The translations under genes and the position numbers were made by a program. A stretch of 64,000 bases of DNA from the NCBI GenBank assembly GCA_951812755.1, contig OX638329.1, forward strand, positions 2,217,339 to 2,281,338. Direction: 5' to 3'. Of the stretch, positions 1 to 64,000 are shown piece after piece. Source of the DNA: an uncultured Latescibacterota bacterium (GTDB lineage Bacteria > Latescibacterota > UBA2968). Below the pieces are notes generated by a model. The model was given only the letters and a program-made list of their open reading frames with translations, was not told the origin of the DNA and ran no database searches. Position 1 is the first letter of the stretch; every line of letters starts with the position of its first letter.

Positions 1-330
1 CGAATGCTCGCGATTGCTATTGCCCACGACAACAATAAGCGGAACCCCCGCATTCAGAGACTCCACCAATCCCGTAACCAGATTCGTCGCCCCGGGACCG
101 AGCGTACCATCGCATATACCGGGACGACCCGTGACGCGCGCCCAGGCATCCGCGGCAAAAATACCACAGCGCTCATCATTGATCAACGTATGTGAAAGTC
201 CCAACTCGCGCACGGCATCGTAAAAGGGCAAAAGTTGAAACCCTCCCATGCCAAACATAGGCGCAGGATTGTGAAGACGAAACATCTCAGCGAGCGCCTG
301 CCCGCCATTCATGTGTACGACTGAAGACAT
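1..330 (-). CDS. Thiamine-diphosphate-dependent enzyme, N-terminal part (acetolactate synthase-like), cut by window edge
   Basis: The reading frame starts at ATG 330 and runs open to base 1, so only the first 110 residues are present. The N-terminal region has the layout of the pyrimidine-binding domain of the acetolactate synthase/benzoylformate decarboxylase superfamily: a conserved Glu in NDERCGIFAADAWAR (residues about 51-65), followed by the GTLGPGATNL and PLIVVVGN strands. That Glu activates the cofactor in family members. An AAGGAACTTCT ribosome site precedes the ATG. It lies 131 bases downstream of the duplicated unknown protein on the same strand and may share its transcript. The substrate cannot be told from this part; acetolactate synthase, oxalyl-CoA decarboxylase and sulfoacetaldehyde enzymes all look alike here. 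Confidence 0.85.
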   Translation of the reverse strand, partial: MSSVVHMNGGQALAEMFRLHNPAPMFGMGGFQLLPFYDAVRELGLSHTLINDERCGIFAADAWARVTGRPGICDGTLGPGATNLVTGLVESLNAGVPLIVVVGNSNREHS

Positions 331-396
331 AGAAGTTCCTTACAGAAAGGAGATTACAGTGTTTTGCACATATTCAGTGATGAGCAACAGCGTAAC

Positions 397-425
397 CATC
401 CATGTTCATCCGTGTTCATCGGTGA
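397..425. repeat. Short degenerate direct repeat between genes
   Basis: Three near-repeats of a 10-base unit (CCATGTTCAT, CCGTGTTCAT, then CGGTGA) lie in the gap between the first two genes. Similar low-complexity runs are scattered through many environmental bacterial genomes. No function is visible. Confidence 0.35.
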
Positions 426-461
426 GACAGCTCAAATTATTCGCTGTCTTCTTTTTGGTTT

Positions 462-1253
462 TTACAAACTAAGCCTTTCCCCAAACTCCGGAACCGTCAT
501 CCCCGCTTTAACACCGCATCTTTCCGCCTGTAAATTGACATACGACAAAACACCGCTTTCCCATGCAGAAACCGCATCGCCAATACAAGCGGTCATCGCA
601 TTCACTGTCCCCGCGGGAATACCAGCGCGATCCAGAACCTCAAGACGCCGAGTACCCGCCCGATCAATACCGACCCCCGCATCATTAAACACCGCGCCCC
701 TCGCCTGCGCCGCGATACCATAATCGGGCCTGCCCGCAATCACCCCACCATGCGATCCCGTAATAATAAACGCACCTGCATCCTCAGGCGTAACAAGTGA
801 TGCAGAATCACATGCAATCGTAAGAACAGGCACCTCTTGCAACACAGAGCGCGCTTCCTCGTAGCCCGGTATATCCCCTTCATAAGGCTTGCCATTACAC
901 AAAACTTCAGCCGCCTCTCGACAAGACTGCCCTTGCTCACAGCCAAGCGCACGGGCTATCTCATTGCAAAAACTAATGCGCCCGCGCTCGAGCATATCTG
1001 CTCCATCTCCAATACGCGCAGACGTATGTGCAATCGCGGCAGCCGCGAGTCCGAGACCTTGCAAATAATCGAGCGACCCAATCCCCGCATTATCTTTCCC
1101 AACACCCGCATCGTTAAAAATAACGCCCCGAAGACCAGCCAATGCTGCGAGATACCCGCAAAACCGCCCCCCATGAGAAGCGGCAACAAGAACCGTTCCC
1201 CGCAACTGCGAACCGAGTTTTGTAATACTATCGGCAACCTGAATCGCGTCCAT
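462..1253 (-). CDS. Unknown protein built of two tandem copies of one domain
   Basis: This 263-residue protein has no signal peptide or membrane segment. It consists of two similar halves. The first (about residues 19-118) contains AASHGGRFCGYLA, GVIFNDAGVGKDNAG, an Ala-rich run, then ARIGDG and a Cys-Glu-x-G tail. The second (about residues 160-258) contains TGSHGGVIAGRPD, GAVFNDAGVGIDRAG, NAMTACIGDA and ERCGVKAGM. The shared SHGG and FNDAGVG blocks look like an active or binding site present twice, so the protein probably folds as a pseudo-dimer. Its stop is 131 bases before a thiamine-diphosphate enzyme on the same strand, hinting at a shared pathway. I do not recognise the family; cytosolic enzyme or ligand-binding protein are both possible. 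Confidence 0.75.
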   Translation of the reverse strand: MDAIQVADSITKLGSQLRGTVLVAASHGGRFCGYLAALAGLRGVIFNDAGVGKDNAGIGSLDYLQGLGLAAAAIAHTSARIGDGADMLERGRISFCNEIARALGCEQGQSCREAAEVLCNGKPYEGDIPGYEEARSVLQEVPVLTIACDSASLVTPEDAGAFIITGSHGGVIAGRPDYGIAAQARGAVFNDAGVGIDRAGTRRLEVLDRAGIPAGTVNAMTACIGDAVSAWESGVLSYVNLQAERCGVKAGMTVPEFGERLSL

Positions 1254-1395
1254 AATAGCCTCTAATTGTAACTATTGTATATATTTTTTTACTTTTTATG
1301 CGTATTTTTTATATTTTTAAATATATATAAAACAAATACTTAAAAAATTTATTGCGTCTAATTGCGTAATTTATTGCGTTTTTTGGCTTATTTTT

Positions 1396-2095
1396 TTATT
1401 TTGACGCAATTCCAGATGGCGGTCGCCCTGAATACCAGCGAGCAGCTCTAGTGGCTCCAACTCTATAGATGCGCCCCTCGCTCTTCAAACTCCTAAGCAA
1501 ACTCTGCAATTGATCACGCGAAAGTGCCGGTAGTACCTGCCTCAACTCCCGCAACGGACTCCCTTCTTTCCGATTATCTCGAATGTGTTTCAGCAACAAC
1601 TCCTTGTTCGTCTCCCGGTCCAATCCACGCTTGCGCGTATAAGTACCCGCCTTACCGATGTGCCGATAGAACCGTCGAGAAAGCATGAGCCGCACGCCAC
1701 GCCCGCGCCCCACGCGTTCGATGATCCCCTGTTCCAGCAGATGATCGACCCTTGATTGTAGGTCGTCCGGAACCGATTGGGCGAGAGGGAACCTGAAAGA
1801 CCAGAACCCGGCCATCTGGATGCTGAATCTCCTCGACATCAATGCGAAGCCGCACTCGGTCAATCAGACCGGCTTTTGTCCGTTCGAGATTGCTAAAAGC
1901 CTGGCTGCCAACCACTTTACGCGGCAGTTTATCCGTTACGCCCAGGATCATTCTTCCACCACCTTCATTGGCAAGGGCGACGCAGTAATTCACCAATTCT
2001 TCAAAGTGAAAATTTTCCTTTGCCTCTTTGAACTCCAGGTGTTCATCTTCTTTGGCGTTCATCCAGGTTTGGAGTATGTCTATGGAAACAGTCAT
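1396..2095 (-). pseudogene. AlbA_2/Schlafen-type DNA-binding regulator, broken by deletion and frameshift
   Basis: The 5' part (ATG 2095, preceded by GAGAGG) encodes the start of an AlbA_2-type domain: EDEHLEFKEAKENFHFEELVNYCVALANEGGG, ILGVTDK and the VLVFQVPSRPIG strand. At about 1770 the frame is lost. The other frame then continues with a winged-helix-like C-terminus (DHLLEQGIIERVGRGRG, RETNKELLLKHIRDN, LRELRQVLPALSRDQLQSLLRSL) down to the stop at 1396. Family members of this type are about 450-550 residues, so several hundred residues between the two parts are missing. The two frames together carry about 230 codons. These proteins are usually transcription or defence regulators; this copy is probably dead. 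Confidence 0.75.
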
Positions 2096-2127
2096 GTGGC
2101 CTCTCAAAAAACTCCGAACTGGTAGAG

Positions 2128-2362
2128 CTACCTCGTTTTAGTGGATAGTGTAGAAAGTTCCATCTGAGCATCTCCCTGAAAGAGATACGTTGTCCAATCA
2201 AATGGGTCAAGTCCAAATTTACTGAGTGCCATCGGCATCCGGACCTGCCAACACCTGAGATGCAAACGAAACCCCATCGCTGTCTTCCAGAGATTCTGCC
2301 CCTGCAACATCTAAAATCGTAGCCGTGATATTCAGACAATCCGTCAACCCTTCAATTGGGTT
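2128..2362 (-). pseudogene. Relic of a sulfatase C-terminus
   Basis: One frame (about 2362 to 2219) reads EGLTDCLNITATILDVAGAE and DGVSFASQVL, the pattern that follows the catalytic core in arylsulfatases (decision helix plus DG-S-L loop). A second frame continues to a stop at 2128 with DPFDWTTYLFQGDAQMELST. Neither frame has a start or the CxPSR active-site region, so this is a remnant. It sits between a pectate lyase and the broken AlbA_2 gene, suggesting this stretch has lost DNA more than once. Confidence 0.5.
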
Positions 2363-2411
2363 TGGACATACACACTTCCAGTAAAAAACCCGAATACTTG
2401 AACTGAGACGC

Positions 2412-3839
2412 TCACTCGGTCGATTCAATGTCCCAACTAAAGCGATTATTGGCCGGGGCACTATAATCGATATAAACCGTGGGGTTTGTAGTGTTGAGAT
2501 ATTCCTCAAGATTGGTGTAGCCGTCGTTGTCACGGTCTTTTGGGCCATCTGCAGGATCAGCCGGGTTGAGTGAATAACGCTTCTCCCAGGCATCGGGCAT
2601 ACCATCGCGGTCGGTGTCGGCAGGTGGTTGACCAGAAGCCAATTCGGGCCAGCCACCAACCGTTTTCTGGGAGTCGATAATGCCCGAACCTTCGCCATAC
2701 GAACCACCGTAAGTCGCCGTGCCGGATTCTACCTCGGCGACGATACGTTTGTCGTGTGTGTCACGACTCGGGAGGATGGCACCGACGTGTTCCAGAACGC
2801 GTTGGTAAGCGCGTGCGGCGGAATCCGTATGTATCGGTGCGATCTCGAAAGGACCCTCGGCACGAAAGTGATTGATAGGGAGATCATTACCGGGATGGAC
2901 GCCGAGCCAATTGTCAGCAGTGACGTCCGGAGCACCGATAACGAGATTTCCAGCCACCCACCAACGCTCCAACCCTTCGGGACCTTCATCACCGTCATAG
3001 GGGTTGGCGAGACGGGCACGCACGTTTTCGCGGGTTGCAGGGCCGGGTTTGTAAACGTTATTGACCAGATTGATGCGAACATCGCCCTCGCCGCCGTAGC
3101 AGGAGTTATAGCCCCAGTTGTAGATGACATTATTTCGCAGATCGACAAGCTGGACAGATGAATCACCACCTGCGATACGCGGGTTGCGGCTGGAGTGGTG
3201 TGCCAGGAGGTTGTGATGGTAGCTGGCGCGCTTGCCACCCCAGATGCCGCCGAAGCCATGGGCACCTTTTACGTGTGCCGATTCTCGCAGGCTTTCTGAG
3301 ATCAGGCACCATTGGACGGTGGTATTCTCTCCGCGATAGATTGAAACGCATTCATCCACACTCCAACTGGCTGAGCAGTGATCAATGATGATATTCTTAT
3401 GATACCGGCTGCCGATGGCGTCCATATCTTCTCCCGTAGTATCGCCAAGACGAACACGTAAGAAGCGGATGATAACCTCGTCGGCATCAATGCTGAGCTG
3501 ATAGTCCGCCAGACAGATGCCCCCGCCAGGCGCGGTCTGACCGGCAACGGTAATATAAGGTTCCCTGATCTTAAGTGGGCTTTTGAGGCGAATTGTGCCA
3601 CCGACCCGGAAGACAACGGTGCGAGGCCCGGTGGCCTCTACGGCGGTGCGAAGGCTGTTAGGACCGCTGTCGTTGAGGTTGGTAACCTCAATGACGCGAC
3701 CACCTCGACCACCAACGGTTTGAGCGCCAGCTCCTTCGGCACCGGGAAACGCAGGAATTGCAGGGACTTCGGCACCCGAAGCCACACCAGCGGTAGAGAA
3801 TACAAAAATAGCTATGGTAAAAAATATAGATGGTTTCAT
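2412..3839 (-). CDS. Secreted pectate lyase-like protein (parallel beta-helix, PL1-type)
   Basis: The 475-residue product starts with a Sec signal peptide (about residues 1-22, ending ASG-AE). It continues with AFPGAEGAGAQTVGGRGG and VTNLNDSGPNSLRTAV, the entry motif of polysaccharide lyase family 1-like beta-helix proteins. Right-handed helix turns follow, including VIIRFLRVRLGD, DAIGSRYHKNIIIDHCSASWS and NPRIAGG. Calcium-dependent beta-elimination of pectate is the family reaction. The C-terminus (about residues 395-460) has Asp-rich DTDRDGMPDAWE and DRDNDGYTNLEEYLN repeats, which are thrombospondin type 3-like calcium-binding segments. ATG 3839 follows GGA. It is probably exported and acts on plant or algal polysaccharide; the exact substrate is inferred. 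Confidence 0.85.
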   Translation of the reverse strand: MKPSIFFTIAIFVFSTAGVASGAEVPAIPAFPGAEGAGAQTVGGRGGRVIEVTNLNDSGPNSLRTAVEATGPRTVVFRVGGTIRLKSPLKIREPYITVAGQTAPGGGICLADYQLSIDADEVIIRFLRVRLGDTTGEDMDAIGSRYHKNIIIDHCSASWSVDECVSIYRGENTTVQWCLISESLRESAHVKGAHGFGGIWGGKRASYHHNLLAHHSSRNPRIAGGDSSVQLVDLRNNVIYNWGYNSCYGGEGDVRINLVNNVYKPGPATRENVRARLANPYDGDEGPEGLERWWVAGNLVIGAPDVTADNWLGVHPGNDLPINHFRAEGPFEIAPIHTDSAARAYQRVLEHVGAILPSRDTHDKRIVAEVESGTATYGGSYGEGSGIIDSQKTVGGWPELASGQPPADTDRDGMPDAWEKRYSLNPADPADGPKDRDNDGYTNLEEYLNTTNPTVYIDYSAPANNRFSWDIESTE

Positions 3840-3911
3840 AACACAAATCCTTCTGTTGAGATAAGGGCGCGATGGCGATGACCGTCAAGAGCGCCATGTG
3901 AAATTTGCATA

Positions 3912-4820
3912 TCAAGATTCCTCGCTCAGCACCTCTATAATCCTGCTCTCTTCTTCATCATAATTTAGATCTTCTAAGGCAGTCAGGTTCTCTGTCAATT
4001 GCTCCGGAGAGGAAACACCCAACATGATGGTGTGAACTCCGCTATCCTTAACTGCCCACTTGATCAGCGCCCTGGCAACTTGCGCTCTGTTGGCGTAGCC
4101 TTTTTCTTCTGCGATTACAAACACCTTTGCTTTCTGAAAGAGCACCCGCCCCAGGATGCCCAACGCTTGCCTTTCCGCCTTCACGATGGTATCACCAAAT
4201 TTGGCCTTTTCGATGGGATTGCAGTTTATGAAAGTTGTATCAAAACAACCCTTGTCATACTGTTTGGTATAAGTCTCCGGACCTGAGAATGTATCTGCCG
4301 AAGCAAATCGGATCAGCCCTTCATCCTTGAGCTTCTGGATGTTGTCCGCAATTTTGTCGAGGTAGTCCGGATCGTGTTCTATGGCATCTGCCATGAAGGC
4401 AAAGTTGTAGATGTCTATCACCTCCCGCTGTATGAGCTTCAAAGCTCGGATCGCTTCAGCTCTCAAGAGGCTGTAATCCGCCATCTTCCGGTTGTGCGGG
4501 TCATAGGTATAGACCATGCCCTCTGGCCGGGTTTGTATAAGGATTTCATCTTTGACATCCACCTCTTTCAGAATCCTGCCCATAGCCTCTTTCTCAGAAT
4601 CGATTGTCAGATCGAAGAGATTGACCCCAGCTTCCAGAGCTGTCTCTACAATCCGCAGTCTGTTCTCTCCGCCAAAGCCCGGAAAGATGTGACCAGGAGT
4701 TACTGCGAGGTCTTTGTTATCTCCAAAGCCGGCGACACGCGAATCAGGATGGAACTCGTGTCCTCCCAGACCGACAACAGATACTTTAATGCCAGTGCGC
4801 CCAAGATTGCGATATTGCAT
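3912..4820 (-). CDS. Aldo/keto reductase-fold protein lacking the usual catalytic residues
   Basis: The start at ATG 4820 is chosen because GGAG stands eight bases upstream; a longer frame has no such site. The 302-residue protein opens with MQYRNLGRTGIKVSVVGLGG, the beta-alpha barrel entry of aldo/keto reductases, and ends with VHTIMLGVSSPEQLTENL, the NADPH-binding end of that family. The catalytic tetrad Asp-Tyr-Lys-His is mostly gone. The Asp-x-Ala-x-x-Tyr-Gly region reads FDLTIDSEKEAMG (no Tyr), the lysine strand reads LIQTRPEG (Arg), and the histidine strand reads IDIYNFAFMAD (no His). It may be a non-reducing member or a binding protein. It has no close operon partner. Confidence 0.8.
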   Translation of the reverse strand: MQYRNLGRTGIKVSVVGLGGHEFHPDSRVAGFGDNKDLAVTPGHIFPGFGGENRLRIVETALEAGVNLFDLTIDSEKEAMGRILKEVDVKDEILIQTRPEGMVYTYDPHNRKMADYSLLRAEAIRALKLIQREVIDIYNFAFMADAIEHDPDYLDKIADNIQKLKDEGLIRFASADTFSGPETYTKQYDKGCFDTTFINCNPIEKAKFGDTIVKAERQALGILGRVLFQKAKVFVIAEEKGYANRAQVARALIKWAVKDSGVHTIMLGVSSPEQLTENLTALEDLNYDEEESRIIEVLSEES

Positions 4821-4950
4821 TTTTATCTCCTTTGCCAACCAGCAAAACCAATTCAAAGTTATCGGCAATGTACTGGTCTTACAATACTATGATATGCATT
4901 TCTAACTGCTTCTTCACAATAAAAAATCGACCGTCCATCAGAAAATTCGC

Positions 4951-4977
4951 TTGACAACATTTTTGTATCCATATAGC
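4951..4977 (+). promoter_or_regulatory. Probable sigma70-type promoter of tRNA-Val
   Basis: TTGACA (4951-4956) and TATAGC (4972-4977) are separated by 15 bases, shorter than ideal but with a full -35 box. The tRNA starts 38 bases downstream of the -10 box. Confidence 0.45.
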
Positions 4978-5014
4978 TTTGCTCATACCAAGCCGTGCGT
5001 TCTTTCAAATTAGT

Positions 5015-5091
5015 GGGCGATTAGCTCAGGTGGTTAGAGTGCTTGCTTGACATGCAAGAGGTCACTGGTTCAAGTCCAGTATCGCCCACCA
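5015..5091 (+). tRNA. tRNA-Val (anticodon GAC)
   Basis: A complete cloverleaf is visible. The acceptor stem GGGCGAT pairs with ATCGCCC, and the D arm is GCTC/GAGT with loop AGGTGGTTA. The anticodon arm is CTTGC/GCAAG with loop TTGACAT, giving anticodon GAC. The T arm is ACTGG/CCAGT with loop TTCAAGT. A discriminator A is followed by an encoded CCA (5089-5091). A strong terminator starts nine bases later, so it is a single-gene transcript. Confidence 0.96.
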
Positions 5092-5099
5092 TTAAAAAC

Positions 5100-5134
5100 A
5101 ATGGGTTACGCAAATTTATGCGTAACCCATTTTC
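5100..5134 (+). terminator. Rho-independent terminator of tRNA-Val
   Basis: A perfect 12-base-pair stem (5101-5112 with 5119-5130, sequence ATGGGTTACGCA) with a six-base loop AATTTA is followed by TTTTCCTTT. Confidence 0.9.
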
Positions 5135-5179
5135 CTTTGGTGCCCATCTGGATGCAGTCTTTTGTGGTTTTAATATGTG

Positions 5180-5749
5180 CTAGAAAGAATTTCTCAATTG
5201 TTGCCAATTTGCATTTAAAAACGAAAACATCTCAACATCGAAAAACTCACCGGCTCTGAAAGTATGCTGCCTCAGTGTACCTTCTTTTGAAAAACCGACT
5301 TTTTCAAGGACGCGTGTGGACCCATAATTCCTGGAAATCGACCTTGCTTCGATTCGATTCAGTTTGAGGTGTTCAAAACCGTATTCTACAATTGCAGTGA
5401 CAGCATTTGTCATAATTCCGCAGCCCCAGTACTCTTTTGCGAGGTAGTATCCAATTTCAGCTCTTGAATGTATAGCGTCGAGATAAATATAGTGACATCG
5501 ACCAATGGCACGATTATCCTGTGTTATGACCCAATAAATCGATTGTTTCTTTTCAAACTGTTCCATCATAAGTTCAATCCATGATTGGACCTCTTCAAGT
5601 GTTTCTGCATGTAAGCTTGTAAATTGGGTTACCTCTTTATCCGACATAAAATGGTAGAGAGAGCATGCGTCCTCGGGTTTTATTCCGCGCAGATTATAAG
5701 ATCCGATTGGGAAGGATGGGACTTTCGATGGAAATCGGTCTGTTTTCAT
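5180..5749 (-). CDS. GNAT N-acetyltransferase, RimJ/RimL type
   Basis: The start is placed at ATG 5749, giving 189 residues, the usual length for this family. The product shows the RimJ/RimL pattern: an N-terminal LRGIKPEDACSLYHFMSD, a middle GRCHYIYLDAIHSRAEIGYYLAKEYWGCGIMTNAV (acetyl-CoA loop region), and VIVEYGFEHLKLNRIEA plus STRVLEKVGFSKEG near the end. Such enzymes transfer acetyl from acetyl-CoA to the N-terminus of ribosomal proteins or to small amines in the cytosol. The target cannot be deduced. It is convergent with tRNA-Val and 99 bases away from the next gene on its strand. Confidence 0.88.
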   Translation of the reverse strand: MKTDRFPSKVPSFPIGSYNLRGIKPEDACSLYHFMSDKEVTQFTSLHAETLEEVQSWIELMMEQFEKKQSIYWVITQDNRAIGRCHYIYLDAIHSRAEIGYYLAKEYWGCGIMTNAVTAIVEYGFEHLKLNRIEARSISRNYGSTRVLEKVGFSKEGTLRQHTFRAGEFFDVEMFSFLNANWQQLRNSF

Positions 5750-5848
5750 AGGACAACGTCTCCTGGAGATTGAGAACTCAACCTCAAACGCGTAACAGGT
5801 ACCAAAGAGCATCTGCCTCTACGCCCTCCTTTTCAGCCACTTCGGGAA

Positions 5849-6052
5849 CTACCCTTTTTGACCTACAAGCGCGTCGTATTCTTCCAACTGCATACGGAGT
5901 TCCTCATATTGACTTCTCAATGCATCCTGATGAGCTTTCTGAAGTAGAGGATGAATATTCTTATCTTTATTTTGAGCCAACTCCACCAAAGCGCCTTCAA
6001 ACTTCCTCATCTGGGCCTTAGTGATCCGATATTCTCTCTCGTTTTTGATCAT
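5849..6052 (-). CDS. Small helical protein paired with an HTH/DUF2442 regulator
   Basis: This 67-residue, strongly charged protein (MIKNEREYRITKAQMRKFE, later SQYEELRMQLEEYDAL) looks all-helical and coiled coil-like, with no membrane segment. Its ATG overlaps the stop of the upstream HTH gene by four bases (6049-6052, ATGA), so the two are translationally coupled. Small proteins of this type next to HTH regulators are often annotated as toxin-antitoxin-like modules. I cannot assign toxin or antitoxin from sequence, and both products look regulatory rather than nucleolytic. Confidence 0.7.
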   Translation of the reverse strand: MIKNEREYRITKAQMRKFEGALVELAQNKDKNIHPLLQKAHQDALRSQYEELRMQLEEYDALVGQKG

Positions 6053-6666
6053 ACCTGCCCCCCACTTAGGTCTATGTTGTCTTGCGGGATCGCGGTCGAG
6101 ACCCTGGAGATAACCTCACCACCTTCAGAAAGGATTTCAGCAATTTTATCCAGATATGCTTTCAGGGACAATCCGTGACTTCTCGCCAGAATCCCCAGCG
6201 TATCCACCTTTGTCCGTTCTCCCTTTTCGATCCTGCGCACCTGGCGTTCTGAAAGACCTTGAATATCGGCTTGCTTAAGCCCACACTGTTTTCGAAATGC
6301 GGCAACCGCCTCTCCGAACCGAATGTCAGACATCAATCTTTCCTGATCCTTTTTTTCACGCCACTCATCATCTTTCAAGTAGCGAACAGCATCCAGGTCG
6401 ATGTGTACATCAGCCTCAGGCCAATGGATATAACTGCCTTCGCTGGAGAGGGTAAATAAAGAACGCTGTTCTTCTGGAATACGCTTGAGTGCGGGCATTT
6501 CATCAAACCCAACTCTGAACAGGGTATGGTCACAGGCCACGACAAAAAGCTCATCATCAATGACCTGTGCAGTGGCAATCAGTTGATCCGGACATCCAAG
6601 ACTCCAGGCCGTGAGCACGCGCTTTGGCACATCCTTATCCGAATGCACAAGAATGTTTCGGGTCAT
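6049..6666 (-). CDS. DUF2442-like plus helix-turn-helix regulator
   Basis: The 205-residue protein has two parts. Residues about 10-100 follow the DUF2442 pattern (DELFVVACDHTLFRVGFDE, ALKRIPEEQRSLFTLSSEG, IHWPEADVHIDLDAV). Residues about 115-170 are an XRE-like helix-turn-helix (EAVAAFRKQCGLKQADI, LSERQVRRIEKGER, DTLGILARSHGLSL). It is probably a cytosolic DNA-binding autoregulator. It precedes and overlaps the small helical gene by four bases, so the two likely act together. An AGG-containing ribosome site precedes ATG 6666. Confidence 0.78.
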   Translation of the reverse strand: MTRNILVHSDKDVPKRVLTAWSLGCPDQLIATAQVIDDELFVVACDHTLFRVGFDEMPALKRIPEEQRSLFTLSSEGSYIHWPEADVHIDLDAVRYLKDDEWREKKDQERLMSDIRFGEAVAAFRKQCGLKQADIQGLSERQVRRIEKGERTKVDTLGILARSHGLSLKAYLDKIAEILSEGGEVISRVSTAIPQDNIDLSGGQV

Positions 6667-7180
6667 TCTCAGTTTTGCCTCATAAAGTGATAAAAATTGA
6701 GTACCTTTACGTGATGTGCGACTTCAAAACCGCTACATAGTAATACCGATAAACAGATATAAGAAAGTCAAAACCACTGGATTGCGGCTAACACCCTGCC
6801 GCAATGACGGCTCTAAAATCCTTGTTTTTCTGACTGCTGAGCACTGATTGCTTGTTTTTTTGACCATTATTCTAAAGTCACACATGGCGTTACCTTTGTC
6901 TTCTTGGACAAAAAGAATTCGAAGATAGTTTCGGTGATTGGCAGCACGCACAAATTCAGTGACAACAGGCAGATCGGGAATAGAAGTGAGCACAAAAATA
7001 TCCCGAGAATTTACCCTTAGCAATAAAAATCTAACTTTTTAAGCATCATACCAGGCCTGTAGTTGTAGAAATTCGTCTTGCAGCCATTGGTTCACCAAGC
7101 TACATTTATTTGGATTTTTCAACCGTTCTGTACGTTCGCTTGTTGTTCGGCTTAAATTGAAGATAACAGGAGCATCAAAT
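6667..7180. other. Intergenic stretch with one dispersed palindrome and no convincing gene
   Basis: An open frame of 96 codons (7023 to 6733, minus) runs straight through the palindromic repeat at 6777-6808, lacks a ribosome site and shows no family motif, so I do not call it a gene. A short minus-strand peptide tail ending at 7039 (LVNQWLQDEFLQLQAWYDA) could be a relic of something larger but cannot be identified. The last 40 bases hold the ribosome site of the PhyH gene. Confidence 0.5.
6777..6808 (+). repeat. Dispersed palindrome, copy 1
   Basis: CTGGATTGCGGC, a six-to-eight base loop, then GCCGCAATGAC. The arms pair as ATTGCGGC with GCCGCAAT. The same element recurs at five other places in this window, always between genes. 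Confidence 0.8.
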
Positions 7181-7993
7181 ATGTCAGATAATATACCAAT
7201 CGAACACCGGTTCCATTTTGACCTGAGCGGCTTTCTGGTCCTTCGCAATGTATTGACACCCGAAGAATGCGAAACCACTCTGAATGTCCTGTCCAATTTG
7301 GAAAATCGGACATATAAAGATGAATGGATGGCATCTGCACCCACTTTTGGCAGGCCAAAACCACTACCGACCTGTGATAAGAGTCGAGAATTGCAGATCC
7401 GCTTGAATGGTCTCTTACGGCTTGATCCCGTTTTTGACCTGATGATCGCACATCCGAAAGTCGTGCCTTATCTGAAAGCATTTATGGGCGAACCTCAACT
7501 CATCAACACCTGGTCAATTTCTAAATTCAAGGGAGCGCAACAGGGGGGATGGCATCGCGGCGTGCCAACGACGGATTACAGTTATCGAAACGGCGACATT
7601 CGCTCTCGGATGCTCAATACCGTGTACTTTTTATCAGATAATGGACCCGACGACGGGTGCGTGGTGGCTGTGCCGGGTTCACACAAGAGCAATTTTGATC
7701 TGAGCTGGCAGGCGTATCAGGGATTGGACCTTCCAGGTGCCGCCGCAGTAACGGGCAAGGCAGGCGATGTCTTACTCTTTTCCGAGACCGTCATCCACAA
7801 CGGACTACCCAAGACCACAGAGCCAGTGCGATCCAATCTGTATTTCAACTACACACACGCACATTATAATGTGATGATGCGCGAGCCGCCAAATGGATAC
7901 CACAGATGTCTTCCGCCAGAGATTCGCGAACGGTTCAATGAAGCGCAAAAAGCGATGACGCGGTGGATGGAATTGGCTAGATGGGATATGTAG
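7181..7993 (+). CDS. Phytanoyl-CoA dioxygenase (PhyH) family protein with an H-x-G metal site
   Basis: The start is ATG 7181 because AGGAG stands eight bases upstream. The 270-residue protein follows the double-stranded beta-helix fold of Fe(II)/2-oxoglutarate oxygenases: FDLSGFLVLRNVLTPEECE at the start, then YFLSDNGPDDGCVVAVPGSH, GDVLLFSETVIHNGLP with the distal His, and the Arg of VRSNLYFNY that binds 2-oxoglutarate. The proximal metal motif, normally His-x-Asp, reads WHRGVP (His-Arg-Gly). In the known non-haem iron halogenases of this superfamily the Asp is likewise Gly or Ala, leaving room for chloride. Alternatives are loss of activity or an unusual hydroxylase. Its neighbour on the other strand is also a PhyH protein. 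Confidence 0.85.
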   Translation: MSDNIPIEHRFHFDLSGFLVLRNVLTPEECETTLNVLSNLENRTYKDEWMASAPTFGRPKPLPTCDKSRELQIRLNGLLRLDPVFDLMIAHPKVVPYLKAFMGEPQLINTWSISKFKGAQQGGWHRGVPTTDYSYRNGDIRSRMLNTVYFLSDNGPDDGCVVAVPGSHKSNFDLSWQAYQGLDLPGAAAVTGKAGDVLLFSETVIHNGLPKTTEPVRSNLYFNYTHAHYNVMMREPPNGYHRCLPPEIRERFNEAQKAMTRWMELARWDM

Positions 7994-8046
7994 CACTCGT
8001 TGAATAACGCTGCATCATAGAGAACCAAATGAGAGCACGAGGAAGA

Positions 8047-8820
8047 TCAGTTCATTTCGAGAATGCCCAATCGATCTTCACGCAAATGATTTCTCAACTC
8101 GCGATAATATCGTTCGCGAACTTCTATGCTTTTCATATTGGCATCAATGGTATATCCTGCGGGCTTAAACACAATAAACATCACCTTCCGGGGAAGCGTG
8201 TCAATATTGATAGACGCACCGTGGACCATTGCCGTGGTGCCAACCGTCATCTGCCCCGCCTTTGCAAGCAAAGGAATCGGATCTGCAAAAGGCAACTCGG
8301 GAAGTTCTCGAAATGGGACTGGATTCTGAATATAAGTCCCATGCTTTTCCACATCCTCTGCAATCAAACGGTGGCTACCGGGCCGGTACATGAGAGGTGC
8401 CCGCTTTTCCGTCACATCGCTCAACCAGAGCAGGCAACTGCAAAGCATCTGTTTGGGTGTGGCATCCAGGTCTGAAAGGCTGTATTTAATATCCACATGT
8501 TCGGAAAAACTGAATGTTGCGCCGGGCTGTGGATAGGAAGTAACAATAAACGCATTAAAAAAGTGCACAGCATCGGCCCCCAACGTCTTTTTCGCCACAG
8601 CTTCCAAAAACGGATCCTGGATCAGATCCAGCAATTTAGGCTCGAGAAAATACCGTTGCCCCACACGATACTGGGTCGGTTTTCCATCTTCCGGGCCTTC
8701 AAACGGCAGCATCCGATCAAAAACCCCCGAAACGCGATCCAACCGCGCTTTACTAAAAGGCGTGTCGATAGTTACCGCCCCGATCTCTTCAAATTGTGCA
8801 ATTTCAGATTCGCCAATCAT
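8047..8820 (-). CDS. Phytanoyl-CoA dioxygenase (PhyH) family oxygenase
   Basis: ATG 8820 is preceded by a strong AGGAGG, which decides the start over a longer frame. The 257-residue protein keeps the iron triad: His-Val-Asp in FSEHVDIKYS, and the distal His in GTTAMVHGASIN, followed by the 2-oxoglutarate-binding Arg region (LPRKVMFIVFKPAG). The jelly-roll segment CSCLLWLSDVTEKRAPLMYRPGSHRL is typical. It likely hydroxylates a small molecule in the cytosol with Fe(II), O2 and 2-oxoglutarate; the substrate is unknown. It is the last gene of the glycan operon that begins near 15028, 20 bases behind the sialidase-like gene. Confidence 0.88.
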   Translation of the reverse strand: MIGESEIAQFEEIGAVTIDTPFSKARLDRVSGVFDRMLPFEGPEDGKPTQYRVGQRYFLEPKLLDLIQDPFLEAVAKKTLGADAVHFFNAFIVTSYPQPGATFSFSEHVDIKYSLSDLDATPKQMLCSCLLWLSDVTEKRAPLMYRPGSHRLIAEDVEKHGTYIQNPVPFRELPELPFADPIPLLAKAGQMTVGTTAMVHGASINIDTLPRKVMFIVFKPAGYTIDANMKSIEVRERYYRELRNHLREDRLGILEMN

Positions 8821-8840
8821 AACACACCTCCTGTATCCTT

Positions 8841-10070
8841 CTAAGCATCCAGCCACGCATCCTCAAACACCCGACATCCGACGCCCTCCTGCCCCATGGA
8901 ACTGCAAGCGTAGAGCGTGATATACTGAGATTCATTGAGGGGACCAACAGTACTATACGAGAAAGTCTCTGGTTCAATGACCCTGTGGCGCCAGGTCTGA
9001 CCTTCGTCATCGCTAAAATAGATAGCCCCGCGCTGTCGTTCGGAGGCGTGCTGACGCTCGGATTCGGGCAATTCGGAACCATTGGGAATAGAAAAGAGCA
9101 GACGCCGGCCACCCCGGGCAAGTGTGCCGTGGCAAAGCACGCCGCTAATATCGACGAGAAAGGGCCGGGACCACGTCTTGCCACAATCCGTCGAAGTATG
9201 GGCAATGCGCTGCACAGGACCGGGGCGCACATCGGAGAGGGGGACGTGGGTTTCAAGCATACCCCGTGAATTCAGCCTGCGGACGAGCAGCAATTCCTCA
9301 CCGCGGTTAATAGACACAGCAGAGGCTTCGTTGGCAAGATAATCCGTAATAAAACCATCCACGCGCCAGGTCTCCCCCTGATCATCGCTATAAATGACGG
9401 CAGAGCCGGACTGGGGATGGTTGCGAAAATAATTCGTAACGGCCTCTCCCTCGGGCACAACAGTAACAGGTCCCCCCAGAACGTACCGCCCTTGATACGA
9501 ACCTTCAGAAATCGCGTGGACCTGACCCACCGCGTTGAACATAATCAGCGAACCATCGGAATAGCGGTGGTTCAGAGGCGACCGGTCCCCGAGCAACGTC
9601 TCCATCGTCCAGGTATCGCCATCGTCATCCGAATCGAACCGGCAAAGAACCATAGGCGTATCGCGCCCCACGGCGTCGATATCAATACCCGTCTGCGCCC
9701 GCATCTCGCCATAGTCCTTGTCGTAAATATCCTCGGTACCTCGCAAATCGACCATAGACAGAACAGACACGCGCTCACGCCCACCTCGTTCGGAGAGATA
9801 CGCAGACACCGCGTAGTGATTGATCCGACCCGAAACAGCCCTCGCCGACGACCATGTCGCGCCCCAATCGCTACTTCTGCTCGTCAGAATCACCTTTGGA
9901 TCGTCGTCGCGGCCTCCGCGCAACCTGCCCTGGCAGAAGGCGATCAACACGCTGTCGCGCGTCACGACATACGACGGCTGAAACGTGCGACACACCACCT
10001 CACCGTGCGCCTCAAAGCCCGGCTCAAAAGCCAGCGTCCGTTCACTCAATCCATTTTCAAGCTGCCTCAT
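8841..10070 (-). CDS. Sialidase/neuraminidase-like beta-propeller (BNR repeats)
   Basis: The start is ATG 10070 behind GGGAGG. The 409-residue protein carries at least five Asp-box motifs (S/T-x-D-x-G-x-T-W): SSDWGATW, SDDDGDTW, SDDQGETW, STDCGKTW and SDDEGQTW. These mark a six-bladed sialidase-type propeller. An early Arg-Gly-Gly-Arg region (CQGRLRGGRDDDP) fits the arginine that binds the substrate carboxylate, though the full catalytic triad is not certain. No signal peptide is visible, so it probably acts in the cytosol on imported sugars or glycosides. It sits in an operon with a sulfatase, sulfotransferase and PhyH protein. Substrate could be a sialoside or another acidic sugar. Confidence 0.82.
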   Translation of the reverse strand: MRQLENGLSERTLAFEPGFEAHGEVVCRTFQPSYVVTRDSVLIAFCQGRLRGGRDDDPKVILTSRSSDWGATWSSARAVSGRINHYAVSAYLSERGGRERVSVLSMVDLRGTEDIYDKDYGEMRAQTGIDIDAVGRDTPMVLCRFDSDDDGDTWTMETLLGDRSPLNHRYSDGSLIMFNAVGQVHAISEGSYQGRYVLGGPVTVVPEGEAVTNYFRNHPQSGSAVIYSDDQGETWRVDGFITDYLANEASAVSINRGEELLLVRRLNSRGMLETHVPLSDVRPGPVQRIAHTSTDCGKTWSRPFLVDISGVLCHGTLARGGRRLLFSIPNGSELPESERQHASERQRGAIYFSDDEGQTWRHRVIEPETFSYSTVGPLNESQYITLYACSSMGQEGVGCRVFEDAWLDA

Positions 10071-10099
10071 ACGAGCCTCCCATAAAAATAGCCACCGGA

Positions 10100-10240
10100 T
10101 CACGCGATCCCCGCAAGCCAGTTCACAATCGAAGCGATTTCTTCCTCTTGGGACTCCTGTGTTTCGATCAAAAATCCCTTCTCCGCTTTCAGATTGACAT
10201 AGGTCTCAGAAGCCAGTGTGTAGTCGGCCTCATTTTCTAC
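10100..10240 (-). pseudogene. In-frame coding-like tail behind the stop of the propeller gene
   Basis: After the TGA at 10241-10243 the same frame stays open for 46 codons to a second TGA at 10100-10102. It reads like protein: YTLASETYVNLKAEKGFLI, then TQESQEEEIASIVNWLAG. There is no start or ribosome site of its own. It may be the remnant of another gene's C-terminus or an extension cut off by a stop mutation. Programmed readthrough is not supported by any visible element. Confidence 0.4.
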
Positions 10241-11269
10241 TCAAACCGTGAAGAGGTATAGATCGTCGGTCGCCTGAGCACCGGCGAAAAAGACGGGCAG
10301 ACCGTCACAGATCAAATCGGTCTTGCACACATCGTGGATCGTCGGGGCCCTGGGATATCCGTCACCAAAATCTCCGTAGGGAAACGCAAGCCTGTCGGTT
10401 TCGTGCAAAAGGTCGCCATCGATGTCAAAGCGGCGCACAATATTCCCGGATCCGACGATCAAGCACTCACGGTCCCGATCGAGATAAAGCCCCGTGCAGG
10501 TCGCGGAACCAGTACAGGGGTAATTGCCCAGGAACTCCGGGGCATCAGGATGCTCCACATTGAGAACTGTGACCGATGGATCCAGCAACCATTCCTTCCT
10601 GGGATCCTGGATCCTTGAAATACCAGTTGCCACATAGGCGCGCTTCCGGTGCAGGATAATGCGGTTCGAAATGTTCATATACCACCTCGAAGGCTCACCT
10701 CCGTTGGCAAGCGTCCAGCCGCCTGGATCAGTGAAGCGTCCATCGTCATCCACAGCGTCCGGAAAAAGGCCGAGAGGAGTCTCTACCTTGCCATTTCCTC
10801 TGAATCCCGTCACGCCAACCAGGGATCCTTCATGGCTTGCGCCATGGCAGCGGGCGAGCACATCTTCGCGCACTCCGATTTCAGTCAGCCGGCCATCGTC
10901 CTCAACGCGTACAACTTTGATGACGTTTCGCTTGCTGACGGCGAGCACCGTGTCGGCAGCCACTTCGAAATCGTTGACTTCCGGGGCAAATGCGCTACAG
11001 TCGATGGGAACGAGATCAGCCTTCGAGAAGCGCATGCTTTCGATCCCGCGATCACTTCCCACCATCAGATATCCGTTGCAGAAGGCGACTGATTGGCAAT
11101 CGGGGCGGCCGGGCAAGTCCGCAACCAGTTCAGGGCGTTCGATGTCACTCACATTCCAGAACGTGATGCGATTGCCGTATTTTGACGGTGCGGCTACCAA
11201 ACCGTCTCCGAGATACGCCGCCGCATGCGGCCCACACCCCGGGTACCGCCAGTAGTTTTGTATGCGCAT
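10241..11269 (-). CDS. Beta-propeller protein, LVIVD-like repeats
   Basis: The 342-residue protein has no signal peptide. It shows repeating propeller blades such as DGLVAAPSKYGNRITFWNVSDIERPELVADLPG, NGYLMVGSDRGIESM, TVLNVEHPDAPEFLGNYP and CLIVGSGNIVRRFDIDGD. The pattern of short-strand blades ending in names and values of an event resembles LVIVD-type propellers, whose function is unknown. GGGGG precedes ATG 11269. The gene lies between two glycosidase-like propellers on the same strand, so a binding or accessory role in glycan use is plausible. Confidence 0.65.
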   Translation of the reverse strand: MRIQNYWRYPGCGPHAAAYLGDGLVAAPSKYGNRITFWNVSDIERPELVADLPGRPDCQSVAFCNGYLMVGSDRGIESMRFSKADLVPIDCSAFAPEVNDFEVAADTVLAVSKRNVIKVVRVEDDGRLTEIGVREDVLARCHGASHEGSLVGVTGFRGNGKVETPLGLFPDAVDDDGRFTDPGGWTLANGGEPSRWYMNISNRIILHRKRAYVATGISRIQDPRKEWLLDPSVTVLNVEHPDAPEFLGNYPCTGSATCTGLYLDRDRECLIVGSGNIVRRFDIDGDLLHETDRLAFPYGDFGDGYPRAPTIHDVCKTDLICDGLPVFFAGAQATDDLYLFTV

Positions 11270-11296
11270 ATAAACCCCCAGTAAAGCGCGATTGTC

Positions 11297-11360
11297 TCAT
11301 CCAGACCTGCCATAAAAAAGTTCACATTATCCAGATGTAATGGCACATAATACGGTCTTC
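11297..11360 (-). pseudogene. Sulfotransferase relic
   Basis: The minus strand encodes YYVPLHLDNVNFFMAGLDE, matching VYVPVHLDNVNFFVADYH near the N-terminus of the intact sulfotransferase at 14273-15028. At DNA level about 34 bases match with only a few changes. It has no start, and no sulfotransferase frame runs beyond this segment. It is most likely a leftover of a duplicated copy. Confidence 0.7.
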
Positions 11361-11372
11361 TCCTGAATAATC

Positions 11373-12872
11373 TTATCCAGATCTTCCATCGCGAAACCGC
11401 AGCGAATAGAGACCCACGTTCTTGAGGTAGAAGCGGAGGAACACAGGCGTGCCCACAAGTTCGGCCATATCCTGCTTATTTTTCCATGTCACTTTGTGCT
11501 CGACAAGGTCAACAGCCTGTGTAGTGCAGTCGGCAAGAGTGAACCCGGGCACGGGACTCGGGGCACCGCTCTCACCGAAACGCAGCACTTCGACAGAGAA
11601 TTCGGGCGGAACAATCGCCGTGACCGGATCGCTGTTATAACCGTCTGCCACAGTCGTATTGACGATCAGTTCCGGTGCGGCAACAACCAATTCGCGGGTG
11701 AGCAGGAAGCCACCCGTATGCGCACCCATCTGCGCGACGAATCGATCCTGGAGGAATTGTGCTCGACCGATGCCCGAGACATTGTTTCTGTTGCCCTGTG
11801 CCTGGCCGTGGCGGGATCCGCGATAGTAGATAAAATCCGTATTTCCCATGCTCACAATGCCTCCGCCCCCCGAGGTGGAACCCGAGTCGAAGGCGTCGGA
11901 GCCGCCATGGGGAAGATATACAGACCGGTCGGGCAGCATATTCCAGTGCAGGCCATCGCTGCTAAACGCCAGATGCAGATGGAAGGCCATGTGCGGCGGA
12001 GGCCCCATCATTCCGACAAAACCGATGAAATGGCTACCTACTCGAGAAACCACCATGTGATCGATATCCGGATCATCTACTTCTTCCGGCCACATCACCA
12101 CCCGGGGCTGGCCAAAATCATACGGCGTCTCTCCGACCATCACCGCTGTCCGGCGCTTGTAGTTGTGCTCCGTCGGTCCACCCGACACATCCCCAACGCC
12201 AGCGGTACACACGGGCCGCGTGAACATCAGCCAGCGCTCCCGAACAGGGTCGAACACCATGTTTTGCCATGTGTCCCGCAGACCGATGAAAGCCGGATTC
12301 GACGGATCCTCCCGCCAGTGAATCCCATCATCCGAATAAGCCAGACACAGACATCCATAGCCCTCGGCCAGATTGTCCTTGTAAGTCATCAGAAAACGGC
12401 TCTGCTGCACGCCACCGAGGGGGTTCCACATCACGCGCACCCCCTGGGCCTTTTGCTGTCCCGTAACCACCACATTGGTCTTCTCATATTGTCCGTACGG
12501 CTTGCCTTCTATCATCGGCTTGTCCCAGTGCACCCCGTCCAGGCTCTCGGCATAGCAGACAAAATAGGGATACCCGTGCCGCTCTGCCTTCCAGTCTTTG
12601 AAGCGGAACTGGTGCATCCACGCGTTCCAATCGGTCCCGGTATACCACATGCGGAACACGCCAGCTTCGTCGTCGTAAATCACATTTTGCTGACCCACCG
12701 AATCTTCCCACGGCCTGTCGGGCATGAGCACGGGGTTGTGCGGATCCTTAATCGGCACATTCAGCACACGACTTACCCCCCAGCGGTCTTCCACCGTGGC
12801 ATTGTCGATCAGCAATACGGTTTCCGTACCAACCTCAAGTGGCTCTCCTGCGCAGTAGGATTCCAGATTCAT
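11373..12872 (-). CDS. Glycosyl hydrolase-like protein with a GH32/GH43/GH130-type propeller
   Basis: The 499-residue product starts at ATG 12872 behind AAAGGAG. It has blade motifs of five-bladed glycosidase propellers: QQNVIYDDEAGVFRMWYTG, YFVCYAESLDGVHWDKP, CLAYSDDGIHWREDPSNP, WQNMVFDPVRERWLMFT and HLAFSSDGLHWNMLP. The repeated D-G-x-x-W turns place it with GH32/GH43/GH130-like proteins; catalytic acids cannot be assigned with confidence. A beta-sandwich-like tail follows (about residues 400-499). No signal peptide is seen. It is separated from the sulfatase gene by only 12 bases, so the two are almost certainly co-transcribed. Confidence 0.8.
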   Translation of the reverse strand: MNLESYCAGEPLEVGTETVLLIDNATVEDRWGVSRVLNVPIKDPHNPVLMPDRPWEDSVGQQNVIYDDEAGVFRMWYTGTDWNAWMHQFRFKDWKAERHGYPYFVCYAESLDGVHWDKPMIEGKPYGQYEKTNVVVTGQQKAQGVRVMWNPLGGVQQSRFLMTYKDNLAEGYGCLCLAYSDDGIHWREDPSNPAFIGLRDTWQNMVFDPVRERWLMFTRPVCTAGVGDVSGGPTEHNYKRRTAVMVGETPYDFGQPRVVMWPEEVDDPDIDHMVVSRVGSHFIGFVGMMGPPPHMAFHLHLAFSSDGLHWNMLPDRSVYLPHGGSDAFDSGSTSGGGGIVSMGNTDFIYYRGSRHGQAQGNRNNVSGIGRAQFLQDRFVAQMGAHTGGFLLTRELVVAAPELIVNTTVADGYNSDPVTAIVPPEFSVEVLRFGESGAPSPVPGFTLADCTTQAVDLVEHKVTWKNKQDMAELVGTPVFLRFYLKNVGLYSLRFRDGRSG

Positions 12873-12884
12873 GTCACAACTCCT

Positions 12885-14225
12885 TTAATCAAAAGGTTGC
12901 TCCGTGTGATAAATCTCCCGATCCGCTTCCAGAAGAAACGTGCCGTCTGACTGTTTAATCCACTGCGGAACATCGGAATGACCTTCTCTATTCGGCACAA
13001 CCCCCATCAAAATGGGGTCATCTGTCTCCTTGAGAAACGCGGTTAATTGCCCCTCCAGATCATCGCGAACCTTTGAAAAATGCGGATCATCTGCAACATT
13101 ATTCAACTCATACGGATCGTCTGCCAAATTGTAAAACTCCCGGTCCGGTGCCGGTTTTGAAAAAAGCGCCTGAACAACCTCTCGCCTGTTCTGAAAACGA
13201 TTCACCCACCCATTATCGACATAATTTGGCACCCGCGCAAAGTTGCGAATCAGCTTGAACTGATCCGACCGAACACATCTCATCGGCGTGTAATACCAGT
13301 TCCCAGCACGCCGCCCCCAGGTTTGCTCACTAAACACCACAGACCGACCGGCCCACCCCTCACCGGAAAACAACCCCCGAAAACTCCGACCCAGAATACC
13401 ATCCGGTTCCTCCAGACCGCACAACTCCATCAACGTCGGCAACAGATCCAGGTTGCTAATCAAATCACTATACACAGTTCCAGCGGCAATCGCGGGAGGG
13501 TATCTCATAAGCAAAGCCGTTCGGATACCCGCATCGTAAAGTGTGTGTTTTGCCCGCGCAGTCGCCACACCGTGTTCGGTAGTAAACACCACAACTGTCT
13601 CATCGGCCGGCCCACTATCATCAAGTGCATTCAGAATCCGCCCCACTTTTTTATCTAACTCCCCAATCTGCCGACACAACGCGGCGAGATCTTTGCGCAC
13701 CTCCGGACAATCGAGCAGATCCGGAGGCACAACCATTCTCTCCGCAAGATCTGGATCATAATCCAGACCAAAAGGTCTATGTACCTCCGAGAAAGAAACC
13801 TGCAAAAAAAAGGGACGCTCAATAGACGGTACTTCTTCTTGCAAAAAACGCTCGGCCAACACTTCCACACCAGCCTTCCCCTCCAGCACACGCGCAAAAC
13901 CCGCCCAGGATGGATCATTCAAAATCATCAACCGGTTGCCCAGCACCGTCTCATAGCCCGCATCCTGAAAATAACGCGCCATGCACACCGCATCATCCGC
14001 ATAGGGAAATTGTCCCCACACACCGATCATATGCGGCATCTGGCTGCAATACAAGCCAACGCGACTGGGAATACATATAGGTGCCGTCGCGATAAATTGC
14101 GAAAACCGGGCACCCTGAGAAGCCAACCGATCCAAATGTGGCGTCGATACATCGGGCCGGTCATAACAACCGAGCCAATCGCCCAGATCGTGACAATCGA
14201 TAAACACAACATTGGGTTGTTTCAT
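12885..14225 (-). CDS. Cys-type sulfatase (formylglycine-dependent)
   Basis: The 446-residue enzyme begins NVVFIDCHDLGDWLGCYDRP, the metal-binding start of the alkaline phosphatase/sulfatase fold. The active-site signature CIPSRVGLYCSQMPH (about residue 51) has the Cys-x-Pro-x-Arg needed for conversion to formylglycine. The distal metal loop VVFTTEHGVATARAKHTLYDAGIRTALLMRYP supplies the other ligands. There is no signal peptide, so it probably works in the cytosol. An activating enzyme (FGE or radical SAM anSME) must be elsewhere. It is flanked by a sulfotransferase and a glycosidase-like gene in one operon, pointing to sulfated glycan turnover. Confidence 0.93.
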   Translation of the reverse strand: MKQPNVVFIDCHDLGDWLGCYDRPDVSTPHLDRLASQGARFSQFIATAPICIPSRVGLYCSQMPHMIGVWGQFPYADDAVCMARYFQDAGYETVLGNRLMILNDPSWAGFARVLEGKAGVEVLAERFLQEEVPSIERPFFLQVSFSEVHRPFGLDYDPDLAERMVVPPDLLDCPEVRKDLAALCRQIGELDKKVGRILNALDDSGPADETVVVFTTEHGVATARAKHTLYDAGIRTALLMRYPPAIAAGTVYSDLISNLDLLPTLMELCGLEEPDGILGRSFRGLFSGEGWAGRSVVFSEQTWGRRAGNWYYTPMRCVRSDQFKLIRNFARVPNYVDNGWVNRFQNRREVVQALFSKPAPDREFYNLADDPYELNNVADDPHFSKVRDDLEGQLTAFLKETDDPILMGVVPNREGHSDVPQWIKQSDGTFLLEADREIYHTEQPFD

Positions 14226-14272
14226 ACTCTGGTTCCTCTTATAGTTGCGACACAGGAAAACCCCAACCGATC

Positions 14273-15028
14273 CTACTGCCAGTGGCTCAAATCCCTTCCC
14301 GTGATCTCTTGCAACGCCTCAATATCCTCCTGAAAAATCTTTCGTAGCGATTCGCGCACCTCTTCTGAGATACCCTCAGCGATAATCTGATCTTCCAGCT
14401 GCGGTGCCTCTGGCGTGGGATAGTGCGTCACCTTATTCACCCGCTGGTGTAAAATGGACGGCTGGAAATTCGAATCCACTTCCAGATACTCGAAAAGCCC
14501 GCGCAAAAAGTCCGCTGGATCTGCTACGAGGTCCTCATAGAACATAATTCGCAACCGTTCGCGCGGAACGTGTTGGAACAGCCGCTTGAAATGCAGACTG
14601 TAGAGACTCGGCATCACCCACAGCCCAAACAAACCATGTCCATGAGGGTCCAGTACCCGCTCAAACTCCATCCGCTGATCTGGCTGAAACCGGCGTTTAT
14701 TCATATGGACCCAGCTCAAAAACGCGCGATCAATCGGGTTGCGGACCGTTGCGGTCAACTTCACGCCGGGAAGATCTCGGACGATCCGCGCAATTGCAGG
14801 CTCGAAAACCATATAGGAATTGCTCATCTCTCCCACCGCCTTCTCTCCACACCAATCGTCGAAATAGGTCTTCTGATACCACTCCAGACCTTTGTGGTAA
14901 TCAGCCACAAAAAAGTTCACATTATCCAGGTGTACTGGCACATAGACATCTGGATGCTCTTGATAGACTCTCCACAACCACGACGAAGCACACTTGGCAG
15001 CACCGACATGTATGAAATTGGGCAGCAT
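14273..15028 (-). CDS. Sulfotransferase (PAPS-dependent)
   Basis: The 251-residue protein keeps the PAPS-binding elements of the sulfotransferase fold: the 5'-phosphosulfate loop VGAAKCASSWLWRVYQEHPDV near the N-terminus, and the 3'-phosphate motif TVRNPIDRAFLSWVHMNKRRF at about residue 95. It would transfer sulfate from PAPS to a hydroxyl or amino group of a sugar or other acceptor. GAGAGGATAAT precedes ATG 15028. It is 47 bases from the sulfatase and probably heads the operon. A relic of a second copy lies at 11297-11360. Having a sulfotransferase and sulfatase together suggests exchange or remodelling of sulfate groups rather than pure degradation. Confidence 0.9.
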   Translation of the reverse strand: MLPNFIHVGAAKCASSWLWRVYQEHPDVYVPVHLDNVNFFVADYHKGLEWYQKTYFDDWCGEKAVGEMSNSYMVFEPAIARIVRDLPGVKLTATVRNPIDRAFLSWVHMNKRRFQPDQRMEFERVLDPHGHGLFGLWVMPSLYSLHFKRLFQHVPRERLRIMFYEDLVADPADFLRGLFEYLEVDSNFQPSILHQRVNKVTHYPTPEAPQLEDQIIAEGISEEVRESLRKIFQEDIEALQEITGRDLSHWQ

Positions 15029-15091
15029 ATTATCCTCTCGGACAAAAACCCTGTTATATACAAAACAATATACGTATTTTGTGTAATAATA

Positions 15092-15119
15092 TTGACAAAA
15101 AATTATAAATAGATATACT
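15092..15119 (+). promoter_or_regulatory. Promoter of the AbiEi antitoxin gene, leaderless arrangement
   Basis: TTGACA (15092-15097) and TATACT (15114-15119) are 16 bases apart, very close to sigma70 consensus. The ATG is at 15127, only seven bases after the -10 box, and no ribosome site exists between them, so the mRNA would start at or within a base of the start codon. Confidence 0.75.
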
Positions 15120-15126
15120 TTGACAC

Positions 15127-15732
15127 ATGTCTAAAAATTCACCTGAAAATCAAGTCCTGGAACTGGCACAGCAAGGACTCTTGAGAGTTTGCGATCTCAC
15201 TTCTCGGGGCCTTCATCCCGAATATCTGCGCCGTCTGTATCAGAAGGGACTGGTACGACGGGAGGGAAGAGGCCTGTACATTGCAGCCGATGCCGAGATT
15301 TCAGTACACTATGGGCTGGCGCAAGTAGCAAAGCGCGTTTCCCATGGGGTAATTTGTCTGCTCTCAGCTTTGAGCTTCCACGAAATCGGCACACAGCTAC
15401 CGCATCAGGTCTGGATGGCCATTGACCGCAGAGCAGCGAAGCCAAAGATACAATTTCCTCCTCTGAGGGTGATGCGGTTCTCCGGTGCTGCACTGACTGA
15501 AGGGATCGAGACATATCACATTGAGGGCGTTCCCGTTCAGATTTTTAACCCCGCCAAAACAGTTGCAGACTGCTTCAAATACCGCAACAAAATCGGTCTG
15601 GATATAGCTCTTGAAGCATTGAAAGAATGCATCCGCGACCGTCGCACCACAATGGATGACCTCTGGCACTTCGCACAAGTCTGTCGAATGACCAATGTGA
15701 TGCGGCCCTATATGGAAGCTATCGTGGCATGA
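15127..15732 (+). CDS. abiEi: Type IV toxin-antitoxin AbiEi family antitoxin, toxin partner lost
   Basis: The 201-residue protein has the AbiEi layout. The N-terminal winged helix is LELAQQGLLRVCDLTSRGLHPEYLRRLYQKGLVRREGRGLY. The C-terminal domain has SHGVICLLSALSFHEIGTQLPHQVWMAID, VPVQIFNPAKTVADCFKYRNKIGLDIALEALKE and ends in RPYMEAIVA. AbiEi binds its own promoter and counteracts AbiEii, a nucleotidyltransferase toxin. Its stop overlaps the ATG of the AbiEii reading frame, but that frame ends after 12 codons. The antitoxin therefore stands alone, perhaps as a surviving guard against the same toxin carried by incoming DNA. The promoter suggests a leaderless message. Confidence 0.9.
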   Translation: MSKNSPENQVLELAQQGLLRVCDLTSRGLHPEYLRRLYQKGLVRREGRGLYIAADAEISVHYGLAQVAKRVSHGVICLLSALSFHEIGTQLPHQVWMAIDRRAAKPKIQFPPLRVMRFSGAALTEGIETYHIEGVPVQIFNPAKTVADCFKYRNKIGLDIALEALKECIRDRRTTMDDLWHFAQVCRMTNVMRPYMEAIVA

Positions 15733-15767
15733 AAAGAGCGCGTCCCAAAAACCAGCATAACGGGTAG
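15729..15767 (+). pseudogene. Remnant of the AbiEii toxin start
   Basis: ATG 15729 overlaps the antitoxin stop in the ATGA arrangement typical of abiE operons. The frame reads MKRARPKN, matching the usual beginning of AbiEii toxins, then runs into QHNG and a TAG at 15765-15767. The rest of the roughly 230-300-residue toxin is absent; the next gene starts at 15920. Confidence 0.7.
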
Positions 15768-15919
15768 AGAGGCTCGTAATTCTTTACCCCTTTTTTTATT
15801 TCCCAAAAAAATTTCACATTCTTTGAATCTTTTATCTTTTCAGCTTTGTCAGAGCCAATACCGCGCCAAAACGTATGCATAAATGCATAAATGACGGGAG
15901 GGGAAAGGAGGCTGAAAAC

Positions 15920-16456
15920 ATGCCAGACGAAAGCAACAAACTCTACCTCTACGAAGCTCTGGAACTCAGGGCTGAATACGATGCCAGGATCAAAACCCTG
16001 AAAGACTGCCTGTCAGAAACCAGGCAAAATCGCAATCGATCATTTTTCAATCGCGATGAAGAGGGTCAATATCGCCCCAGTTCCGGGTTCGATATCGCTG
16101 AAGTGCGTGACCAGATCAAAGCGCTGGAATACAAACGGCGCAAGCTCAACAGTGCCATTCAGCAAACCAACTTTCAGCACCAGATGGAACACGATGGCGA
16201 CACCATCAATCTCAACGAAGCGCTGGAATTGCGAAAAGGCTTGAATGTGCAAATCGGCGAGCTACACACGCAAGTCGTAGATGCGGCATACCAGCGGGTA
16301 ATCTACAAAGAAGATCGCGACATTGTAGAACCCAACGAATTGTCATATCCCGACAGCGTACAGGACCTTGAAAGTGTGCGGTTGGCTTTTAGGGCGTTAA
16401 ATAGAAAACTACGGGCAGCATCTTTTGAAGCTATCGTAGCCTTTCAGGACGAGTAG
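15920..16456 (+). CDS. DIP1984-family-like helical protein
   Basis: ATG 15920 is chosen because GGAGG stands upstream; a longer frame lacks this. The 178-residue protein is rich in heptad-like helices: KLYLYEALELRAEYDARIKTLKDCLSE, VRDQIKALEYKRRKLNSAIQQTNF, INLNEALELRKGLNVQIGELHTQVVDAAYQR and DLESVRLAFRALNRKLRAASFEA. The two L-x-E-A-L-E-L-R repeats at the start and middle, followed by an x-Q-x-T-N-F turn, match the DIP1984 family. Its role is unknown. It is cytosolic by composition. It follows the deleted toxin region and may have moved next to the antitoxin by that deletion. Confidence 0.7.
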   Translation: MPDESNKLYLYEALELRAEYDARIKTLKDCLSETRQNRNRSFFNRDEEGQYRPSSGFDIAEVRDQIKALEYKRRKLNSAIQQTNFQHQMEHDGDTINLNEALELRKGLNVQIGELHTQVVDAAYQRVIYKEDRDIVEPNELSYPDSVQDLESVRLAFRALNRKLRAASFEAIVAFQDE

Positions 16457-16534
16457 TGCATCGTGGCGTAAGTCATACGCCATATAGAAGTGAACAGCAA
16501 AACCTTCTGGATTACTGGCGTTGTGCTTGCGCGT

Positions 16535-16560
16535 GGCGGCTTAAACCATGCCGCAATGAC
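16535..16560 (+). repeat. Dispersed palindrome, copy 2 (rearranged left arm)
   Basis: The loop and right half (GGCGGCTTAAACCATGCCGC then AATGAC) match the other copies. The left arm is disturbed: CTGGATTACTGGCG lies about 25 bases upstream of GGCGGC, as if bases were inserted. Confidence 0.6.
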
Positions 16561-16857
16561 ATAAGATTAATATGCACAATCTTTTTTACCGAGATGCAGT
16601 AGTAATCACCAATCCGAAAGGAGACAGGGGAGCAAGTGCGACTGCTTCGGTGACGGAGCATAGCCCAGACCATGGCATCTGTAAAAGCCATCCTCTTGCG
16701 GAGATGACGCTCATATCGTCCGGCAAAGCACCAGACCATTGAGCTTCAAACCTCAGAGCAAACAAAGACTCACAGCCGGAAAGCCTTCAGGCTCCGCGTC
16801 TCTTTTCGGATCTTATTTCTAAATGCCAATTAGCGGTTAGCAGCCAGCAAAAACCTC

Positions 16858-16890
16858 CTGGATCGCGGCTTTAATCATGCCGCGATGACG
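16858..16890 (+). repeat. Dispersed palindrome, copy 3
   Basis: CTGGATCGCGGC, loop TTTAATCAT, GCCGCGATGACG. Arms ATCGCGGC and GCCGCGAT pair perfectly, with C-G where copy 1 has T-A. Confidence 0.85.
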
Positions 16891-16945
16891 GGACGGCACG
16901 GGGACCGTCCCCTACAACACACATAACAATTAGCCTCTATTCATT

Positions 16946-17812
16946 TCATCCAATAGCGGATCGCTTTGGCAGCGCGGCTCTAAACGCCGCCACACTCTCC
17001 CAATCGGGACCCAGCGCGTGCCGCGAGTATATCGGATCTGGATGCCGATACATCAAATGCGCCGTGCGTCGAATCCGCTGCGTCTGCCGGACAGTCCCGC
17101 AGTGATAACTGGCAATATTGAACATCACAGCAGACCCCGCCGGAGCGTGGACATCGACCCGACCAATCCGTCGGGGATTTGTGCGCCCAAAAGAATCTGT
17201 CCACATCGGCTTATCCGGATCTACATACGCCGTCTCACCATCGGCAATCCGCAGAACACCCTCGCCCCATCCGCTCTTCCCCTCCCGCGTCTTGGGCAAT
17301 TGTCGCTTGGTCTTCGCACTCTCTGGAATAAGACTCGTACAGTGGGACCCGGCATCCACATCGTCCAGATAGTAAATCACCTGTATCGCCGGAGCGAAAA
17401 ACGCATTCCTATCCGCACCCTCCACAATGCCGTTGTACTCCCGGTGCCACTGCCGCGAGAGACAAATCGGATCGCCGCCGTCAATATCCTCCGGCGGATC
17501 GGCAGCACACGGCTCGCGCCGCAAAAAACTCAGACTGCTAAACTGAACACCCGCTCCGAGAATGCGGCGCACCAGTGGCGCAACCGACGGATGGTGAACC
17601 AGGCCATCCAGCGCCTCTGTCCTGTGCATCAACTCCGGCGCCCTGCAGCCCACTGCTATATGCCCCGGACGCGGACCAGGCTCCCATTCCTTCGGATGCG
17701 CGGCCACATCGGCATCAATCCCATAGTTAATCGCCGCCACCTCCCCTGGTGAAAGTGCCCCCTCTACCACGGCATACCCGTTCTCCGCAAAACATCTCAG
17801 CATCTCGTCCAT
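16946..17812 (-). CDS. Phytanoyl-CoA dioxygenase (PhyH) family oxygenase
   Basis: The start is ATG 17812 with AAAGGAG upstream; the longer frame has no support. The 288-residue protein starts FAENGYAVVEGALSPGEVAAINYGID, the usual N-terminal helix of PhyH proteins. The proximal metal motif is RQWHREYNG (His-x-Glu), the sheet segment is QVIYYLDDVDAGSHCTSLIPES, and GSAVMFNIASYHCGTVRQTQRIRRTAHLMY supplies the distal His and Arg. It probably hydroxylates an unknown small molecule. The mandelate racemase-like gene ends 28 bases upstream on the same strand, so both likely act in one catabolic path. Confidence 0.87.
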   Translation of the reverse strand: MDEMLRCFAENGYAVVEGALSPGEVAAINYGIDADVAAHPKEWEPGPRPGHIAVGCRAPELMHRTEALDGLVHHPSVAPLVRRILGAGVQFSSLSFLRREPCAADPPEDIDGGDPICLSRQWHREYNGIVEGADRNAFFAPAIQVIYYLDDVDAGSHCTSLIPESAKTKRQLPKTREGKSGWGEGVLRIADGETAYVDPDKPMWTDSFGRTNPRRIGRVDVHAPAGSAVMFNIASYHCGTVRQTQRIRRTAHLMYRHPDPIYSRHALGPDWESVAAFRAALPKRSAIG

Positions 17813-17840
17813 CGCATCGCTCCTTTGAAAAGACGCCGCA

Positions 17841-18938
17841 TCAAACCGAATATCTCTCGAGAACATCCCGGTCAATCTCAATACCCAACCCGGGCCCCTG
17901 GGGAACCGCGAGAAAACCATCCACGGGCAAAATAGGCTCTTTAGACAACGCTGTTCGAAGCCCATTTTCCGTCATATCGCACTCAAAAAAAGAAGGGACT
18001 GGATTCACAGAACCAGACGCATCTGGCATCGACGCCTGCCAGTGCAGAGTAGCGGCAAGACCAACGACTGCCCCCCACATATGCGGCATAACCGGGATAT
18101 AATTGGCACTCGCCATCGCCACAACCTTTCTCGCCTCTGTAAACCCGCCGACAATCGCAATATCCGGCTGCACAATATCCACCGCCCGTCGCTGGATAAA
18201 CTCCCGAAATGCCCAGCGCCCCTGCAAACCCTCGCATCCCGCAATCCGCATCTTGAGCGCCCTTTTAATTTCTACATACCCGGCCACATCATCCCTCGAA
18301 ATCGGTTCTTCATACCAGAACAGATCGTACGCTTCCATCTTGCGCCCCACCTCAATCGCCGTACCCACATCATAGGCGAGATTTGCATCCACACACAAAA
18401 GAATATCATCGCCAATCGCTTGACGCACAGCAGCCACATTCTTCTCATCATAAACCTTCCCCAATCCAACCTTCATCTTCATCGCGGGAAAACCCCGATC
18501 CACATATCCTCTGGCCTCATCCATCAAAGCCCGTGTATTATCCGGCCTGTCTTTCCTGAACAGCCCGCTGGCATAGCAGGGGATACGGTCCCGAAATGCG
18601 CCCCCCAGAAGGCGATAAACCGGCATATCAAGTGCCTTACCCATAATATCCCACAACGCAATATCCACGCCACTGGTCGCCCCCACATTCTTAAAATTCC
18701 CCGAACTGTTCAGCGCGTTCCAGATCACTTCATAATCGAACGGATTCTTCCCAATCACATGCCGCTGAATATCCGACTCACCCAGCGACCCCGTCCCCTG
18801 TCCCCATCCCGTAATGCCTGCATCGGTAACAATCTCCACCAGAATAGATGACCGCTCCGTAATCCACGTAAAAGAATTTCCGTACTTCTCAGTCACGGGA
18901 TAGCGCAAACGATGGTATTTAACTTCGGTAATCTTCAT
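17841..18938 (-). CDS. Mandelate racemase/muconate lactonizing enzyme family protein (enolase superfamily)
   Basis: ATG 18938 follows GGGAGGGAAT, which fixes the start. The 365-residue enzyme shows the full layout. Residues about 1-120 are the capping domain (MKITEVKYHRLRYPVTEKYGNSFTW). The barrel follows, with the Lys-x-Lys base in PAMKMKVGLG, three metal-ligand regions (LLCVDANLAYD, FWYEEPIS, IAGCEGLQGR), and a His in VMPHMWGAV that could serve as the second acid/base. These point to abstraction of a proton next to a carboxylate, as in acid-sugar dehydratases, but the exact substrate is unknown. It is followed by a PhyH gene on the same transcript. Confidence 0.92.
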   Translation of the reverse strand: MKITEVKYHRLRYPVTEKYGNSFTWITERSSILVEIVTDAGITGWGQGTGSLGESDIQRHVIGKNPFDYEVIWNALNSSGNFKNVGATSGVDIALWDIMGKALDMPVYRLLGGAFRDRIPCYASGLFRKDRPDNTRALMDEARGYVDRGFPAMKMKVGLGKVYDEKNVAAVRQAIGDDILLCVDANLAYDVGTAIEVGRKMEAYDLFWYEEPISRDDVAGYVEIKRALKMRIAGCEGLQGRWAFREFIQRRAVDIVQPDIAIVGGFTEARKVVAMASANYIPVMPHMWGAVVGLAATLHWQASMPDASGSVNPVPSFFECDMTENGLRTALSKEPILPVDGFLAVPQGPGLGIEIDRDVLERYSV

Positions 18939-19117
18939 ATTCCCTCCCATACATCGGTCCAATATATAGAACCGAAAATACAACCCCATTTTACCAAAGT
19001 CAACCAGCACCGAACTTTAGAATATCATCTTTCCCATCTGGACTTGCAATTCATTCCGACCTTGCCCATATTTGAATAATAAACCGATCCAGAAATCTCC
19101 ATCTCAAGGAGAACCCA

Positions 19118-20194
19118 ATGGCTGAGCCCAAAGATAAAGCCTTCCAGACTGTGCGGGATACCGCTCCCAAAAATACCTATCGAGGCGCTGTTGTAGGATG
19201 CGGCAGAATGGGCAGCACCATTGACGACGAACACATTGGCATGCCACATTACCCATGGCCCTGGGCACACGCGCCTGCAATGATTGAAGCGCGCGGGATA
19301 GATCTCGTTGCCGCCGCAGATGATGACCCCGATAAACTCGCGGACTTCAAACAGCGCTGGGACGTATCAGCCCTGTACACCGATTACCGGGAGATGATCG
19401 AAAAAGAACAAATCGACGTGGTCTGCCTGACCACCCGCCCCGAACCCCGCGCTGAAATCACGGTCGGTCTGGCCGAACTGGGGGTCAAAGCCATTTTTGC
19501 CACCAAACCCATGTGCCGCACATTGGCCGAAGCTGACACTATGATCGACGTCTGCGCCAAAAACAACGTCATCCTCTCAATGGCCTGCCACCTCAACTGG
19601 TATAGCTACTACACAAACGCCCGCCGGCTCATTGCAGACGGCACCATTGGACCCTTAAAATCAATGATCTGCCACAGCTCCTCCAACCTTTCCAATATTC
19701 AAAGCCACACCCTGGCTTTACTCCGCCTCTTTGCCGATGCGCCAGCCCAATGGGTAGTCGGTCTCATCGACACAGACAAACAGGCCCAATCCAACGCCGA
19801 CATCCCCGGATCGGGGATTATCGTATATGAAAACGGCATCCGCACCATCTTAAACTCCCGCTCCGAAACCATGCCTTTTGCCTGGTCCCTGGAATTCATC
19901 GGCGAAACCGGTCGCATCATCTCCCGTAACGCCCATGCCCAGTTCGAAATATGGACCCCACATCCCGAAACCGGTGCCCCCACCCAGACGCACCTCCCAG
20001 GACCCTGGCATCCCAGAAGCTCAATGGTTGACGCCATCGAAGGCGTCTGTCGCTCTATCGAACAGGGCCGAGAAGACATCTGCCCCGGTGAATTTGGCCG
20101 CGAAGCCCTTGAAATCGGCATAAGAGAATCGCACCGCCGCGGCAACATCCGCATTGACCTGCCCCTCGAAGACCGCAATCTGAGGATGGGGTAG
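19118..20194 (+). CDS. Gfo/Idh/MocA family NAD(P)-dependent oxidoreductase
   Basis: The 358-residue enzyme starts at ATG 19118 behind AAGGAG. The Rossmann entry is YRGAVVGCGRMGSTIDDEH, followed by IDLVAAADDDPDKLADFKQRWDVSALYTDYREMIE and IDVVCLTTRP. The usual E-K-P motif reads FATKPMCRTLAEADTM (Thr for Glu), keeping the Lys. The second domain begins SMACHLNWYSYYTNARRLIADGTIGPL, with a His in the expected substrate pocket. Such enzymes oxidise or reduce sugars, inositols or similar. It is followed 21 bases later by a tautomerase gene, suggesting a small sugar-acid pathway. Confidence 0.9.
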   Translation: MAEPKDKAFQTVRDTAPKNTYRGAVVGCGRMGSTIDDEHIGMPHYPWPWAHAPAMIEARGIDLVAAADDDPDKLADFKQRWDVSALYTDYREMIEKEQIDVVCLTTRPEPRAEITVGLAELGVKAIFATKPMCRTLAEADTMIDVCAKNNVILSMACHLNWYSYYTNARRLIADGTIGPLKSMICHSSSNLSNIQSHTLALLRLFADAPAQWVVGLIDTDKQAQSNADIPGSGIIVYENGIRTILNSRSETMPFAWSLEFIGETGRIISRNAHAQFEIWTPHPETGAPTQTHLPGPWHPRSSMVDAIEGVCRSIEQGREDICPGEFGREALEIGIRESHRRGNIRIDLPLEDRNLRMG

Positions 20195-20215
20195 TCGGCC
20201 TGATAAGGAAAAACC

Positions 20216-20602
20216 ATGATCGTCGTATATGGAATCAAAGAAAAATTAAATCCCATAAAAGCAAAACTATCCGATGTGATTCACGGGTGTATGCAATCCG
20301 TCCTCGGCATGCCAGAAGATAAGCGGGCACACCGCTTCGTGCCCATGGCCAAAGAGGATTTTTACTACCCCGATGGTCGCACGGATGCATACACCGTCAT
20401 AGAAATCAACATGATGGCAGGTCGCCAGATGGAAACCCAAAAAAGCCTCATCAAAACACTATTCAAAGAAATCGAAAGCCAATTATCTATTTCCCCCATA
20501 GACATTGAAATCACCATAAAAGAACAAGCAACGCATTGCTGGGGATTTCGGGGCATAACGGGTGATGAAGCCAACGACCTCAAGTACAAAGTCAAAGTGT
20601 AA
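20216..20602 (+). CDS. Tautomerase-superfamily-like protein without N-terminal proline
   Basis: The 128-residue protein (MIVVYGIKEKLNPIKAKLSDVIHGCMQSVLGMPEDKRAHRFVPM) has the beta-alpha-beta layout of the 4-oxalocrotonate tautomerase superfamily, including the typical FYYPDGRTDAYTVIEINMMAGRQMETQKSLIKTLF segment and the closing EQATHCWGFRG. The defining catalytic Pro at position 2 is replaced by Ile, so normal Pro1 chemistry is not possible from this start; no nearby Pro-starting alternative exists. It follows the Gfo/Idh gene by 21 bases and is probably co-transcribed. Function is uncertain. Confidence 0.8.
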   Translation: MIVVYGIKEKLNPIKAKLSDVIHGCMQSVLGMPEDKRAHRFVPMAKEDFYYPDGRTDAYTVIEINMMAGRQMETQKSLIKTLFKEIESQLSISPIDIEITIKEQATHCWGFRGITGDEANDLKYKVKV

Positions 20603-20624
20603 AAACTACCTTAGGAGAAAAACC

Positions 20625-20822
20625 ATGGCTACACAAACACAACAAGCAGAAATGGATCAGGGATTGTCTCTTGCTCACCGTCGTGCCTATATGAAGTTAC
20701 CGCTTGCAGAACGCCGCAAGCAACTTGCAGAGCAAGCGGAACGGATGGCGGAGTACTACGAGCAGGAGCCGGAACGGATAGAGCGCGAAGCCTGGCAGGG
20801 AGGCGACATTGTTGAGCCTTAG
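20625..20822 (+). CDS. Probable antitoxin of a MazF/PemK-type pair
   Basis: The 65-residue protein starts at ATG 20625 behind TTAGGAG. Its sequence, LSLAHRRAYMKLPLAERRK then QLAEQAERMAEYYEQEPER and a final GGDIVEP, matches the short helical antitoxins found directly before PemK-like genes. The Glu-Arg-rich tail ending in GDIVE is typical and probably wraps the toxin. Its end overlaps the toxin start by 14 bases, giving coupled translation. It would be an autorepressor in most such systems, although no DNA-binding domain is obvious here. Confidence 0.8.
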   Translation: MATQTQQAEMDQGLSLAHRRAYMKLPLAERRKQLAEQAERMAEYYEQEPERIEREAWQGGDIVEP

Positions 20823-21174
20823 CACTTCCACCCCGCGCCGGGGAGAGATATGGCTTGTCAATTTCGACCCAACCGTAGGAAGGGAGATGAAAAAAACCCG
20901 TCCTGCGGTGGTGGTAAATTCTGATGCGGTCGGACGTTTACCCATTAAGCTGGTTGCTCCTATTACAGACTGGAAGGCGTATTTCGCACCCAATATCTGG
21001 CATGTGCGGATTGCGCCAAATCCTACCAATGGCCTCACAAAAGTCTCCGCTGTCGATACTTTGCAGTTGCGTGGTATGGATAGACAACGCTTCATTCGGA
21101 AGTTGGGAGAAGTCTCTCCAGAAACGATAGAGGAGATTGTTCTCGCGATTACTGCCATCATTGAATATCCGTAG
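20809..21174 (+). CDS. MazF/PemK-type endoribonuclease toxin
   Basis: The product is about 121 residues. It shows RRGEIWLVNFDPTVGREMKKTRPAVVVNSDAVGR, the N-terminal MazF/PemK signature with the RNA-binding loop, then LPIKLVAPITDW, GLTKVSAVDTLQLRGMDRQRFIRKLGEVSPETIEEI. The R-P-A-V-V-V strand carries the catalytic Arg. No ATG is present. A TTG at 20809 (or 20812), placed after AGGGAGG inside the antitoxin gene, is the likely start. The toxin cleaves RNA when the antitoxin is degraded. It lies between a tautomerase and a glycoside hydrolase, unconnected with them. Confidence 0.9.
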   Translation: MLSLSTSTPRRGEIWLVNFDPTVGREMKKTRPAVVVNSDAVGRLPIKLVAPITDWKAYFAPNIWHVRIAPNPTNGLTKVSAVDTLQLRGMDRQRFIRKLGEVSPETIEEIVLAITAIIEYP

Positions 21175-21232
21175 ATGCTGTTCCAGCCTATCCTAATAAA
21201 GGGTGGAATCGTAAATTCGCTAAGGAGCCTCA

Positions 21233-22351
21233 ATGAATATCATACTGGAAACAGTCGAAACAACACAAACATCCCCTGAAGGATTCTTCACCCTCGGAAA
21301 ACTCGGCGAACGCTGGATTCTGCTCACGCCAGAGCGACAGCCCTTCTTCTCCGTCGGACTGAATCACATCGACTCCTCTCCACTGCTGTATCCAGAAAAC
21401 CTGCCCCGCTGGAAACAAAAATACGACAACAACAGCATCAAGTGGATCTGCGAATCCGTATCGCCCGACCTGAAATCCTGGGGATTCAACACCGTCGGCT
21501 GGGTACAGGATGTGACCATCTTAAAACACGCGCACAGCCCGAGTTTCACCCTGGAAGAATACCGCGCGCTATCCATGCCCTACTGCCACCTGCTGCCCTT
21601 CATCGAAACACATCAATGGAACGCATGGCACAAAAATCCCGACATCTTCAGCAAAGACTTTGAGGACTGGTGCGATTATGTAGCCAGATCCGAATGCGCG
21701 CGACTGAGAGACGAACCGAACTTAATCGGCTATTTTTACTCGGACTGTCCAACCTGGGTTCACGTCCGAACCCCACACACGGCATGGCGCGGACCCATGT
21801 TTGATCCCGCGCGCCTGGAATCGCAAGCGGGCCGTGCTGAACTCTTCAACATGGCACAGCGATACTACAAAATCACCCACGACGCCATTCGCCGTTATGA
21901 TCCCCATCACCTGATCCTCGGAGACCGATACGAAGCACTCGCAGCACTCCCAATGGAAATTGTACAGGCTGCCGAACCATACGTTGACGTACTCAGCTTT
22001 CAGGATTTCAGAGATCCGGTCACACACATGCGCGAATGGCACACAGCCACGGGAAAACCGGTTCTATGGGCAGACGGCTCCCGCCCCCGAGAAACCATCG
22101 CGGATGACAGCGGGAAATACCTGGATGGGGAATATCATCTCGTGGATGGGGAATGGTATGCCGACGCCCTCTACGGCCTTCTAAAAAATCCCGGCGCAAT
22201 AGGCGCGCATCTTTGCGGCGGTTATCTCCGAAATCGCTTCAGGCGAAAAGGTCTGATCGACGAAAAAGAACAACCCGACCACGAAGCCATCTCTGAAATA
22301 CAAAAAGGCAGTCGGGTTGTAGCCCGCTGGCTCGACGAATTGGAATCCTGA
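21233..22351 (+). CDS. Agarase/beta-galactosidase-like glycoside hydrolase
   Basis: The 372-residue protein starts at ATG 21233 behind TAAGGAG. It has a TIM-barrel layout of the GH50/agarase-like group: an opening RWILLTPERQPFFSVGLNHID, LKSWGFNTVGW, a middle segment LRDEPNLIGYFYSDCPTW where the acid/base residue usually stands, RYDPHHLILGDRYEA and YVDVLSFQDF, and a final KPVLWADGSRPRE. In this copy the usual Glu of the acid/base motif (often D-N-E) reads S-D-C, so catalytic activity is not certain. No signal peptide. It could be a cytosolic galactosidase or an inactive binding relative. Confidence 0.75.
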   Translation: MNIILETVETTQTSPEGFFTLGKLGERWILLTPERQPFFSVGLNHIDSSPLLYPENLPRWKQKYDNNSIKWICESVSPDLKSWGFNTVGWVQDVTILKHAHSPSFTLEEYRALSMPYCHLLPFIETHQWNAWHKNPDIFSKDFEDWCDYVARSECARLRDEPNLIGYFYSDCPTWVHVRTPHTAWRGPMFDPARLESQAGRAELFNMAQRYYKITHDAIRRYDPHHLILGDRYEALAALPMEIVQAAEPYVDVLSFQDFRDPVTHMREWHTATGKPVLWADGSRPRETIADDSGKYLDGEYHLVDGEWYADALYGLLKNPGAIGAHLCGGYLRNRFRRKGLIDEKEQPDHEAISEIQKGSRVVARWLDELES

Positions 22352-22367
22352 ACACAGGAGATCAGAA

Positions 22368-23828
22368 ATGCCCTTGACAGCACATGACCGCGCGCTGTAC
22401 GCGCTCATCTTTGGCATGGTGGTTGTCGCCGCTTTGGTGATTCTAACCCCAGAAACAGAAAACAATGAAATTGCCGAATTGCGCCGCGCCGCTGAGCAAG
22501 GTGATGCCAAAGCCCAATACAACCTCGGTGTGATGTACTATAACGGCAAGGATGTTACTCAGGATTACACCGAAGCCCTTGAATGGTTCTGCCGCGCTGC
22601 CGAACAGGGTTACGCCCCCGCACAATCTGACCTCGGCTATATGTACTCCGAAGGCAAAGGCGTTACCCAGGATCACACTGAAGCCATTGAATGGTATCTC
22701 CGTGCTGCTGAGCAGGGTTATGCCAAGGCACAACACAATCTCGGCGTAATGTACGCCAATGGGAAAGGCGTTACCCAGGATCACACTGAAGCCATTGAAT
22801 GGTATCGCCGCGCCGCTGAACAAGGTTATGCCTCTGCGCAATACAACCTCGGCAATATGTACTATAACAAGGAGGTCCTTCGAGATTTTGCTAAAGCCGC
22901 TGAATGGTATCGCCGCGCGGCTGAACAGAAAATCGCTGAGGCGCAACACAGCCTCGCCCAAATGTATTACAATGGCAAAGGCGTTACCCAGGATTTTGCC
23001 AAAGCCGCTGAATGGTATCGCCGTGCTGCTGAACAAGGTGACGCCAGGGCGCAATCCAGTCTCGGCTGGATGTACGCCAATGGGGAGGGGGTTCCACAGG
23101 ATTACACTAAAGCTGTTACCTGGTATCGACGTGCTGCCGAACAGGATAATCCTAAGGGGCAATCCAACCTCGGCTATATGTACACCAAAGGCGACGGGGT
23201 TCCACAGGATTTTTCTAAAGCTGTTGAATGGTTTCGTCGCGCCGCTGAACAAGGTGACGCCAGGGCGCAACACAACCTTGGTTCGATGTACTACAATGGC
23301 GAGGGCGTTCTCCTAAATTGCTCTGAAGCCCTCAAATGGTATCTCCGCGCTGCTGAACAGGATTTTGCCCCCGCGCAATACAACCTCGGCGTGATGTACT
23401 CCGAAGGCAAAGGCGTTACCCAGGATTACACTGAAGCCCGTGATTGGTTTCGTCGCGCTGCCGAACAGGGTTTTGCACAGGCGCAATACAACCTTGGCGT
23501 AATATATCACGAGGCCAAGGGGATTTCCCAAAATTTCTCTGAAGCTATTGATTGGTACCGCCAATCCGCCGAACAGGGTTTCGCACAGGCGCAATACAAC
23601 CTCGCCGCGATGTACGGCAAAGGCGAAGGTGTTCCCCAGGATTATATTGCCGCACACACCTTTCTCGATCTCGCCGCTGCCAAAGGGCACAAAGATGCCG
23701 GAAAGACCCGCGACAGACTTGCCGAAAAGATGACAGCGGATCAGATCGCCGAGGCTCAGCGCAGAGCACGCGCCTGGAAACCAAAGACATGGGAAGAGTT
23801 GAAGGGGCAGTTGGATCGGACAAGATGA
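22368..23828 (+). CDS. Sel1-repeat (TPR-like) membrane-anchored protein
   Basis: The 486-residue protein begins with one membrane segment (ALYALIFGMVVVAALVIL, residues about 9-26). It then has 11 Sel1 repeats of 36 residues, each with the pattern RRAAEQG-A-AQYNLG-MY-NGKGV-QDY-EA-EWY. The last repeat becomes AHTFLDLAAAKGHKDA, followed by a basic tail. Sel1 repeats form superhelical scaffolds for protein binding. CAGGAG precedes ATG 22368. The N-terminal anchor suggests the repeats face the periplasm. The next gene starts 15 bases later, so the pair may be co-transcribed. The partner protein is unknown. Confidence 0.9.
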   Translation: MPLTAHDRALYALIFGMVVVAALVILTPETENNEIAELRRAAEQGDAKAQYNLGVMYYNGKDVTQDYTEALEWFCRAAEQGYAPAQSDLGYMYSEGKGVTQDHTEAIEWYLRAAEQGYAKAQHNLGVMYANGKGVTQDHTEAIEWYRRAAEQGYASAQYNLGNMYYNKEVLRDFAKAAEWYRRAAEQKIAEAQHSLAQMYYNGKGVTQDFAKAAEWYRRAAEQGDARAQSSLGWMYANGEGVPQDYTKAVTWYRRAAEQDNPKGQSNLGYMYTKGDGVPQDFSKAVEWFRRAAEQGDARAQHNLGSMYYNGEGVLLNCSEALKWYLRAAEQDFAPAQYNLGVMYSEGKGVTQDYTEARDWFRRAAEQGFAQAQYNLGVIYHEAKGISQNFSEAIDWYRQSAEQGFAQAQYNLAAMYGKGEGVPQDYIAAHTFLDLAAAKGHKDAGKTRDRLAEKMTADQIAEAQRRARAWKPKTWEELKGQLDRTR

Positions 23829-23843
23829 TGGGGATGTGCGACT

Positions 23844-24662
23844 ATGCCATTAGACCTCGTTACACCAGCCATGACGGATGAAGCACCTGCCCCGGGCAGG
23901 CGTGTGCGTCAAACTGCGCCGGAATACAGAGGAACCGACGTACACCACGCACTATACCTTCCCACAGACTGGCAACCCGGGCACAAATACCCCGTCATTG
24001 TCGAATACACCGGCAACAAATGGGAACCTTGCAAATCAACTGGGAAAGTGGAAGATGCGAACCTGGGTTATGGGATAAGTGGGGGACGAGGATTTATATG
24101 GGTATCCATGCCATATATAGAAAAAGGAAAAAAAGAAAACGCCGTCACCTGGTGGGGCGACAAACAGGCAACCGTGAACTACTGCAAGACCAACCTCCCG
24201 CGGATCTGTGAAAAATTTGGAGGCGACCCGCACAACATATTCATCTGCGGGTTCTCGCGCGGAGCTATTGGCACCAGCTACATCGGCCTTGCAGACGATG
24301 AGATTGCAGCCTATTGGAAAGGCATCTTCACCCACGACCACTCCGACGGCGAACGGAACTGGGATTATCCAGAGAGTGATCGCGCATCCGCTCTCACCCG
24401 CCTCGCACGGATAGCAGGCAGGCCCGTGCTCATCTGCGGCCTGAACGCCACAAACGTAAGAGATCAATACCTCAAAGCGCACCTCGACCTGGCGCAATTC
24501 ACATTCCTGAACGTACCAACCGACCAGATATTCAACATCCCCGAAGGCAATATCGTCCACCCGCATACAGATTTGTGGATGCACAGAGAAAGTGCGTATC
24601 GCAAGCGCGCCAGAGCCTGGCTTGAAAGTGTGTTAAAAGAAACGCGCTACGCCCAGGGATGA
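23844..24662 (+). CDS. Alpha/beta hydrolase, esterase-like
   Basis: The 272-residue protein has the fold entry VHHALYLPTDWQPGHKYPVIVEYTGN, an oxyanion region, and the nucleophile elbow FICGFSRGAIGTSYIGLADDE (Ser in G-F-S-R-G). A late His-containing segment, NIVHPHTDLWMHRESAYRKRARAWLES, would supply the catalytic His; VLICGLNATNVRD may carry the acid. It resembles carbohydrate esterase-like or depolymerase-type hydrolases in the cytosol. There is no signal peptide. Its stop codon overlaps the end of the convergent alcohol dehydrogenase gene by 16 bases. The substrate is unknown. Confidence 0.8.
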   Translation: MPLDLVTPAMTDEAPAPGRRVRQTAPEYRGTDVHHALYLPTDWQPGHKYPVIVEYTGNKWEPCKSTGKVEDANLGYGISGGRGFIWVSMPYIEKGKKENAVTWWGDKQATVNYCKTNLPRICEKFGGDPHNIFICGFSRGAIGTSYIGLADDEIAAYWKGIFTHDHSDGERNWDYPESDRASALTRLARIAGRPVLICGLNATNVRDQYLKAHLDLAQFTFLNVPTDQIFNIPEGNIVHPHTDLWMHRESAYRKRARAWLESVLKETRYAQG

Positions 24663-25657
24663 AGCACAATCTTTGCAGCCTCGCCAGCAGCCAGAAGACC
24701 GAAAGCCTCCTGAATTTTGCTCATCGGCATAACATGGCTGATCAACTTATCGATCAGAGGCGACTCCGCGATCACCTGCATCACGCCCTCGTAATCCTGC
24801 ATATTGTACAGCCAGTTTCCCGACACCAGCAACCCCTTGCGAATCAAATCCGGACTCACCCTGATCGGCAAATCCTGGGAACACTCACCGACAAACGCCA
24901 CCCGTCCGCGCCGCCGCACCGCATCAATACACAACCGCTCGCCCGCCACTGAACCAGAACAATCCACCGCGCAATCCACCCCGCGACCATCTGTCAAATC
25001 TCGAATACGCGCAAGCGGGTCATCCTGCGGATGCAACACCACCTCTGCGCCCAACTCGAGACCGAGTGCAGCGCGCCACGGCGCAGGCTCCACCGCCAGC
25101 ACCCGCGCCCCGCGGAACCGGGCATTGATAATCCCACCAAGCCCCACCGGCCCCAGACCCGTAATCAGCACCGTATCAAACGCACCCACGCCAATAGCTT
25201 GCATACCCCCAAAAGAGGCACCGATACCGTCAATCGCCATCGTCGCCTGCTCATAAGTAACCCGCTCCGGAATCGGCAACAAAAGCCATGAAGGTTTAAC
25301 CACATAATGGGCAAACGTACCGCTGCCATCCCGGCTACCCGTGAACTCGGCAAAATCGTACGTATCCTCGCAATAAATATAATCACCAGATCGGCACAGG
25401 GCGCAATTCCCACACGGATACTGGGGCATCACCGTAACCCGGTCCCCCACCTTCACCCGCCCCGGCTGAGCCACCGCTACCACCTCGCCAGCACCCTCGT
25501 GCCCGATCACCTCGCGCCGATCACCGGCCAACCACGTCTTGTACTCGGTACACATCGCCGAAGCATGCACCTTCACCACCGCCCAATCCTCCTTCGGCTC
25601 TGGCACCGGTGCAGGCACCACATCTGCCTGCCGCTCTCCAATGATTCTCGCTTTCAT
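24647..25657 (-). CDS. Zinc-dependent alcohol dehydrogenase (MDR family)
   Basis: The 336-residue enzyme shows the catalytic zinc site Cys (HASAMCTEYKTW), the GHEGAGEVVAV motif with the His-Glu pair, and the structural zinc lobe CGNCALCRSGDYIYC with its four Cys. The NAD-binding motif is VLITGLGPVGLGG (about residue 165). This is the classical medium-chain dehydrogenase layout. AGGAAGGC precedes ATG 25657. It oxidises an alcohol or polyol in the cytosol; threonine dehydrogenase or sorbitol dehydrogenase-like activity is possible. It is convergent with the esterase-like gene and has no operon partner on its own strand. Confidence 0.93.
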   Translation of the reverse strand: MKARIIGERQADVVPAPVPEPKEDWAVVKVHASAMCTEYKTWLAGDRREVIGHEGAGEVVAVAQPGRVKVGDRVTVMPQYPCGNCALCRSGDYIYCEDTYDFAEFTGSRDGSGTFAHYVVKPSWLLLPIPERVTYEQATMAIDGIGASFGGMQAIGVGAFDTVLITGLGPVGLGGIINARFRGARVLAVEPAPWRAALGLELGAEVVLHPQDDPLARIRDLTDGRGVDCAVDCSGSVAGERLCIDAVRRRGRVAFVGECSQDLPIRVSPDLIRKGLLVSGNWLYNMQDYEGVMQVIAESPLIDKLISHVMPMSKIQEAFGLLAAGEAAKIVLHPWA

Positions 25658-25725
25658 ATTGCCTTCCTAATCAACAGTTGAGCAGTTTGATGATTTTCGG
25701 GAACATCATCAAGCGGAAAGTCATT

Positions 25726-26085
25726 TTAGTCGGTTTTTCTGCCTGTGGCAAATCCTATTGGGTCGTCACAGACCGCGACGACTTGTCTGCCGAGGAAATT
25801 GCCTTCATCTATTCTTTGAGGTGGAAAATCGAAATCTTCTTTATCCATTAAGTTCAACGGATATTTCACAGTAATCCAGGCAACGAGGCCGACAACAGAT
25901 AGAAATAGAAAGGCCATAACAAGAATCATGTAGAATTGCTGTATAGCGTCGAGTTTTGATTTAACAACCGTAATTCCAATGATTCCTTCAATGACCAGAA
26001 GTGCCAGAGAAAAAAATATTAGGGGTGAAGTGACCTGTCCCAGAATGCCTTTATATTCTTTAATTGAATTGTGGTCGTCTGACAC
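25726..26085 (-). CDS. Small membrane protein, two transmembrane segments
   Basis: The start is GTG 26085, placed behind AAAGGAAG; the longer frame begins with TTG and has no ribosome site. The product (about 119 residues) has two membrane segments: LGQVTSPLIFFSLALLVIEGIIGITV and FYMILVMAFLFLSVVGLVAWITV. A cytosolic or periplasmic tail follows, with KEDFDFPPQRIDEGNFLGRQVV. The family is not recognised. It lies alone between the alcohol dehydrogenase gene and a toxin relic. Confidence 0.7.
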   Translation of the reverse strand: MSDDHNSIKEYKGILGQVTSPLIFFSLALLVIEGIIGITVVKSKLDAIQQFYMILVMAFLFLSVVGLVAWITVKYPLNLMDKEDFDFPPQRIDEGNFLGRQVVAVCDDPIGFATGRKTD

Positions 26086-26372
26086 TTCTGCTTCCTTTAT
26101 TCTGAAGGTTGGTCGTATTTTGGACAAACGCAACAGTCAGAACCCAGGCAAATATCAGGCCAAAAATGCAATTATCACAAAATTGAGCAATAAAAAGGCT
26201 TGAAAGAAACTCAGGCACCTCATTATGCTTTCAATATGCTGTATTGCGGTCTTGTTCACAACTTGAATTTGTGGATTGTCTGTTGAAGCGGAGATGGAGT
26301 AGATGGGCGTTAGTGTAAATTTTGATCGATGTATGAGCGGTATTGTGAGAGAGTTGATCGCTTTCGACCCAG
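26086..26372. other. Intergenic stretch without a confident gene
   Basis: A minus-strand frame from 26433 to 26155 ends with a membrane-like tail (FFQAFLLLNFVIIAFLA). It has no ribosome site at its formal start. A 22-codon internal frame starting MRCLSFFQ could be a tiny membrane peptide, but nothing confirms it. Confidence 0.4.
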
Positions 26373-26576
26373 TCAAATAGCGGTCAACATTACGATACGA
26401 GCATTTTGGCGGGATCGGATTTGGTAACGCCAAGCGCGAAGAGGGATCGAATCAATAGATCTACAGAAACTGTCCGAATCAATGCGATAGATGATGCGCC
26501 AGGTCTCATTCTGATCTCGAATTCTCAATTCGTAACAATGCTTTCCTATAGAGAGCATTGGTCTGGCTTGAGGCAT
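26373..26576 (-). pseudogene. Relic of a HigB/RelE-like (Gp49-type) toxin
   Basis: The frame encodes LSIGKHCYELRIRDQNETWRIIYRIDSDS, the central beta-sheet of phage-derived Gp49-like/HigB toxins. The preceding N-terminal helices are missing. The following K-K-T-x-K-T-P segment that such toxins need is replaced by an unrelated stretch (SIPLRAWRYQIRSRQN). No HigA partner lies next to it. It is a decayed toxin gene. Confidence 0.65.
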
Positions 26577-26614
26577 TGAAAGCAGAGGGTTCGAATCCCG
26601 ATTCTACGATCCAG
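26577..26614 (+). other. tRNA T-arm-like relic
   Basis: AGAGGGTTCGAATCCCGATT holds the GGTTCGAATCC core of a tRNA T loop, and CCA occurs shortly after. The T stem beyond GGG/CCC does not pair and no other arms exist, so it is not a functional tRNA. Such 3' tRNA fragments often mark former integration sites. Its neighbour is a decayed toxin gene. Confidence 0.35.
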
Positions 26615-26650
26615 AACTGCTGGATCTCGGTACTATTGTATATAATTCAA

Positions 26651-26686
26651 AAAAAAAAGGACATCCAATAGGATGCCCTTTTTCAA
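26651..26686 (-). terminator. Rho-independent terminator of groEL
   Basis: On the minus strand, AAAAGGGCATCC pairs with GGATGTCCTTTT around a TATT loop and runs into a long T stretch. It lies 12 bases past the groEL stop. Confidence 0.9.
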
Positions 26687-26697
26687 AGACTAACCGT

Positions 26698-28365
<1,668 letters not shown>

Positions 28366-28656
28366 TTAATCAACAATCGCTAAAATATCGCCTTCGGGCA
28401 TGATCAGATAGTCTTCGTCGTCCAGACGGACTTCTGTGCCCGAGTACTTGCCATAAAGCACCGTGTCGCCGGATGCGACCGACAACGGGATCCGGTTGCC
28501 CGAATCGTCGGGCTTGCCATCGCCAACGGCCACAATTTCGCCCCGTTGGGGTTTTTCTTTTGCCGTATCGGGAATGATAATGCCACCCTTGACCTGCTCG
28601 TCTTCTTCAACAGGTCTGACCAGCACGCGATCCCCGAGGGGTTTCACCTTCGCCAT
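28366..28656 (-). CDS. groES: 10 kDa co-chaperonin GroES
   Basis: The start is ATG 28656 behind AGGAGG, giving a normal 96-residue GroES. The sequence [48 protein letters not shown] includes the mobile loop GGIIIPDTA that binds GroEL, then [31 protein letters not shown]. It caps the GroEL chamber as a heptamer. It leads the groES-groEL operon, under HrcA control by the perfect CIRCE upstream. Confidence 0.99.
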
Positions 28657-28706
28657 TGTTATAGCCTCCTTATGCGAGGTGGAGTGAAAATAAACGGATT
28701 GTTGTT

Positions 28707-28733
28707 TTAGCACTCTCACCTGCCGAGTGCTAA
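28707..28733. promoter_or_regulatory. CIRCE operator (HrcA-binding)
   Basis: TTAGCACTC (28707-28715), nine bases, GAGTGCTAA (28725-28733): a perfect match to the CIRCE consensus. It starts 11 bases downstream of the -10 box, where HrcA binding would block groES-groEL transcription until heat shock. Confidence 0.98.
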
Positions 28734-28743
28734 TGGGGCGGAG

Positions 28744-28772
28744 AATATATCAAAGACCTTTCAGAAGCGCAA
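28744..28772 (-). promoter_or_regulatory. groES-groEL promoter
   Basis: On the minus strand TTGCGC (28772-28767) and TATATT (28749-28744) are exactly 17 bases apart, and CIRCE covers the likely start site. This is a vegetative sigma-type promoter. Confidence 0.8.
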
Positions 28773-28774
28773 GA

Positions 28775-28813
28775 AAAAATGAAAAATGGGACAATCTCGT
28801 TGGAGATTGTCCC
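28775..28813 (-). terminator. Terminator of sodN
   Basis: GGGACAATCTC (28788-28798) pairs perfectly with GAGATTGTCCC (28803-28813) around a four-base loop. Reading the minus strand, ATTTTTCATTTTTTC follows. It separates sodN from the groES promoter next to it. Confidence 0.9.
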
Positions 28814-28839
28814 GGAAAAAATAGTGATGTAGATTGTAA

Positions 28840-29286
28840 CTATTTCGCGTTGTAAAGCACCTGAAAAGCGTTTATGTGATCGCGTAAGGTCTGCGCGTTT
28901 TTCGGGTCTGTGGTTTGTTTGCACTTCATTGCTGTGCGTATAATTTTGTGCAAGGCCACTAGCTTTTCGGTATAGGCTTTTGCATCGGTCCCTTCAGCGG
29001 GTTCTGTGATCCGTTGCGCCAGGAAATATTGTGCTACAATATCGCGAATCTGATCGGCATGGTGCTCTTTGTTGACGACCCACCGCACGATCTGGTTGTA
29101 ATTTTTTTCGCTTTCTCCCGACAATTTGTTGATTTCATTCATCGATTTTTCGATGGTGGTCGCGTTTTCCAATAGCGCGTCAAACCGACCCTCATCGCCA
29201 TAGATCCCACACGGTATCTCGCAGTGCGCCCCGACGAGAACGGGAAAAAGGAATACGCTCAGCACAGAAATAGCAAAATGTTTCAT
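28840..29286 (-). CDS. sodN: Exported nickel superoxide dismutase
   Basis: The 148-residue precursor has a Sec signal peptide (MKHFAISVLSVFLFPVLVGA) directly followed by HCEIPCGIYGDEGR. This is the nickel hook: His1, Cys2 and Cys6 bind nickel once the leader is removed at GA-HC. The rest is the four-helix bundle typical of the family: MNEINKLSGESEKNYNQIVRWVVNKEHHADQIRDIVAQYFLAQRI and LVALHKIIRTAMKCKQ. It converts superoxide to O2 and H2O2, here outside the cytoplasm, since Sec export frees the N-terminal His. No separate SodX-type maturation protease is next to it. GGAGAT precedes the ATG. A terminator follows, so it is a single-gene unit. Confidence 0.96.
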   Translation of the reverse strand: MKHFAISVLSVFLFPVLVGAHCEIPCGIYGDEGRFDALLENATTIEKSMNEINKLSGESEKNYNQIVRWVVNKEHHADQIRDIVAQYFLAQRITEPAEGTDAKAYTEKLVALHKIIRTAMKCKQTTDPKNAQTLRDHINAFQVLYNAK

Positions 29287-29356
29287 CTGGATCTCCTTGT
29301 AAAAATTTTAACCTGAACTGGATTGACATTCGAATATAATACATATCCCCGCGGAT

Positions 29357-30436
29357 TCAAAACCCCCACATTCGCAATGTCGCATCGGTTTTGATATCTA
29401 CACCGTTCTCGCGGAGCTGATCGCGACTGTCCAATAAAAATCGTTTGACGGCTTCTATCCCCACGATGATACCCAGACCGGGTTCCACGACCTCGCGCTC
29501 TTCAACCGAGATGTGACCGAGCAAATCGGGCGATAATACCGCACCTTCGTTCAACATTCGGTTGGGCACCAGCAAGCGGAAAGTTTCTGTTGTCGCTCCC
29601 CGACAAAGGCCCACGAGTTCAAAATTGGGCAGACCATCTCGCACGGCAACCACAGGCCCGCCACTGTAGCCTGCACGGATGGCAGCATCGACAAAAAATC
29701 GATCATGGTCCTCGTCTAAACTCACTGTGCCCGCGGTGAGGCGCATCTTGCTTTTTGGATGGCCTGCGATATAGACAAAATTGCCCCATTGCAGGTCTGA
29801 TGTTTTGCCCAGCCGCATAAAAAAAGGCACTGGTTTTCTCATCAAATGGGGAATATTGAGTTTGAGCAAAGCCAGGTCTGCTTCGGGGTCGAGGCGCAAG
29901 ATTTTCGCAGAGATGCTTTCACCATCGCGATTGACCACGTGCAATGCGGTGCTGATTTTAATGGAAATCCGTTCGAGTACCTTTGTTTCCAGGCCCCGCA
30001 CATCCCGCATAAAATACCGAATGGTATCTGGTGCTGTTACCAGATGTGCATTTGTCAGGGCAATTGCCACATTGTATTGATTGGTCGCGATTTGTCGCGC
30101 AACCACAAGCGCGGTGCCCACTTTGGAATAAGAATCGACGGTTTCGCGGATACCGTCTCGCGCCAGCCGATAGCCCGTTGGGCTGTTTTCATCTGTTAGC
30201 GGCAAATGGAGCAAGAAACCCCTGTCATTTCTCATATCATGTGTGTAAAACACATTGGCATATTGGGGCGTCCACACGACTTTTACGGTGGAGATAAATA
30301 GGGTTTCAAATCCTTTCTGAGCATCACCTCGTCCAACGGGTACGCGATAATCGTATTCCCCGTCGGGTGCGAGAACATATTGCGCGGCGCATCCCCCAAA
30401 GCACAAGAGAGCGATCAGGTAGTAGAGGTTTTGCAT
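29357..30436 (-). CDS. Lipoprotein trypsin-like serine protease (HtrA-like)
   Basis: The start is ATG 30436; the longer frame would run through the RNase R promoter. The 359-residue protein has a lipoprotein signal peptide, LYYLIALLCFGGC, with the lipobox Cys at about residue 15. A trypsin-like domain follows with the catalytic His in IALTNAHLVTAPD, Asp in DPEADLALLKL, and Ser in AIRAGYSGGPVVAVRDG. A segment VYIAGHPKSKMRLTAGTVS lies between Asp and Ser. There is no PDZ domain. It probably degrades or checks proteins in the periplasm, attached to a membrane. It is divergent from RNase R. Confidence 0.85.
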   Translation of the reverse strand: MQNLYYLIALLCFGGCAAQYVLAPDGEYDYRVPVGRGDAQKGFETLFISTVKVVWTPQYANVFYTHDMRNDRGFLLHLPLTDENSPTGYRLARDGIRETVDSYSKVGTALVVARQIATNQYNVAIALTNAHLVTAPDTIRYFMRDVRGLETKVLERISIKISTALHVVNRDGESISAKILRLDPEADLALLKLNIPHLMRKPVPFFMRLGKTSDLQWGNFVYIAGHPKSKMRLTAGTVSLDEDHDRFFVDAAIRAGYSGGPVVAVRDGLPNFELVGLCRGATTETFRLLVPNRMLNEGAVLSPDLLGHISVEEREVVEPGLGIIVGIEAVKRFLLDSRDQLRENGVDIKTDATLRMWGF

Positions 30437-30559
30437 TGCTTTTCCGCGCCCTTTCTGTATATTTGCCATGAGTTTTATCCACAGCAGTATAATAATTTCG
30501 CTCGTGCACCGCCACCATATCTCCTGCCTGTTTGTCTGCCATTGGCTCCTATAAAAAAT

Positions 30560-32716
30560 ATGTCTGTCTCTCGCGATCAGGTACTGAATTTTGTGCGTCA
30601 ACAATCCAGACGTCCGCTCAAAATCAGGGAACTTGCTCGCGCCCTTCGCGTCTCCGATCGGGCTTATTCGGATTTTCGCCGTCTGATTCGCCGCCTGGTG
30701 CGCGATGGAGATCTCGTAAAGTTGCGCCACAGCCGTTACGGCATTCCGTCTGACCACAATCTCGTTGTTGGTCGCATCAGTATCCAGACCAGTGGATATG
30801 GCCTGCTTGCGCCCGAAGATGGGGGCGCAGATATTTTTATTGGCGCGAGACACATGAGGCGTGCGCGACACGGCGATCGCGCTGTGGCGCGCCTCACGCG
30901 CAGAGCACAGGGCAGCGACCGCGCAGAAGGCGAGTTGGTTCGCATTGTCGAACGCGCCGAGCAAACAATGGTAGGTACGTATGTGGAAAATGACGGCATT
31001 TCTCTTGTTATTTCCGACGATCCGCGCATCCGCGCGCGCGTTCATATCTCCGATGACCTGACCTGTGGTGCTCAGGCAGGGCAAAAGGTCGTTGTCAGCC
31101 TCAAATATTCCTCACCCAATGCCCATCCCGATGGGCGGATTGTCGAAGTGCTGGGCAATGCGGACGATGCGGGTATTGAAACCCTTATCCTTATTAAAAA
31201 ACGCGGTCTTCCACTCGATTTTCCCCATCATGTTCTCGAAGCTACAGAAGCGATTCCAGAAGGCATTCCCACAGAGGAAATTGACCGTCGTCTCGATTTG
31301 CGCGATCTGGTCTGTTTTACCATTGATCCGGCCGATGCGCGCGATCACGACGATGCCGTGTCGCTTCAGGTTCTCGATGATCAGACCTATTGTCTGGGTA
31401 TTCACATTGCCGATGTCAGTCACTATGTTCCCGAAGGCTCGCCCCTCGACCACGAAGCCCTCACACGCGGCAGCAGCGTGTACTTGCCCGACCGCGTTAT
31501 CCCTATGTTGCCGGAAAAGCTCTCCGCAAATATCTGTTCTTTACAGCCCTGCGAAGATCGCCTTGCTCTGAGTATTCTGGCGCATATCACCCCCGATGGC
31601 GAGTTGATTGACGCTCAGATTGCAGAAACGGTGATACGCAGCCGCGCGAGCCTGTCTTATGAAGAGGTTCAGCAAGTGCTCGACCGCGATAGATACACGG
31701 GCAATCCCGCTGAACCGTATGCCGATGTTCTCATGCATATGGAGGCTCTGAGAAGTCGTCTGACAGAGAAACGCATGGCAAGGGGTACGATCGATTTTGA
31801 GATTCCCGAACCTCATATTATTCTCAACGATCAGGGCTATCCCATTCACATTCGCCCCCGCGCCCGTCTGAATAGTCACCGCCTTATTGAAGAATTTATG
31901 CTCCTGGCCAATGAGATCGTCGCGCGGCGCATGGCCGATAGCGGCATCCCGATTCTCTATCGCGTCCACGAACCGCCCGACGGTGAAAAACTCGCCGCAT
32001 TTTGCGACCTGGCCAAAACACTGGGGTATCGCCTTTCAAATCCCTCGCGGATAGATAGCATCCAGGCGTTTCTCGCAAATTTTAAGGATGAACCTATCGG
32101 TCATATTTTGAGCCATCGCCTGTTGCGTTCGATGAAGAAGGCTGTGTACACGCCGGTCAACGTCGGTCATTTTGGATTGGCTTGCGATACTTATACGCAT
32201 TTTACATCGCCGATTCGTCGCTACCCCGATCTGATTCTTCACCGCACCTTGCGCGATGCGATCAACGATGCGATCACGCCCGGGCATAAGGCGCGCCGCG
32301 CACGTCGGTTGCCCGATATTGGCGATCTGGCAACGCAACGCGAGATCGGCGCACAACAAGCCGAGTGGGATGCTATTCGGCTCATGCAAATTCTCTATTT
32401 GAAAGACAAAATAGGCGAGTGTTTTGATGCCGTTATTGTCGATGTGCGTTCTATCGGTTTTTTTGTTCAGCTCAATGATGTACTCATCGAGGGTCTGGTT
32501 CACGTAAAATATCTCTACGATGATTATTATATTTACCACGAGTTGCAAGGTGCTCTCATTGGCGAATCCACGGGAACGATTTTCCGACTTGGGGATTCGG
32601 TTCAGGTACAACTCGCCCAACTCGACCGGCAACGCCTGCGGATAGACTTTCATCTTTTGTCACACACGCAAAATGTTCGCCCCAGAGGCACTCGCAAGAG
32701 ACGCGGGCGAAGATAA
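30560..32716 (+). CDS. rnr: Ribonuclease R (RNB family 3'-5' exoribonuclease)
   Basis: ATG 30560 is chosen over a much longer frame because it starts the family-typical SRDQVLNFVRQQSRRPLKIRELARALRV helix-turn-helix. The 718-residue enzyme has OB-type cold-shock domains (residues about 75-230), then the RNB catalytic domain beginning at DLRDLVCFTIDPADARDHDDAVSL with the Asp cluster that binds magnesium. It continues with LPDRVIPMLPEKLSANICSL, and a C-terminal S1 domain (EGLVHVKYLYDDYYIYHELQG). It degrades structured RNA from the 3' end in the cytosol. The C-terminus is basic (RPRGTRKRRGRR). It is monocistronic, divergent from the protease gene. Confidence 0.98.
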   Translation: MSVSRDQVLNFVRQQSRRPLKIRELARALRVSDRAYSDFRRLIRRLVRDGDLVKLRHSRYGIPSDHNLVVGRISIQTSGYGLLAPEDGGADIFIGARHMRRARHGDRAVARLTRRAQGSDRAEGELVRIVERAEQTMVGTYVENDGISLVISDDPRIRARVHISDDLTCGAQAGQKVVVSLKYSSPNAHPDGRIVEVLGNADDAGIETLILIKKRGLPLDFPHHVLEATEAIPEGIPTEEIDRRLDLRDLVCFTIDPADARDHDDAVSLQVLDDQTYCLGIHIADVSHYVPEGSPLDHEALTRGSSVYLPDRVIPMLPEKLSANICSLQPCEDRLALSILAHITPDGELIDAQIAETVIRSRASLSYEEVQQVLDRDRYTGNPAEPYADVLMHMEALRSRLTEKRMARGTIDFEIPEPHIILNDQGYPIHIRPRARLNSHRLIEEFMLLANEIVARRMADSGIPILYRVHEPPDGEKLAAFCDLAKTLGYRLSNPSRIDSIQAFLANFKDEPIGHILSHRLLRSMKKAVYTPVNVGHFGLACDTYTHFTSPIRRYPDLILHRTLRDAINDAITPGHKARRARRLPDIGDLATQREIGAQQAEWDAIRLMQILYLKDKIGECFDAVIVDVRSIGFFVQLNDVLIEGLVHVKYLYDDYYIYHELQGALIGESTGTIFRLGDSVQVQLAQLDRQRLRIDFHLLSHTQNVRPRGTRKRRGRR

Positions 32717-32765
32717 ATACATGAACCTTTTGGGCGTTCAAACATTAAAAAAGAGGGTTGGTTTT

Positions 32766-32862
32766 AGAGGGGACCTACCCCCCTGACCCCCCTTCCTGAG
32801 AGGAAGGGGGGAACCATGTCTCCCCTTCCCGTCTCGGGGAGGGGCTGGGGGAGGGGTCAAAA
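32766..32862. repeat. C-rich and G-rich inverted repeat stretch
   Basis: A C-tract (CCTACCCCCCTGACCCC) is followed by CTTCCTGAGAGGAAGGGGGG, a self-pairing unit, then CCCCTTCCCG and GGGGAGGGGCTGGGGGAGGGG. Several strong hairpins are possible. It sits between rnr and the next gene and may act as terminator or be part of a dispersed family seen in related genomes. Confidence 0.55.
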
Positions 32863-32877
32863 TACACAGGACATATC

Positions 32878-34128
32878 ATGTTTTTCCGAACAAGTTTTGT
32901 CGCGGTTTTACTTTTCGCGCTTCAGACTGCCTGGGGTGCCAATACGAAGGATCTGCTCGAAGCAGACCGATTGGGCAAACACCTCAAGGCGAAGGGCGAT
33001 CAGAAAGAACATATTGCCAAACACGTCTCTACACTTCGCGATATCGTGATTGAATATCAAACCGAACGCGCTCGCCGTACCAACGAAGCCCTGTTGTGGC
33101 AGGGCCATATTCCCAAGCTCAAAGATCTGAAAAGTCTGCGCGAAAGTGCTAATGACAGCGCCAGCGCCGTGTTTGACGCGCTCAAAACTGCGCTCGATAG
33201 CAAGCAAATTGAACGCCTGGATAAACTCATTGGCAAAGGCGATGTTTTTGCCGTTCCCATCGCGCAACATCCCTATTACCACGTTCAGAATTCCCCGCTT
33301 TTTCCCGAATTTTCAGGGCGAAAAGAAGTCTATAAACTCACCTTGCCTTCAAAGCCCGATTCGGATAATACCTGGACATATCCCCAATTGCTCAAAGTAT
33401 GGACTGTGCGCAGCTTTATTCCCACGGTGCGTCCCATAGACAATTTGCCACAAGCACCGAGCATTGCCGCGCATCCCGATTTGCAATTCCGCGAGTTGAC
33501 CGATTCTGACCGCCATCGCATCGTGCGTTCTCCGCTGCTCATCTCAGCCACGCTTTATGTTCCCGATCTCGTGCGTTCAGAATTTGACATGTTGCAGACC
33601 CACTACGGTCCCGATAGCATTTCTGCCCACACGTGGGAAGACTATGCCAGCCAAAATCGACTCGATGACGATATTCAAATTCGCTTAAAATTCAATACTG
33701 TTTACGACAAAGTGTATCTCGATCTCAGTCGCTGGACAATTTACCTCGAAGACAGCGAAGAAATCGGGTATGAACCCGACAAAATTGAAGAGCGGGCATT
33801 TTATCCGCTCGAAGCACTCCAGGTTTCTGTACCGGGCAGAGAAATGGAAGTCACAGATGTGTTTGGCACGTATATTTCTCCCACTTATACGCCCGGTGAA
33901 AAAGTGCGCTATTTTGCAGAACCCCCCATGAATATTACTTATGTAGGAAATGAAAAATTGCTTATACTCTATTTTTCTGCGTACACTGTTATGAAAACAC
34001 CCATTGTTTCAGATCGCACAAAGTACATCAAACTCATCGTGCAGTCTCACGAAACCGATTATGGCCGCAGCGAACTGATGTGGGAGTTCAAAAAACCCAA
34101 ATCAAAAATTCGCCCACATAGGGATTGA
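32878..34128 (+). CDS. Exported protein of unknown function
   Basis: The 416-residue product has a Sec signal peptide (MFFRTSFVAVLLFALQTAWGA). A helical region follows with KDLLEADRLGKHLKAKGDQKEHIAKHVSTLRDIVIEYQTERARR. The remainder is strand-rich, with DLQFRELTDSDRHRIVRSPLLISATLYVPDLV, KVYLDLSRWTIYLEDSE and FGTYISPTYTPGEKVRYF. I do not recognise the family. It precedes the TPR lipoprotein gene by four bases, so the two are almost certainly in one operon with the LolB-like lipoprotein, pointing to the cell envelope. Confidence 0.7.
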   Translation: MFFRTSFVAVLLFALQTAWGANTKDLLEADRLGKHLKAKGDQKEHIAKHVSTLRDIVIEYQTERARRTNEALLWQGHIPKLKDLKSLRESANDSASAVFDALKTALDSKQIERLDKLIGKGDVFAVPIAQHPYYHVQNSPLFPEFSGRKEVYKLTLPSKPDSDNTWTYPQLLKVWTVRSFIPTVRPIDNLPQAPSIAAHPDLQFRELTDSDRHRIVRSPLLISATLYVPDLVRSEFDMLQTHYGPDSISAHTWEDYASQNRLDDDIQIRLKFNTVYDKVYLDLSRWTIYLEDSEEIGYEPDKIEERAFYPLEALQVSVPGREMEVTDVFGTYISPTYTPGEKVRYFAEPPMNITYVGNEKLLILYFSAYTVMKTPIVSDRTKYIKLIVQSHETDYGRSELMWEFKKPKSKIRPHRD

Positions 34129-34132
34129 GATT

Positions 34133-36034
34133 ATGCGTTACACATTTTTTTGTTTGCTCACATTGCTCATCGGCTGTGCAACAGCGCAGCAACCGCAAAT
34201 TAGCTTGCGCTCTGTACCCAAAAAAGCACCTCCTCACCCTCAGGCCGTCACGCACTTTTTGCGGGCGCGATTTGCAGAAGCCACAGGCCAACGCGATCAG
34301 GCTATTTCCGAATTGCGAGCGGCTGTGCAATACGACTCGACCTCTGCGACGCTTTACAGCGCACTGGCTCGCAATCTCAATGCTGTTCGGCGGTTTCAAG
34401 ATGCGGTCGAACCCGCGCGGCGAGCCGTTCAAATTGATCCCAAAAATGTGCAAAACCGCTGGCTCTATTATCACGCCCTCAGCCAGGGTCGAGACACCAC
34501 CGCAGCTGTTGACCAGTTAAATACTATTGTGCGGCTGGCGCCGCGAGATCTGAGTGCTTATAATCAACTTCTCCAAATTTACAATGCGCGGGGGCAGCAC
34601 AGCAAAGTCATAACGGTGCTCGATAGCATTGTTGCTATCCCAGGACAGGGCACGCGCGAAAAGCTCTTTGCCGCTGAAAACTACCATCGGCTGCGCGCGT
34701 TTGACAAAGCAGAGCAAATTTATCGCGATATCCTCGAAGAAGATCCCAATAACAACGATCTCCTTTTTCAACTGGGCATAACACAACTCTCTCGGGGCGA
34801 TACACTCTCTGCCGAACAATATTTTCGGCGGATAATCGCGCTGCGAGATTATAGTGTTAACAAGCAAACAGTCCCGGTTTGGGTTCAATTAGTACACATT
34901 TATACCCACACAGACCATCTAAATCGCCTCCTTGAAGAACCAGATCCCCGCCTGGTCAATCGGCTGGGCAATGTGCTCCTCAGAATGGTGAAGGGCCGTC
35001 ACGATCGCGATGAGAGAATGCTATTTGTCGATATGGCCGAACGCGTTCTCAATCACCAGTTGCAAACCGATCCCGAAAATCAGATCTTGCTGGGCACAAA
35101 AGCTCGTTTGTTGCTCGATGCCAATCGTACGGCAGAGGCGCGCAAAACCTATCGCCACGCCAACTTACTGGGTGAAAAAACCGAATATCATCTCGGCATA
35201 GCCCGTTCGTACAGGATCGAAGAAAACTGGGCAAGCGCGCAACAGATCCTGGAAAATCTCCATCGAGATACGCGCCCTGAAAGCGAGTATTACGATCAAA
35301 TCGCGTTTGACCTTGCCCGCGTTTACCTGCGCCAAAACGAAATTACCAGTGCGCGCGATATCTACCAACAGGCTGTTGACGCGAGGCCAGAACACACGGG
35401 TTTTCGCTACGAACTGGCGCGTACATATCTTTTTGATCGCAACTGGGAAAAAGCCATTCCCCTGCTGGAGCCACTCGTCGCCGATACGGAAGATAATCCC
35501 GAATTTCTCGAGCATGTGCTCTTTGATCTGGGGCGCAGCCTTGAACGGGCGGGACAGTTTGATCGCGCGGTCGCCATATTTCAACGCCTTTTGGCACTGG
35601 ATCAGGATCACGCAGAGGCCAGCAATTATTTGGGGTATATGCTCGCCGAGCGTGGCGAACGCCTTACCGAAGCAAAAAAGTTAATTGAACGCGCTCTGAA
35701 AAATGACCCTGAGAACGGCGCTTATCTCGATAGTCTCGGCTGGGTCTATTATCAGCTCAAACAGTATGAAAACGCCGCGCGCTGGCTGGACCGCGCACTC
35801 GCTGTAGAGGAAGAAACCCTTCGCCAAACCGATCCCAATTCTCCGATTGTAGATGGTCTGCGCGAAAATCTCGCGGTTATTCACGAGCACGCGGGAGACG
35901 CAGCGCAAAAAATGGGCGATCTCTCCCGCGCAAGTCACCATTATGAACGCGCTATAGAATTTGATCCCGATAACCAGACCCTGCGGGAAAAATTCAAAAA
36001 TCTTTCCAAAGATGACAGTTCTTTGAATGAATAG
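34133..36034 (+). CDS. TPR-repeat lipoprotein
   Basis: The 633-residue protein starts with a lipoprotein signal (MRYTFFCLLTLLIGCATAQ, Cys at residue 15). It has TPR units along its length, such as ATLYSALARNLNAVRRFQDAVEPARRAVQIDPKN, NDLLFQLGITQLSRGDTLSAEQYFRRII, DQIAFDLARVYLRQNEITSARDIYQQAVDARPEH, DQDHAEASNYLGYMLAERG and GAYLDSLGWVYYQLKQYENAARWLDRAL. This is the architecture of outer-membrane-facing assembly factors such as BamD/PilF-like proteins, but longer. It is preceded four bases upstream by the unknown exported protein and followed by the LolB-like lipoprotein. It probably holds an envelope complex together. Confidence 0.9.
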   Translation: MRYTFFCLLTLLIGCATAQQPQISLRSVPKKAPPHPQAVTHFLRARFAEATGQRDQAISELRAAVQYDSTSATLYSALARNLNAVRRFQDAVEPARRAVQIDPKNVQNRWLYYHALSQGRDTTAAVDQLNTIVRLAPRDLSAYNQLLQIYNARGQHSKVITVLDSIVAIPGQGTREKLFAAENYHRLRAFDKAEQIYRDILEEDPNNNDLLFQLGITQLSRGDTLSAEQYFRRIIALRDYSVNKQTVPVWVQLVHIYTHTDHLNRLLEEPDPRLVNRLGNVLLRMVKGRHDRDERMLFVDMAERVLNHQLQTDPENQILLGTKARLLLDANRTAEARKTYRHANLLGEKTEYHLGIARSYRIEENWASAQQILENLHRDTRPESEYYDQIAFDLARVYLRQNEITSARDIYQQAVDARPEHTGFRYELARTYLFDRNWEKAIPLLEPLVADTEDNPEFLEHVLFDLGRSLERAGQFDRAVAIFQRLLALDQDHAEASNYLGYMLAERGERLTEAKKLIERALKNDPENGAYLDSLGWVYYQLKQYENAARWLDRALAVEEETLRQTDPNSPIVDGLRENLAVIHEHAGDAAQKMGDLSRASHHYERAIEFDPDNQTLREKFKNLSKDDSSLNE

Positions 36035-36069
36035 ACGAATAATCCGCAGATGACGCAGAAAAAACGCGA

Positions 36070-36126
36070 GTGGGCGGTGTACAACTGGCCGTTCCCCAGG
36101 CCAGTTCATCAACGAACCCCGCCCTG
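36070..36126 (+). repeat. Intergenic nested hairpin element
   Basis: Outer arms GGGCGG (36072-36077) and CCGCCC (36119-36124) enclose an inner hairpin ACTGGCC with GGCCAGT. It lies between the TPR gene and the LolB-like gene and looks like a small repeated palindromic element, though no second copy is visible here. Confidence 0.5.
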
Positions 36127-36142
36127 CCACCCCAAATGCTCA

Positions 36143-36925
36143 ATGCACAATTATAGATTCCTTTTTGTTGTTTTTCTTTTAACCGCTGGTTGTGCCGCCA
36201 ATCGTCCTGCCCTTTTGCCGCCCATTACCTCTTCAGCCGAATTTTTCCGTCTCACCGCTACCCGCTACGACAGCCTGTACAATCAGGAGGTTCGCGCCAG
36301 TATTGATCTCACTATTGATGGGGTGCGAGAACGCAGGGCTTCTGCACTTGTGCGCCACCGATTACCTTCGGATCTCAAACTCGTCGTTGGCGGTTTCGGT
36401 ACCGTGGTCATGGCCGCGCGTGCCCAAAACGATACGCTACACGTTCACCTGCCTCGAGAAAACCGCTATCTCGTGGGGCATCCCGAAGATGTGCTCTACG
36501 TGCTTACGGATGTTGATCTGTCCTATTATGCGTACGATCGCGCCATTCTCGGTTTGCCCAATCTCTCTCCTCTAGACGCTTCCCGCGTGGTGCGTTTTGA
36601 ATCTGGGGAAAAAAATATTTTTCTCGAGTTGCAACACGACCTCTATTTGCGCCGTCTCTGGATTGAAGCGAGTACGGGCTTCTTGCGCGAAGAAAGAGTC
36701 TATAACGCCGATGGACAACTCGTATCGGCGCGCATTCTGTCCGATTATCGCAGCGAAAAAGGCTTTGCACTACCCCGTCGCATCGAAATACAGCAAGGTG
36801 AGAATGTTATTCTTATCCAGGTAAAATCGCGTGCCGTCAATACGGGTCTGTCCGACGAAGACTTTGCTTTGCCTGTACCCAAAGATGCCACGCGCTATGA
36901 TATTCAATTAAAAATTAAAAATTAG
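36143..36925 (+). CDS. LolB/DUF4292-like lipoprotein
   Basis: The start ATG 36143 opens MHNYRFLFVVFLLTAGCAAN, a clear lipoprotein signal with Cys 17; the longer frame is not supported. The 260-residue product continues with strands ASIDLTIDGVRERRASALVRHR, LKLVVGGFGTVVMAARAQNDTLHVHLPRENRYLVG, and ends LPRRIEIQQGENVILIQVKSRAVNTGLSDEDFALPVPKDA. This sheet-rich layout matches DUF4292/LolB-like proteins, which bind lipoproteins or lipids on the way to the outer membrane. It shares an operon with the TPR lipoprotein 108 bases upstream. Confidence 0.8.
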   Translation: MHNYRFLFVVFLLTAGCAANRPALLPPITSSAEFFRLTATRYDSLYNQEVRASIDLTIDGVRERRASALVRHRLPSDLKLVVGGFGTVVMAARAQNDTLHVHLPRENRYLVGHPEDVLYVLTDVDLSYYAYDRAILGLPNLSPLDASRVVRFESGEKNIFLELQHDLYLRRLWIEASTGFLREERVYNADGQLVSARILSDYRSEKGFALPRRIEIQQGENVILIQVKSRAVNTGLSDEDFALPVPKDATRYDIQLKIKN

Positions 36926-37003
36926 GAATTAGGAATGAAAAATTCGAGGGGCGAGCGGTTAATCCTCATGGGTATGTCTCACGGATAAATATCGATGCGA
37001 AAA

Positions 37004-37048
37004 ATAAAAAGAGCACTGGTTCGCGAGAATCAGTGCTCTTTTGTTTTT
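37004..37048. terminator. Bidirectional terminator between convergent genes
   Basis: AAAAAGAGCACTG (37006-37018) pairs with CAGTGCTCTTTTG (37031-37043), an AT run lies on both sides. It serves the LolB-like gene on the plus strand and the M14 peptidase on the minus strand. Confidence 0.9.
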
Positions 37049-37061
37049 GGCTGGTCTACTA

Positions 37062-39650
37062 CTACTCCAATGTGCGAAGACTGATGGTTGGACCGAAAAA
37101 GAGGGCGTTGGCAAAGAGTTTTTGGGTGCCGTACCAATAGGCGCGGAAGGTGGGGTTGTCGAGCATGAGAATGACGCGGCCATTGCCCTGTTTGGCGACG
37201 AGGGTAGATGCGGTTTCGGCGATGTAATTGTGGTTCTGTTCAGAAATATAACCTGCGAGCAAGGGCTCTTTGGTGTATTGCAAAGGGGTGGCATAAGGGT
37301 TTACAGGTTTGAGAAAAAGCGTGCCGCGCCGAAAGACTGGCAGGCTATTGCTGCGATATCCATAGGCGAGGGGATGGGTGCGGTCCAGGTGGACCTGAAA
37401 GATGGCACCGCCAATAATCTGCGCTCCCCGATCGCTGGGTGCATTGATATAAGCCCTGCGTTCACTGTAATTTTCTCGATTTCGCTCGACGAATTGGGCG
37501 CTGGCGAGTTTGGAATTGATGGCCCAGCGAACCGCACTGTTGAGGGCAATGAGTGTGTTGCCGTGGCGCAGCCACTGTTTTAAGGCATTGACGCCAGTAG
37601 AGTCGAGGTCGCTATAAGACCCGCCTGCTGCAATTATTGTATTATAGCGATTGAGGTCTATGTCGCGCACATGGCCGGCATCTATGAGGCTGATAGCCAT
37701 ATTGTAGCGCTGGTCTAACAGATGCCATACTTCACCGGCGTTATAGACATCGGCGCCTTTGCCAATTAAAAGGGCGATTTGAGGCATTTCGAGGGGGACA
37801 AACCCCGGGCTGCCCAGGTCAATACCGCTGTCGGTCTGTCCGGTGGAGACGGCAAATACTTCAAGAGCATCTTCTCGTGCGATTGTTTGCATGAGGTTTT
37901 GAATTGTTTGTGGATCATTTTTTTGAATGCCCATGGGGATGAGTATGGTGCCGTAGTCAAATATATGCATATCCTCTGAACCTGAGGGAATACGCATGCG
38001 AAACTGCCGCGAGGCTACTTTGGCTCTTATTCCGGCTTTTTGCAGGCGGTAAAGTGCGCGAGGTGCGTAATGTCCGTTCCATTCAAAGAGGTACGCATAA
38101 GTATTGAGCTCCGGATTGAAGACAGACAGACGGCCTCGGGGAAATTTAGACGGCGGCAACAGGTCGCCGATAAATTCCTGGGATGACGATTTGATCTCGA
38201 CCAGGGGCATGTTAAATGATAGGGGCAATGTCCAGGCTGAGACATCGTAAAATAAGCTGTCTGTAAAGGTGGTGCGGCGTTCAAACAGGCTCGTGAGCAA
38301 GCGGTATTGCGGTTGCGCGGTGGGAATGATATAGGCCGAGCCGGGCGAGAAGGTCTGACCACCGATGCGCATGGGGCGCGCGAGATCGTAAATTTGTATG
38401 TGATGCTGCTGGAGTATGTCGATAAAATGATGGGTGCGCGCTATGTCATCCGGGTCGCCAAAAACATAAGCTTTGATGGCGGCAGCCTCGGCTTCCTGAG
38501 ATGCAGAGGTATAAAAGTCGCGCTGATGCGATAGCAGTTCGGTGCGCAGTTCATGGGCCGCTTTGAGCGTTGATAGGGCAGTTCTTATCTGATTGCGTAT
38601 GGCAAAGGGAAAGGAGATGGGTCCGTGGACGGTTTCTTGCATAAGCCCGCGTGCGCTGGCTTGCTCAAAGAGAATGCCTACGCCGCCATTGAGATCGGGA
38701 TAGGTCGATCCCTTGCCGATGTAAAAGTCGTCGAATGACTCTTTTGTGTAATATAGCGTGCCGATTTCATCGAGTGCGCTGACGTGGTGTTTGGCGATTG
38801 TAGCGGTGAGTTCATAGGTGCGTGCTGGCGTGAGGGGATTGTTGCGCGAGGGTATGCCCGGTTGAAAAAAGTACGTGGAATTGGTGTTCATTTCATGGTG
38901 GTCGGTGAGCATGTTGGGCTTCCAGGCGTGATATGTCTCAATTCGTCCCCTGCTTTCGGGATGCTGGATAAATACCCAGTCGCGGTTGAGATCAAACCAG
39001 TAGTGGTTGGTGCGGCCGCTCGGCCAAATTTCTCGATGTTCCCGGTGTTCGGGGTCGGTAACGAGGTGTTTGCTGCGGTGCATGTTTGCCCAGTGTGCAA
39101 AGCGACTGAAGCCATCGGGATTGGATACGGGATCGAGCAAGATGACGGCGTTGGCGAGGAGGTTGTCTATAGCAGGACCTTGCGCCGCCGATAGGTGATA
39201 TGCAATCAATGGTGCGGCGTTGCCTCCGCTGGGTTCGTTGCCGTGGATGCTATATCCCATGTACACGACCACGGGCATTGTGTTGATGTCGAGCGCGGGC
39301 GACTGGTCCGGATTTGTGAGTCGCCGGTGTTGTGTCTGGATGGTTTCGAGATTTTGGTGGTTTTGCGGCGATGTGATGGTGAGCAACAATAGAGGGCGTT
39401 GCTGGTGTGTTTGGGCATATTGTGTGAGGACTATGCGGTCGGAGCGCTCGGCCAATGTGTGCAGGTAGTTCACGATGAGGTCGTGCCGCAGGTGCCAATC
39501 GCCAATTTGAAATCCGAAGAAGGCTTCGGGTGTGGGGATGTCGGGATTATAGGTGATGCCCTCGGGCAAGTAATAGCTGAGATCAACGCGAGCATGGGTT
39601 GGTGTATTCAAACCGATCAATGCGATGAGGATGATTAATAGGCGTGTCAT
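37062..39650 (-). CDS. Secreted M14-type zinc carboxypeptidase
   Basis: ATG 39650 is chosen because it starts the signal peptide MTRLLIILIALIGLNTPTHA. The 862-residue protein carries an N-terminal peptidase M14 domain. The zinc motif is SIHGNEPSG (His136, Glu139) and the third ligand lies in LTDHHEMN (about residue 251). A Glu in GVGILFEQASARG (about residue 330) is at the position of the catalytic Glu. A long C-terminal half contains sheet-rich sections (QTFSPGSAYIIPTAQPQYRL, YNTIIAAGGSYSDLD) that resemble a flavodoxin or glutamine amidotransferase-like fold. It trims peptides in the periplasm or outside. It is single-gene, ended by the shared terminator. Confidence 0.92.
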   Translation of the reverse strand: MTRLLIILIALIGLNTPTHARVDLSYYLPEGITYNPDIPTPEAFFGFQIGDWHLRHDLIVNYLHTLAERSDRIVLTQYAQTHQQRPLLLLTITSPQNHQNLETIQTQHRRLTNPDQSPALDINTMPVVVYMGYSIHGNEPSGGNAAPLIAYHLSAAQGPAIDNLLANAVILLDPVSNPDGFSRFAHWANMHRSKHLVTDPEHREHREIWPSGRTNHYWFDLNRDWVFIQHPESRGRIETYHAWKPNMLTDHHEMNTNSTYFFQPGIPSRNNPLTPARTYELTATIAKHHVSALDEIGTLYYTKESFDDFYIGKGSTYPDLNGGVGILFEQASARGLMQETVHGPISFPFAIRNQIRTALSTLKAAHELRTELLSHQRDFYTSASQEAEAAAIKAYVFGDPDDIARTHHFIDILQQHHIQIYDLARPMRIGGQTFSPGSAYIIPTAQPQYRLLTSLFERRTTFTDSLFYDVSAWTLPLSFNMPLVEIKSSSQEFIGDLLPPSKFPRGRLSVFNPELNTYAYLFEWNGHYAPRALYRLQKAGIRAKVASRQFRMRIPSGSEDMHIFDYGTILIPMGIQKNDPQTIQNLMQTIAREDALEVFAVSTGQTDSGIDLGSPGFVPLEMPQIALLIGKGADVYNAGEVWHLLDQRYNMAISLIDAGHVRDIDLNRYNTIIAAGGSYSDLDSTGVNALKQWLRHGNTLIALNSAVRWAINSKLASAQFVERNRENYSERRAYINAPSDRGAQIIGGAIFQVHLDRTHPLAYGYRSNSLPVFRRGTLFLKPVNPYATPLQYTKEPLLAGYISEQNHNYIAETASTLVAKQGNGRVILMLDNPTFRAYWYGTQKLFANALFFGPTISLRTLE

Positions 39651-39690
39651 TGTGTGCCTTGTTGTGGGGTGGATAAGTGCGCGTGTCTTT

Positions 39691-39722
39691 GTCATCGCGG
39701 CATGCTTAAAGCCGCGATCCAG
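39691..39722 (-). repeat. Dispersed palindrome, copy 4 (inverted)
   Basis: GTCATCGCGGC, loop, GCCGCGATCCAG: the reverse complement of the plus-strand copies. It lies just upstream of the M14 peptidase gene. Confidence 0.85.
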
Positions 39723-39980
39723 GAAGTTTTGCAGTGCGATATGACTTCAATCCTTAATTAACAATGAATAAAATATCGCAAAAAGTCAAATGAGAAGGCT
39801 TTGGTCCTTCAAATAAGTTTATTGCCTTAATCCAATCTCAGATAAATATAAACATGTAATCAAATTTATTTGAAAAACCAATTGTTGTAAAAAATAAATT
39901 GCATTCAAATATGAAATATTTTATATTTTTGTGAAACTTTTTGTTCAAATATGGTGTCTAAAACGAAAAAAAGGAGAAAT

Positions 39981-40370
39981 ATGCGTAAAATTATTGAGAA
40001 ATGTCCTGCCTGTCAGAGCGATGTGATTGTCACTCGCGTTCGCTGTACGCGATGTGAATGTGAGGTTATTGGGGAGTTTCAGCCCACTATTTTTAACCGG
40101 CTGACGCCCGAAAACCTGACTTTTGTCGAGACATTTGTCCGATTGCGCGGCAATGTCAAAGAGATGACGCGCGAACTCCGCGTGCCCTATAGCACGATTC
40201 GCAACCATCTCGACGATGTGATTGCAGAACTCGGTTTTGCAATGGGAACACATCCCGAGGTGGAAGATTTATCCGCTGCGGCCCAGCAAGAGGTGCTCGA
40301 CCGTCTCGAATCCGGCGAGATTGCGGTGGAGGATGCAGCGGAAGAACTTAGTAGGATAAAGAGAGGATAA
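39981..40370 (+). CDS. DUF2089-family zinc-ribbon regulator
   Basis: The start is ATG 39981 behind AAGGAG. The 129-residue protein has an N-terminal zinc ribbon KCPACQSDVIVTRVRCTRCECE with four Cys. A helix-turn-helix region follows (RLTPENLTFVETFVRLRGNVKEMTRELRVPYSTIRNHLDDVIAELG). The C-terminal helix carries the pattern QQEVLDRLESGEIAVEDAAEEL, a short SHOCT-like element. This is the DUF2089 layout. It overlaps no gene but is 14 bases before the DUF4097 gene, so both are co-transcribed. It is probably a DNA-binding or anti-factor protein tied to envelope stress. Confidence 0.85.
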   Translation: MRKIIEKCPACQSDVIVTRVRCTRCECEVIGEFQPTIFNRLTPENLTFVETFVRLRGNVKEMTRELRVPYSTIRNHLDDVIAELGFAMGTHPEVEDLSAAAQQEVLDRLESGEIAVEDAAEELSRIKRG

Positions 40371-40384
40371 GAAAGGAGTATATC

Positions 40385-42106
40385 GTGAAAGAAGAACGCA
40401 TGAAGGTTCTCGAGATGCTTCAAGATGGGAAAATAACGGCAGAAGATGCTATGAAATTACTCGATGCACTCGGATATACTGCAGAAGAACCGCAAGGTGA
40501 AGGTCGCCAGCGCAGACGCAATGGAAATCGTCAACGCCAGCGGCGACGCAGACGCACTGGCGGCGCAGATATTCAGGTTGAGGTGCAAGAGCGCATTCGC
40601 GAAGCACAAGAGACCCTGCGCGAGGCCATGCCCAAAGCCAGACGCGCGGTGCGCGAGGCGATGCCCGATGTCAATCGCATAGTGCGCGAAGCTACGCGCT
40701 CGATTCCCGATGTGGGCAAGATTGTTCAGGAAGCTATGCAAACGGCATCTGAAGCCTTTTCACAATGGGCGGAAGATGGGGATAGACGTTACCCTGAAAA
40801 AGCGGTGCGACAACAGGTTGATACAACGCCGATCCAGGTATCTGATCGTTTATCCGTACGGACGCCAAAGGGCCATGTTATCTCAAAAATTTGGGATCGC
40901 GATGAGGTCAAGATTGACGCAAAAATCTCGGTTTGGGGAACTGACGAGGCAGCGGTAAAGGCTTTTGCCGAACAGATTGATATTCAAATACAGCGGGAAT
41001 CCGATGCTGTGCAAATACGACCCAATGTGCCCAAACGGGAAAAAGACGATCCGGTTCGATCTGTGCGGATCGACTTTGAGTTGCGTCATCCCAAAAAAGT
41101 TGATCTCGATGTGCGAGCAAGGCACGGTAATATCACGCTTCCCAAAATTGATGGTGCAGCAATCCTCAACAATCACCATGGCAAAACTATTTTTGAAGGC
41201 GCGTCGGGCAATATACGTGTCAAACAGCACCACGGCGATATCGCGGTGCAACATGCTGGTGGCGATTTGTCAATTGACGCACGCCATAGCGATACGAGTA
41301 TCGATGCTGTCTCCGGTTCGGCTACAGTAAAAACGCATCACGGCGATTTCGTCTGTCGAAGTATCGAGCGCAATGCCGAAATTAACATACATCACGGCAG
41401 GCTTGAGGGTGATCATATAGGGGGCAATGTCGTGGTGGATGTGCGCCATGGACCTGTTGCCATTCGAGAAATTGGAGGTGATTTTGCCGTGAAAGCAGGG
41501 CATAGCCCGATTGAAGTTGACCGCGCAGGCGGCAATGTGCAGGCAAAAAATAATCTTGCTCCCATCACTGTTCGAGAAATTGGTGGCGATTTTATTGCAG
41601 AAAATAACCTCAATTCAATTAAAGCCGATCGGATTGGTGGTCGTGCGGTTGTGAAAAATAATCGCGGGACAACGCATCTTGAAAATATTGCCGGTGCAAC
41701 TACTGTCCATACTGGCCGGGGTGCTGTTGAAATTGAAAATCCCGAATCGAGCGTGATGATAAAAAGCCGCGGCAGCAAGATTGCGGTGCGTCCACACAAA
41801 CCCATTGGCGATGACTACGCGATTCAAAATAAAGATGGGGCGGTTGATCTCATTATTCCCGATGGTTCGGCAGTTGATGTACACGGCTATGTTGGGCGCG
41901 GGCGTATTCAGACCGACCTGCCTCTGTCTATTACCGGCGTGTCGCGCACTTCACAGGTCGTGACGGGTCAGCTCAATGGCGGAGGTACTAAGGTTGCGGT
42001 TGAACTTGGTCGGGGCGACCTGAGTTTGCATTCAGATGAAGAGAGAGATGCGCCTGAAACGCCCACGCCACCCGAACCTCCTGATCCGCCTGAACTGAAA
42101 AAATAA
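40385..42106 (+). CDS. DUF4097 beta-strand-repeat protein with SHOCT-like N-terminus
   Basis: The start GTG 40385 follows AAAGGAG by six bases; the ATG at 40400 is an alternative. Residues 1-30 form a SHOCT/DUF2089-like helix (MKVLEMLQDGKITAEDAMKLLDALG), like the end of the gene before. An Arg-rich linker (GRQRRRNGNRQRQRRRRRTG) and amphipathic helix with repeated REAM units follow. The rest (about residues 145-570) is DUF4097-type parallel beta helix: NITLPKIDGAAILNNHHGKTIFEGASGNIRVKQHHGD, repeated about ten times in 19-20-residue turns with His-Gly-Asp corners. Such proteins form filamentous scaffolds in envelope stress units. No signal peptide is seen, so it may act in the cytosol. Confidence 0.85.
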   Translation: MKEERMKVLEMLQDGKITAEDAMKLLDALGYTAEEPQGEGRQRRRNGNRQRQRRRRRTGGADIQVEVQERIREAQETLREAMPKARRAVREAMPDVNRIVREATRSIPDVGKIVQEAMQTASEAFSQWAEDGDRRYPEKAVRQQVDTTPIQVSDRLSVRTPKGHVISKIWDRDEVKIDAKISVWGTDEAAVKAFAEQIDIQIQRESDAVQIRPNVPKREKDDPVRSVRIDFELRHPKKVDLDVRARHGNITLPKIDGAAILNNHHGKTIFEGASGNIRVKQHHGDIAVQHAGGDLSIDARHSDTSIDAVSGSATVKTHHGDFVCRSIERNAEINIHHGRLEGDHIGGNVVVDVRHGPVAIREIGGDFAVKAGHSPIEVDRAGGNVQAKNNLAPITVREIGGDFIAENNLNSIKADRIGGRAVVKNNRGTTHLENIAGATTVHTGRGAVEIENPESSVMIKSRGSKIAVRPHKPIGDDYAIQNKDGAVDLIIPDGSAVDVHGYVGRGRIQTDLPLSITGVSRTSQVVTGQLNGGGTKVAVELGRGDLSLHSDEERDAPETPTPPEPPDPPELKK

Positions 42107-42297
42107 CCCAAGTTGTGGCGTAAAAGATTGTAAAATATCCAGGACATTCTTTCAATAAGGGAAGCGAGCAATCACCCCTTAAGAGCGGTTACCAGCGAGG
42201 GCTTGAACTCAAACTCTTTCTCTTTGTTTTGGCATATTGTTTGGAGGGCGTTGTCAAGCGCAGCGATTGTAAAAAAACATACTTGTCATTCTCTTAT

Positions 42298-42336
42298 AAG
42301 GGCGATATATTATTTCTTAGACGATATATCGCCCTT
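42298..42336 (+). promoter_or_regulatory. Perfect inverted repeat in the LRR gene leader
   Basis: AAGGGCGATATAT (42298-42310) and ATATATCGCCCTT (42324-42336) form a 13-base-pair stem with a 13-base loop. It lies 25 bases before the start of the LRR gene. No T run follows at once, so it is more likely an operator or leader hairpin than a terminator. Confidence 0.7.
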
Positions 42337-42360
42337 CCTTATTCAGAGAGAAAAGAAAAG

Positions 42361-44586
42361 ATGCGGAATCTGATCTTATCAACTTTATTAACACTTGCAC
42401 TTTTGATATACTCCCTGTCTCTCTTGGCACAGAATAGTTTTTCTCTATCGCAGGATGTGGATGGTAGGGCAGGCGATCAAGCGGTTACGTCTCTCAATGT
42501 GTCCGCCAATGAGACTGTTGCCATTCAGATTGATATGTCGAATGCGGAGCTTTCCTTTACCCCTGTGTCCGTATGTCCTGGTGATTTTGACAATAATGGG
42601 ATAGTCGGCTTCCCTGATTTTCTGCTCTTTGTTGGCGTGTTTGGCACATATTCTGGTGATGCCAATTACAATGCGCTGATGGATATGGACGACAATGATG
42701 TGATCGGCTTCCCTGATTTTTTGCTCTTTGTCGGCGTATTTGGAACCACCTGCGACCCTGCATTGCCTGGTACGGGTGTTTCTATTCCAGATGCGAACTT
42801 GCGTGCGATCATTGAGGACAAGCTGGGCAAGGCGAGTGGTGCGCCGATTACCTCATCAGAAATGGCGAGCTTGACACGCCTTGAAGCATTCTACTCGGGA
42901 ATTAGCGACTTGACCGGACTGGAGTTTGCAACCAACCTGACAAGTCTGAATTTTAGCTCCAACAACATCACTGACTTATCTTCCCTGTCCGATTTGACCA
43001 ACCTGACAACGCTGAGTCTTCATTTCAATAGCATCTCCGATGTATCACCCCTGTCCGGCTTGACCAACCTGACAAGGCTGAATCTTCAGGGCAATAGCAT
43101 CTCCGATGTATCTTCCCTGTCCGGTTTGACCAACCTGACATCTCTGAGGCTTCAGTTCAATAGCATCTCCGATGTATCACCCCTGTCCGGCTTGACCAAC
43201 CTGACAAGGCTGAATCTTCAGGGCAATAGCATCTCCGATGTATCACCCCTGTCCGGTTTGACCAACCTGACATACCTGAATCTTTCCAACAACCGCGTTG
43301 TGGATATATCGTCTTTGTCTAACTTGACCAACCTGACATGGCTGGATCTTAGCACCAACGATATTTCGGACGTGTCTGTGCTGTCTGGCTTGACCAACCC
43401 GACAAGGCTATATCTTTCCAGAAATAGCATCTCGGACCTTTCACCACTGGTGGCAAATGGGGACTTGGGTTCGGGAGATGAAGTTGAGGTGAGACGTAAT
43501 CCCCTGAGTGCTATCTCCCTCAACACGCACATTCCAGCCCTCGAGGCCAGAGGCGTAAGGGTTGACATAGTCGTCTTTAATAACCCGCAGATATACAACG
43601 ACAACGTGTTTGTCCTGCCCGTAACAGAAAACTTTGCGGTCGATCCGTTCGATTTGCCACTAAGGGATTACGCAGTGCGTTTCTATGAGTATTTCAGCGA
43701 TGCGTTCGATTTTCTGATCTTCTTTCCGAGTTTGATCAGGTCGGACCTTGATTCCAAAGCATTTAAGGGTGCCTACTACCAGCGCGTTAGTAACGACGTA
43801 CGGGGTATCGGCATGGACATTTTTTTTCAGGATCAGTGGGGATCAGGCAAACTGCAGGGTGGGCTTTTTTTCTCATACGTTTCAGGCCGCAGTCCCAAAC
43901 ATTCCGGTTTGGTTGTGGGACCCATGCTGCACGAGTTGATGCATCGCTGGGCAAACTACATTGTGTCGCCCACGCCTCATTGGAATTTCACCAGCGCTGC
44001 CGGCATCCTTGGCGGATTCGACATCGCCAACCTGGTGGATCATGGAGCCGGACATTACAGCGCGCCTGGCGTCTCTACGGGAGGACAGGCAACCAACACC
44101 AAGCGCTACAGCCCTATCGAACTGTACCTGGCGGGACTGATACCGCCGGAAGAGGTCCCCGATCTCTGGGTGGCAGAGGATGGCGAGAGACTGCTCGAAG
44201 CATCCGGCCGTTGGGACCGCAAGTCATTCACTGCCAATCGGGTCAAGACTTCTATGATCGACGACATCATCGCAGAGCATGGACCACGGGTTCCCGACCA
44301 TTCGCAATCTCAGAGGGCCTTTCGCGCGGCAGTTATCCTGCTGGTTAATGAGGACTATCCTGCGACGCGTAAGTTCCTGGAGGTGCTGAGCAACGACGCT
44401 TCCCTGTTCAGTCACGCGGGAGAGGACCAACACGACGGGTGGTATAATTTCTACGAGGCGACGGGCGGGCGGGCAACGATTACCATGGGCGGGCTGTCGC
44501 AGTTCAGAAGCCGCGGTGCGTCGAAGCGGCCCGTGGCGCGTTCGTTCGGAACGCCCCCTCCGCCCATCGTGTGTCATTGGCACTGA
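42361..44586 (+). CDS. Secreted LRR protein with dockerin-like repeats and a HELMH metalloprotease motif
   Basis: ATG 42361 starts a signal peptide (MRNLILSTLLTLALLIYSLSLLA). The 741-residue protein then has two dockerin/EF-hand-like repeats (PGDFDNNGIVGFPDFLLFVG and MDMDDNDVIGFPDFLLFVG, residues about 75-120). About nine 22-residue leucine-rich repeats follow, with the pattern SISDVSPLSGLTNLTRLNLQGN (residues about 195-360). The C-terminal half carries MLHELMHRWANYI at about residue 524, a zinc peptidase HExxH-type motif. Downstream of it, HYSAPGVST and RYSPIELYLAGLIPP resemble adhesin-peptidase fusions. It probably binds and cuts an outside protein or matrix. The LRR bases are nearly identical in two blocks. 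Confidence 0.82.
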   Translation: MRNLILSTLLTLALLIYSLSLLAQNSFSLSQDVDGRAGDQAVTSLNVSANETVAIQIDMSNAELSFTPVSVCPGDFDNNGIVGFPDFLLFVGVFGTYSGDANYNALMDMDDNDVIGFPDFLLFVGVFGTTCDPALPGTGVSIPDANLRAIIEDKLGKASGAPITSSEMASLTRLEAFYSGISDLTGLEFATNLTSLNFSSNNITDLSSLSDLTNLTTLSLHFNSISDVSPLSGLTNLTRLNLQGNSISDVSSLSGLTNLTSLRLQFNSISDVSPLSGLTNLTRLNLQGNSISDVSPLSGLTNLTYLNLSNNRVVDISSLSNLTNLTWLDLSTNDISDVSVLSGLTNPTRLYLSRNSISDLSPLVANGDLGSGDEVEVRRNPLSAISLNTHIPALEARGVRVDIVVFNNPQIYNDNVFVLPVTENFAVDPFDLPLRDYAVRFYEYFSDAFDFLIFFPSLIRSDLDSKAFKGAYYQRVSNDVRGIGMDIFFQDQWGSGKLQGGLFFSYVSGRSPKHSGLVVGPMLHELMHRWANYIVSPTPHWNFTSAAGILGGFDIANLVDHGAGHYSAPGVSTGGQATNTKRYSPIELYLAGLIPPEEVPDLWVAEDGERLLEASGRWDRKSFTANRVKTSMIDDIIAEHGPRVPDHSQSQRAFRAAVILLVNEDYPATRKFLEVLSNDASLFSHAGEDQHDGWYNFYEATGGRATITMGGLSQFRSRGASKRPVARSFGTPPPPIVCHWH
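43025..43244 (+). repeat. Duplicated LRR coding block
   Basis: Bases 43025-43112 and 43157-43244 appear identical and lie 132 bases apart, that is, two 66-base LRR units. This indicates recent in-frame expansion or gene conversion within the LRR gene. Confidence 0.85.
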
Positions 44587-44669
44587 TTGTTAAGATTTGC
44601 GCCTGAGGTCGAATTGCTGGATCGTGGTAAGGTGAATACATTTACCGCAGGTAGATGTTTGAAGTACCT

Positions 44670-45701
44670 CTAAACTTTCACATCGAATTTTTTTGCGGTT
44701 TCGCAAATGTGTTCCCAGGTCGTTTCTTCTATGGGGACCCCATTTGCTTCGCGGTCACAACCCGTGCGATAGGAGCGTTCGCCCGGTACGAGTATTTCGT
44801 CGAATCCAGGTGCGGTTTTTGCCGATTTTACGTAGTCGATAAATTGTCCGATTTCGGCTTTGAATTTGGAGATGTGTTGGAATGCATCGATGCGAATAGC
44901 CTGTACAAATAGGGCATTGCCCGTTACGGGCGAATTTTTGCGGGTACAACCGGCGGGCGACAGGGCACCGGATAAGATGTCGAAGATGAATGACAGGCCA
45001 TATCCTTTGTGGTCGCCAAAGGGCGTTAGTGCGGCATTGCCGTGTACGTAGTCGGCGGGATCAGTCGTGGGATTGCCTTTGGCGTCGATCAGCCAATTTT
45101 CGGGTACGCGTTCGCCCCGGGCCAGAGCGACCCGCATTTTGCCACCTGCCGCGGTTGCGGCGGTCAGGTCCAGTGCAATGGGAAAGTCGCGGTCCGAAGG
45201 AAATGCAACAGCGAGACAATTCGCGGGTAAGATGCGTCCCAGACCTCCCCAGGGTGCCATCGAGAGATCGGCGCCGTGACCGTTGTTGGTCATCAATCCA
45301 GCCATGTTTTCAGCCGCGGCGAGCACGGGATAACCACCCAATCGCCCGATGTGATTGCACTGGTGTACTGTTGCGATGCCGACAGCGCTTTTTTGCGCCT
45401 TTTGGATCGCGATGTGCATGGCTTCTGTTGCGGTTACATGCCCAAATCCCCAATGTCCGTTCACGACGGCTGTTGCATCGGTTTCCCGTTCGATTTCCAC
45501 GGTTGTTCCAAGCTGTATTTGACCGCTCTGTACTCCGGACACGTATTGCGGAATGCGGACGACGCCGTGCGAGTCGTGACCCGCGAGATTGGACGATACG
45601 AGCAAATCGGCCACAATTTGGGCTTCTTCGGGCGTTGCGCCTATGCGTTCGAAAACTTCGCGGCCAATGCGCCGCAATTTATCGGGGTTTAAAATTGGCA
45701 T
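44670..45701 (-). CDS. Malate/L-lactate dehydrogenase family oxidoreductase (Ldh type)
   Basis: The 343-residue enzyme shows the family core: SSNLAGHDSHGVVRIPQYV (residues about 38-57, catalytic His), the VGIATVHQCNHIGRLGGYPVLAA cofactor region, and ALDLTAATAAGGKMRVALARGERVPENWLID. This is the Ldh_2 group, which includes ureidoglycolate and sulfolactate dehydrogenases using NAD(P). GGTAATCCCC precedes ATG 45701. The acyl-CoA ligase gene ends five bases upstream, so the two are co-transcribed. The hydroxy acid it uses is not known; the ligase may activate the resulting acid. Confidence 0.93.
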   Translation of the reverse strand: MPILNPDKLRRIGREVFERIGATPEEAQIVADLLVSSNLAGHDSHGVVRIPQYVSGVQSGQIQLGTTVEIERETDATAVVNGHWGFGHVTATEAMHIAIQKAQKSAVGIATVHQCNHIGRLGGYPVLAAAENMAGLMTNNGHGADLSMAPWGGLGRILPANCLAVAFPSDRDFPIALDLTAATAAGGKMRVALARGERVPENWLIDAKGNPTTDPADYVHGNAALTPFGDHKGYGLSFIFDILSGALSPAGCTRKNSPVTGNALFVQAIRIDAFQHISKFKAEIGQFIDYVKSAKTAPGFDEILVPGERSYRTGCDREANGVPIEETTWEHICETAKKFDVKV

Positions 45702-45706
45702 GGGGA

Positions 45707-47563
45707 TTACCCGTCATAGGCAGCGGCGATTTCTTTTGCGTAAATTTCTTCAATCCTCCCGGGTACGACCTTTTTTAATCCCCGCGTGAGAGTTCCCGTT
45801 TCTTCGCTCAACTGGTCTGGCAAGACCAGCACTTTTTGCGGTCGCTCGTGCGCGGGAAGGCCAGATGCCGAGGCTTCTTTTAACAGTTGTTCGCGGATGC
45901 GCTCGGCAATTGCGGGATGGCTACACAGGGCTTCCTTGTCATCTGTGGGCAAATCGGGAATATCTGTTTGCAACTGTGCTTCTTCTGCATTTACGGTGAC
46001 GACGGGTAGCGGAAATGTGCGGGTCTGATCTCCGCAGATTAAGACGTGTTCTATGAGCGATACGCGAGCGAATATGCGTTCGAGACGTTCTGGATTGACA
46101 AATTCGCCGTTGCTCAATTTAAACTGCCGTCCAAAACGTCCCTGGAATGTCAAAAATCCCTCGTCGTCCATGCTGAACAAATCACCTGTGCGATACCACA
46201 CTTTGCCTTCTTCATCGGTTACGAGTACTTCGGCGGTGCGTTCGGGATCGTTGAGGTATCCCGTCATGACGTGATTGCCGTGTACCCACAATTCGCCAAT
46301 GCCATCGCCACTGCCGCTATAGGTCCCTGTCTTTGGGTCGCCGTGGGCGATTTCCTCGCCTGTCTCGGCGATGATTTTTACTTCTTGTAGTGGCTGTCCG
46401 ACGGTGCCAGTTTTTTGTCCATTTAGTCCGTTTGCAGCAATTAGCGGGCTGCATTCGGTGACGCCATAGCCTTCAAGCGAGACGATGTCCAGTACGTCCT
46501 GGAAAAAGTCGAGGGCTTCGGGGTCGGCTTTTGCCGAGCCGACGATTAACAGTTCGAGACGGCTGCCCACGCGCTGCGAGAGCTTTTCTTTGATTTGTCC
46601 GACGACCTTTTTGCCCAGTGTGGCATTGACGAGGCGGTCGATGACCGACGCTTCACCGCGTGCGACGCGCTGTTTGGCGCGTACTGACCGGGCGATCAAT
46701 GCGCCTTTTGTACCACCGGCATCAATTTCTTTGCGCACATTGCCAAATACTTTGTCTAAAATTAATGGGACAGTTAAAAAGCCTTCGGGTTCGGAATATC
46801 GAATATCTACAAGGACGCGATCTGGCGACCGCGCCAGGTCTAATGTCCAGCCTTTTGATAGGGGATAATAGATATTTAATATGCCCATGGTGTGATAGTC
46901 GGGCGCGGATTTGAATAAGATGACCGGGTCGCGGTTGCTGATCGTATCCCATACGGATAGAATATTGCCGACGAGATTGCGATGGGTTTGTATCACGCCT
47001 TTGGGCAATCCCGACGATCCCGATGTGTACACGATTTTCGATTCGTCATCGGGTTCTATTGCTGTGTCTGGGGGCGGTGATTCCGCGCCTTTTTGAGTTA
47101 GTTCAAAAAATGAGAGCGCGCCATAGGCTTGCCCTTCTGTCAAGACTATCTGGGGTGGATTGTTCAGTTGCCCACGTACGCGTTCGACTTGTTCCAGACT
47201 TTTTGCATCTGTGAACAAATAGGCGATGCCCGAGTGGTTGATGCTGTGTACCAGCAGATCATCGGGCAATTTATTGCAGATCGGCACTGCCGATAATCCG
47301 AGCATATCGCAGGATAGGAAGACCAGTACGGACTCCAGGCCGCCATCGGTCAAAAGCCCGAGACGTTGCCCTTTTTCCAATCCCAGTTGCGCCAGGCCCG
47401 AAGCCAATCGGTCTCGCTGTGCCTTTAATTGCAGATATGTCAACGGCACATATTGCAATCTTTTTTCGCCGGGCTGATCCGGCTGGCGCAATACGCGAAC
47501 CGCCGTGCGATCCGCATGCTGTTCAAAACTGTCATCTAATAGATCCTTGAGTGTTTGGCTCAT
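45707..47563 (-). CDS. AMP-forming acyl-CoA synthetase (long-chain type)
   Basis: The 618-residue enzyme belongs to the adenylate-forming family. It carries the AMP-binding P-loop KIVYTSGSSGLPKGVIQTH (residues about 187-205), the second core LEGYGVTECSPLIAAN, YRTGDLFSMDDEGFLTFQGRFGRQFKLSNGEFVNPERLE with the hinge Asp, and the C-terminal Lys region GTLTRGLKKVVPG. Two-step activation of a carboxylic acid with ATP and CoA is the family reaction. Its sequence is closest in layout to long-chain fatty acid ligases (FadD/ACSL). GGGAGG precedes ATG 47563. It shares a transcript with the Ldh-type gene. Confidence 0.93.
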   Translation of the reverse strand: MSQTLKDLLDDSFEQHADRTAVRVLRQPDQPGEKRLQYVPLTYLQLKAQRDRLASGLAQLGLEKGQRLGLLTDGGLESVLVFLSCDMLGLSAVPICNKLPDDLLVHSINHSGIAYLFTDAKSLEQVERVRGQLNNPPQIVLTEGQAYGALSFFELTQKGAESPPPDTAIEPDDESKIVYTSGSSGLPKGVIQTHRNLVGNILSVWDTISNRDPVILFKSAPDYHTMGILNIYYPLSKGWTLDLARSPDRVLVDIRYSEPEGFLTVPLILDKVFGNVRKEIDAGGTKGALIARSVRAKQRVARGEASVIDRLVNATLGKKVVGQIKEKLSQRVGSRLELLIVGSAKADPEALDFFQDVLDIVSLEGYGVTECSPLIAANGLNGQKTGTVGQPLQEVKIIAETGEEIAHGDPKTGTYSGSGDGIGELWVHGNHVMTGYLNDPERTAEVLVTDEEGKVWYRTGDLFSMDDEGFLTFQGRFGRQFKLSNGEFVNPERLERIFARVSLIEHVLICGDQTRTFPLPVVTVNAEEAQLQTDIPDLPTDDKEALCSHPAIAERIREQLLKEASASGLPAHERPQKVLVLPDQLSEETGTLTRGLKKVVPGRIEEIYAKEIAAAYDG

Positions 47564-47637
47564 GTTATGGTCCTCCCATTTTTTTAGCCCGATAATCGAA
47601 TTGGTGTTGTCAAATAGAGATCCATCCCGAATTTACT

Positions 47638-47844
47638 CTACCCCTGTTGCGCCATCCGAAACTTGATGGCCGTAACTGGATCGGGCAGGTCAATTGGGAA
47701 GGCTATTTCTTCGTAAAGCTCGATCAAAGTAATGAGTGATTCCAACTCATCACCCTCTGATGTTCCCGATTTTGCATCAAAAATCTCGTCTGCACGCGCG
47801 AGGGCAGCTTTGTAATCTGCTTCTGTTTTTATTGGCTTGTTCAT
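47638..47844 (-). CDS. HigA-like antitoxin N-terminal domain, no HTH
   Basis: The 68-residue protein (MNKPIKTEADYKAALARADEIFDAKSGTSEGDELESLITLIELYEEIAFPIDLPDPVTAIKFRMAQQG) has the N-terminal helical part of HigA-type antitoxins: a TEADYxAALAR start and ELYEE-FPIDLPDPV-AI-FRM-Q-G end. It lacks the XRE helix-turn-helix that follows in full HigA proteins (about 130 residues). Short forms like this exist as independent genes as well as truncated ones. No toxin lies beside it. GAGGGG precedes GTG 47847/ATG 47844. Confidence 0.75.
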   Translation of the reverse strand: MNKPIKTEADYKAALARADEIFDAKSGTSEGDELESLITLIELYEEIAFPIDLPDPVTAIKFRMAQQG

Positions 47845-47856
47845 CACTTCGCCCCT

Positions 47857-47916
47857 CTATTTTTTCGCTTTAATATATCCTTCAGCGACCATTTTATCAA
47901 CCAATTCTATCAGCAG
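47857..47916 (-). pseudogene. Relic of the HD hydrolase C-terminus
   Basis: The minus strand encodes LIELVDKMVAEGYIKAKK followed by a stop, nearly identical to ELVDEMVSEGYIDAGK at the C-terminus of the HD hydrolase gene at 51727. The DNA around it is also similar. The copy is only about 60 bases long and stops against the palindrome at 47921. Confidence 0.75.
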
Positions 47917-47920
47917 AGCC

Positions 47921-47952
47921 GTCATCGCGGCATGGTGTTGAGCCGCGATCCA
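47921..47952 (-). repeat. Dispersed palindrome, copy 5 (inverted)
   Basis: GTCATCGCGGC, loop ATGGTGTTGA, GCCGCGATCCAG. It directly abuts the HD hydrolase relic. Confidence 0.85.
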
Positions 47953-47985
47953 GAAGATTTTTTAGACTGGAAAAATTATGGCCGA

Positions 47986-50900
47986 CTACTTATTAGCTCT
48001 CTTACTTCGTGGCTCGTCAGGGAGAAAATTCAAAAAACCCTTTGGTCCCTGATCCGTGTATTTATATGCACCCGAAATTCTCAGGGCGCCAGGATGATCC
48101 GATTGCCAGTCTCCCCCCAATACCCTTTTTTCTCCGGTTATGGTCCAACAAAGTGCCAATCCTTCATTTGAAAGGTACTGTCTCAGCAAATCCTCGCGGA
48201 TGAGCAACGCGCTTGGCCCGTCTCCATGTGCTGTAGGATCAAAGGCAGCAAGTCGGTCTTCTTTGTCAATGAAGTTAGCACCCTGTCTGGTCCATTTGAG
48301 ACCGAGCCGTTCAACGATATCGTGATCAGGTAATCGCAGTGCGTAAGACTCATCAACAGAACAGTCGAAACCTTGGGTCTCTACATTGTACTTAAAGAGA
48401 GCTGGTCGAACAGACGTAGGGCAGTTTCGTTCCGGGGTGGTCCAGCCGCTGCAGCCGTAGTATAGCTGATTGAAGTACCGGAACGCCGGAGACCATCCGT
48501 ACTCGCCGAGAAACATGTGATATATCTCGGGCGATTCGGGCATCCAGTGATTCCAAAAGTCAACACCTTTAGCCCATTCCATGAAGGCGTCGGTATCTTG
48601 TGCCTGAATGAGATAGCCTTGAGAAATAAACCAGATTTCTCGCCGTTCAACATCGTACGGTTCAACATCCGCAGGATGTGGTTGCTGGCAATTAAAGTAT
48701 CCGCTTACATTGAGCCAGTGTGTCCCGTCGCTGGACCGTTCAACACTCAGGAGATCACGCATATCTGGTATGTCATCTTTGCGCTTGATCCAATCCCAAT
48801 GGCGTAATTTTTTATCCCAATCCGTATATAACCACGATCCCCACCACGATGGATTGTGTCCATCCCAGGATGTGCCCCCGGTCGTCGATGGAAGCAAACA
48901 AGAAAGGTCAATATCGCGCAAGTATTCCTGCCAGGGGCCCTCATATCTCTGGCCGCCTTCATCCTCATGGTACTGTTTCCGGTACTGGTAGTGGTCAGCG
49001 ATGTAAGCAAGGATCTCGTGGTAGGCAATCCATTGGTACTTTTTCCCTATGCGTTCGGGCTTTGACGCTTCTCTACCATAAGACCTTCCATGCCATATCC
49101 GGCATATCCCTCTGTTTCGCAGATGAAAACCAGGCCGCCTCCTTCACTAAACGCAACCTTAGGATCGTCGGCGTCAAGATGCCTACGGAGGAGGGAATCT
49201 GCGATGATATGATCCGTGAAACGATCATACGAAATAAAAACAGCCTCTTCGCGGGAGTCTCCAGTTCTCTCATACCTTTCTTCAATCAGCACTCCCTCGG
49301 TGACCAGGCCGCGATACAGGGATTGGCTGAATCCACGCCCCGGTAGGACTTCGTTTACTATCTTCTCGGCTTTTGGTCTTGGGAGCCATCGATCATCTGC
49401 TTCGACCATTTGCGTTGCAATTCTCTCCAGGGCTTTGCGAACGAGTTGGTCACTTGGGTTGAAATCAAGTTCTTTAGCAAGTTTCTTGTTGACCGTTTCG
49501 AGATATAAGTCAAGGGTTGATGTAATGCCGTGAAATCCCCGTGGGAGCCTTCGCTTTTCCCGATCTTTAAGCCCAAGACAAAGGGTCTTGAGTAGAAGGG
49601 GATTTTGAAACTCTGGCTGCAAAATCGGCGTCGAGGGAAATTCGAGACCATAGTAAGAGAAGAATGTTCGAGCGGCATCATACTCATGGTTGGCAAACCC
49701 ATCGTGTGTCACTGAGACTGCCCGTTTCCGAATTTCTTCAGATATTACAACATCTTCATAAGTTGAGCGGACAGAAAGCAAGACCCCAATCCATGGTGAC
49801 TTCTCAAGAGCAGACAAAAAGGCCGCAATATGAACCGGCCAGATTACACGACCCTGACCTTCGTTGAGAGCATCAATAATCACCAGCGCACGACAGCCCG
49901 CGGCCTGGGCTGCGGCTTCCAGGGCACCAACGAATTCTTTCGCACTTACACCAGGAAGGTCCAACTGTTGAAGCATTTGTGTCCAGGGCGAGTCCTCATC
50001 AAGAAAGCGTTGACCCATAAGTAGAACTGTCGGTGCCTCCGACGCGATGCGTCTATTGGCGAAATCACACAACAGATGGGTCTTTCCTGTCCCGGCCTTG
50101 CCATTGAGGATCATGAGTTTGTTATTGATGAATTCGTCAGCATGGAGAAGGGAGGAGCGTACTGCACGGAGTTTGGATTGGAGCCGGCCAATGAAGTGGA
50201 ACCGCTGTGCAAATGGGGTGTTGCGGTGGGGCGAATAGTCATTCTCTTCTTGATGCTTTGCATCGTACTCGCGTGCAAGACCAGATAGGATTTTCCAAGC
50301 TTTACTCGCTAAACAATTTGCTGATTCAATTTCCTTTATAATAGCGGCAAATGAAAGAATACCATCGGGTTTGTACTCCAGTAATGAGAATGTTTTTAGA
50401 ATTTTGTCTCCTGCCTTCAAGAGGTCATCAAGGGCAGGAATCTTGCTTGGATCCTCCTGGGTCGAATCAGAACTGTTAGCATACTGCAGTTCCTTTCGAA
50501 TTTCCCTTGCCAATGATTTGATCGCGTCAAAGGCGGATTCAGTTCGCCCAAATAACTCCAGGTCGCGGGCAATGGGCAGATCGACATGAACTTCCGGCGT
50601 ATATCGGGGTCCAGCGGCTTCCACTGCTTCGTCAAGCCGCGTCTGGAACCATTCATTGTCGAAGCCACGTTGATCAAACCAGAAGTACCGGCGACCAATA
50701 TGTTCGTTTTGAGACAACCGTTCGAGAAGCTCCGAACTGCCCCACCAGACGAACTCAACGCACATGTCTCGCTTTTGTGCCCATCCTTCCCACTTCTCGA
50801 CGCGCTCGTTCCAGCGCTGCATTGCTGATTTCTGCCCTTCAATGCGTGCATCTGGCCGGTCAAGTGGAATACAAACGAAATAGCGAACAAGTTTAGGGTG

Positions 50901-51161
50901 ATTATCGAGAGCGGTTTTGACGGATTTGTCGAGTTGCTCCCATTGAGAGGTACCAAGTGTATTGAAATACTTGGCCTGCCACCCCCACTCACTTCTATCT
51001 GGTAGGATGCAATAGCACTCTACGCCAGCATCGGGGGTACCCTTTCGCTCAAACTTCGCTCTGTCTGGACTCTCAGCACGCGCCAACTGAGCACATAGTT
51101 CCTCAAAACCATTCGCTTGTGAGCCGTTCAGGGGCCTAATATCGTTCCAATTGAGTTGCAT
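47986..51161 (-). pseudogene. Nuclease-STAND NTPase of anti-phage type, split by a frameshift
   Basis: The N-terminal frame (ATG 51161 to 49047, 704 residues) begins with a PD-(D/E)XK-like nuclease: FEELCAQLARAESPDRAKF, KGTPDAGVECYC, GWQAKYF (Asp44, Glu48, Gln62-Ala-Lys64). A STAND/NACHT-type ATPase follows with Walker A NGKAGTGKTHLL (Lys360) and Walker B ALVIIDALNE (Asp430). It ends in a stop at 49047. A second frame continues from about 49066 (KPERIGKKYQWIAYHEILAYIADHYQY) to a stop at 47986 (about 350 residues), with the conserved C-terminus WLNVSGYF, PEIYHMFLGEYGW and LALCWTITGEKR. The parts join at 49045-49070, and the gene is probably inactive. Its ATG overlaps the stop of the DUF5615 gene. 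Confidence 0.8.
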
Positions 51162-51478
51162 CAGATCGAAATTTCTTTGTAATCACCTGGGGACATTTCA
51201 TTGACAACCGCTTGTATTTCTTCAATTCGCAACTGAATAAGGGGCCACGCAGTAGAAAGTAGGACTAAAATCGCTATCTTCCTGCCAGCAAAATTCTGCT
51301 GGTAGCGAAGGCTCTGGTCTGTAGTAATCAGAAGTTGGTAGCCATCCTCTTCTGCCCGATCAAGCAACACGCCATTCTCCAGGGTGGACCATCCTCGCTC
51401 GGCGGTGGTATCGACCAAATGGCCTGTCAGATACCGCCTCAGGGGCCTCGGTACACCTTGATCAAACAGAATTTTCAC
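51161..51478 (-). CDS. DUF5615 PIN-like putative toxin
   Basis: The 105-residue protein (KILFDQGVPRPLRRYLTGHL, TAERGWSTLENGVLLDRAEEDGYQLLITTDQSLRYQQN) has the PIN-like fold with an early Asp-Gln-Gly-Val-Pro active-site loop and a LITTDQSL strand. This family works as a toxin with DUF433. The start is GTG 51478 behind GAGGGA. It overlaps the DUF433 gene by 17 bases and its stop overlaps the nuclease-STAND ATG by one base, so all three are translationally linked. Ribonuclease activity is likely by analogy with PIN proteins, but not shown by the sequence alone. Confidence 0.85.
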   Translation of the reverse strand: MKILFDQGVPRPLRRYLTGHLVDTTAERGWSTLENGVLLDRAEEDGYQLLITTDQSLRYQQNFAGRKIAILVLLSTAWPLIQLRIEEIQAVVNEMSPGDYKEISI

Positions 51479-51713
51479 AGAGATCCCTCAGGGCCTTTGC
51501 TTCGTGGTCCAGAACAGCTTTTACCTGCCATTCTTCGACGCCGTGGAACCAATCGAGAAACTGCTCAACGGAAGCACCCTCTCGAAGATTCTCGAACAGG
51601 GCATATACAGGGACTCGCGTGCCACGAAATACCCAAGCTCCGCTCACTTTGGCCGGATGTCGTTCGATAGCTGTGCATTTATCCCAGTTCACTTTATGAT
51701 CACCTCGTATCAT
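51462..51713 (-). CDS. DUF433 antitoxin-like protein
   Basis: The start is ATG 51713 behind GAGGGG. The 83-residue protein has the DUF433 core: ERHPAKVSGAWVFRGTRVPVYALFENLREGASVEQFLDWFHGV then WQVKAVLDHEAKAL. The conserved I-x-G-T-R-V-P strand and following helix form a compact winged-helix-like fold, and the family is the partner of DUF5615 proteins. It lies 13 bases behind the HD hydrolase gene and overlaps its toxin by 17 bases. It may also bind its own promoter. Confidence 0.87.
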   Translation of the reverse strand: MIRGDHKVNWDKCTAIERHPAKVSGAWVFRGTRVPVYALFENLREGASVEQFLDWFHGVEEWQVKAVLDHEAKALRDLCENSV

Positions 51714-51726
51714 GTCTATTGCCCCT

Positions 51727-52320
51727 CTATTTCCCCGCATCAATATATCCCTCAGAGACCATCTCATCAACCAATTCTTGCACGCGATTCCACAGATCTG
51801 GCGCGCCAATTGAGATGTGGCTATTGCTTTGCAAGACGCGGTCGGCTGTAATTCCGTGTTCTTGCCAGGCGCGTCCCTGGGTATTGCAATTGTGCAAAAA
51901 AGGTTGGAATCGGTCTATCGCACCCGCGAATTTTGCATCGGGTGTTTCTTTTGCTTCAAATTCTTCCCACAATGCGCGCATTTCGACGCCCTGTTCTTGG
52001 GGCAAGAGTGCAAAGATGCGGTCGGCGGCTTTTGCCTCGCGCTCGGCTTTGTTGGCGTTGCCCGCTTCGTCGTAGAGAAAGGTGTCGCCCGCGTCGATTT
52101 CCACGAGGTCGTGTACCAGTGCCATTTTGATTACTTTCAGGATATCCACTGGCTCGGGCGCGTATTCCGCGAGAATGAGTGCAAACATGGCAAAATGCCA
52201 CGAGTGTTCGGCGTCGTTTTCTTTCCGCGTTTCGTCGAGCAAATAGGTTTGCCGAACGATTTGTTTGAGTTTATCGATTTCGAGAAGAAATACGATTTGT
52301 TGTTGTAATCGGTCGGTCAT
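51727..52320 (-). CDS. HD-domain hydrolase, YfbR/HDDC2-like 5'-nucleotidase
   Basis: The 197-residue protein contains the HD motif: NDAEHSWHFAMFALILAEYAP (His) and MALVHDLVEIDAGDTFLYD (His-Asp), then a C-terminal helix DKFQPFLHNCNTQGRAWQEHGIT-like segment. These are the metal-binding residues of dNMP 5'-nucleotidases such as YfbR. It hydrolyses nucleoside monophosphates in the cytosol. Its start overlaps the epimerase stop by four bases. A 60-base copy of its C-terminus survives at 47857. Confidence 0.9.
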   Translation of the reverse strand: MTDRLQQQIVFLLEIDKLKQIVRQTYLLDETRKENDAEHSWHFAMFALILAEYAPEPVDILKVIKMALVHDLVEIDAGDTFLYDEAGNANKAEREAKAADRIFALLPQEQGVEMRALWEEFEAKETPDAKFAGAIDRFQPFLHNCNTQGRAWQEHGITADRVLQSNSHISIGAPDLWNRVQELVDEMVSEGYIDAGK

Positions 52321-53312
52321 GCTTCTCCAATAATTTTCATTATTCCGGTCAATTTTTCGCCAGGTTGGAGGCGTATCAAGCCAGAGTCGATGCCCTGATT
52401 TTGCAAGTTGAAGGCGTTGGTGACACAGGTATAGGGTTCAAAGCAGACTATGGGACGGGTGTCGGGGGCGTAGAGTACGAGTTCTCGGAATATGTCATTG
52501 GCTTCCATGGCGATGGTTACGCCTTCGGTTGGGTCGGTGTATTCGCATCGGCTCCATCCATCGGTTGTAGATACGCCGGACCAGACGTTGTCGTAGTACC
52601 GGTCTTTTAAAAGGGTGTTTTCGCGCACGTCAAATACCGTGCCGTCAACGGGTAATATTTCCCCTGTGGGTATCGGGTCGTCGCGCAAGGGCCAGTACGT
52701 CGATGCCGGCATGCGCACGGTGCATATATCCCGGTTGCCATTTTCAGTTAGGGGTAGGGGAAAATAGGGATGGATGCCCAGGCCGACGGGCATGTCGCTA
52801 TCGCCTGTGTTGGTGCCTTCAAATTCGAGGTGTAGTATCCCGTCCTTTAGCCGATATGTTACCCGGGCTTCAAAGGGGAAGGGAAAGTGTGCGCCGATTT
52901 CGGGGAAGTCCGTCGATGTGAAGACGCTTGTTACCCATGCGCCTTCCGATGCGCCGGAATCGACCACGCGCCAGGGTCGTTCGTGGACGTAGCCGTGAGA
53001 AGCGTGTTCGCCCGGGGCAGGGGTTTGGAGCTGGTGTTCCACGCCGTCAAACGAGAATTTGCCGCTGTCTATGCGGTTGGGCCAGGGGTATAGTATGGGG
53101 ATGCCGTATCCGCTGGCGCGGCCTTTCAGGGTGCCGGGATCGGGTGGGGCATAAATGAGTTCTAACAGGTCATCGCCTTTTGGGATTTTGTAGGAGATGC
53201 AATTGTTGCCTACGGAGGGCAAAATGCTGGCTTCACAATTGGCTTCAATATCCCGCAGTACGTAGAGCGCGTGTCCCTGGAAGTCCTCTTGTTGAATGTC
53301 ATATTGGGCCAT
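52317..53312 (-). CDS. Aldose 1-epimerase (galactose mutarotase) family protein
   Basis: The 331-residue protein has the beta-sandwich sugar epimerase motifs: LELIYAPPDPGTLKGRASGYGIPILYPWPNRI, HASHGYVHERPWRVV (His base), GIHPYFPLPL (second His) and VCFEPYTCVTNAF (catalytic Glu). It interconverts alpha and beta anomers of aldoses. GGGAGAAAAC precedes ATG 53312. It lies 12 bases from the SDR gene and overlaps the HD hydrolase, forming a three-gene sugar or nucleotide unit. Confidence 0.92.
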   Translation of the reverse strand: MAQYDIQQEDFQGHALYVLRDIEANCEASILPSVGNNCISYKIPKGDDLLELIYAPPDPGTLKGRASGYGIPILYPWPNRIDSGKFSFDGVEHQLQTPAPGEHASHGYVHERPWRVVDSGASEGAWVTSVFTSTDFPEIGAHFPFPFEARVTYRLKDGILHLEFEGTNTGDSDMPVGLGIHPYFPLPLTENGNRDICTVRMPASTYWPLRDDPIPTGEILPVDGTVFDVRENTLLKDRYYDNVWSGVSTTDGWSRCEYTDPTEGVTIAMEANDIFRELVLYAPDTRPIVCFEPYTCVTNAFNLQNQGIDSGLIRLQPGEKLTGIMKIIGEA

Positions 53313-53324
53313 TGTTTTCTCCCT

Positions 53325-54104
53325 TTACTCAGGCAAGGGCCAGGCTTCGCCGGCCATGAAGCCGCCATCTACGTAGATGGATTGTCCGGTGACATAATCC
53401 GATGCGGGCGCGGCGAGGAATACGGCTGTGCCGACGAGGTCTTCGGGTGTTGCCAATCGCTTTATGGGCAGACGGGATTCGGCCCATTCGCGCATTGTAT
53501 CATCTTCCCAGAGCCGCTCGGTTAATGGCGTGACCACAAAGCCCGGGCATATTGTGTTTACCTGGATGTTGTGCTTGCCCAGTTCCAGTGCCTGGGCTTT
53601 GGCGAGTTGCCCGACTGCGCCTTTGGTGGCGGTATAGACAGAAATTTGCGATAAGGACCAGTCCGTTGTCAATGAGCCGATGTGGATGATTTTGCCCTGT
53701 TTGCGCGAGATCATGTGTTTGACTACGGTCTGTGTTAAGAAGTAGAGGCCCTTCAGGTTGACGGCCATGATTTCGTCGTAGTGCTCTTCTGTTACGTCTT
53801 CAAATGGCTCGCGTATGTTCATTCCCGCGTTGTTGACGAGGATATCGATTTGTCCATACGTTTCGAGGGCTGTATCGACGCCTCCGCGTACGGAATTCAG
53901 GTTTTTCATGTCCATTTCATAAGCGAGCGCGTCGCCTCCCGCCTCCCGAATTGCGGCTACGACTTCGTCTAATTGAGACCGGGTGCGCGCAGCACATACA
54001 ATTTTTGCGCCCTGTGCAGCCAAGCCTTCTGCAATACCACGCCCAATACCACGCCCAGCCCCGGTTACTATGGCGACGCGACCTTCAAGTGAAAACAATG
54101 ACAT
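53325..54104 (-). CDS. Short-chain dehydrogenase/reductase
   Basis: The start is ATG 54104 behind AGGAGG. The 259-residue enzyme carries all SDR hallmarks: VTGAGRGIGRG (residues about 12-22), DILVNNAGMNI, the Tyr-x-x-x-Lys site in SVYTATKGAVGQL, GSLTTD before it, and VNTICPGFVVTPLT. The C-terminus DYVTGQSIYVDGGFM is typical of gluconate 5-dehydrogenase and 3-oxoacyl-ACP reductase relatives. It uses NAD(P) on a sugar or hydroxy acid. It is first in the unit with epimerase and HD hydrolase. Confidence 0.95.
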   Translation of the reverse strand: MSLFSLEGRVAIVTGAGRGIGRGIAEGLAAQGAKIVCAARTRSQLDEVVAAIREAGGDALAYEMDMKNLNSVRGGVDTALETYGQIDILVNNAGMNIREPFEDVTEEHYDEIMAVNLKGLYFLTQTVVKHMISRKQGKIIHIGSLTTDWSLSQISVYTATKGAVGQLAKAQALELGKHNIQVNTICPGFVVTPLTERLWEDDTMREWAESRLPIKRLATPEDLVGTAVFLAAPASDYVTGQSIYVDGGFMAGEAWPLPE

Positions 54105-54183
54105 CAAAGCCTCCTGGGAATGCTGTAGGAATTAGGAATTAAGAATTGATGTTACGCAGTACTTCTACCAATTTAAATCTTTT

Positions 54184-55365
54184 TCATTTTTTTTCAAACT
54201 GCCGCTGCAGTATTTCCCACAATGGGTTCGGTCCCCTCGGTTTGAGAGACTCGGGGTCTTTGCCCTGTTCGATGGCTTGCCAATAACGTCCCATTTTTTC
54301 ATCTGGCGCAATTTCATAATCGAGTCCCGTCCACGCGCCATCACCGCGAAATGCGTAAAAAGCCCAGTGCCAATTGCGCTGGTTGTAGATCTCGATGAGG
54401 TCGGTCATATATGCTGCCGCGCCTTCAAGGCGACGGTCGTGCCAGAATTCTGAAGCGATTATTCGGTTTGCAGGTATGTTGTATTGTTCGGAGAATTTTT
54501 GAACTGCCTGCATTTCTCGTGCGAGGCGATCAGTTGTCCAGGATTCTGTTGGTCCGTTCCACGATTTGGGTACGCGGTCTGGATAGGCGTATCTGCCTTT
54601 ATTAACGCGATAGGTTACCATCTGCCAGGGTCCGGGATTGTGAAAGGCGTACAGAACGCGATTGTCATCAACGGGTCGATTGTAATCGAATGCCCTGGGA
54701 GAGGCATAGAACCATCCGTCGAGGATGATGGGTGTGTCCTTATCTACGGAACGGATTGCTTTGACCATTTCCCGGTTGAATTGGTTGAGGTCGGCCGGAG
54801 TGTTCTGGATGCGCTTGAACCACATGGCGAAGTTTTCGTTCAGTTCATCAAAACCGAATGCCCTGTCCGGGTGTGGTTCGTTGAGGGGATTGTAGGCTAC
54901 AATGGCGGGGTGTGTTTTCAGGCGTGCGGCGAGTTGCCGCCAGAACTCGAAGGCTTGTAGATGATATTTTTTGTCTTTCCAGAGTCGCGCGTCATCCTGG
55001 TCGTTGTTCAGTTGTTTCCAGCGTGCGCCGGGTAAGCTGAGCATTGTGAGGACGACTTTGATACGGTTGCGTTCGGCTTCGTCGAGTGCTTTGATCAATA
55101 GGGATAGATCGGTTTCGTTGAGTGCCTCAAAGTTGTCCGCATTGCCAATCAGGAAGTCCCTGCCCTCGGCGGGCCAGGCATCGGGTAAGATGCGTACATA
55201 ATCCAATCCCAATTCCCTTGCCGCAACGTACCATTCGGGACGGTGTTGTGCATTTTGTTGATTGGCTCCTTTGCGCTGCGTATTCCAAAAGGCGATTTTG
55301 GAAGGGTCGGCAACGGCGCTGCTGGTAGAGAGTAATGCGACGGATATTAATATGCGAAAGGTCAT
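54184..55365 (-). CDS. Secreted GH5-type cellulase-like glycoside hydrolase
   Basis: ATG 55365 starts a signal peptide (MTFRILISVALLSTSSAVA). The 393-residue protein has a TIM barrel with the catalytic acid/base Glu in VAYNPLNEPHPD and the nucleophile in RIIASEFWHDRR. Barrel motifs include DYVRILPDAWPAEGRDF, NRIKVVLTMLSLPG, DTPIILDGWFYASP and RVLYAFHNPGPW. The Asn-Glu-Pro and Glu-Phe-Trp pair is typical of glycoside hydrolase family 5. It likely cuts beta-1,4-glucan or mannan outside the cell. It has its own transcript, and the next gene is on the same strand with a terminator between. Confidence 0.88.
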   Translation of the reverse strand: MTFRILISVALLSTSSAVADPSKIAFWNTQRKGANQQNAQHRPEWYVAARELGLDYVRILPDAWPAEGRDFLIGNADNFEALNETDLSLLIKALDEAERNRIKVVLTMLSLPGARWKQLNNDQDDARLWKDKKYHLQAFEFWRQLAARLKTHPAIVAYNPLNEPHPDRAFGFDELNENFAMWFKRIQNTPADLNQFNREMVKAIRSVDKDTPIILDGWFYASPRAFDYNRPVDDNRVLYAFHNPGPWQMVTYRVNKGRYAYPDRVPKSWNGPTESWTTDRLAREMQAVQKFSEQYNIPANRIIASEFWHDRRLEGAAAYMTDLIEIYNQRNWHWAFYAFRGDGAWTGLDYEIAPDEKMGRYWQAIEQGKDPESLKPRGPNPLWEILQRQFEKK

Positions 55366-55386
55366 TTTAGAAGCGTGTGAATAGAA

Positions 55387-55410
55387 AAAGGGAGCGGATT
55401 GATCCGCTCC
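55387..55410 (-). terminator. Terminator of the 111-residue gene
   Basis: GGAGCGGAT (55391-55399) pairs with ATCCGCTCC (55402-55410) around TG. On the minus strand CTTTTTCTAT follows. It separates that gene from the GH5 gene. Confidence 0.85.
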
Positions 55411-55441
55411 TTTTTTGTTGGTTACAGTGTAGATTTGTCCA

Positions 55442-55777
55442 TTATTGAATAAGCTTCTCAACTCGTGCTTCAGCCCGATCCATCCAATCCCATAAAGATT
55501 GATAACTGTAACCAGCATAACTACCATTCAACTTGAAAACAACACCATTGGTTTCTTCAATACGATCCGGTCCTTTAAGTTTAATGGTATTGGCGACCTC
55601 ATCCGCAATTTGCGGACTGGATACCAGGAAACAATTATCAGATATTTGGTAATAATCAGGGTATGTCTCTTTAATCTCTTTTTCGAGTTTTTCTGAGTTC
55701 GGTGTGTTTAATATAATAGCAAAAATATTGTGATCTTCTACAGTTGGTGGTATGATTCTTCCCAATTTAATACCCAT
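55442..55777 (-). CDS. Small protein of unknown function beside the HerA operon
   Basis: The 111-residue protein (MGIKLGRIIPPTVEDHNIFAIIL start, KEIKETYPDYYQISDNCFLVSSPQIADEVANTIKLKG, GVVFKLNGSYAGYSYQSLWDWMDRAE) shows alternating strands and helices. It has a SDNCFLVSS strand and NGSYAGYS turn. This pattern resembles small phage- or plasmid-associated SinR-type proteins, but I do not name the family. AAGGAAGG precedes its ATG. It is 106 bases downstream of the HerA-NurA-methyltransferase operon on the same strand. Confidence 0.7.
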   Translation of the reverse strand: MGIKLGRIIPPTVEDHNIFAIILNTPNSEKLEKEIKETYPDYYQISDNCFLVSSPQIADEVANTIKLKGPDRIEETNGVVFKLNGSYAGYSYQSLWDWMDRAEARVEKLIQ

Positions 55778-55883
55778 TCTTATAGACCCCTTCCTTATAT
55801 GTGCTTCTCCTCAGAGATGATGCCTGATCCCCTACCATAAAAAAGATAGGGAACAAGATATATCGGGGCAAGGAGAAATAAGA

Positions 55884-56969
55884 TCATCTGGGAGTCATAA
55901 TAATATCTACTTCCCCAGGCTTCTTCGAAGTATCGCCGTATAGAGCGGTTTGTGTTTTTCTTTTTAAAGGACGAGGTTCTTCACGCAGATTCTTGTTGGG
56001 AAAGGCTGTCCATAGTGCCTTGACAGTAGCTGAGTGCGTAAACTCACGAGCATCTGTACGAACTATGACAATAGCATTATCGCGCATGCGTGGGGCAGCC
56101 CCTCCAAACACATCCGCAAGTAGTTCGAGGTAATCAGACCTCGACTGAAATTTCCTTTGCCAACGCCCCCCTCGCCATCGTGGAGTTGGACCATGCCCGA
56201 GCATCCATAAACGGAGCCACTGGTCGTAGTGATAGTTGGTCACGCCATAGTAGGGTGGCGACGTGAATAGTAGATCGAATGGCAAAGTAAAAGCGCGTCG
56301 TCGCCTATTTGAATTAAGTAGTTGAACACTGTCCCCAAGAAGCACTTCACCCTCCAAGTCAGGTGTTCCCTTCTTATACCGCCGTTCAATCCGCTGTTCT
56401 AAAAAGGCTACAGGATCTATGTCAGGAGGTCTCATTTCGCGCTTGCGCCACCACCGCACGGCATAATCAGGAGCCATTGATTTACTGTCCCGCATCTGGT
56501 TAGATAGCGAACCCAGACGTTTGCCGTGCAGGTGTATCAGGATAAACGCCATCAATGTACGATCTACTTTACTATCTCTCCAGCGCAGGATATCACGAGA
56601 GGCGAGTAAAAAACGCAACACATCTGGCGCATAAGCCCATTCGAAGAACGTAGGTAGGTTCGCACGACCTATGTCTATTCTTTTAGCCGCATATCCGATT
56701 TCTCGCAAGCGCTTAAGAACGCGCCCTTGTGTTACTGGGCGTAGTTTTACGCTACTGTACACCCATCCGACTGGATTAATCTCTATACCACATCCTGTTC
56801 GTTCTTTCGCTGCAGCAGCATAGATACTTGACCCTCGTCCAACGAATGGATCAAGGATGCGGTCTCCGGGCTGCGTGTACTTCTCAATAACCTCGAAAGC
56901 AAAGTCCATTGGAAACATTGCATAGTACGGACCTACGGCAGCCCAGCGTGCTATCTCCTCTTGTATCAT
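55884..56969 (-). CDS. DNA methyltransferase of the HerA-NurA operon
   Basis: The 361-residue enzyme carries the SAM-binding motif I, DRILDPFVGRGSSIYAAAA (residues 37-53), followed by GCGIEINPVGW. The catalytic motif IV is LLFTSPPYYGVTNYHYDQW (Ser-Pro-Pro-Tyr 237-240). The order, motif I first with about 190 residues before motif IV, fits an alpha-like arrangement of N4/N6 amino-methyltransferases with a target-recognition part in between. It methylates adenine or cytosine amino groups in DNA. Its ATG overlaps the NurA stop by four bases. It would mark host DNA so that the HerA-NurA pair spares it. Confidence 0.92.
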   Translation of the reverse strand: MIQEEIARWAAVGPYYAMFPMDFAFEVIEKYTQPGDRILDPFVGRGSSIYAAAAKERTGCGIEINPVGWVYSSVKLRPVTQGRVLKRLREIGYAAKRIDIGRANLPTFFEWAYAPDVLRFLLASRDILRWRDSKVDRTLMAFILIHLHGKRLGSLSNQMRDSKSMAPDYAVRWWRKREMRPPDIDPVAFLEQRIERRYKKGTPDLEGEVLLGDSVQLLNSNRRRRAFTLPFDLLFTSPPYYGVTNYHYDQWLRLWMLGHGPTPRWRGGRWQRKFQSRSDYLELLADVFGGAAPRMRDNAIVIVRTDAREFTHSATVKALWTAFPNKNLREEPRPLKRKTQTALYGDTSKKPGEVDIIMTPR

Positions 56970-58327
56970 GATTCTTCCTCGGACATCAGCTTCTTTGCAA
57001 GTTGCTCAAGGACTTCGCGGCCAAGATTAAGTGGAATCGCTGCCTCGGCGTGGGCCGATACGAGCGGGGCCACCGCGTTCGGAAAGCGTGCTGAGAAGGT
57101 CGCATCAAGCAGGCTCATGGCATCAGTAAGGCGCGGAAAGTGCCTTGCATCCCCACTCGATAGGTTCCGTGCATCCTCTGTGAGAAAGGGAAGGGAGGCA
57201 ACGATCCGAGCACCTGAAGAGGTTTTATAGAAAAACATCCGTCCAAAGTAAGTGGCATCACCAAACGGTTTATCATTGATGGCACTGATGGCGATGTGGG
57301 TACGGATATATTCGTTTGTGAGGAGTACTGCTGTCTGTGGCTTGAATCGTGAGTTTCCGTTTGTTCCATGTGTAGGAGTATCTAATATCTCGTAGTGATC
57401 AACAAATGCCCCGCTTTTTACGATACCGACGATCAGAATATCGCTATCTATCACTTTACGAACAGCCTCGTTGATGCGTTTTATTTCTTGACGAATCGCT
57501 TGGCTAAGCCATGCCGGTTGTCCAAATACCGCAAGCGGTCCATCGAGAATAATGGCGAGGTTACGAAGCAGTCGGAAGCGTCGAGGATCGCGCTCAATCC
57601 AGCGAAGAAAGTTCACGACCCACACCCGCTCCCACACCTGCATTGCCTCTGTAAAAACTGCTCCATTTAGCCCTACCGGATTAAACCTTTCGTGAATGCG
57701 GAGGGCATCGGTCGAGTACCAATTCAGTTTCCGTTGGCATATACAATCCGTTATACCTGGGCGCGGGTCGTAATCAAACTCGCAATCCTCATAGGGACAT
57801 CCTTGCAAACGTGCCGAAGGTTTGTACGCCAAAAGCGCCTCGTATGTCTCAAGCAGCGTCTCTCCGTCAGAGAACGGGCGTTTCTCCTGGATGGCCTCAA
57901 AGAATACGCGGCGGAATGAAGCGTTCGGAGTCGGTTCATTATCCACAACGACATTGCAACCGGGAAGCGCACAGTCGATGCTACCTGCTCCTTCAGTTGT
58001 ACGCGCCACCAACGGAGCCACCGGGCGGTTCCGGTCCAGTTCGCGTTGTTTCTTTACATCGATGATAACTGAGGCAACAGTGAGGTAGGCTAGTTCTGCC
58101 CCAGGATATCCATTCTCGACTGGCACTGGCTGAAGACTTCCATCTATGGCGAGAACGAGATCGGGTAGCCAGTCACTCGGTTTCACATCGGCAATAAGTA
58201 GCTCTGCCTCTGCTTGCCCTTCATCGGGGACCTGTTTCTTACATCGACTCACAATGTCCTGAACGCGTTCGCTATTAGCGATCCGTGCGAGTGGCTTATA
58301 ACTTGCAAATTCGCCTTCAAATGGCAT
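56966..58327 (-). CDS. NurA-domain nuclease
   Basis: The 453-residue protein has the NurA core: LVLAIDGSLQPVPVENGYPGAELAYLTVASVIID (metal-binding Asp62) near the N-terminus, LAIILDGPLAVFGQPAWLSQAIRQEIKRIN at the centre, and HYEILDT, FGDATYFGRMFFYKTSSG near the C-terminus. In archaea NurA forms a ring nuclease with the HerA translocase, degrading 5' ends. A Cys-rich insert (CPYEDCEFDYDPRPGITDCICQRK) may bind zinc. The HerA stop is three bases upstream and the methyltransferase overlaps by four. It is the likely effector of the system. Confidence 0.92.
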   Translation of the reverse strand: MPFEGEFASYKPLARIANSERVQDIVSRCKKQVPDEGQAEAELLIADVKPSDWLPDLVLAIDGSLQPVPVENGYPGAELAYLTVASVIIDVKKQRELDRNRPVAPLVARTTEGAGSIDCALPGCNVVVDNEPTPNASFRRVFFEAIQEKRPFSDGETLLETYEALLAYKPSARLQGCPYEDCEFDYDPRPGITDCICQRKLNWYSTDALRIHERFNPVGLNGAVFTEAMQVWERVWVVNFLRWIERDPRRFRLLRNLAIILDGPLAVFGQPAWLSQAIRQEIKRINEAVRKVIDSDILIVGIVKSGAFVDHYEILDTPTHGTNGNSRFKPQTAVLLTNEYIRTHIAISAINDKPFGDATYFGRMFFYKTSSGARIVASLPFLTEDARNLSSGDARHFPRLTDAMSLLDATFSARFPNAVAPLVSAHAEAAIPLNLGREVLEQLAKKLMSEEES

Positions 58328-58330
58328 AGT

Positions 58331-60496
58331 CTATACCAAGTTGAGTTGTTGTGTAGGAGCCCCTGACTGTGATGCAGAAGCCTCCAGTTTAACCAGCCTT
58401 AACTTAAACTCTCGTACTTGTATGGGGACCACGAAAGGATTTGAAATGGTTTTGACACGGAGAAAGCCTTTGTCTTGAGCACGGAGGATTGATCTCTCAA
58501 AGTCAGCGAAATCATAGAACTTTCGAAGTTCTCGCGTTTCATCCGTATTATTAAGGTGGCCGATAAACCAGTTCGCAGTATTTTTTAGAATATTCCTCTG
58601 GATACTCGAGACTTCCTGTGTGACGTAGATCAAGCCGAGATTGTACTTTGCACCTTCCTTTGCTGTGCGAACCCATATATCTCGATAATCCGTATCGCGG
58701 TCCGACGGAAGCAGGTTGTGGGCTTCCTCAGCGTAGATGAGAATATCCGGTATTTCTTCCGTCGAGCGTCCCTCCCTGAATGACTCCTTATTGCCGTCAA
58801 AGATGCGCTGCACGATTCGGCGTGCCGAGGCGTCGTTTACTGCCTCATCCCCACTGGACTGATCCACGATCACAAGTTTCCCTTCAATTAATGCATCATA
58901 AATATCGTCGACGTAGTCTGTAGTTGTACTCTCGGTATGCTGAGGCCGTGCCTGCCCAATGAGTTGAGCACCATTCGGACGTGCAATCATCTCTAATATG
59001 GCTTTTAGATCTCCATCAGCCCACGCCTCGCCAGAAGAGGAATTTTGAATGTACTCATTCTCAAATCTTTTGTAATCGTTAGTCCCTATGAACCTATGGA
59101 GTGCTTCAAACGCCTGCGCCAGTCGGTCCCAACTCGGTATTTCTGTTCCGAATGTTCGCGCCGCGGACACAAATTCGGGGTCTCCGTTATCTGTCAGTGC
59201 TTGGATCAGGTCTTGGTTGAAGAGGTTGTTGGGGAGGGTAGTGCGCGGCTGAATAGTGTTGGGAGCGATAAAGCCAGACTTTACCAGCAAGGTACGATAT
59301 GCCAACACTTGTCGAGCGTAGCGGATCTGGTCTCCGAATCCCGCTCCTGATTCAAGTGGCTGCAAACGAACTTGCTGGAAGTTCTGGATGTACTTTGAGT
59401 CTCGTGCCGGCAGCACCTCGTCAATGATTTCTTTTCCAATAGGTAGGTTCTCTTCGGCGTGGAAGTTTAGCAACATGAACTCTCGTTCGGGATCATTGGG
59501 ATGATCAAGGATTCCATAAGTAACCACATCTTCGGAATTGCCCTCCTGGCGTCCACGCCACACGTTTTTGAGCGCGTTTGGGGCCTCCCCGCCTGAGTCT
59601 TGTGCATTGGCATTGGCGTATTCCCCATTCGGATCGAAGATGATCTGCCCTACCTCCCTCGGCGAATTCGGATTATATCGAAGATTGAACACCGTCTCTG
59701 CTATGATTTTCGTAGTATTCGACTTTCCAGTCCGTGTCATCCCGAATAGTGCGCTTTTTTGCCCTAACAAGTCTTCCGGTACAATTGTAACTGAAACGTC
59801 GCGAATGCCTTGAAAAGCGCGGTTGGTTGAGGCGTACCGAACTTCGCCGATGTCTACTCCATTACTGTCGATCTCTCGGTAATTTACTATCTGCCGCAAA
59901 GCCTTGCCATTCGGCTTATAAACCTTTAGCCCTTGGTTGGGGTAATAGTTCGACAGGTCAGCACCGAACAGGAGACGCAGCCGTTCATCGTCTCCGACTC
60001 CTGAAGGCTGCAAGTAGAACGTCCCAATAACGCGGCATTGCACTCCGGCGTAACTTAGTAGCTGTGCAGTATTAAAGTCCATCACGTCGGAACGATCCCA
60101 ATGTCCCTCGGTGGGACCAGGTACCTGCTGTGCAGCCTGTACACGCACTCTGGTCGCCTCATCCTCATTCGGTAGCGGTGCGGCATCCATTACGCGCAGC
60201 AGAATTATCGAACTATCTTCCTTAGTGTAGTCAAATTCCTCATCCGGACCAAGTCGCGTGGCGATGAGAAAGCAAAGACTTGGAATACCACCAACCTCTC
60301 GACGGTGGAAATCGTGAATTTGCACAAGAGCCGTCTCATATCCAAGCGAATAGACCTCCCCTACATACTGCTCGGCCTGTACGAGAGAGCCGAGCAATTG
60401 TTGGGCCTGTCGCTGCTCTTCTCCCGTTTCGTAGTCTCTAATTACGCTCTCGGTGCCAGAGATCGAGGGTACACCATCATGAGTTTTAAGGGTCAT
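58331..60496 (-). CDS. HerA-like ATPase (DUF87)
   Basis: The 721-residue protein has an N-terminal HAS-barrel-like region (residues about 35-180). The ATPase domain carries Walker A ALFGMTRTGKSNTTK (about 249-263) and Walker B DILIYAEEAHNLLPSDRD (Glu-Glu-Ala-His at 590-593). The sensor strand is NLGLIYVTQEVSSIQ, and the arginine finger is likely in ETRELRKFYDF. These are the hallmarks of HerA/FtsK-type hexameric DNA translocases. With NurA it would pump and degrade DNA. TAAGG precedes ATG 60496. It leads the operon and its promoter region holds a dispersed palindrome. Confidence 0.95.
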   Translation of the reverse strand: MTLKTHDGVPSISGTESVIRDYETGEEQRQAQQLLGSLVQAEQYVGEVYSLGYETALVQIHDFHRREVGGIPSLCFLIATRLGPDEEFDYTKEDSSIILLRVMDAAPLPNEDEATRVRVQAAQQVPGPTEGHWDRSDVMDFNTAQLLSYAGVQCRVIGTFYLQPSGVGDDERLRLLFGADLSNYYPNQGLKVYKPNGKALRQIVNYREIDSNGVDIGEVRYASTNRAFQGIRDVSVTIVPEDLLGQKSALFGMTRTGKSNTTKIIAETVFNLRYNPNSPREVGQIIFDPNGEYANANAQDSGGEAPNALKNVWRGRQEGNSEDVVTYGILDHPNDPEREFMLLNFHAEENLPIGKEIIDEVLPARDSKYIQNFQQVRLQPLESGAGFGDQIRYARQVLAYRTLLVKSGFIAPNTIQPRTTLPNNLFNQDLIQALTDNGDPEFVSAARTFGTEIPSWDRLAQAFEALHRFIGTNDYKRFENEYIQNSSSGEAWADGDLKAILEMIARPNGAQLIGQARPQHTESTTTDYVDDIYDALIEGKLVIVDQSSGDEAVNDASARRIVQRIFDGNKESFREGRSTEEIPDILIYAEEAHNLLPSDRDTDYRDIWVRTAKEGAKYNLGLIYVTQEVSSIQRNILKNTANWFIGHLNNTDETRELRKFYDFADFERSILRAQDKGFLRVKTISNPFVVPIQVREFKLRLVKLEASASQSGAPTQQLNLV

Positions 60497-60570
60497 ATAG
60501 TTACCTTATTTAGAAACGATAAATAGGTGAAGAAATACCAAAGTTTCCTTATTATTTTTTGTTCAATAGA

Positions 60571-60602
60571 CTGGATTGCGGCTAAAACCAGGCCGCAATG
60601 AC
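60571..60602 (+). repeat. Dispersed palindrome, copy 6
   Basis: CTGGATTGCGGC, loop TAAAACCAG, GCCGCAATGAC. It lies in the region between the divergent HerA and XRE genes. Confidence 0.85.
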
Positions 60603-60739
60603 AACCAAGATAAGCTATTTCTTTCAATGAATACAACAATTTTTCGATTTTTGCCACCATTTGGTCTTTAATTGAAGGTGTGCTTAAATCAAAAATTACA
60701 CCTCAATGAGCGATCAGACCTATGAGTGTGAAAAAACGC

Positions 60740-60768
60740 TTGACTTTTTAGCCTCCTGTCTATATTTT
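60740..60768 (+). promoter_or_regulatory. Promoter of the XRE-ImmA pair
   Basis: TTGACT (60740-60745) and TATTTT (60763-60768) are 17 bases apart. The operator just downstream would overlap the transcription start. Confidence 0.7.
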
Positions 60769-60770
60769 AT

Positions 60771-60816
60771 TTTTACGCTGTAGAAGGCGTAAAATGTTAC
60801 GCCTATAGCGGCGAAA
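60771..60816. promoter_or_regulatory. Two palindromic operator sites in the XRE gene leader
   Basis: Site 1: TTTTACGC, eight bases, GCGTAAAA (60771-60794), a perfect palindrome. Site 2: TTACGC, eight bases, GCGAAA (60797-60816), imperfect and with the same spacing. The centres are 24 bases apart. Site 2 touches the ribosome site AAAGGAGG of the XRE gene, so binding would block both transcription and translation start. Confidence 0.8.
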
Positions 60817-60829
60817 GGAGGAAGCCGCG

Positions 60830-61222
60830 ATGTCAACTATAGAAAAGTTTGCCGCACTCCTCAAGAATGAACGCCGGACAGCACGCCGGACTCTTCGGGA
60901 ACTCGCAGAGGCCACAGGCAAGTCAATCGGCTACCTATCGGATGTGGAGCAGGGTCGAAAACCACCGCCGTCGCCTAATGTAGTGGCCAAGATCGAGAAG
61001 AAGTTGGGTATTCAGGACAGCCGACTGATGAAACTGGCGGAGGAAGTCCGAAGTTTAATGCCGACTAAGTTAATGAGGATGATTAGGAATAGTAGCCCGA
61101 AGATGACCCAAATGGTCGGGGAGTTGATGCGAGCAGACGGTCTGTCAGAAGAAGATCTGGACAAACTACTTGAGACGGTCGCCCAGATGCAAGAACGGAG
61201 GCAAAATCGATGCGAAAATTAG
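60830..61222 (+). CDS. XRE-family transcriptional regulator
   Basis: The 130-residue protein has a helix-turn-helix in FAALLKNERRTARRTLRELAEATGKSIGYLSDVEQGRKPPPSPNVVAKIEKKLGI (residues about 7-62). A helical C-terminus follows (LDKLLETVAQMQERRQNRCEN). It most likely binds the two palindromes just upstream and represses its own gene, perhaps also the divergent HerA operon. It overlaps the ImmA/IrrE peptidase by 13 bases; in XRE-ImmA pairs the peptidase cuts the repressor when triggered. AAAGGAGG precedes ATG 60830. Confidence 0.93.
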   Translation: MSTIEKFAALLKNERRTARRTLRELAEATGKSIGYLSDVEQGRKPPPSPNVVAKIEKKLGIQDSRLMKLAEEVRSLMPTKLMRMIRNSSPKMTQMVGELMRADGLSEEDLDKLLETVAQMQERRQNRCEN

Positions 61223-61794
61223 TTCCAGCTCGGCCCCGTAGCGGCCAAGAGATCGACGGAATTGCAGAGGATATTCTGGGCTATTTCCAACCCACGGCCA
61301 TCAAGGAACCGCAGGTCGTGAAAGTAGAGCCCATTTTTGAGTTTGGACTTCCCGACTTCGGTATAGAGTCGGACTACCGGTCCCTTGAGGCACGGGGGAT
61401 CCAGGGGTACACCGACTCGGCAAACAGGATCTGCGTGGTGTCGTCTGAACTTGCGGACGATCCCAATGCTGCTGCCTACTTCCGTTCGACCATGGCACAT
61501 GAAATCGGTCACGCGATCTTACACATTCCAGAGTTCCGGCGGCGACGGCAGAAGATTATATCGGAGCAGGCTAAAAAAGATGGGATACTGCATCGACTAC
61601 CCGACACTGAGATCCCCATCTACAGGAATCCCGAATGGCAGGCGCATCGGTTCGCTGGTGGTTTACTAATGCCTGAAGCGGCGGTCAAAAAGGCGATCGC
61701 TATGTATCGCAGTCATGAGATATTAGCGATCATCTTTGAAGTGACCCCGGCATTTGTACGAGCAAGGCTAAAGGGGCTGAAGATGCTGAACTGA
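61210..61794 (+). CDS. ImmA/IrrE family metallopeptidase
   Basis: The 194-residue protein has the zinc motif AHEIGHAILH (His97-Glu98-x-x-His101) and the downstream NPEWQAHRFAGGLLMPEAAV stretch typical of ImmA/IrrE peptidases. Such proteins cleave XRE-type repressors in response to DNA damage or other cues. Its gene overlaps the XRE gene by 13 bases, so the two are made together. The likely target is the XRE protein or a component of the adjacent defence operon. Confidence 0.94.
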   Translation: MRKLVPARPRSGQEIDGIAEDILGYFQPTAIKEPQVVKVEPIFEFGLPDFGIESDYRSLEARGIQGYTDSANRICVVSSELADDPNAAAYFRSTMAHEIGHAILHIPEFRRRRQKIISEQAKKDGILHRLPDTEIPIYRNPEWQAHRFAGGLLMPEAAVKKAIAMYRSHEILAIIFEVTPAFVRARLKGLKMLN

Positions 61795-61806
61795 GGCAGA
61801 ACAAGA

Positions 61807-61832
61807 AGAGGGGGCATGGCAGTGCCCCCTCT
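61807..61832 (+). terminator. Hairpin after the ImmA gene
   Basis: AGAGGGGGCA pairs with TGCCCCCTCT over a six-base loop TGGCAG. Only a short T run (ATTTC) follows, so it may terminate weakly or end the message while protecting it. Confidence 0.6.
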
Positions 61833-61836
61833 ATTT

Positions 61837-61931
61837 CAGGCGAATCGCTACTGCGGAGTTCGGAGACTCCGTAGCGGTGGGAAACCTCCAGTGTGGAGGC
61901 GGATCGCCAGTCAGGGATGGAATACTATCCC
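61837..61931 (+). ncRNA. Candidate structured RNA (three-way junction plus hairpin)
   Basis: Outer stem GGCGA (61839-61843) with TCGCC (61904-61908) encloses two hairpins. The first has CGCTA/TAGCG and CGGAG/CTCCG (61846-61876). The second is CCTCCA/TGGAGG with a GTG loop (61885-61899). A further GGGAT/ATCCC hairpin follows (61914-61931). No gene covers it. The density of pairing in 95 bases suggests an RNA with function or a leader of the small nuclease gene, but covariation data are needed. Confidence 0.4.
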
Positions 61932-62006
61932 CAGCTATATAACCGAGGATAGAACGCCTGGCTCCGAAAGTCAACAAAAATCTTCTCCGATCAAGGAGTC
62001 TCAAAA

Positions 62007-62300
62007 ATGGCACGATCAGTAAGACAGCAGTCGAGACACGACGCTGAGGTTGCCCGGATTGCGAGACGTTATGAGCGTGAGGGCTACGACGTAAAAGCGG
62101 ATATCAAGGGATATCCGCAGCCCGACACGATCGGTGGCTACCGGCCCGATGTGGTAGCCAAAAAAGGGACGACCAGAAAGATTGTCGAGATCGAAACGAC
62201 GGCGTCGGTCAATAGCGCTCGCGATCAAAAGCAGCAGGCCACGTTCCAATACGCGGCAAAACGTAGCAAGGCCACGAGTTTCATCAGGAAGGTCGTGTAG
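62007..62300 (+). CDS. Small PD-(D/E)XK-like nuclease protein
   Basis: The 97-residue protein starts at ATG 62007 behind AAGGAG. It reads RIARRYEREGYDVKADIKGYPQPDTIGGYRPDVVAKKGTTRKIVEIETTASVNSARDQKQQATFQYAA. The pattern Pro-Asp-Val-Val, eight to ten residues, Val-Glu-Ile-Glu, then a Gln-rich helix matches small restriction-endonuclease-fold proteins with a Glu-x-Glu variant of the usual (D/E)-x-K. It has no partner of obvious type, but sits between ImmA and the ubiquitin-like operon. It may be a resolvase-like or restriction-like nuclease of the island. Confidence 0.7.
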   Translation: MARSVRQQSRHDAEVARIARRYEREGYDVKADIKGYPQPDTIGGYRPDVVAKKGTTRKIVEIETTASVNSARDQKQQATFQYAAKRSKATSFIRKVV

Positions 62301-62318
62301 TTCAGTAGCGGATGGATA

Positions 62319-62358
62319 CCAATCCCCGGTCAGTCCAAACCTACCTGCTGGGGATTGG
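62319..62358 (+). other. Intergenic hairpin before the ubiquitin-like operon
   Basis: CCAATCCCC (62319-62327) pairs perfectly with GGGGATTGG (62350-62358); a possible CAG/CTG extension lies inside. No T run follows. It may be a leader structure or the end of the nuclease message. Confidence 0.6.
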
Positions 62359-62442
62359 ATTTCACGTCCGTCCGTCGCCTTCAACACGCCACCTGATCAT
62401 ATTCTCACTAACTTTTGAGCATAACTTACAAAGGAGTAGGAA

Positions 62443-62691
62443 ATGAGTGCAGGAAGAAAAATCTTGATCTACGTCAGAGGACGTAAGTACGAGGCCCAAG
62501 AAGAGCAAATCAGCTACGATGAGGTAGTGAATCTGGGATATCCAAATGGAAAGCATGGACCCCTGTACGAATATGACGTAACCTGGAAGGATGGACCTAG
62601 AGGAGAGGAAGAAGGGATTCTCAAGGAAGGAGAGAAAACAAAAATTATTGAGGGGATGAGGTTTGATGTCAAATTTACTGATAAGTCATAA
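62443..62691 (+). CDS. Ubiquitin-like protein (single multi-ubiquitin-type domain)
   Basis: The 82-residue protein starts at ATG 62443 behind AAAGGAG. The sequence ILIYVRGRKYEAQEEQISYDEVVNLGYPNGKHGPLYEYDVTWKDGP and GILKEGEKTKIIEGMRFDVKFTDKS follows the beta-grasp pattern of bacterial multi-ubiquitin domains, including the signature I-S-Y-x-E-V-V and the end G-M-x-F-x-V. Only one domain is present. It lacks a C-terminal Gly-Gly and ends in Lys-Ser. The E1-like gene starts inside its end, so both are translated together. It is probably the modifier of the conjugation-like system. Confidence 0.88.
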   Translation: MSAGRKILIYVRGRKYEAQEEQISYDEVVNLGYPNGKHGPLYEYDVTWKDGPRGEEEGILKEGEKTKIIEGMRFDVKFTDKS

Positions 62692-63895
62692 TAACGACCT
62701 ATCCGAACTAGTAGAGGCAGGCTACCGCGTAAAAATACGCGGAGCCTACCTGCTAGTAGAGGGGATACCGTACGTAAAGCAAAATGGAGACATTGGTAAG
62801 GGAGATATAGTAACGAGTCTGGACCTTGCGGGCGATAAGACCAGACCTCCGAGCGATCATACAGTGTGGTGGACAGGTGAAACACCGCACAGGGCAAGCG
62901 GGGAAAGTATGGAGCCATACTTGAGTTGCGGAAAGTGGGACACAGGACAAGAATTAGGAGAAGGAATCACGGTATACATGCAGTGGTCAAGAAAGCCAAA
63001 GAGTAAAGGAGGCAGTCGTGGGTACAGAGACTACCAAGAAAAAATAGAAACTTACGTGCAAGAAGTTGGCGGTGAAGCGGAAACCAAACGCCCGGGAATT
63101 TTGGAGGCGGCAAGGGCAGGTGGGGATCCAGAGGTCGAATCAAAGACAAGGTTCAAATACGTAGATACAAGCGCGTATCGAAACGGGATAAGAGGGATAG
63201 AACAGAGAATCGAGGACGAGATAGTGGCGGTGGTAGGAGTAGGAGGGAGTGGGTCGTACCTCGTTGACATACTAGCCAAAACAAACATTAAAGAGCTACA
63301 CTTGTACGATGACGATGTTTTGGAGCAACACAACGCGTTCAGAATAGCAGGAGCAGCAAGGATAGAGGAACTTGGGAGTGGGAAGAGTAAGGTAGAATGG
63401 CATCGAGAACGGTATGCGGCAGTGCGGGAAGAAGGGATATACATACATGAGAAGCGAATAGATGATGAGACGCTGAAATGTTTGGCGAAATGCACAACTG
63501 TCTTTATTGCGGTGGACTGTCTGAACAGCAGGAGAAAGATCCAAAATAAATGCAACGAAATGGGAGTGCTACATATAAGTGTTGGGTTAGGGCTGGATAT
63601 AGAAGGCGATAACAACGACCAGATAGGTGGAATGGTAAAAGTAGAAACGCAATACAGACCAAAGGATGTGGGAAAAGAGGGAAACGGAATTCGGGATAGA
63701 GAAGAGGAACAAGCCAATCAGGTATATGGTAACGTGCAAACAGCAGAGCTAAATATGCTAGGTGCGGCACTGGCAATCACAGAATGGAAGGCGATAAGAG
63801 ATGTGTATCGAAACGAAAGAGAGAATGGAATTGATAGCATACTCTACTCCGTAAGCACTGGACGGATACTGTTGGGAAAAAAAGGGAAAGGATAA
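62666..63895 (+). CDS. E1-like adenylyltransferase (DUF6791 plus ThiF domain)
   Basis: The start is ATG 62666 inside the ubiquitin-like gene, behind GATGAGG, with a 26-base overlap. The 409-residue protein has an N-terminal DUF6791-like part (residues 1-140: LSELVEAGYRVKIRGAYLLVEGIPYV, GDIVTSLDLAGDKTRPPSDHTVWWTGE, YRDYQEKIETYV). A ThiF/E1 adenylation domain follows, with VVGVGGSGSYL (191-199), LYDDDVLEQHNAFR (Asp215-217, Arg226) and VFIAVDCLNSRRK (Asp284). These bind ATP and the modifier's C-terminus. No clear E2 active-site Cys can be assigned, though Cys at 88, 272, 276 and 296 exist. It is followed two bases later by a DUF6527-like gene. Confidence 0.9.
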   Translation: MSNLLISHNNDLSELVEAGYRVKIRGAYLLVEGIPYVKQNGDIGKGDIVTSLDLAGDKTRPPSDHTVWWTGETPHRASGESMEPYLSCGKWDTGQELGEGITVYMQWSRKPKSKGGSRGYRDYQEKIETYVQEVGGEAETKRPGILEAARAGGDPEVESKTRFKYVDTSAYRNGIRGIEQRIEDEIVAVVGVGGSGSYLVDILAKTNIKELHLYDDDVLEQHNAFRIAGAARIEELGSGKSKVEWHRERYAAVREEGIYIHEKRIDDETLKCLAKCTTVFIAVDCLNSRRKIQNKCNEMGVLHISVGLGLDIEGDNNDQIGGMVKVETQYRPKDVGKEGNGIRDREEEQANQVYGNVQTAELNMLGAALAITEWKAIRDVYRNERENGIDSILYSVSTGRILLGKKGKG

Positions 63896-63897
63896 AA

Positions 63898-64000
63898 GTG
63901 AGAACAGTGAGATGGGAAACAGAATGGGTAGAGGACATGCCGGATGTGATGGAGAGAGGGAAGGTATACATCTCGATAAAACACCGGCTGACAGAGCATT
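63898..64000 (+). CDS. DUF6527-like protein, cut by the window edge
   Basis: GTG 63898 follows AAAGGA and opens VRTVRWETEWVEDMPDVMERGKVYISIKHRLTEH, which runs to the end of the window (34 codons visible). This matches the N-terminus of DUF6527 proteins, usually encoded directly after DUF6791-ThiF genes. Those proteins carry a downstream Cys-His metal motif not visible here. It would be the third gene of the ubiquitin-like operon, possibly a metal-binding or processing factor. Confidence 0.7.
   Translation, partial: MRTVRWETEWVEDMPDVMERGKVYISIKHRLTEH

Follow-up and report, generated by a model that had tools for sequence, protein, structure and literature searches.

A Ubiquitin-Like Operon with a Serine-Ended Modifier, a DUF6791-ThiF E1 and No Adjacent E2 Gene in an Uncultured Latescibacterota Bacterium

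Introduction

How might a bacterial ubiquitin-like protein (Ubl) be activated and used when it has no terminal Gly-Gly and its gene lies beside one for an E1-like protein but none for an E2? This question is raised by an operon at the end of the 64,000-nucleotide stretch of DNA analysed here (the window; contig OX638329.1, positions 2,217,339 to 2,281,338). The window is part of a 6.53 Mb single-contig genome, so that the genes past its edge could also be read. The initial annotation, made from the letters of the window, had described a single modifier, an E1 with DUF6791 and ThiF domains and a DUF6527-like gene cut by the edge; it had supposed that the missing Gly-Gly calls for another chemistry or a processing step, and had proposed a role in defence. 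In the open literature, to which our search was confined, no paper was found that names DUF6791 or DUF6527, nor any biochemistry on this class of Ubl, DUF6791-E1 and DUF6527 genes.

Gene content of the operon

The gene content supports a Ubl-activating operon (Table 1). Its first gene encodes, as had been described, a single modifier of the multi-ubiquitin type, and this one-domain form is ordinary. Among 100 Ubl-E1 pairs (plasmid loci plus the best 80 genome loci, a sample biased toward clearer relatives), the number of Ubl domains estimated from protein length is one in 32, two in 10 and three or more in 58. The best solved relative of the modifier is the multi-ubiquitin domain protein ZDHYS365 (PDB 9CD2), which is related across the whole family profile (E=2e-59) and has the same TDKS end, but comprises three Ubl domains where the window protein has one. 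For the E1 gene, the mechanical open reading frame opens at TTG 62663; ATG 62666 was preferred as the start because ATG is found at that position in 94 of 97 relatives.

The third gene, which starts with GTG two bases past the E1 stop and had been seen only up to the window edge, is complete in the genome and ends 332 bases beyond the window. It follows the E1 gene in 95 of 101 relatives. Its product carries the motif C-x3-C-x34-C-x2-H, with C36, C38, C40, C75 and H78 invariant in 21 sequences, and is homologous to the DUF6527 protein of Bub operons (hhalign probability 98.9%, E=2.5e-17). Reading further for an E2, a JAB or other genes of the operon, as had been suggested, yielded neither of the two: the genes downstream of DUF6527 are convergent and unrelated, and encode an unnamed 131-aa protein, a Panacea/SocA-like protein and a long UvrA. 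A UvrA-like protein of 1887 aa (L002:6994-12657) apparently contains two UvrA units in one reading frame.

Table 1. Features of the operon and of the genes upstream of it (window coordinates; the window edge is at 64000).
Feature	Position	Strand	Evidence and remarks
HTH regulator, CapH-like, possible operon regulator	60830..61222	+	PADLOC capH 4.4e-7
M78 (ImmA/IrrE) metallopeptidase, HEIGH motif, CapP-like	61210..61794	+	Pfam M78 6.6e-8; PADLOC capP 7e-10
REase_AHJR-like protein, 97 aa, nuclease-type	62007..62300	+	Pfam PF18743 5e-7, partial; unit membership uncertain
Ubl modifier, 82 aa, one Multi_ubiq domain	62443..62691	+	Pfam PF14452, E=1.6e-6, above gathering score
Dual-coding overlap: final Ubl codons and stop / E1 start	62666..62691	+	26 nt; exact length in 97/100 relatives
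E1-like protein, 409 aa, DUF6791 then ThiF	62666..63895	+	Pfam DUF6791 E=6e-36, ThiF E=8e-13
DUF6791 domain: invariant H65, S108, Y130; near-invariant K110, K126	62693..63169	+	Pfam PF20590 E=6e-36
ThiF adenylation core: GxGGxG 191-196, D215, D217, N223, R226, K242, D284	63203..63586	+	invariant in 70 aligned relatives
Tyr354 codon, crossover-loop Tyr	63725..63727	+	Tyr there in 101/101 relatives
DUF6527 protein, 144 aa, predicted Zn-binding	63898..64332	+	E=6.6e-22

Relation to known systems

Judged by its genes and their homologies, the operon belongs to a known but unstudied type, the non-JAB subset of type 6e of Iyer, Burroughs and Aravind (2006; PMC1779556). Row 6e of that work comprises one to three Ub-like domain proteins, an E1-like protein and a small predicted Zn-finger protein, and in a subset of it the E1s have an uncharacterised N-terminal domain that replaces JAB. 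Ub-like domains, a non-JAB N-terminal domain on the E1 and a sporadic spread are common to this subset and to the class of the window operon. The Zn motif given for type 6e (C-x3-C-x35-38-H-x2-C) fits that of the window protein in its spacing, but with the last two ligands swapped. For type 6e, the same paper reports neither a function nor an overlap and does not analyse the tail; the fixed overlap between the Ubl and E1 genes and the Ser-ended modifier described below are new here.

The operon is also related to Bub (PDB 9EA4, 9EA5, 9EA8, 9EAE and 9EAV; PMC13373217). The E1 cores are homologous, the DUF6527 gene is the last in all compared Bub operons as it is in the window, and regulators of the CapH/CapP type are found upstream of Bub operons (PMC13373217), as in the window and in many relatives. 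However, two defining features of Bub fail, and for this reason the operon was not filed as Bub: the JAB-E1 fusion (BubCD), since the window E1 is without JAB and has DUF6791 in its place, and the BubB-type E2, of which there is none in the window operon. The modifiers also differ, as five of six separate Bub Ubls end in TEG and the fused Ubls of Citrobacter and Acinetobacter continue past NNG, whereas the window Ubl ends in Ser. With Bil (BilABCD) the operon has a bacterial Ubl and an E1 in common, but the Bil genes include those for a JAB protease and for an E2 with a catalytic cysteine (PMC11354881), neither of which is in the window operon. With the Cap2/Cap3 proteins of type II CBASS it would share the ThiF-type E1 chemistry, but CD-NTase, E2 and JAB are absent, by Pfam, among the neighbouring genes.

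Conservation of the Ubl C-terminus and of the gene overlap

The window Ubl ends in ...FTDKS, which agrees with the earlier statement that a terminal Gly-Gly is missing. Ser is the last residue in 99 of the 100 Ubl-E1 pairs, mostly within T-x-x-S, the tails TDKS and TVQS being present in 36 and 29 pairs, respectively. The overlap of 26 bases with the E1 gene had been annotated correctly. Such an arrangement goes far beyond what chance would give, as 97 of 100 relatives share both this overlap and the gene order. The constant length of the overlap can be produced by the double coding constraint alone, and no RNA structure stands out at this position (z = -0.8).

TCN is the final Ubl codon before the stop in 96 of 97 cases, and it varies only, but freely, at the wobble base (G, T or A). 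This base is also the middle one of E1 codon 8, where the E1 residue is only R, L or H. Moreover, the Ubl stop is either TAG or TAA, and residue 9 of the E1 switches between Ser and Asn accordingly. The E1 frame thus admits changes that the Ubl frame does not, which indicates selection on the Ubl C-terminus as encoded. This speaks against both a tail that is removed and the processing step that had been supposed. The codons argue instead for a tail encoded in its mature form, for which processing would be unneeded.

The E1-like protein and its crossover-loop tyrosine

Both ATP-site motifs are present in all of the 101 E1s compared. The ThiF part is homologous to the Bub E1 (hhalign E=4e-20), and it is essentially this part that the PADLOC E1-E2 models match. 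An AlphaFold2 model of the full protein had a mean pLDDT of 85 and was unsure at the Tyr354 loop. Its top Foldseek matches, which are E1 and ThiF-like folds only, are headed by the Citrobacter BubCD structures, with ThiF, MoeB, MccB and PaaA as other close folds. We propose that the ThiF domain would adenylate the Ubl at the carboxylate of its Ser-ended tail, mature as encoded.

No Cys is invariant among the 70 aligned E1s, and the best conserved one, C75 in DUF6791, is found in 61 of them and is His in the window protein. Transfer would probably proceed by an oxygen ester and not by a cysteine thioester, with Tyr354, which lies in the crossover loop directly ahead of the last E1 helix, as the leading candidate nucleophile. 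PDB 9EAV is BubCD with the mutation Y370F, in which, according to the PDB sequence, Tyr370 is the Tyr of the crossover-loop motif ERGYITG; this Tyr is conserved in the eight Bub-type E1s that were compared. That Bub forms a Tyr ester is our own reading of the mutant, and Tyr354 may by analogy be equivalent to Tyr370 of BubCD, a match that is positional and not a clean alignment, as the loop of the window class differs in length from that of Bub.

The close folds also bear on a different reading, in which the Ubl tail is activated for a use other than conjugation, as a sulfur carrier, an adenylated signal or the substrate of a peptide modification like those of MccB and PaaA. ThiF, MoeB, MccB and PaaA would all fit such a use, as would the presence of neither an E2 nor a clear deconjugase. 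We consider this reading unlikely, since the E1 showed no rhodanese domain, no cofactor genes adjoin the operon and the closest E1 relative comes from a system with Ubl, E2 and JAB.

The DUF6791 domain

An E2-like identity of DUF6791, read from the loose motif P..H...F.G..PC...G, was rejected, as it is unsupported by profile-profile comparison and by PDB profiles. No relation of the domain was detectable to JAB or to the Bub E2 with hhalign, or to PDB sequences with profiles. Within the model of the full E1 its fold is predicted with good confidence; an AlphaFold model of the domain alone, built with no alignment, reached a pLDDT of 36 and was left unused.

If DUF6791 were nevertheless a diverged E2-like domain, the window protein would be an ordinary E2-E1 fusion. 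In operons of other types, certain bacterial E1s do carry a fused E2-related domain (PMC1779556), and the invariant Ser, His and Tyr of DUF6791 could serve catalysis. However, the profile-profile probability against the Bub E2 is 0.4%, the domain is without a sequence relative in the PDB and, in our own reading of the model, two long strands appear to precede the last helix, unlike the usual E2 order, which makes such a fusion improbable. Under the conjugation pathway that we prefer, the Ubl would reach its target protein with no need of a separate E2, and DUF6791, through its invariant residues, together with the Zn-binding DUF6527 protein may supply target choice, transfer or removal.

E2 and JAB genes near the relatives and in the host genome

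The initial annotation had no separate E2 in view, and there is indeed none in the whole neighbourhood of the window operon. Among 9,169 ORFs near the relatives, the Bub E2 profile gave no E2-like ORF, and the search for JAB gave nothing significant, with one marginal JAB-like match (E=0.006); the positive controls were found in both cases. The host genome has a separate Bub-like operon at 4.286 Mb, which encodes a Ubl, a Prok-E2_E protein, a JAB-E1 fusion and DUF6527. It is located at C1:4286275-4288827 of the genome (L110:6276-8828); a sigma-like gene and one for an M78 peptidase lie upstream of it, and genes for large ATPase, methylase and helicase proteins lie downstream.

It could be argued that the window operon borrows its E2 (and JAB) from this second operon, so that its own Ubl and E1 would enter a conjugation pathway common to both operons, as the Ubl, E2-like, JAB-E1 and DUF6527 genes exist in the same genome. 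However, the Ubl at 4.286 Mb ends in ...QTEG and the other compared Bub Ubls mostly end in TEG or continue past NNG, and not in TxxS; moreover, the three-gene form is kept across very diverse organisms with the E2 absent from the neighbourhood, and we thus regard borrowing as quite unlikely. A decayed or inactive copy is very improbable, because, although the window E1 deviates at well conserved family positions (C75H, D305S, R325K, T327E and D383N) and no second copy turned up across 11 genomes of the genus, the three frames are open, no ATP-site residue is lost, and both the overlap and the Ser tail persist.

Distribution of the class

When each species was represented by one genome, a scan gave at least 557 relatives, spread over Bacteria and Thaumarchaeota and including Chloroflexi, Planctomycetes and Cyanobacteria. 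On two Thaumarchaeota contigs (loci L065 and L073) the 26-nt overlap and the Ser-ended Ubl are likewise kept. The operon is present in one of 11 genomes of the host genus and in three of 64 of the phylum. An E1 relative was found in 114 plasmid records, all with less than 60% identity, and the trio of Ubl, E1 and DUF6527 also appears in NCBI-style annotation of plasmids. Phage records contained no relative, and viral contigs contained six, two of which are partial matches. The sporadic spread and the many plasmid copies point to horizontal transfer. On plasmids (loci L008, L009, L010 and L013), three-Ubl relatives have directly upstream a conserved block, in which a small gene accompanies one for a UvrD-type helicase, and block and operon may form one larger system.

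Upstream genes, regulation and a role in defence

A survey of 115 upstream proteins, taken from the relatives and the window with large UvrD-type proteins set aside, showed that HTH repressors (about 20) and M78 peptidases (18) are the commonest kinds, and that a few WYL and STAS or histidine-kinase-type proteins are present as well; PADLOC assigned 19 of the 115 as CapP-like and 11 as CapH-like. DNA-damage switches of the kinds CapH/CapP, CapW and CapK/CapS have been reported beside CBASS, Bil and Bub operons (PMC13373217). The CapH/CapP-like repressor and peptidase upstream of the window operon may turn it on upon DNA damage. Since this pair and the HerA operon (60496) also point away from each other, the pair may regulate that operon instead.

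The AHJR-like protein encoded between the pair and the Ubl gene is possibly truncated, as it matches part of its family only. Adjoining the Ubl operon, the minus strand at 55884-60496 encodes a DNA methylase, a HerA-like ATPase and an unassigned 453-aa protein that weakly matches NurA, and this group looks like a separate defence cassette.

The defence role that had been drawn from the placement in a defence island is plausible in view of the HerA-like, 453-aa, methylase and CapH/CapP-like neighbours, but it went ahead of the evidence. Protection against phage is not shown for Bub operons (PMC13373217). For the window operon, an anti-phage function is one that we infer from its surroundings.

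Conclusions

Taken as a whole, the explanation that we favour, and hold to be somewhat probable, is that of a reduced Bub-like pathway with adenylation of the Ser tail, an ester on Tyr354, transfer independent of an E2 and a CapH/CapP-like switch. The stricter claim of a Ubl conjugation free of both Cys and E2, in which the Ser-ended modifier would pass from a Tyr ester on the E1 to its targets with the aid of DUF6791 and DUF6527, is put forward as a tentative and rather doubtful proposal.

Together, the loop Tyr, the conserved Ser end of the modifier, the fixed overlap of 26 nt and the absence of both E2 and JAB lead to a clear and testable prediction, namely Ubl conjugation without Gly-Gly, catalytic cysteines or an E2. 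If this is true, the operon would represent a minimal form of ubiquitin-type chemistry, present across Bacteria and some Archaea, and DUF6791 would gain a role.
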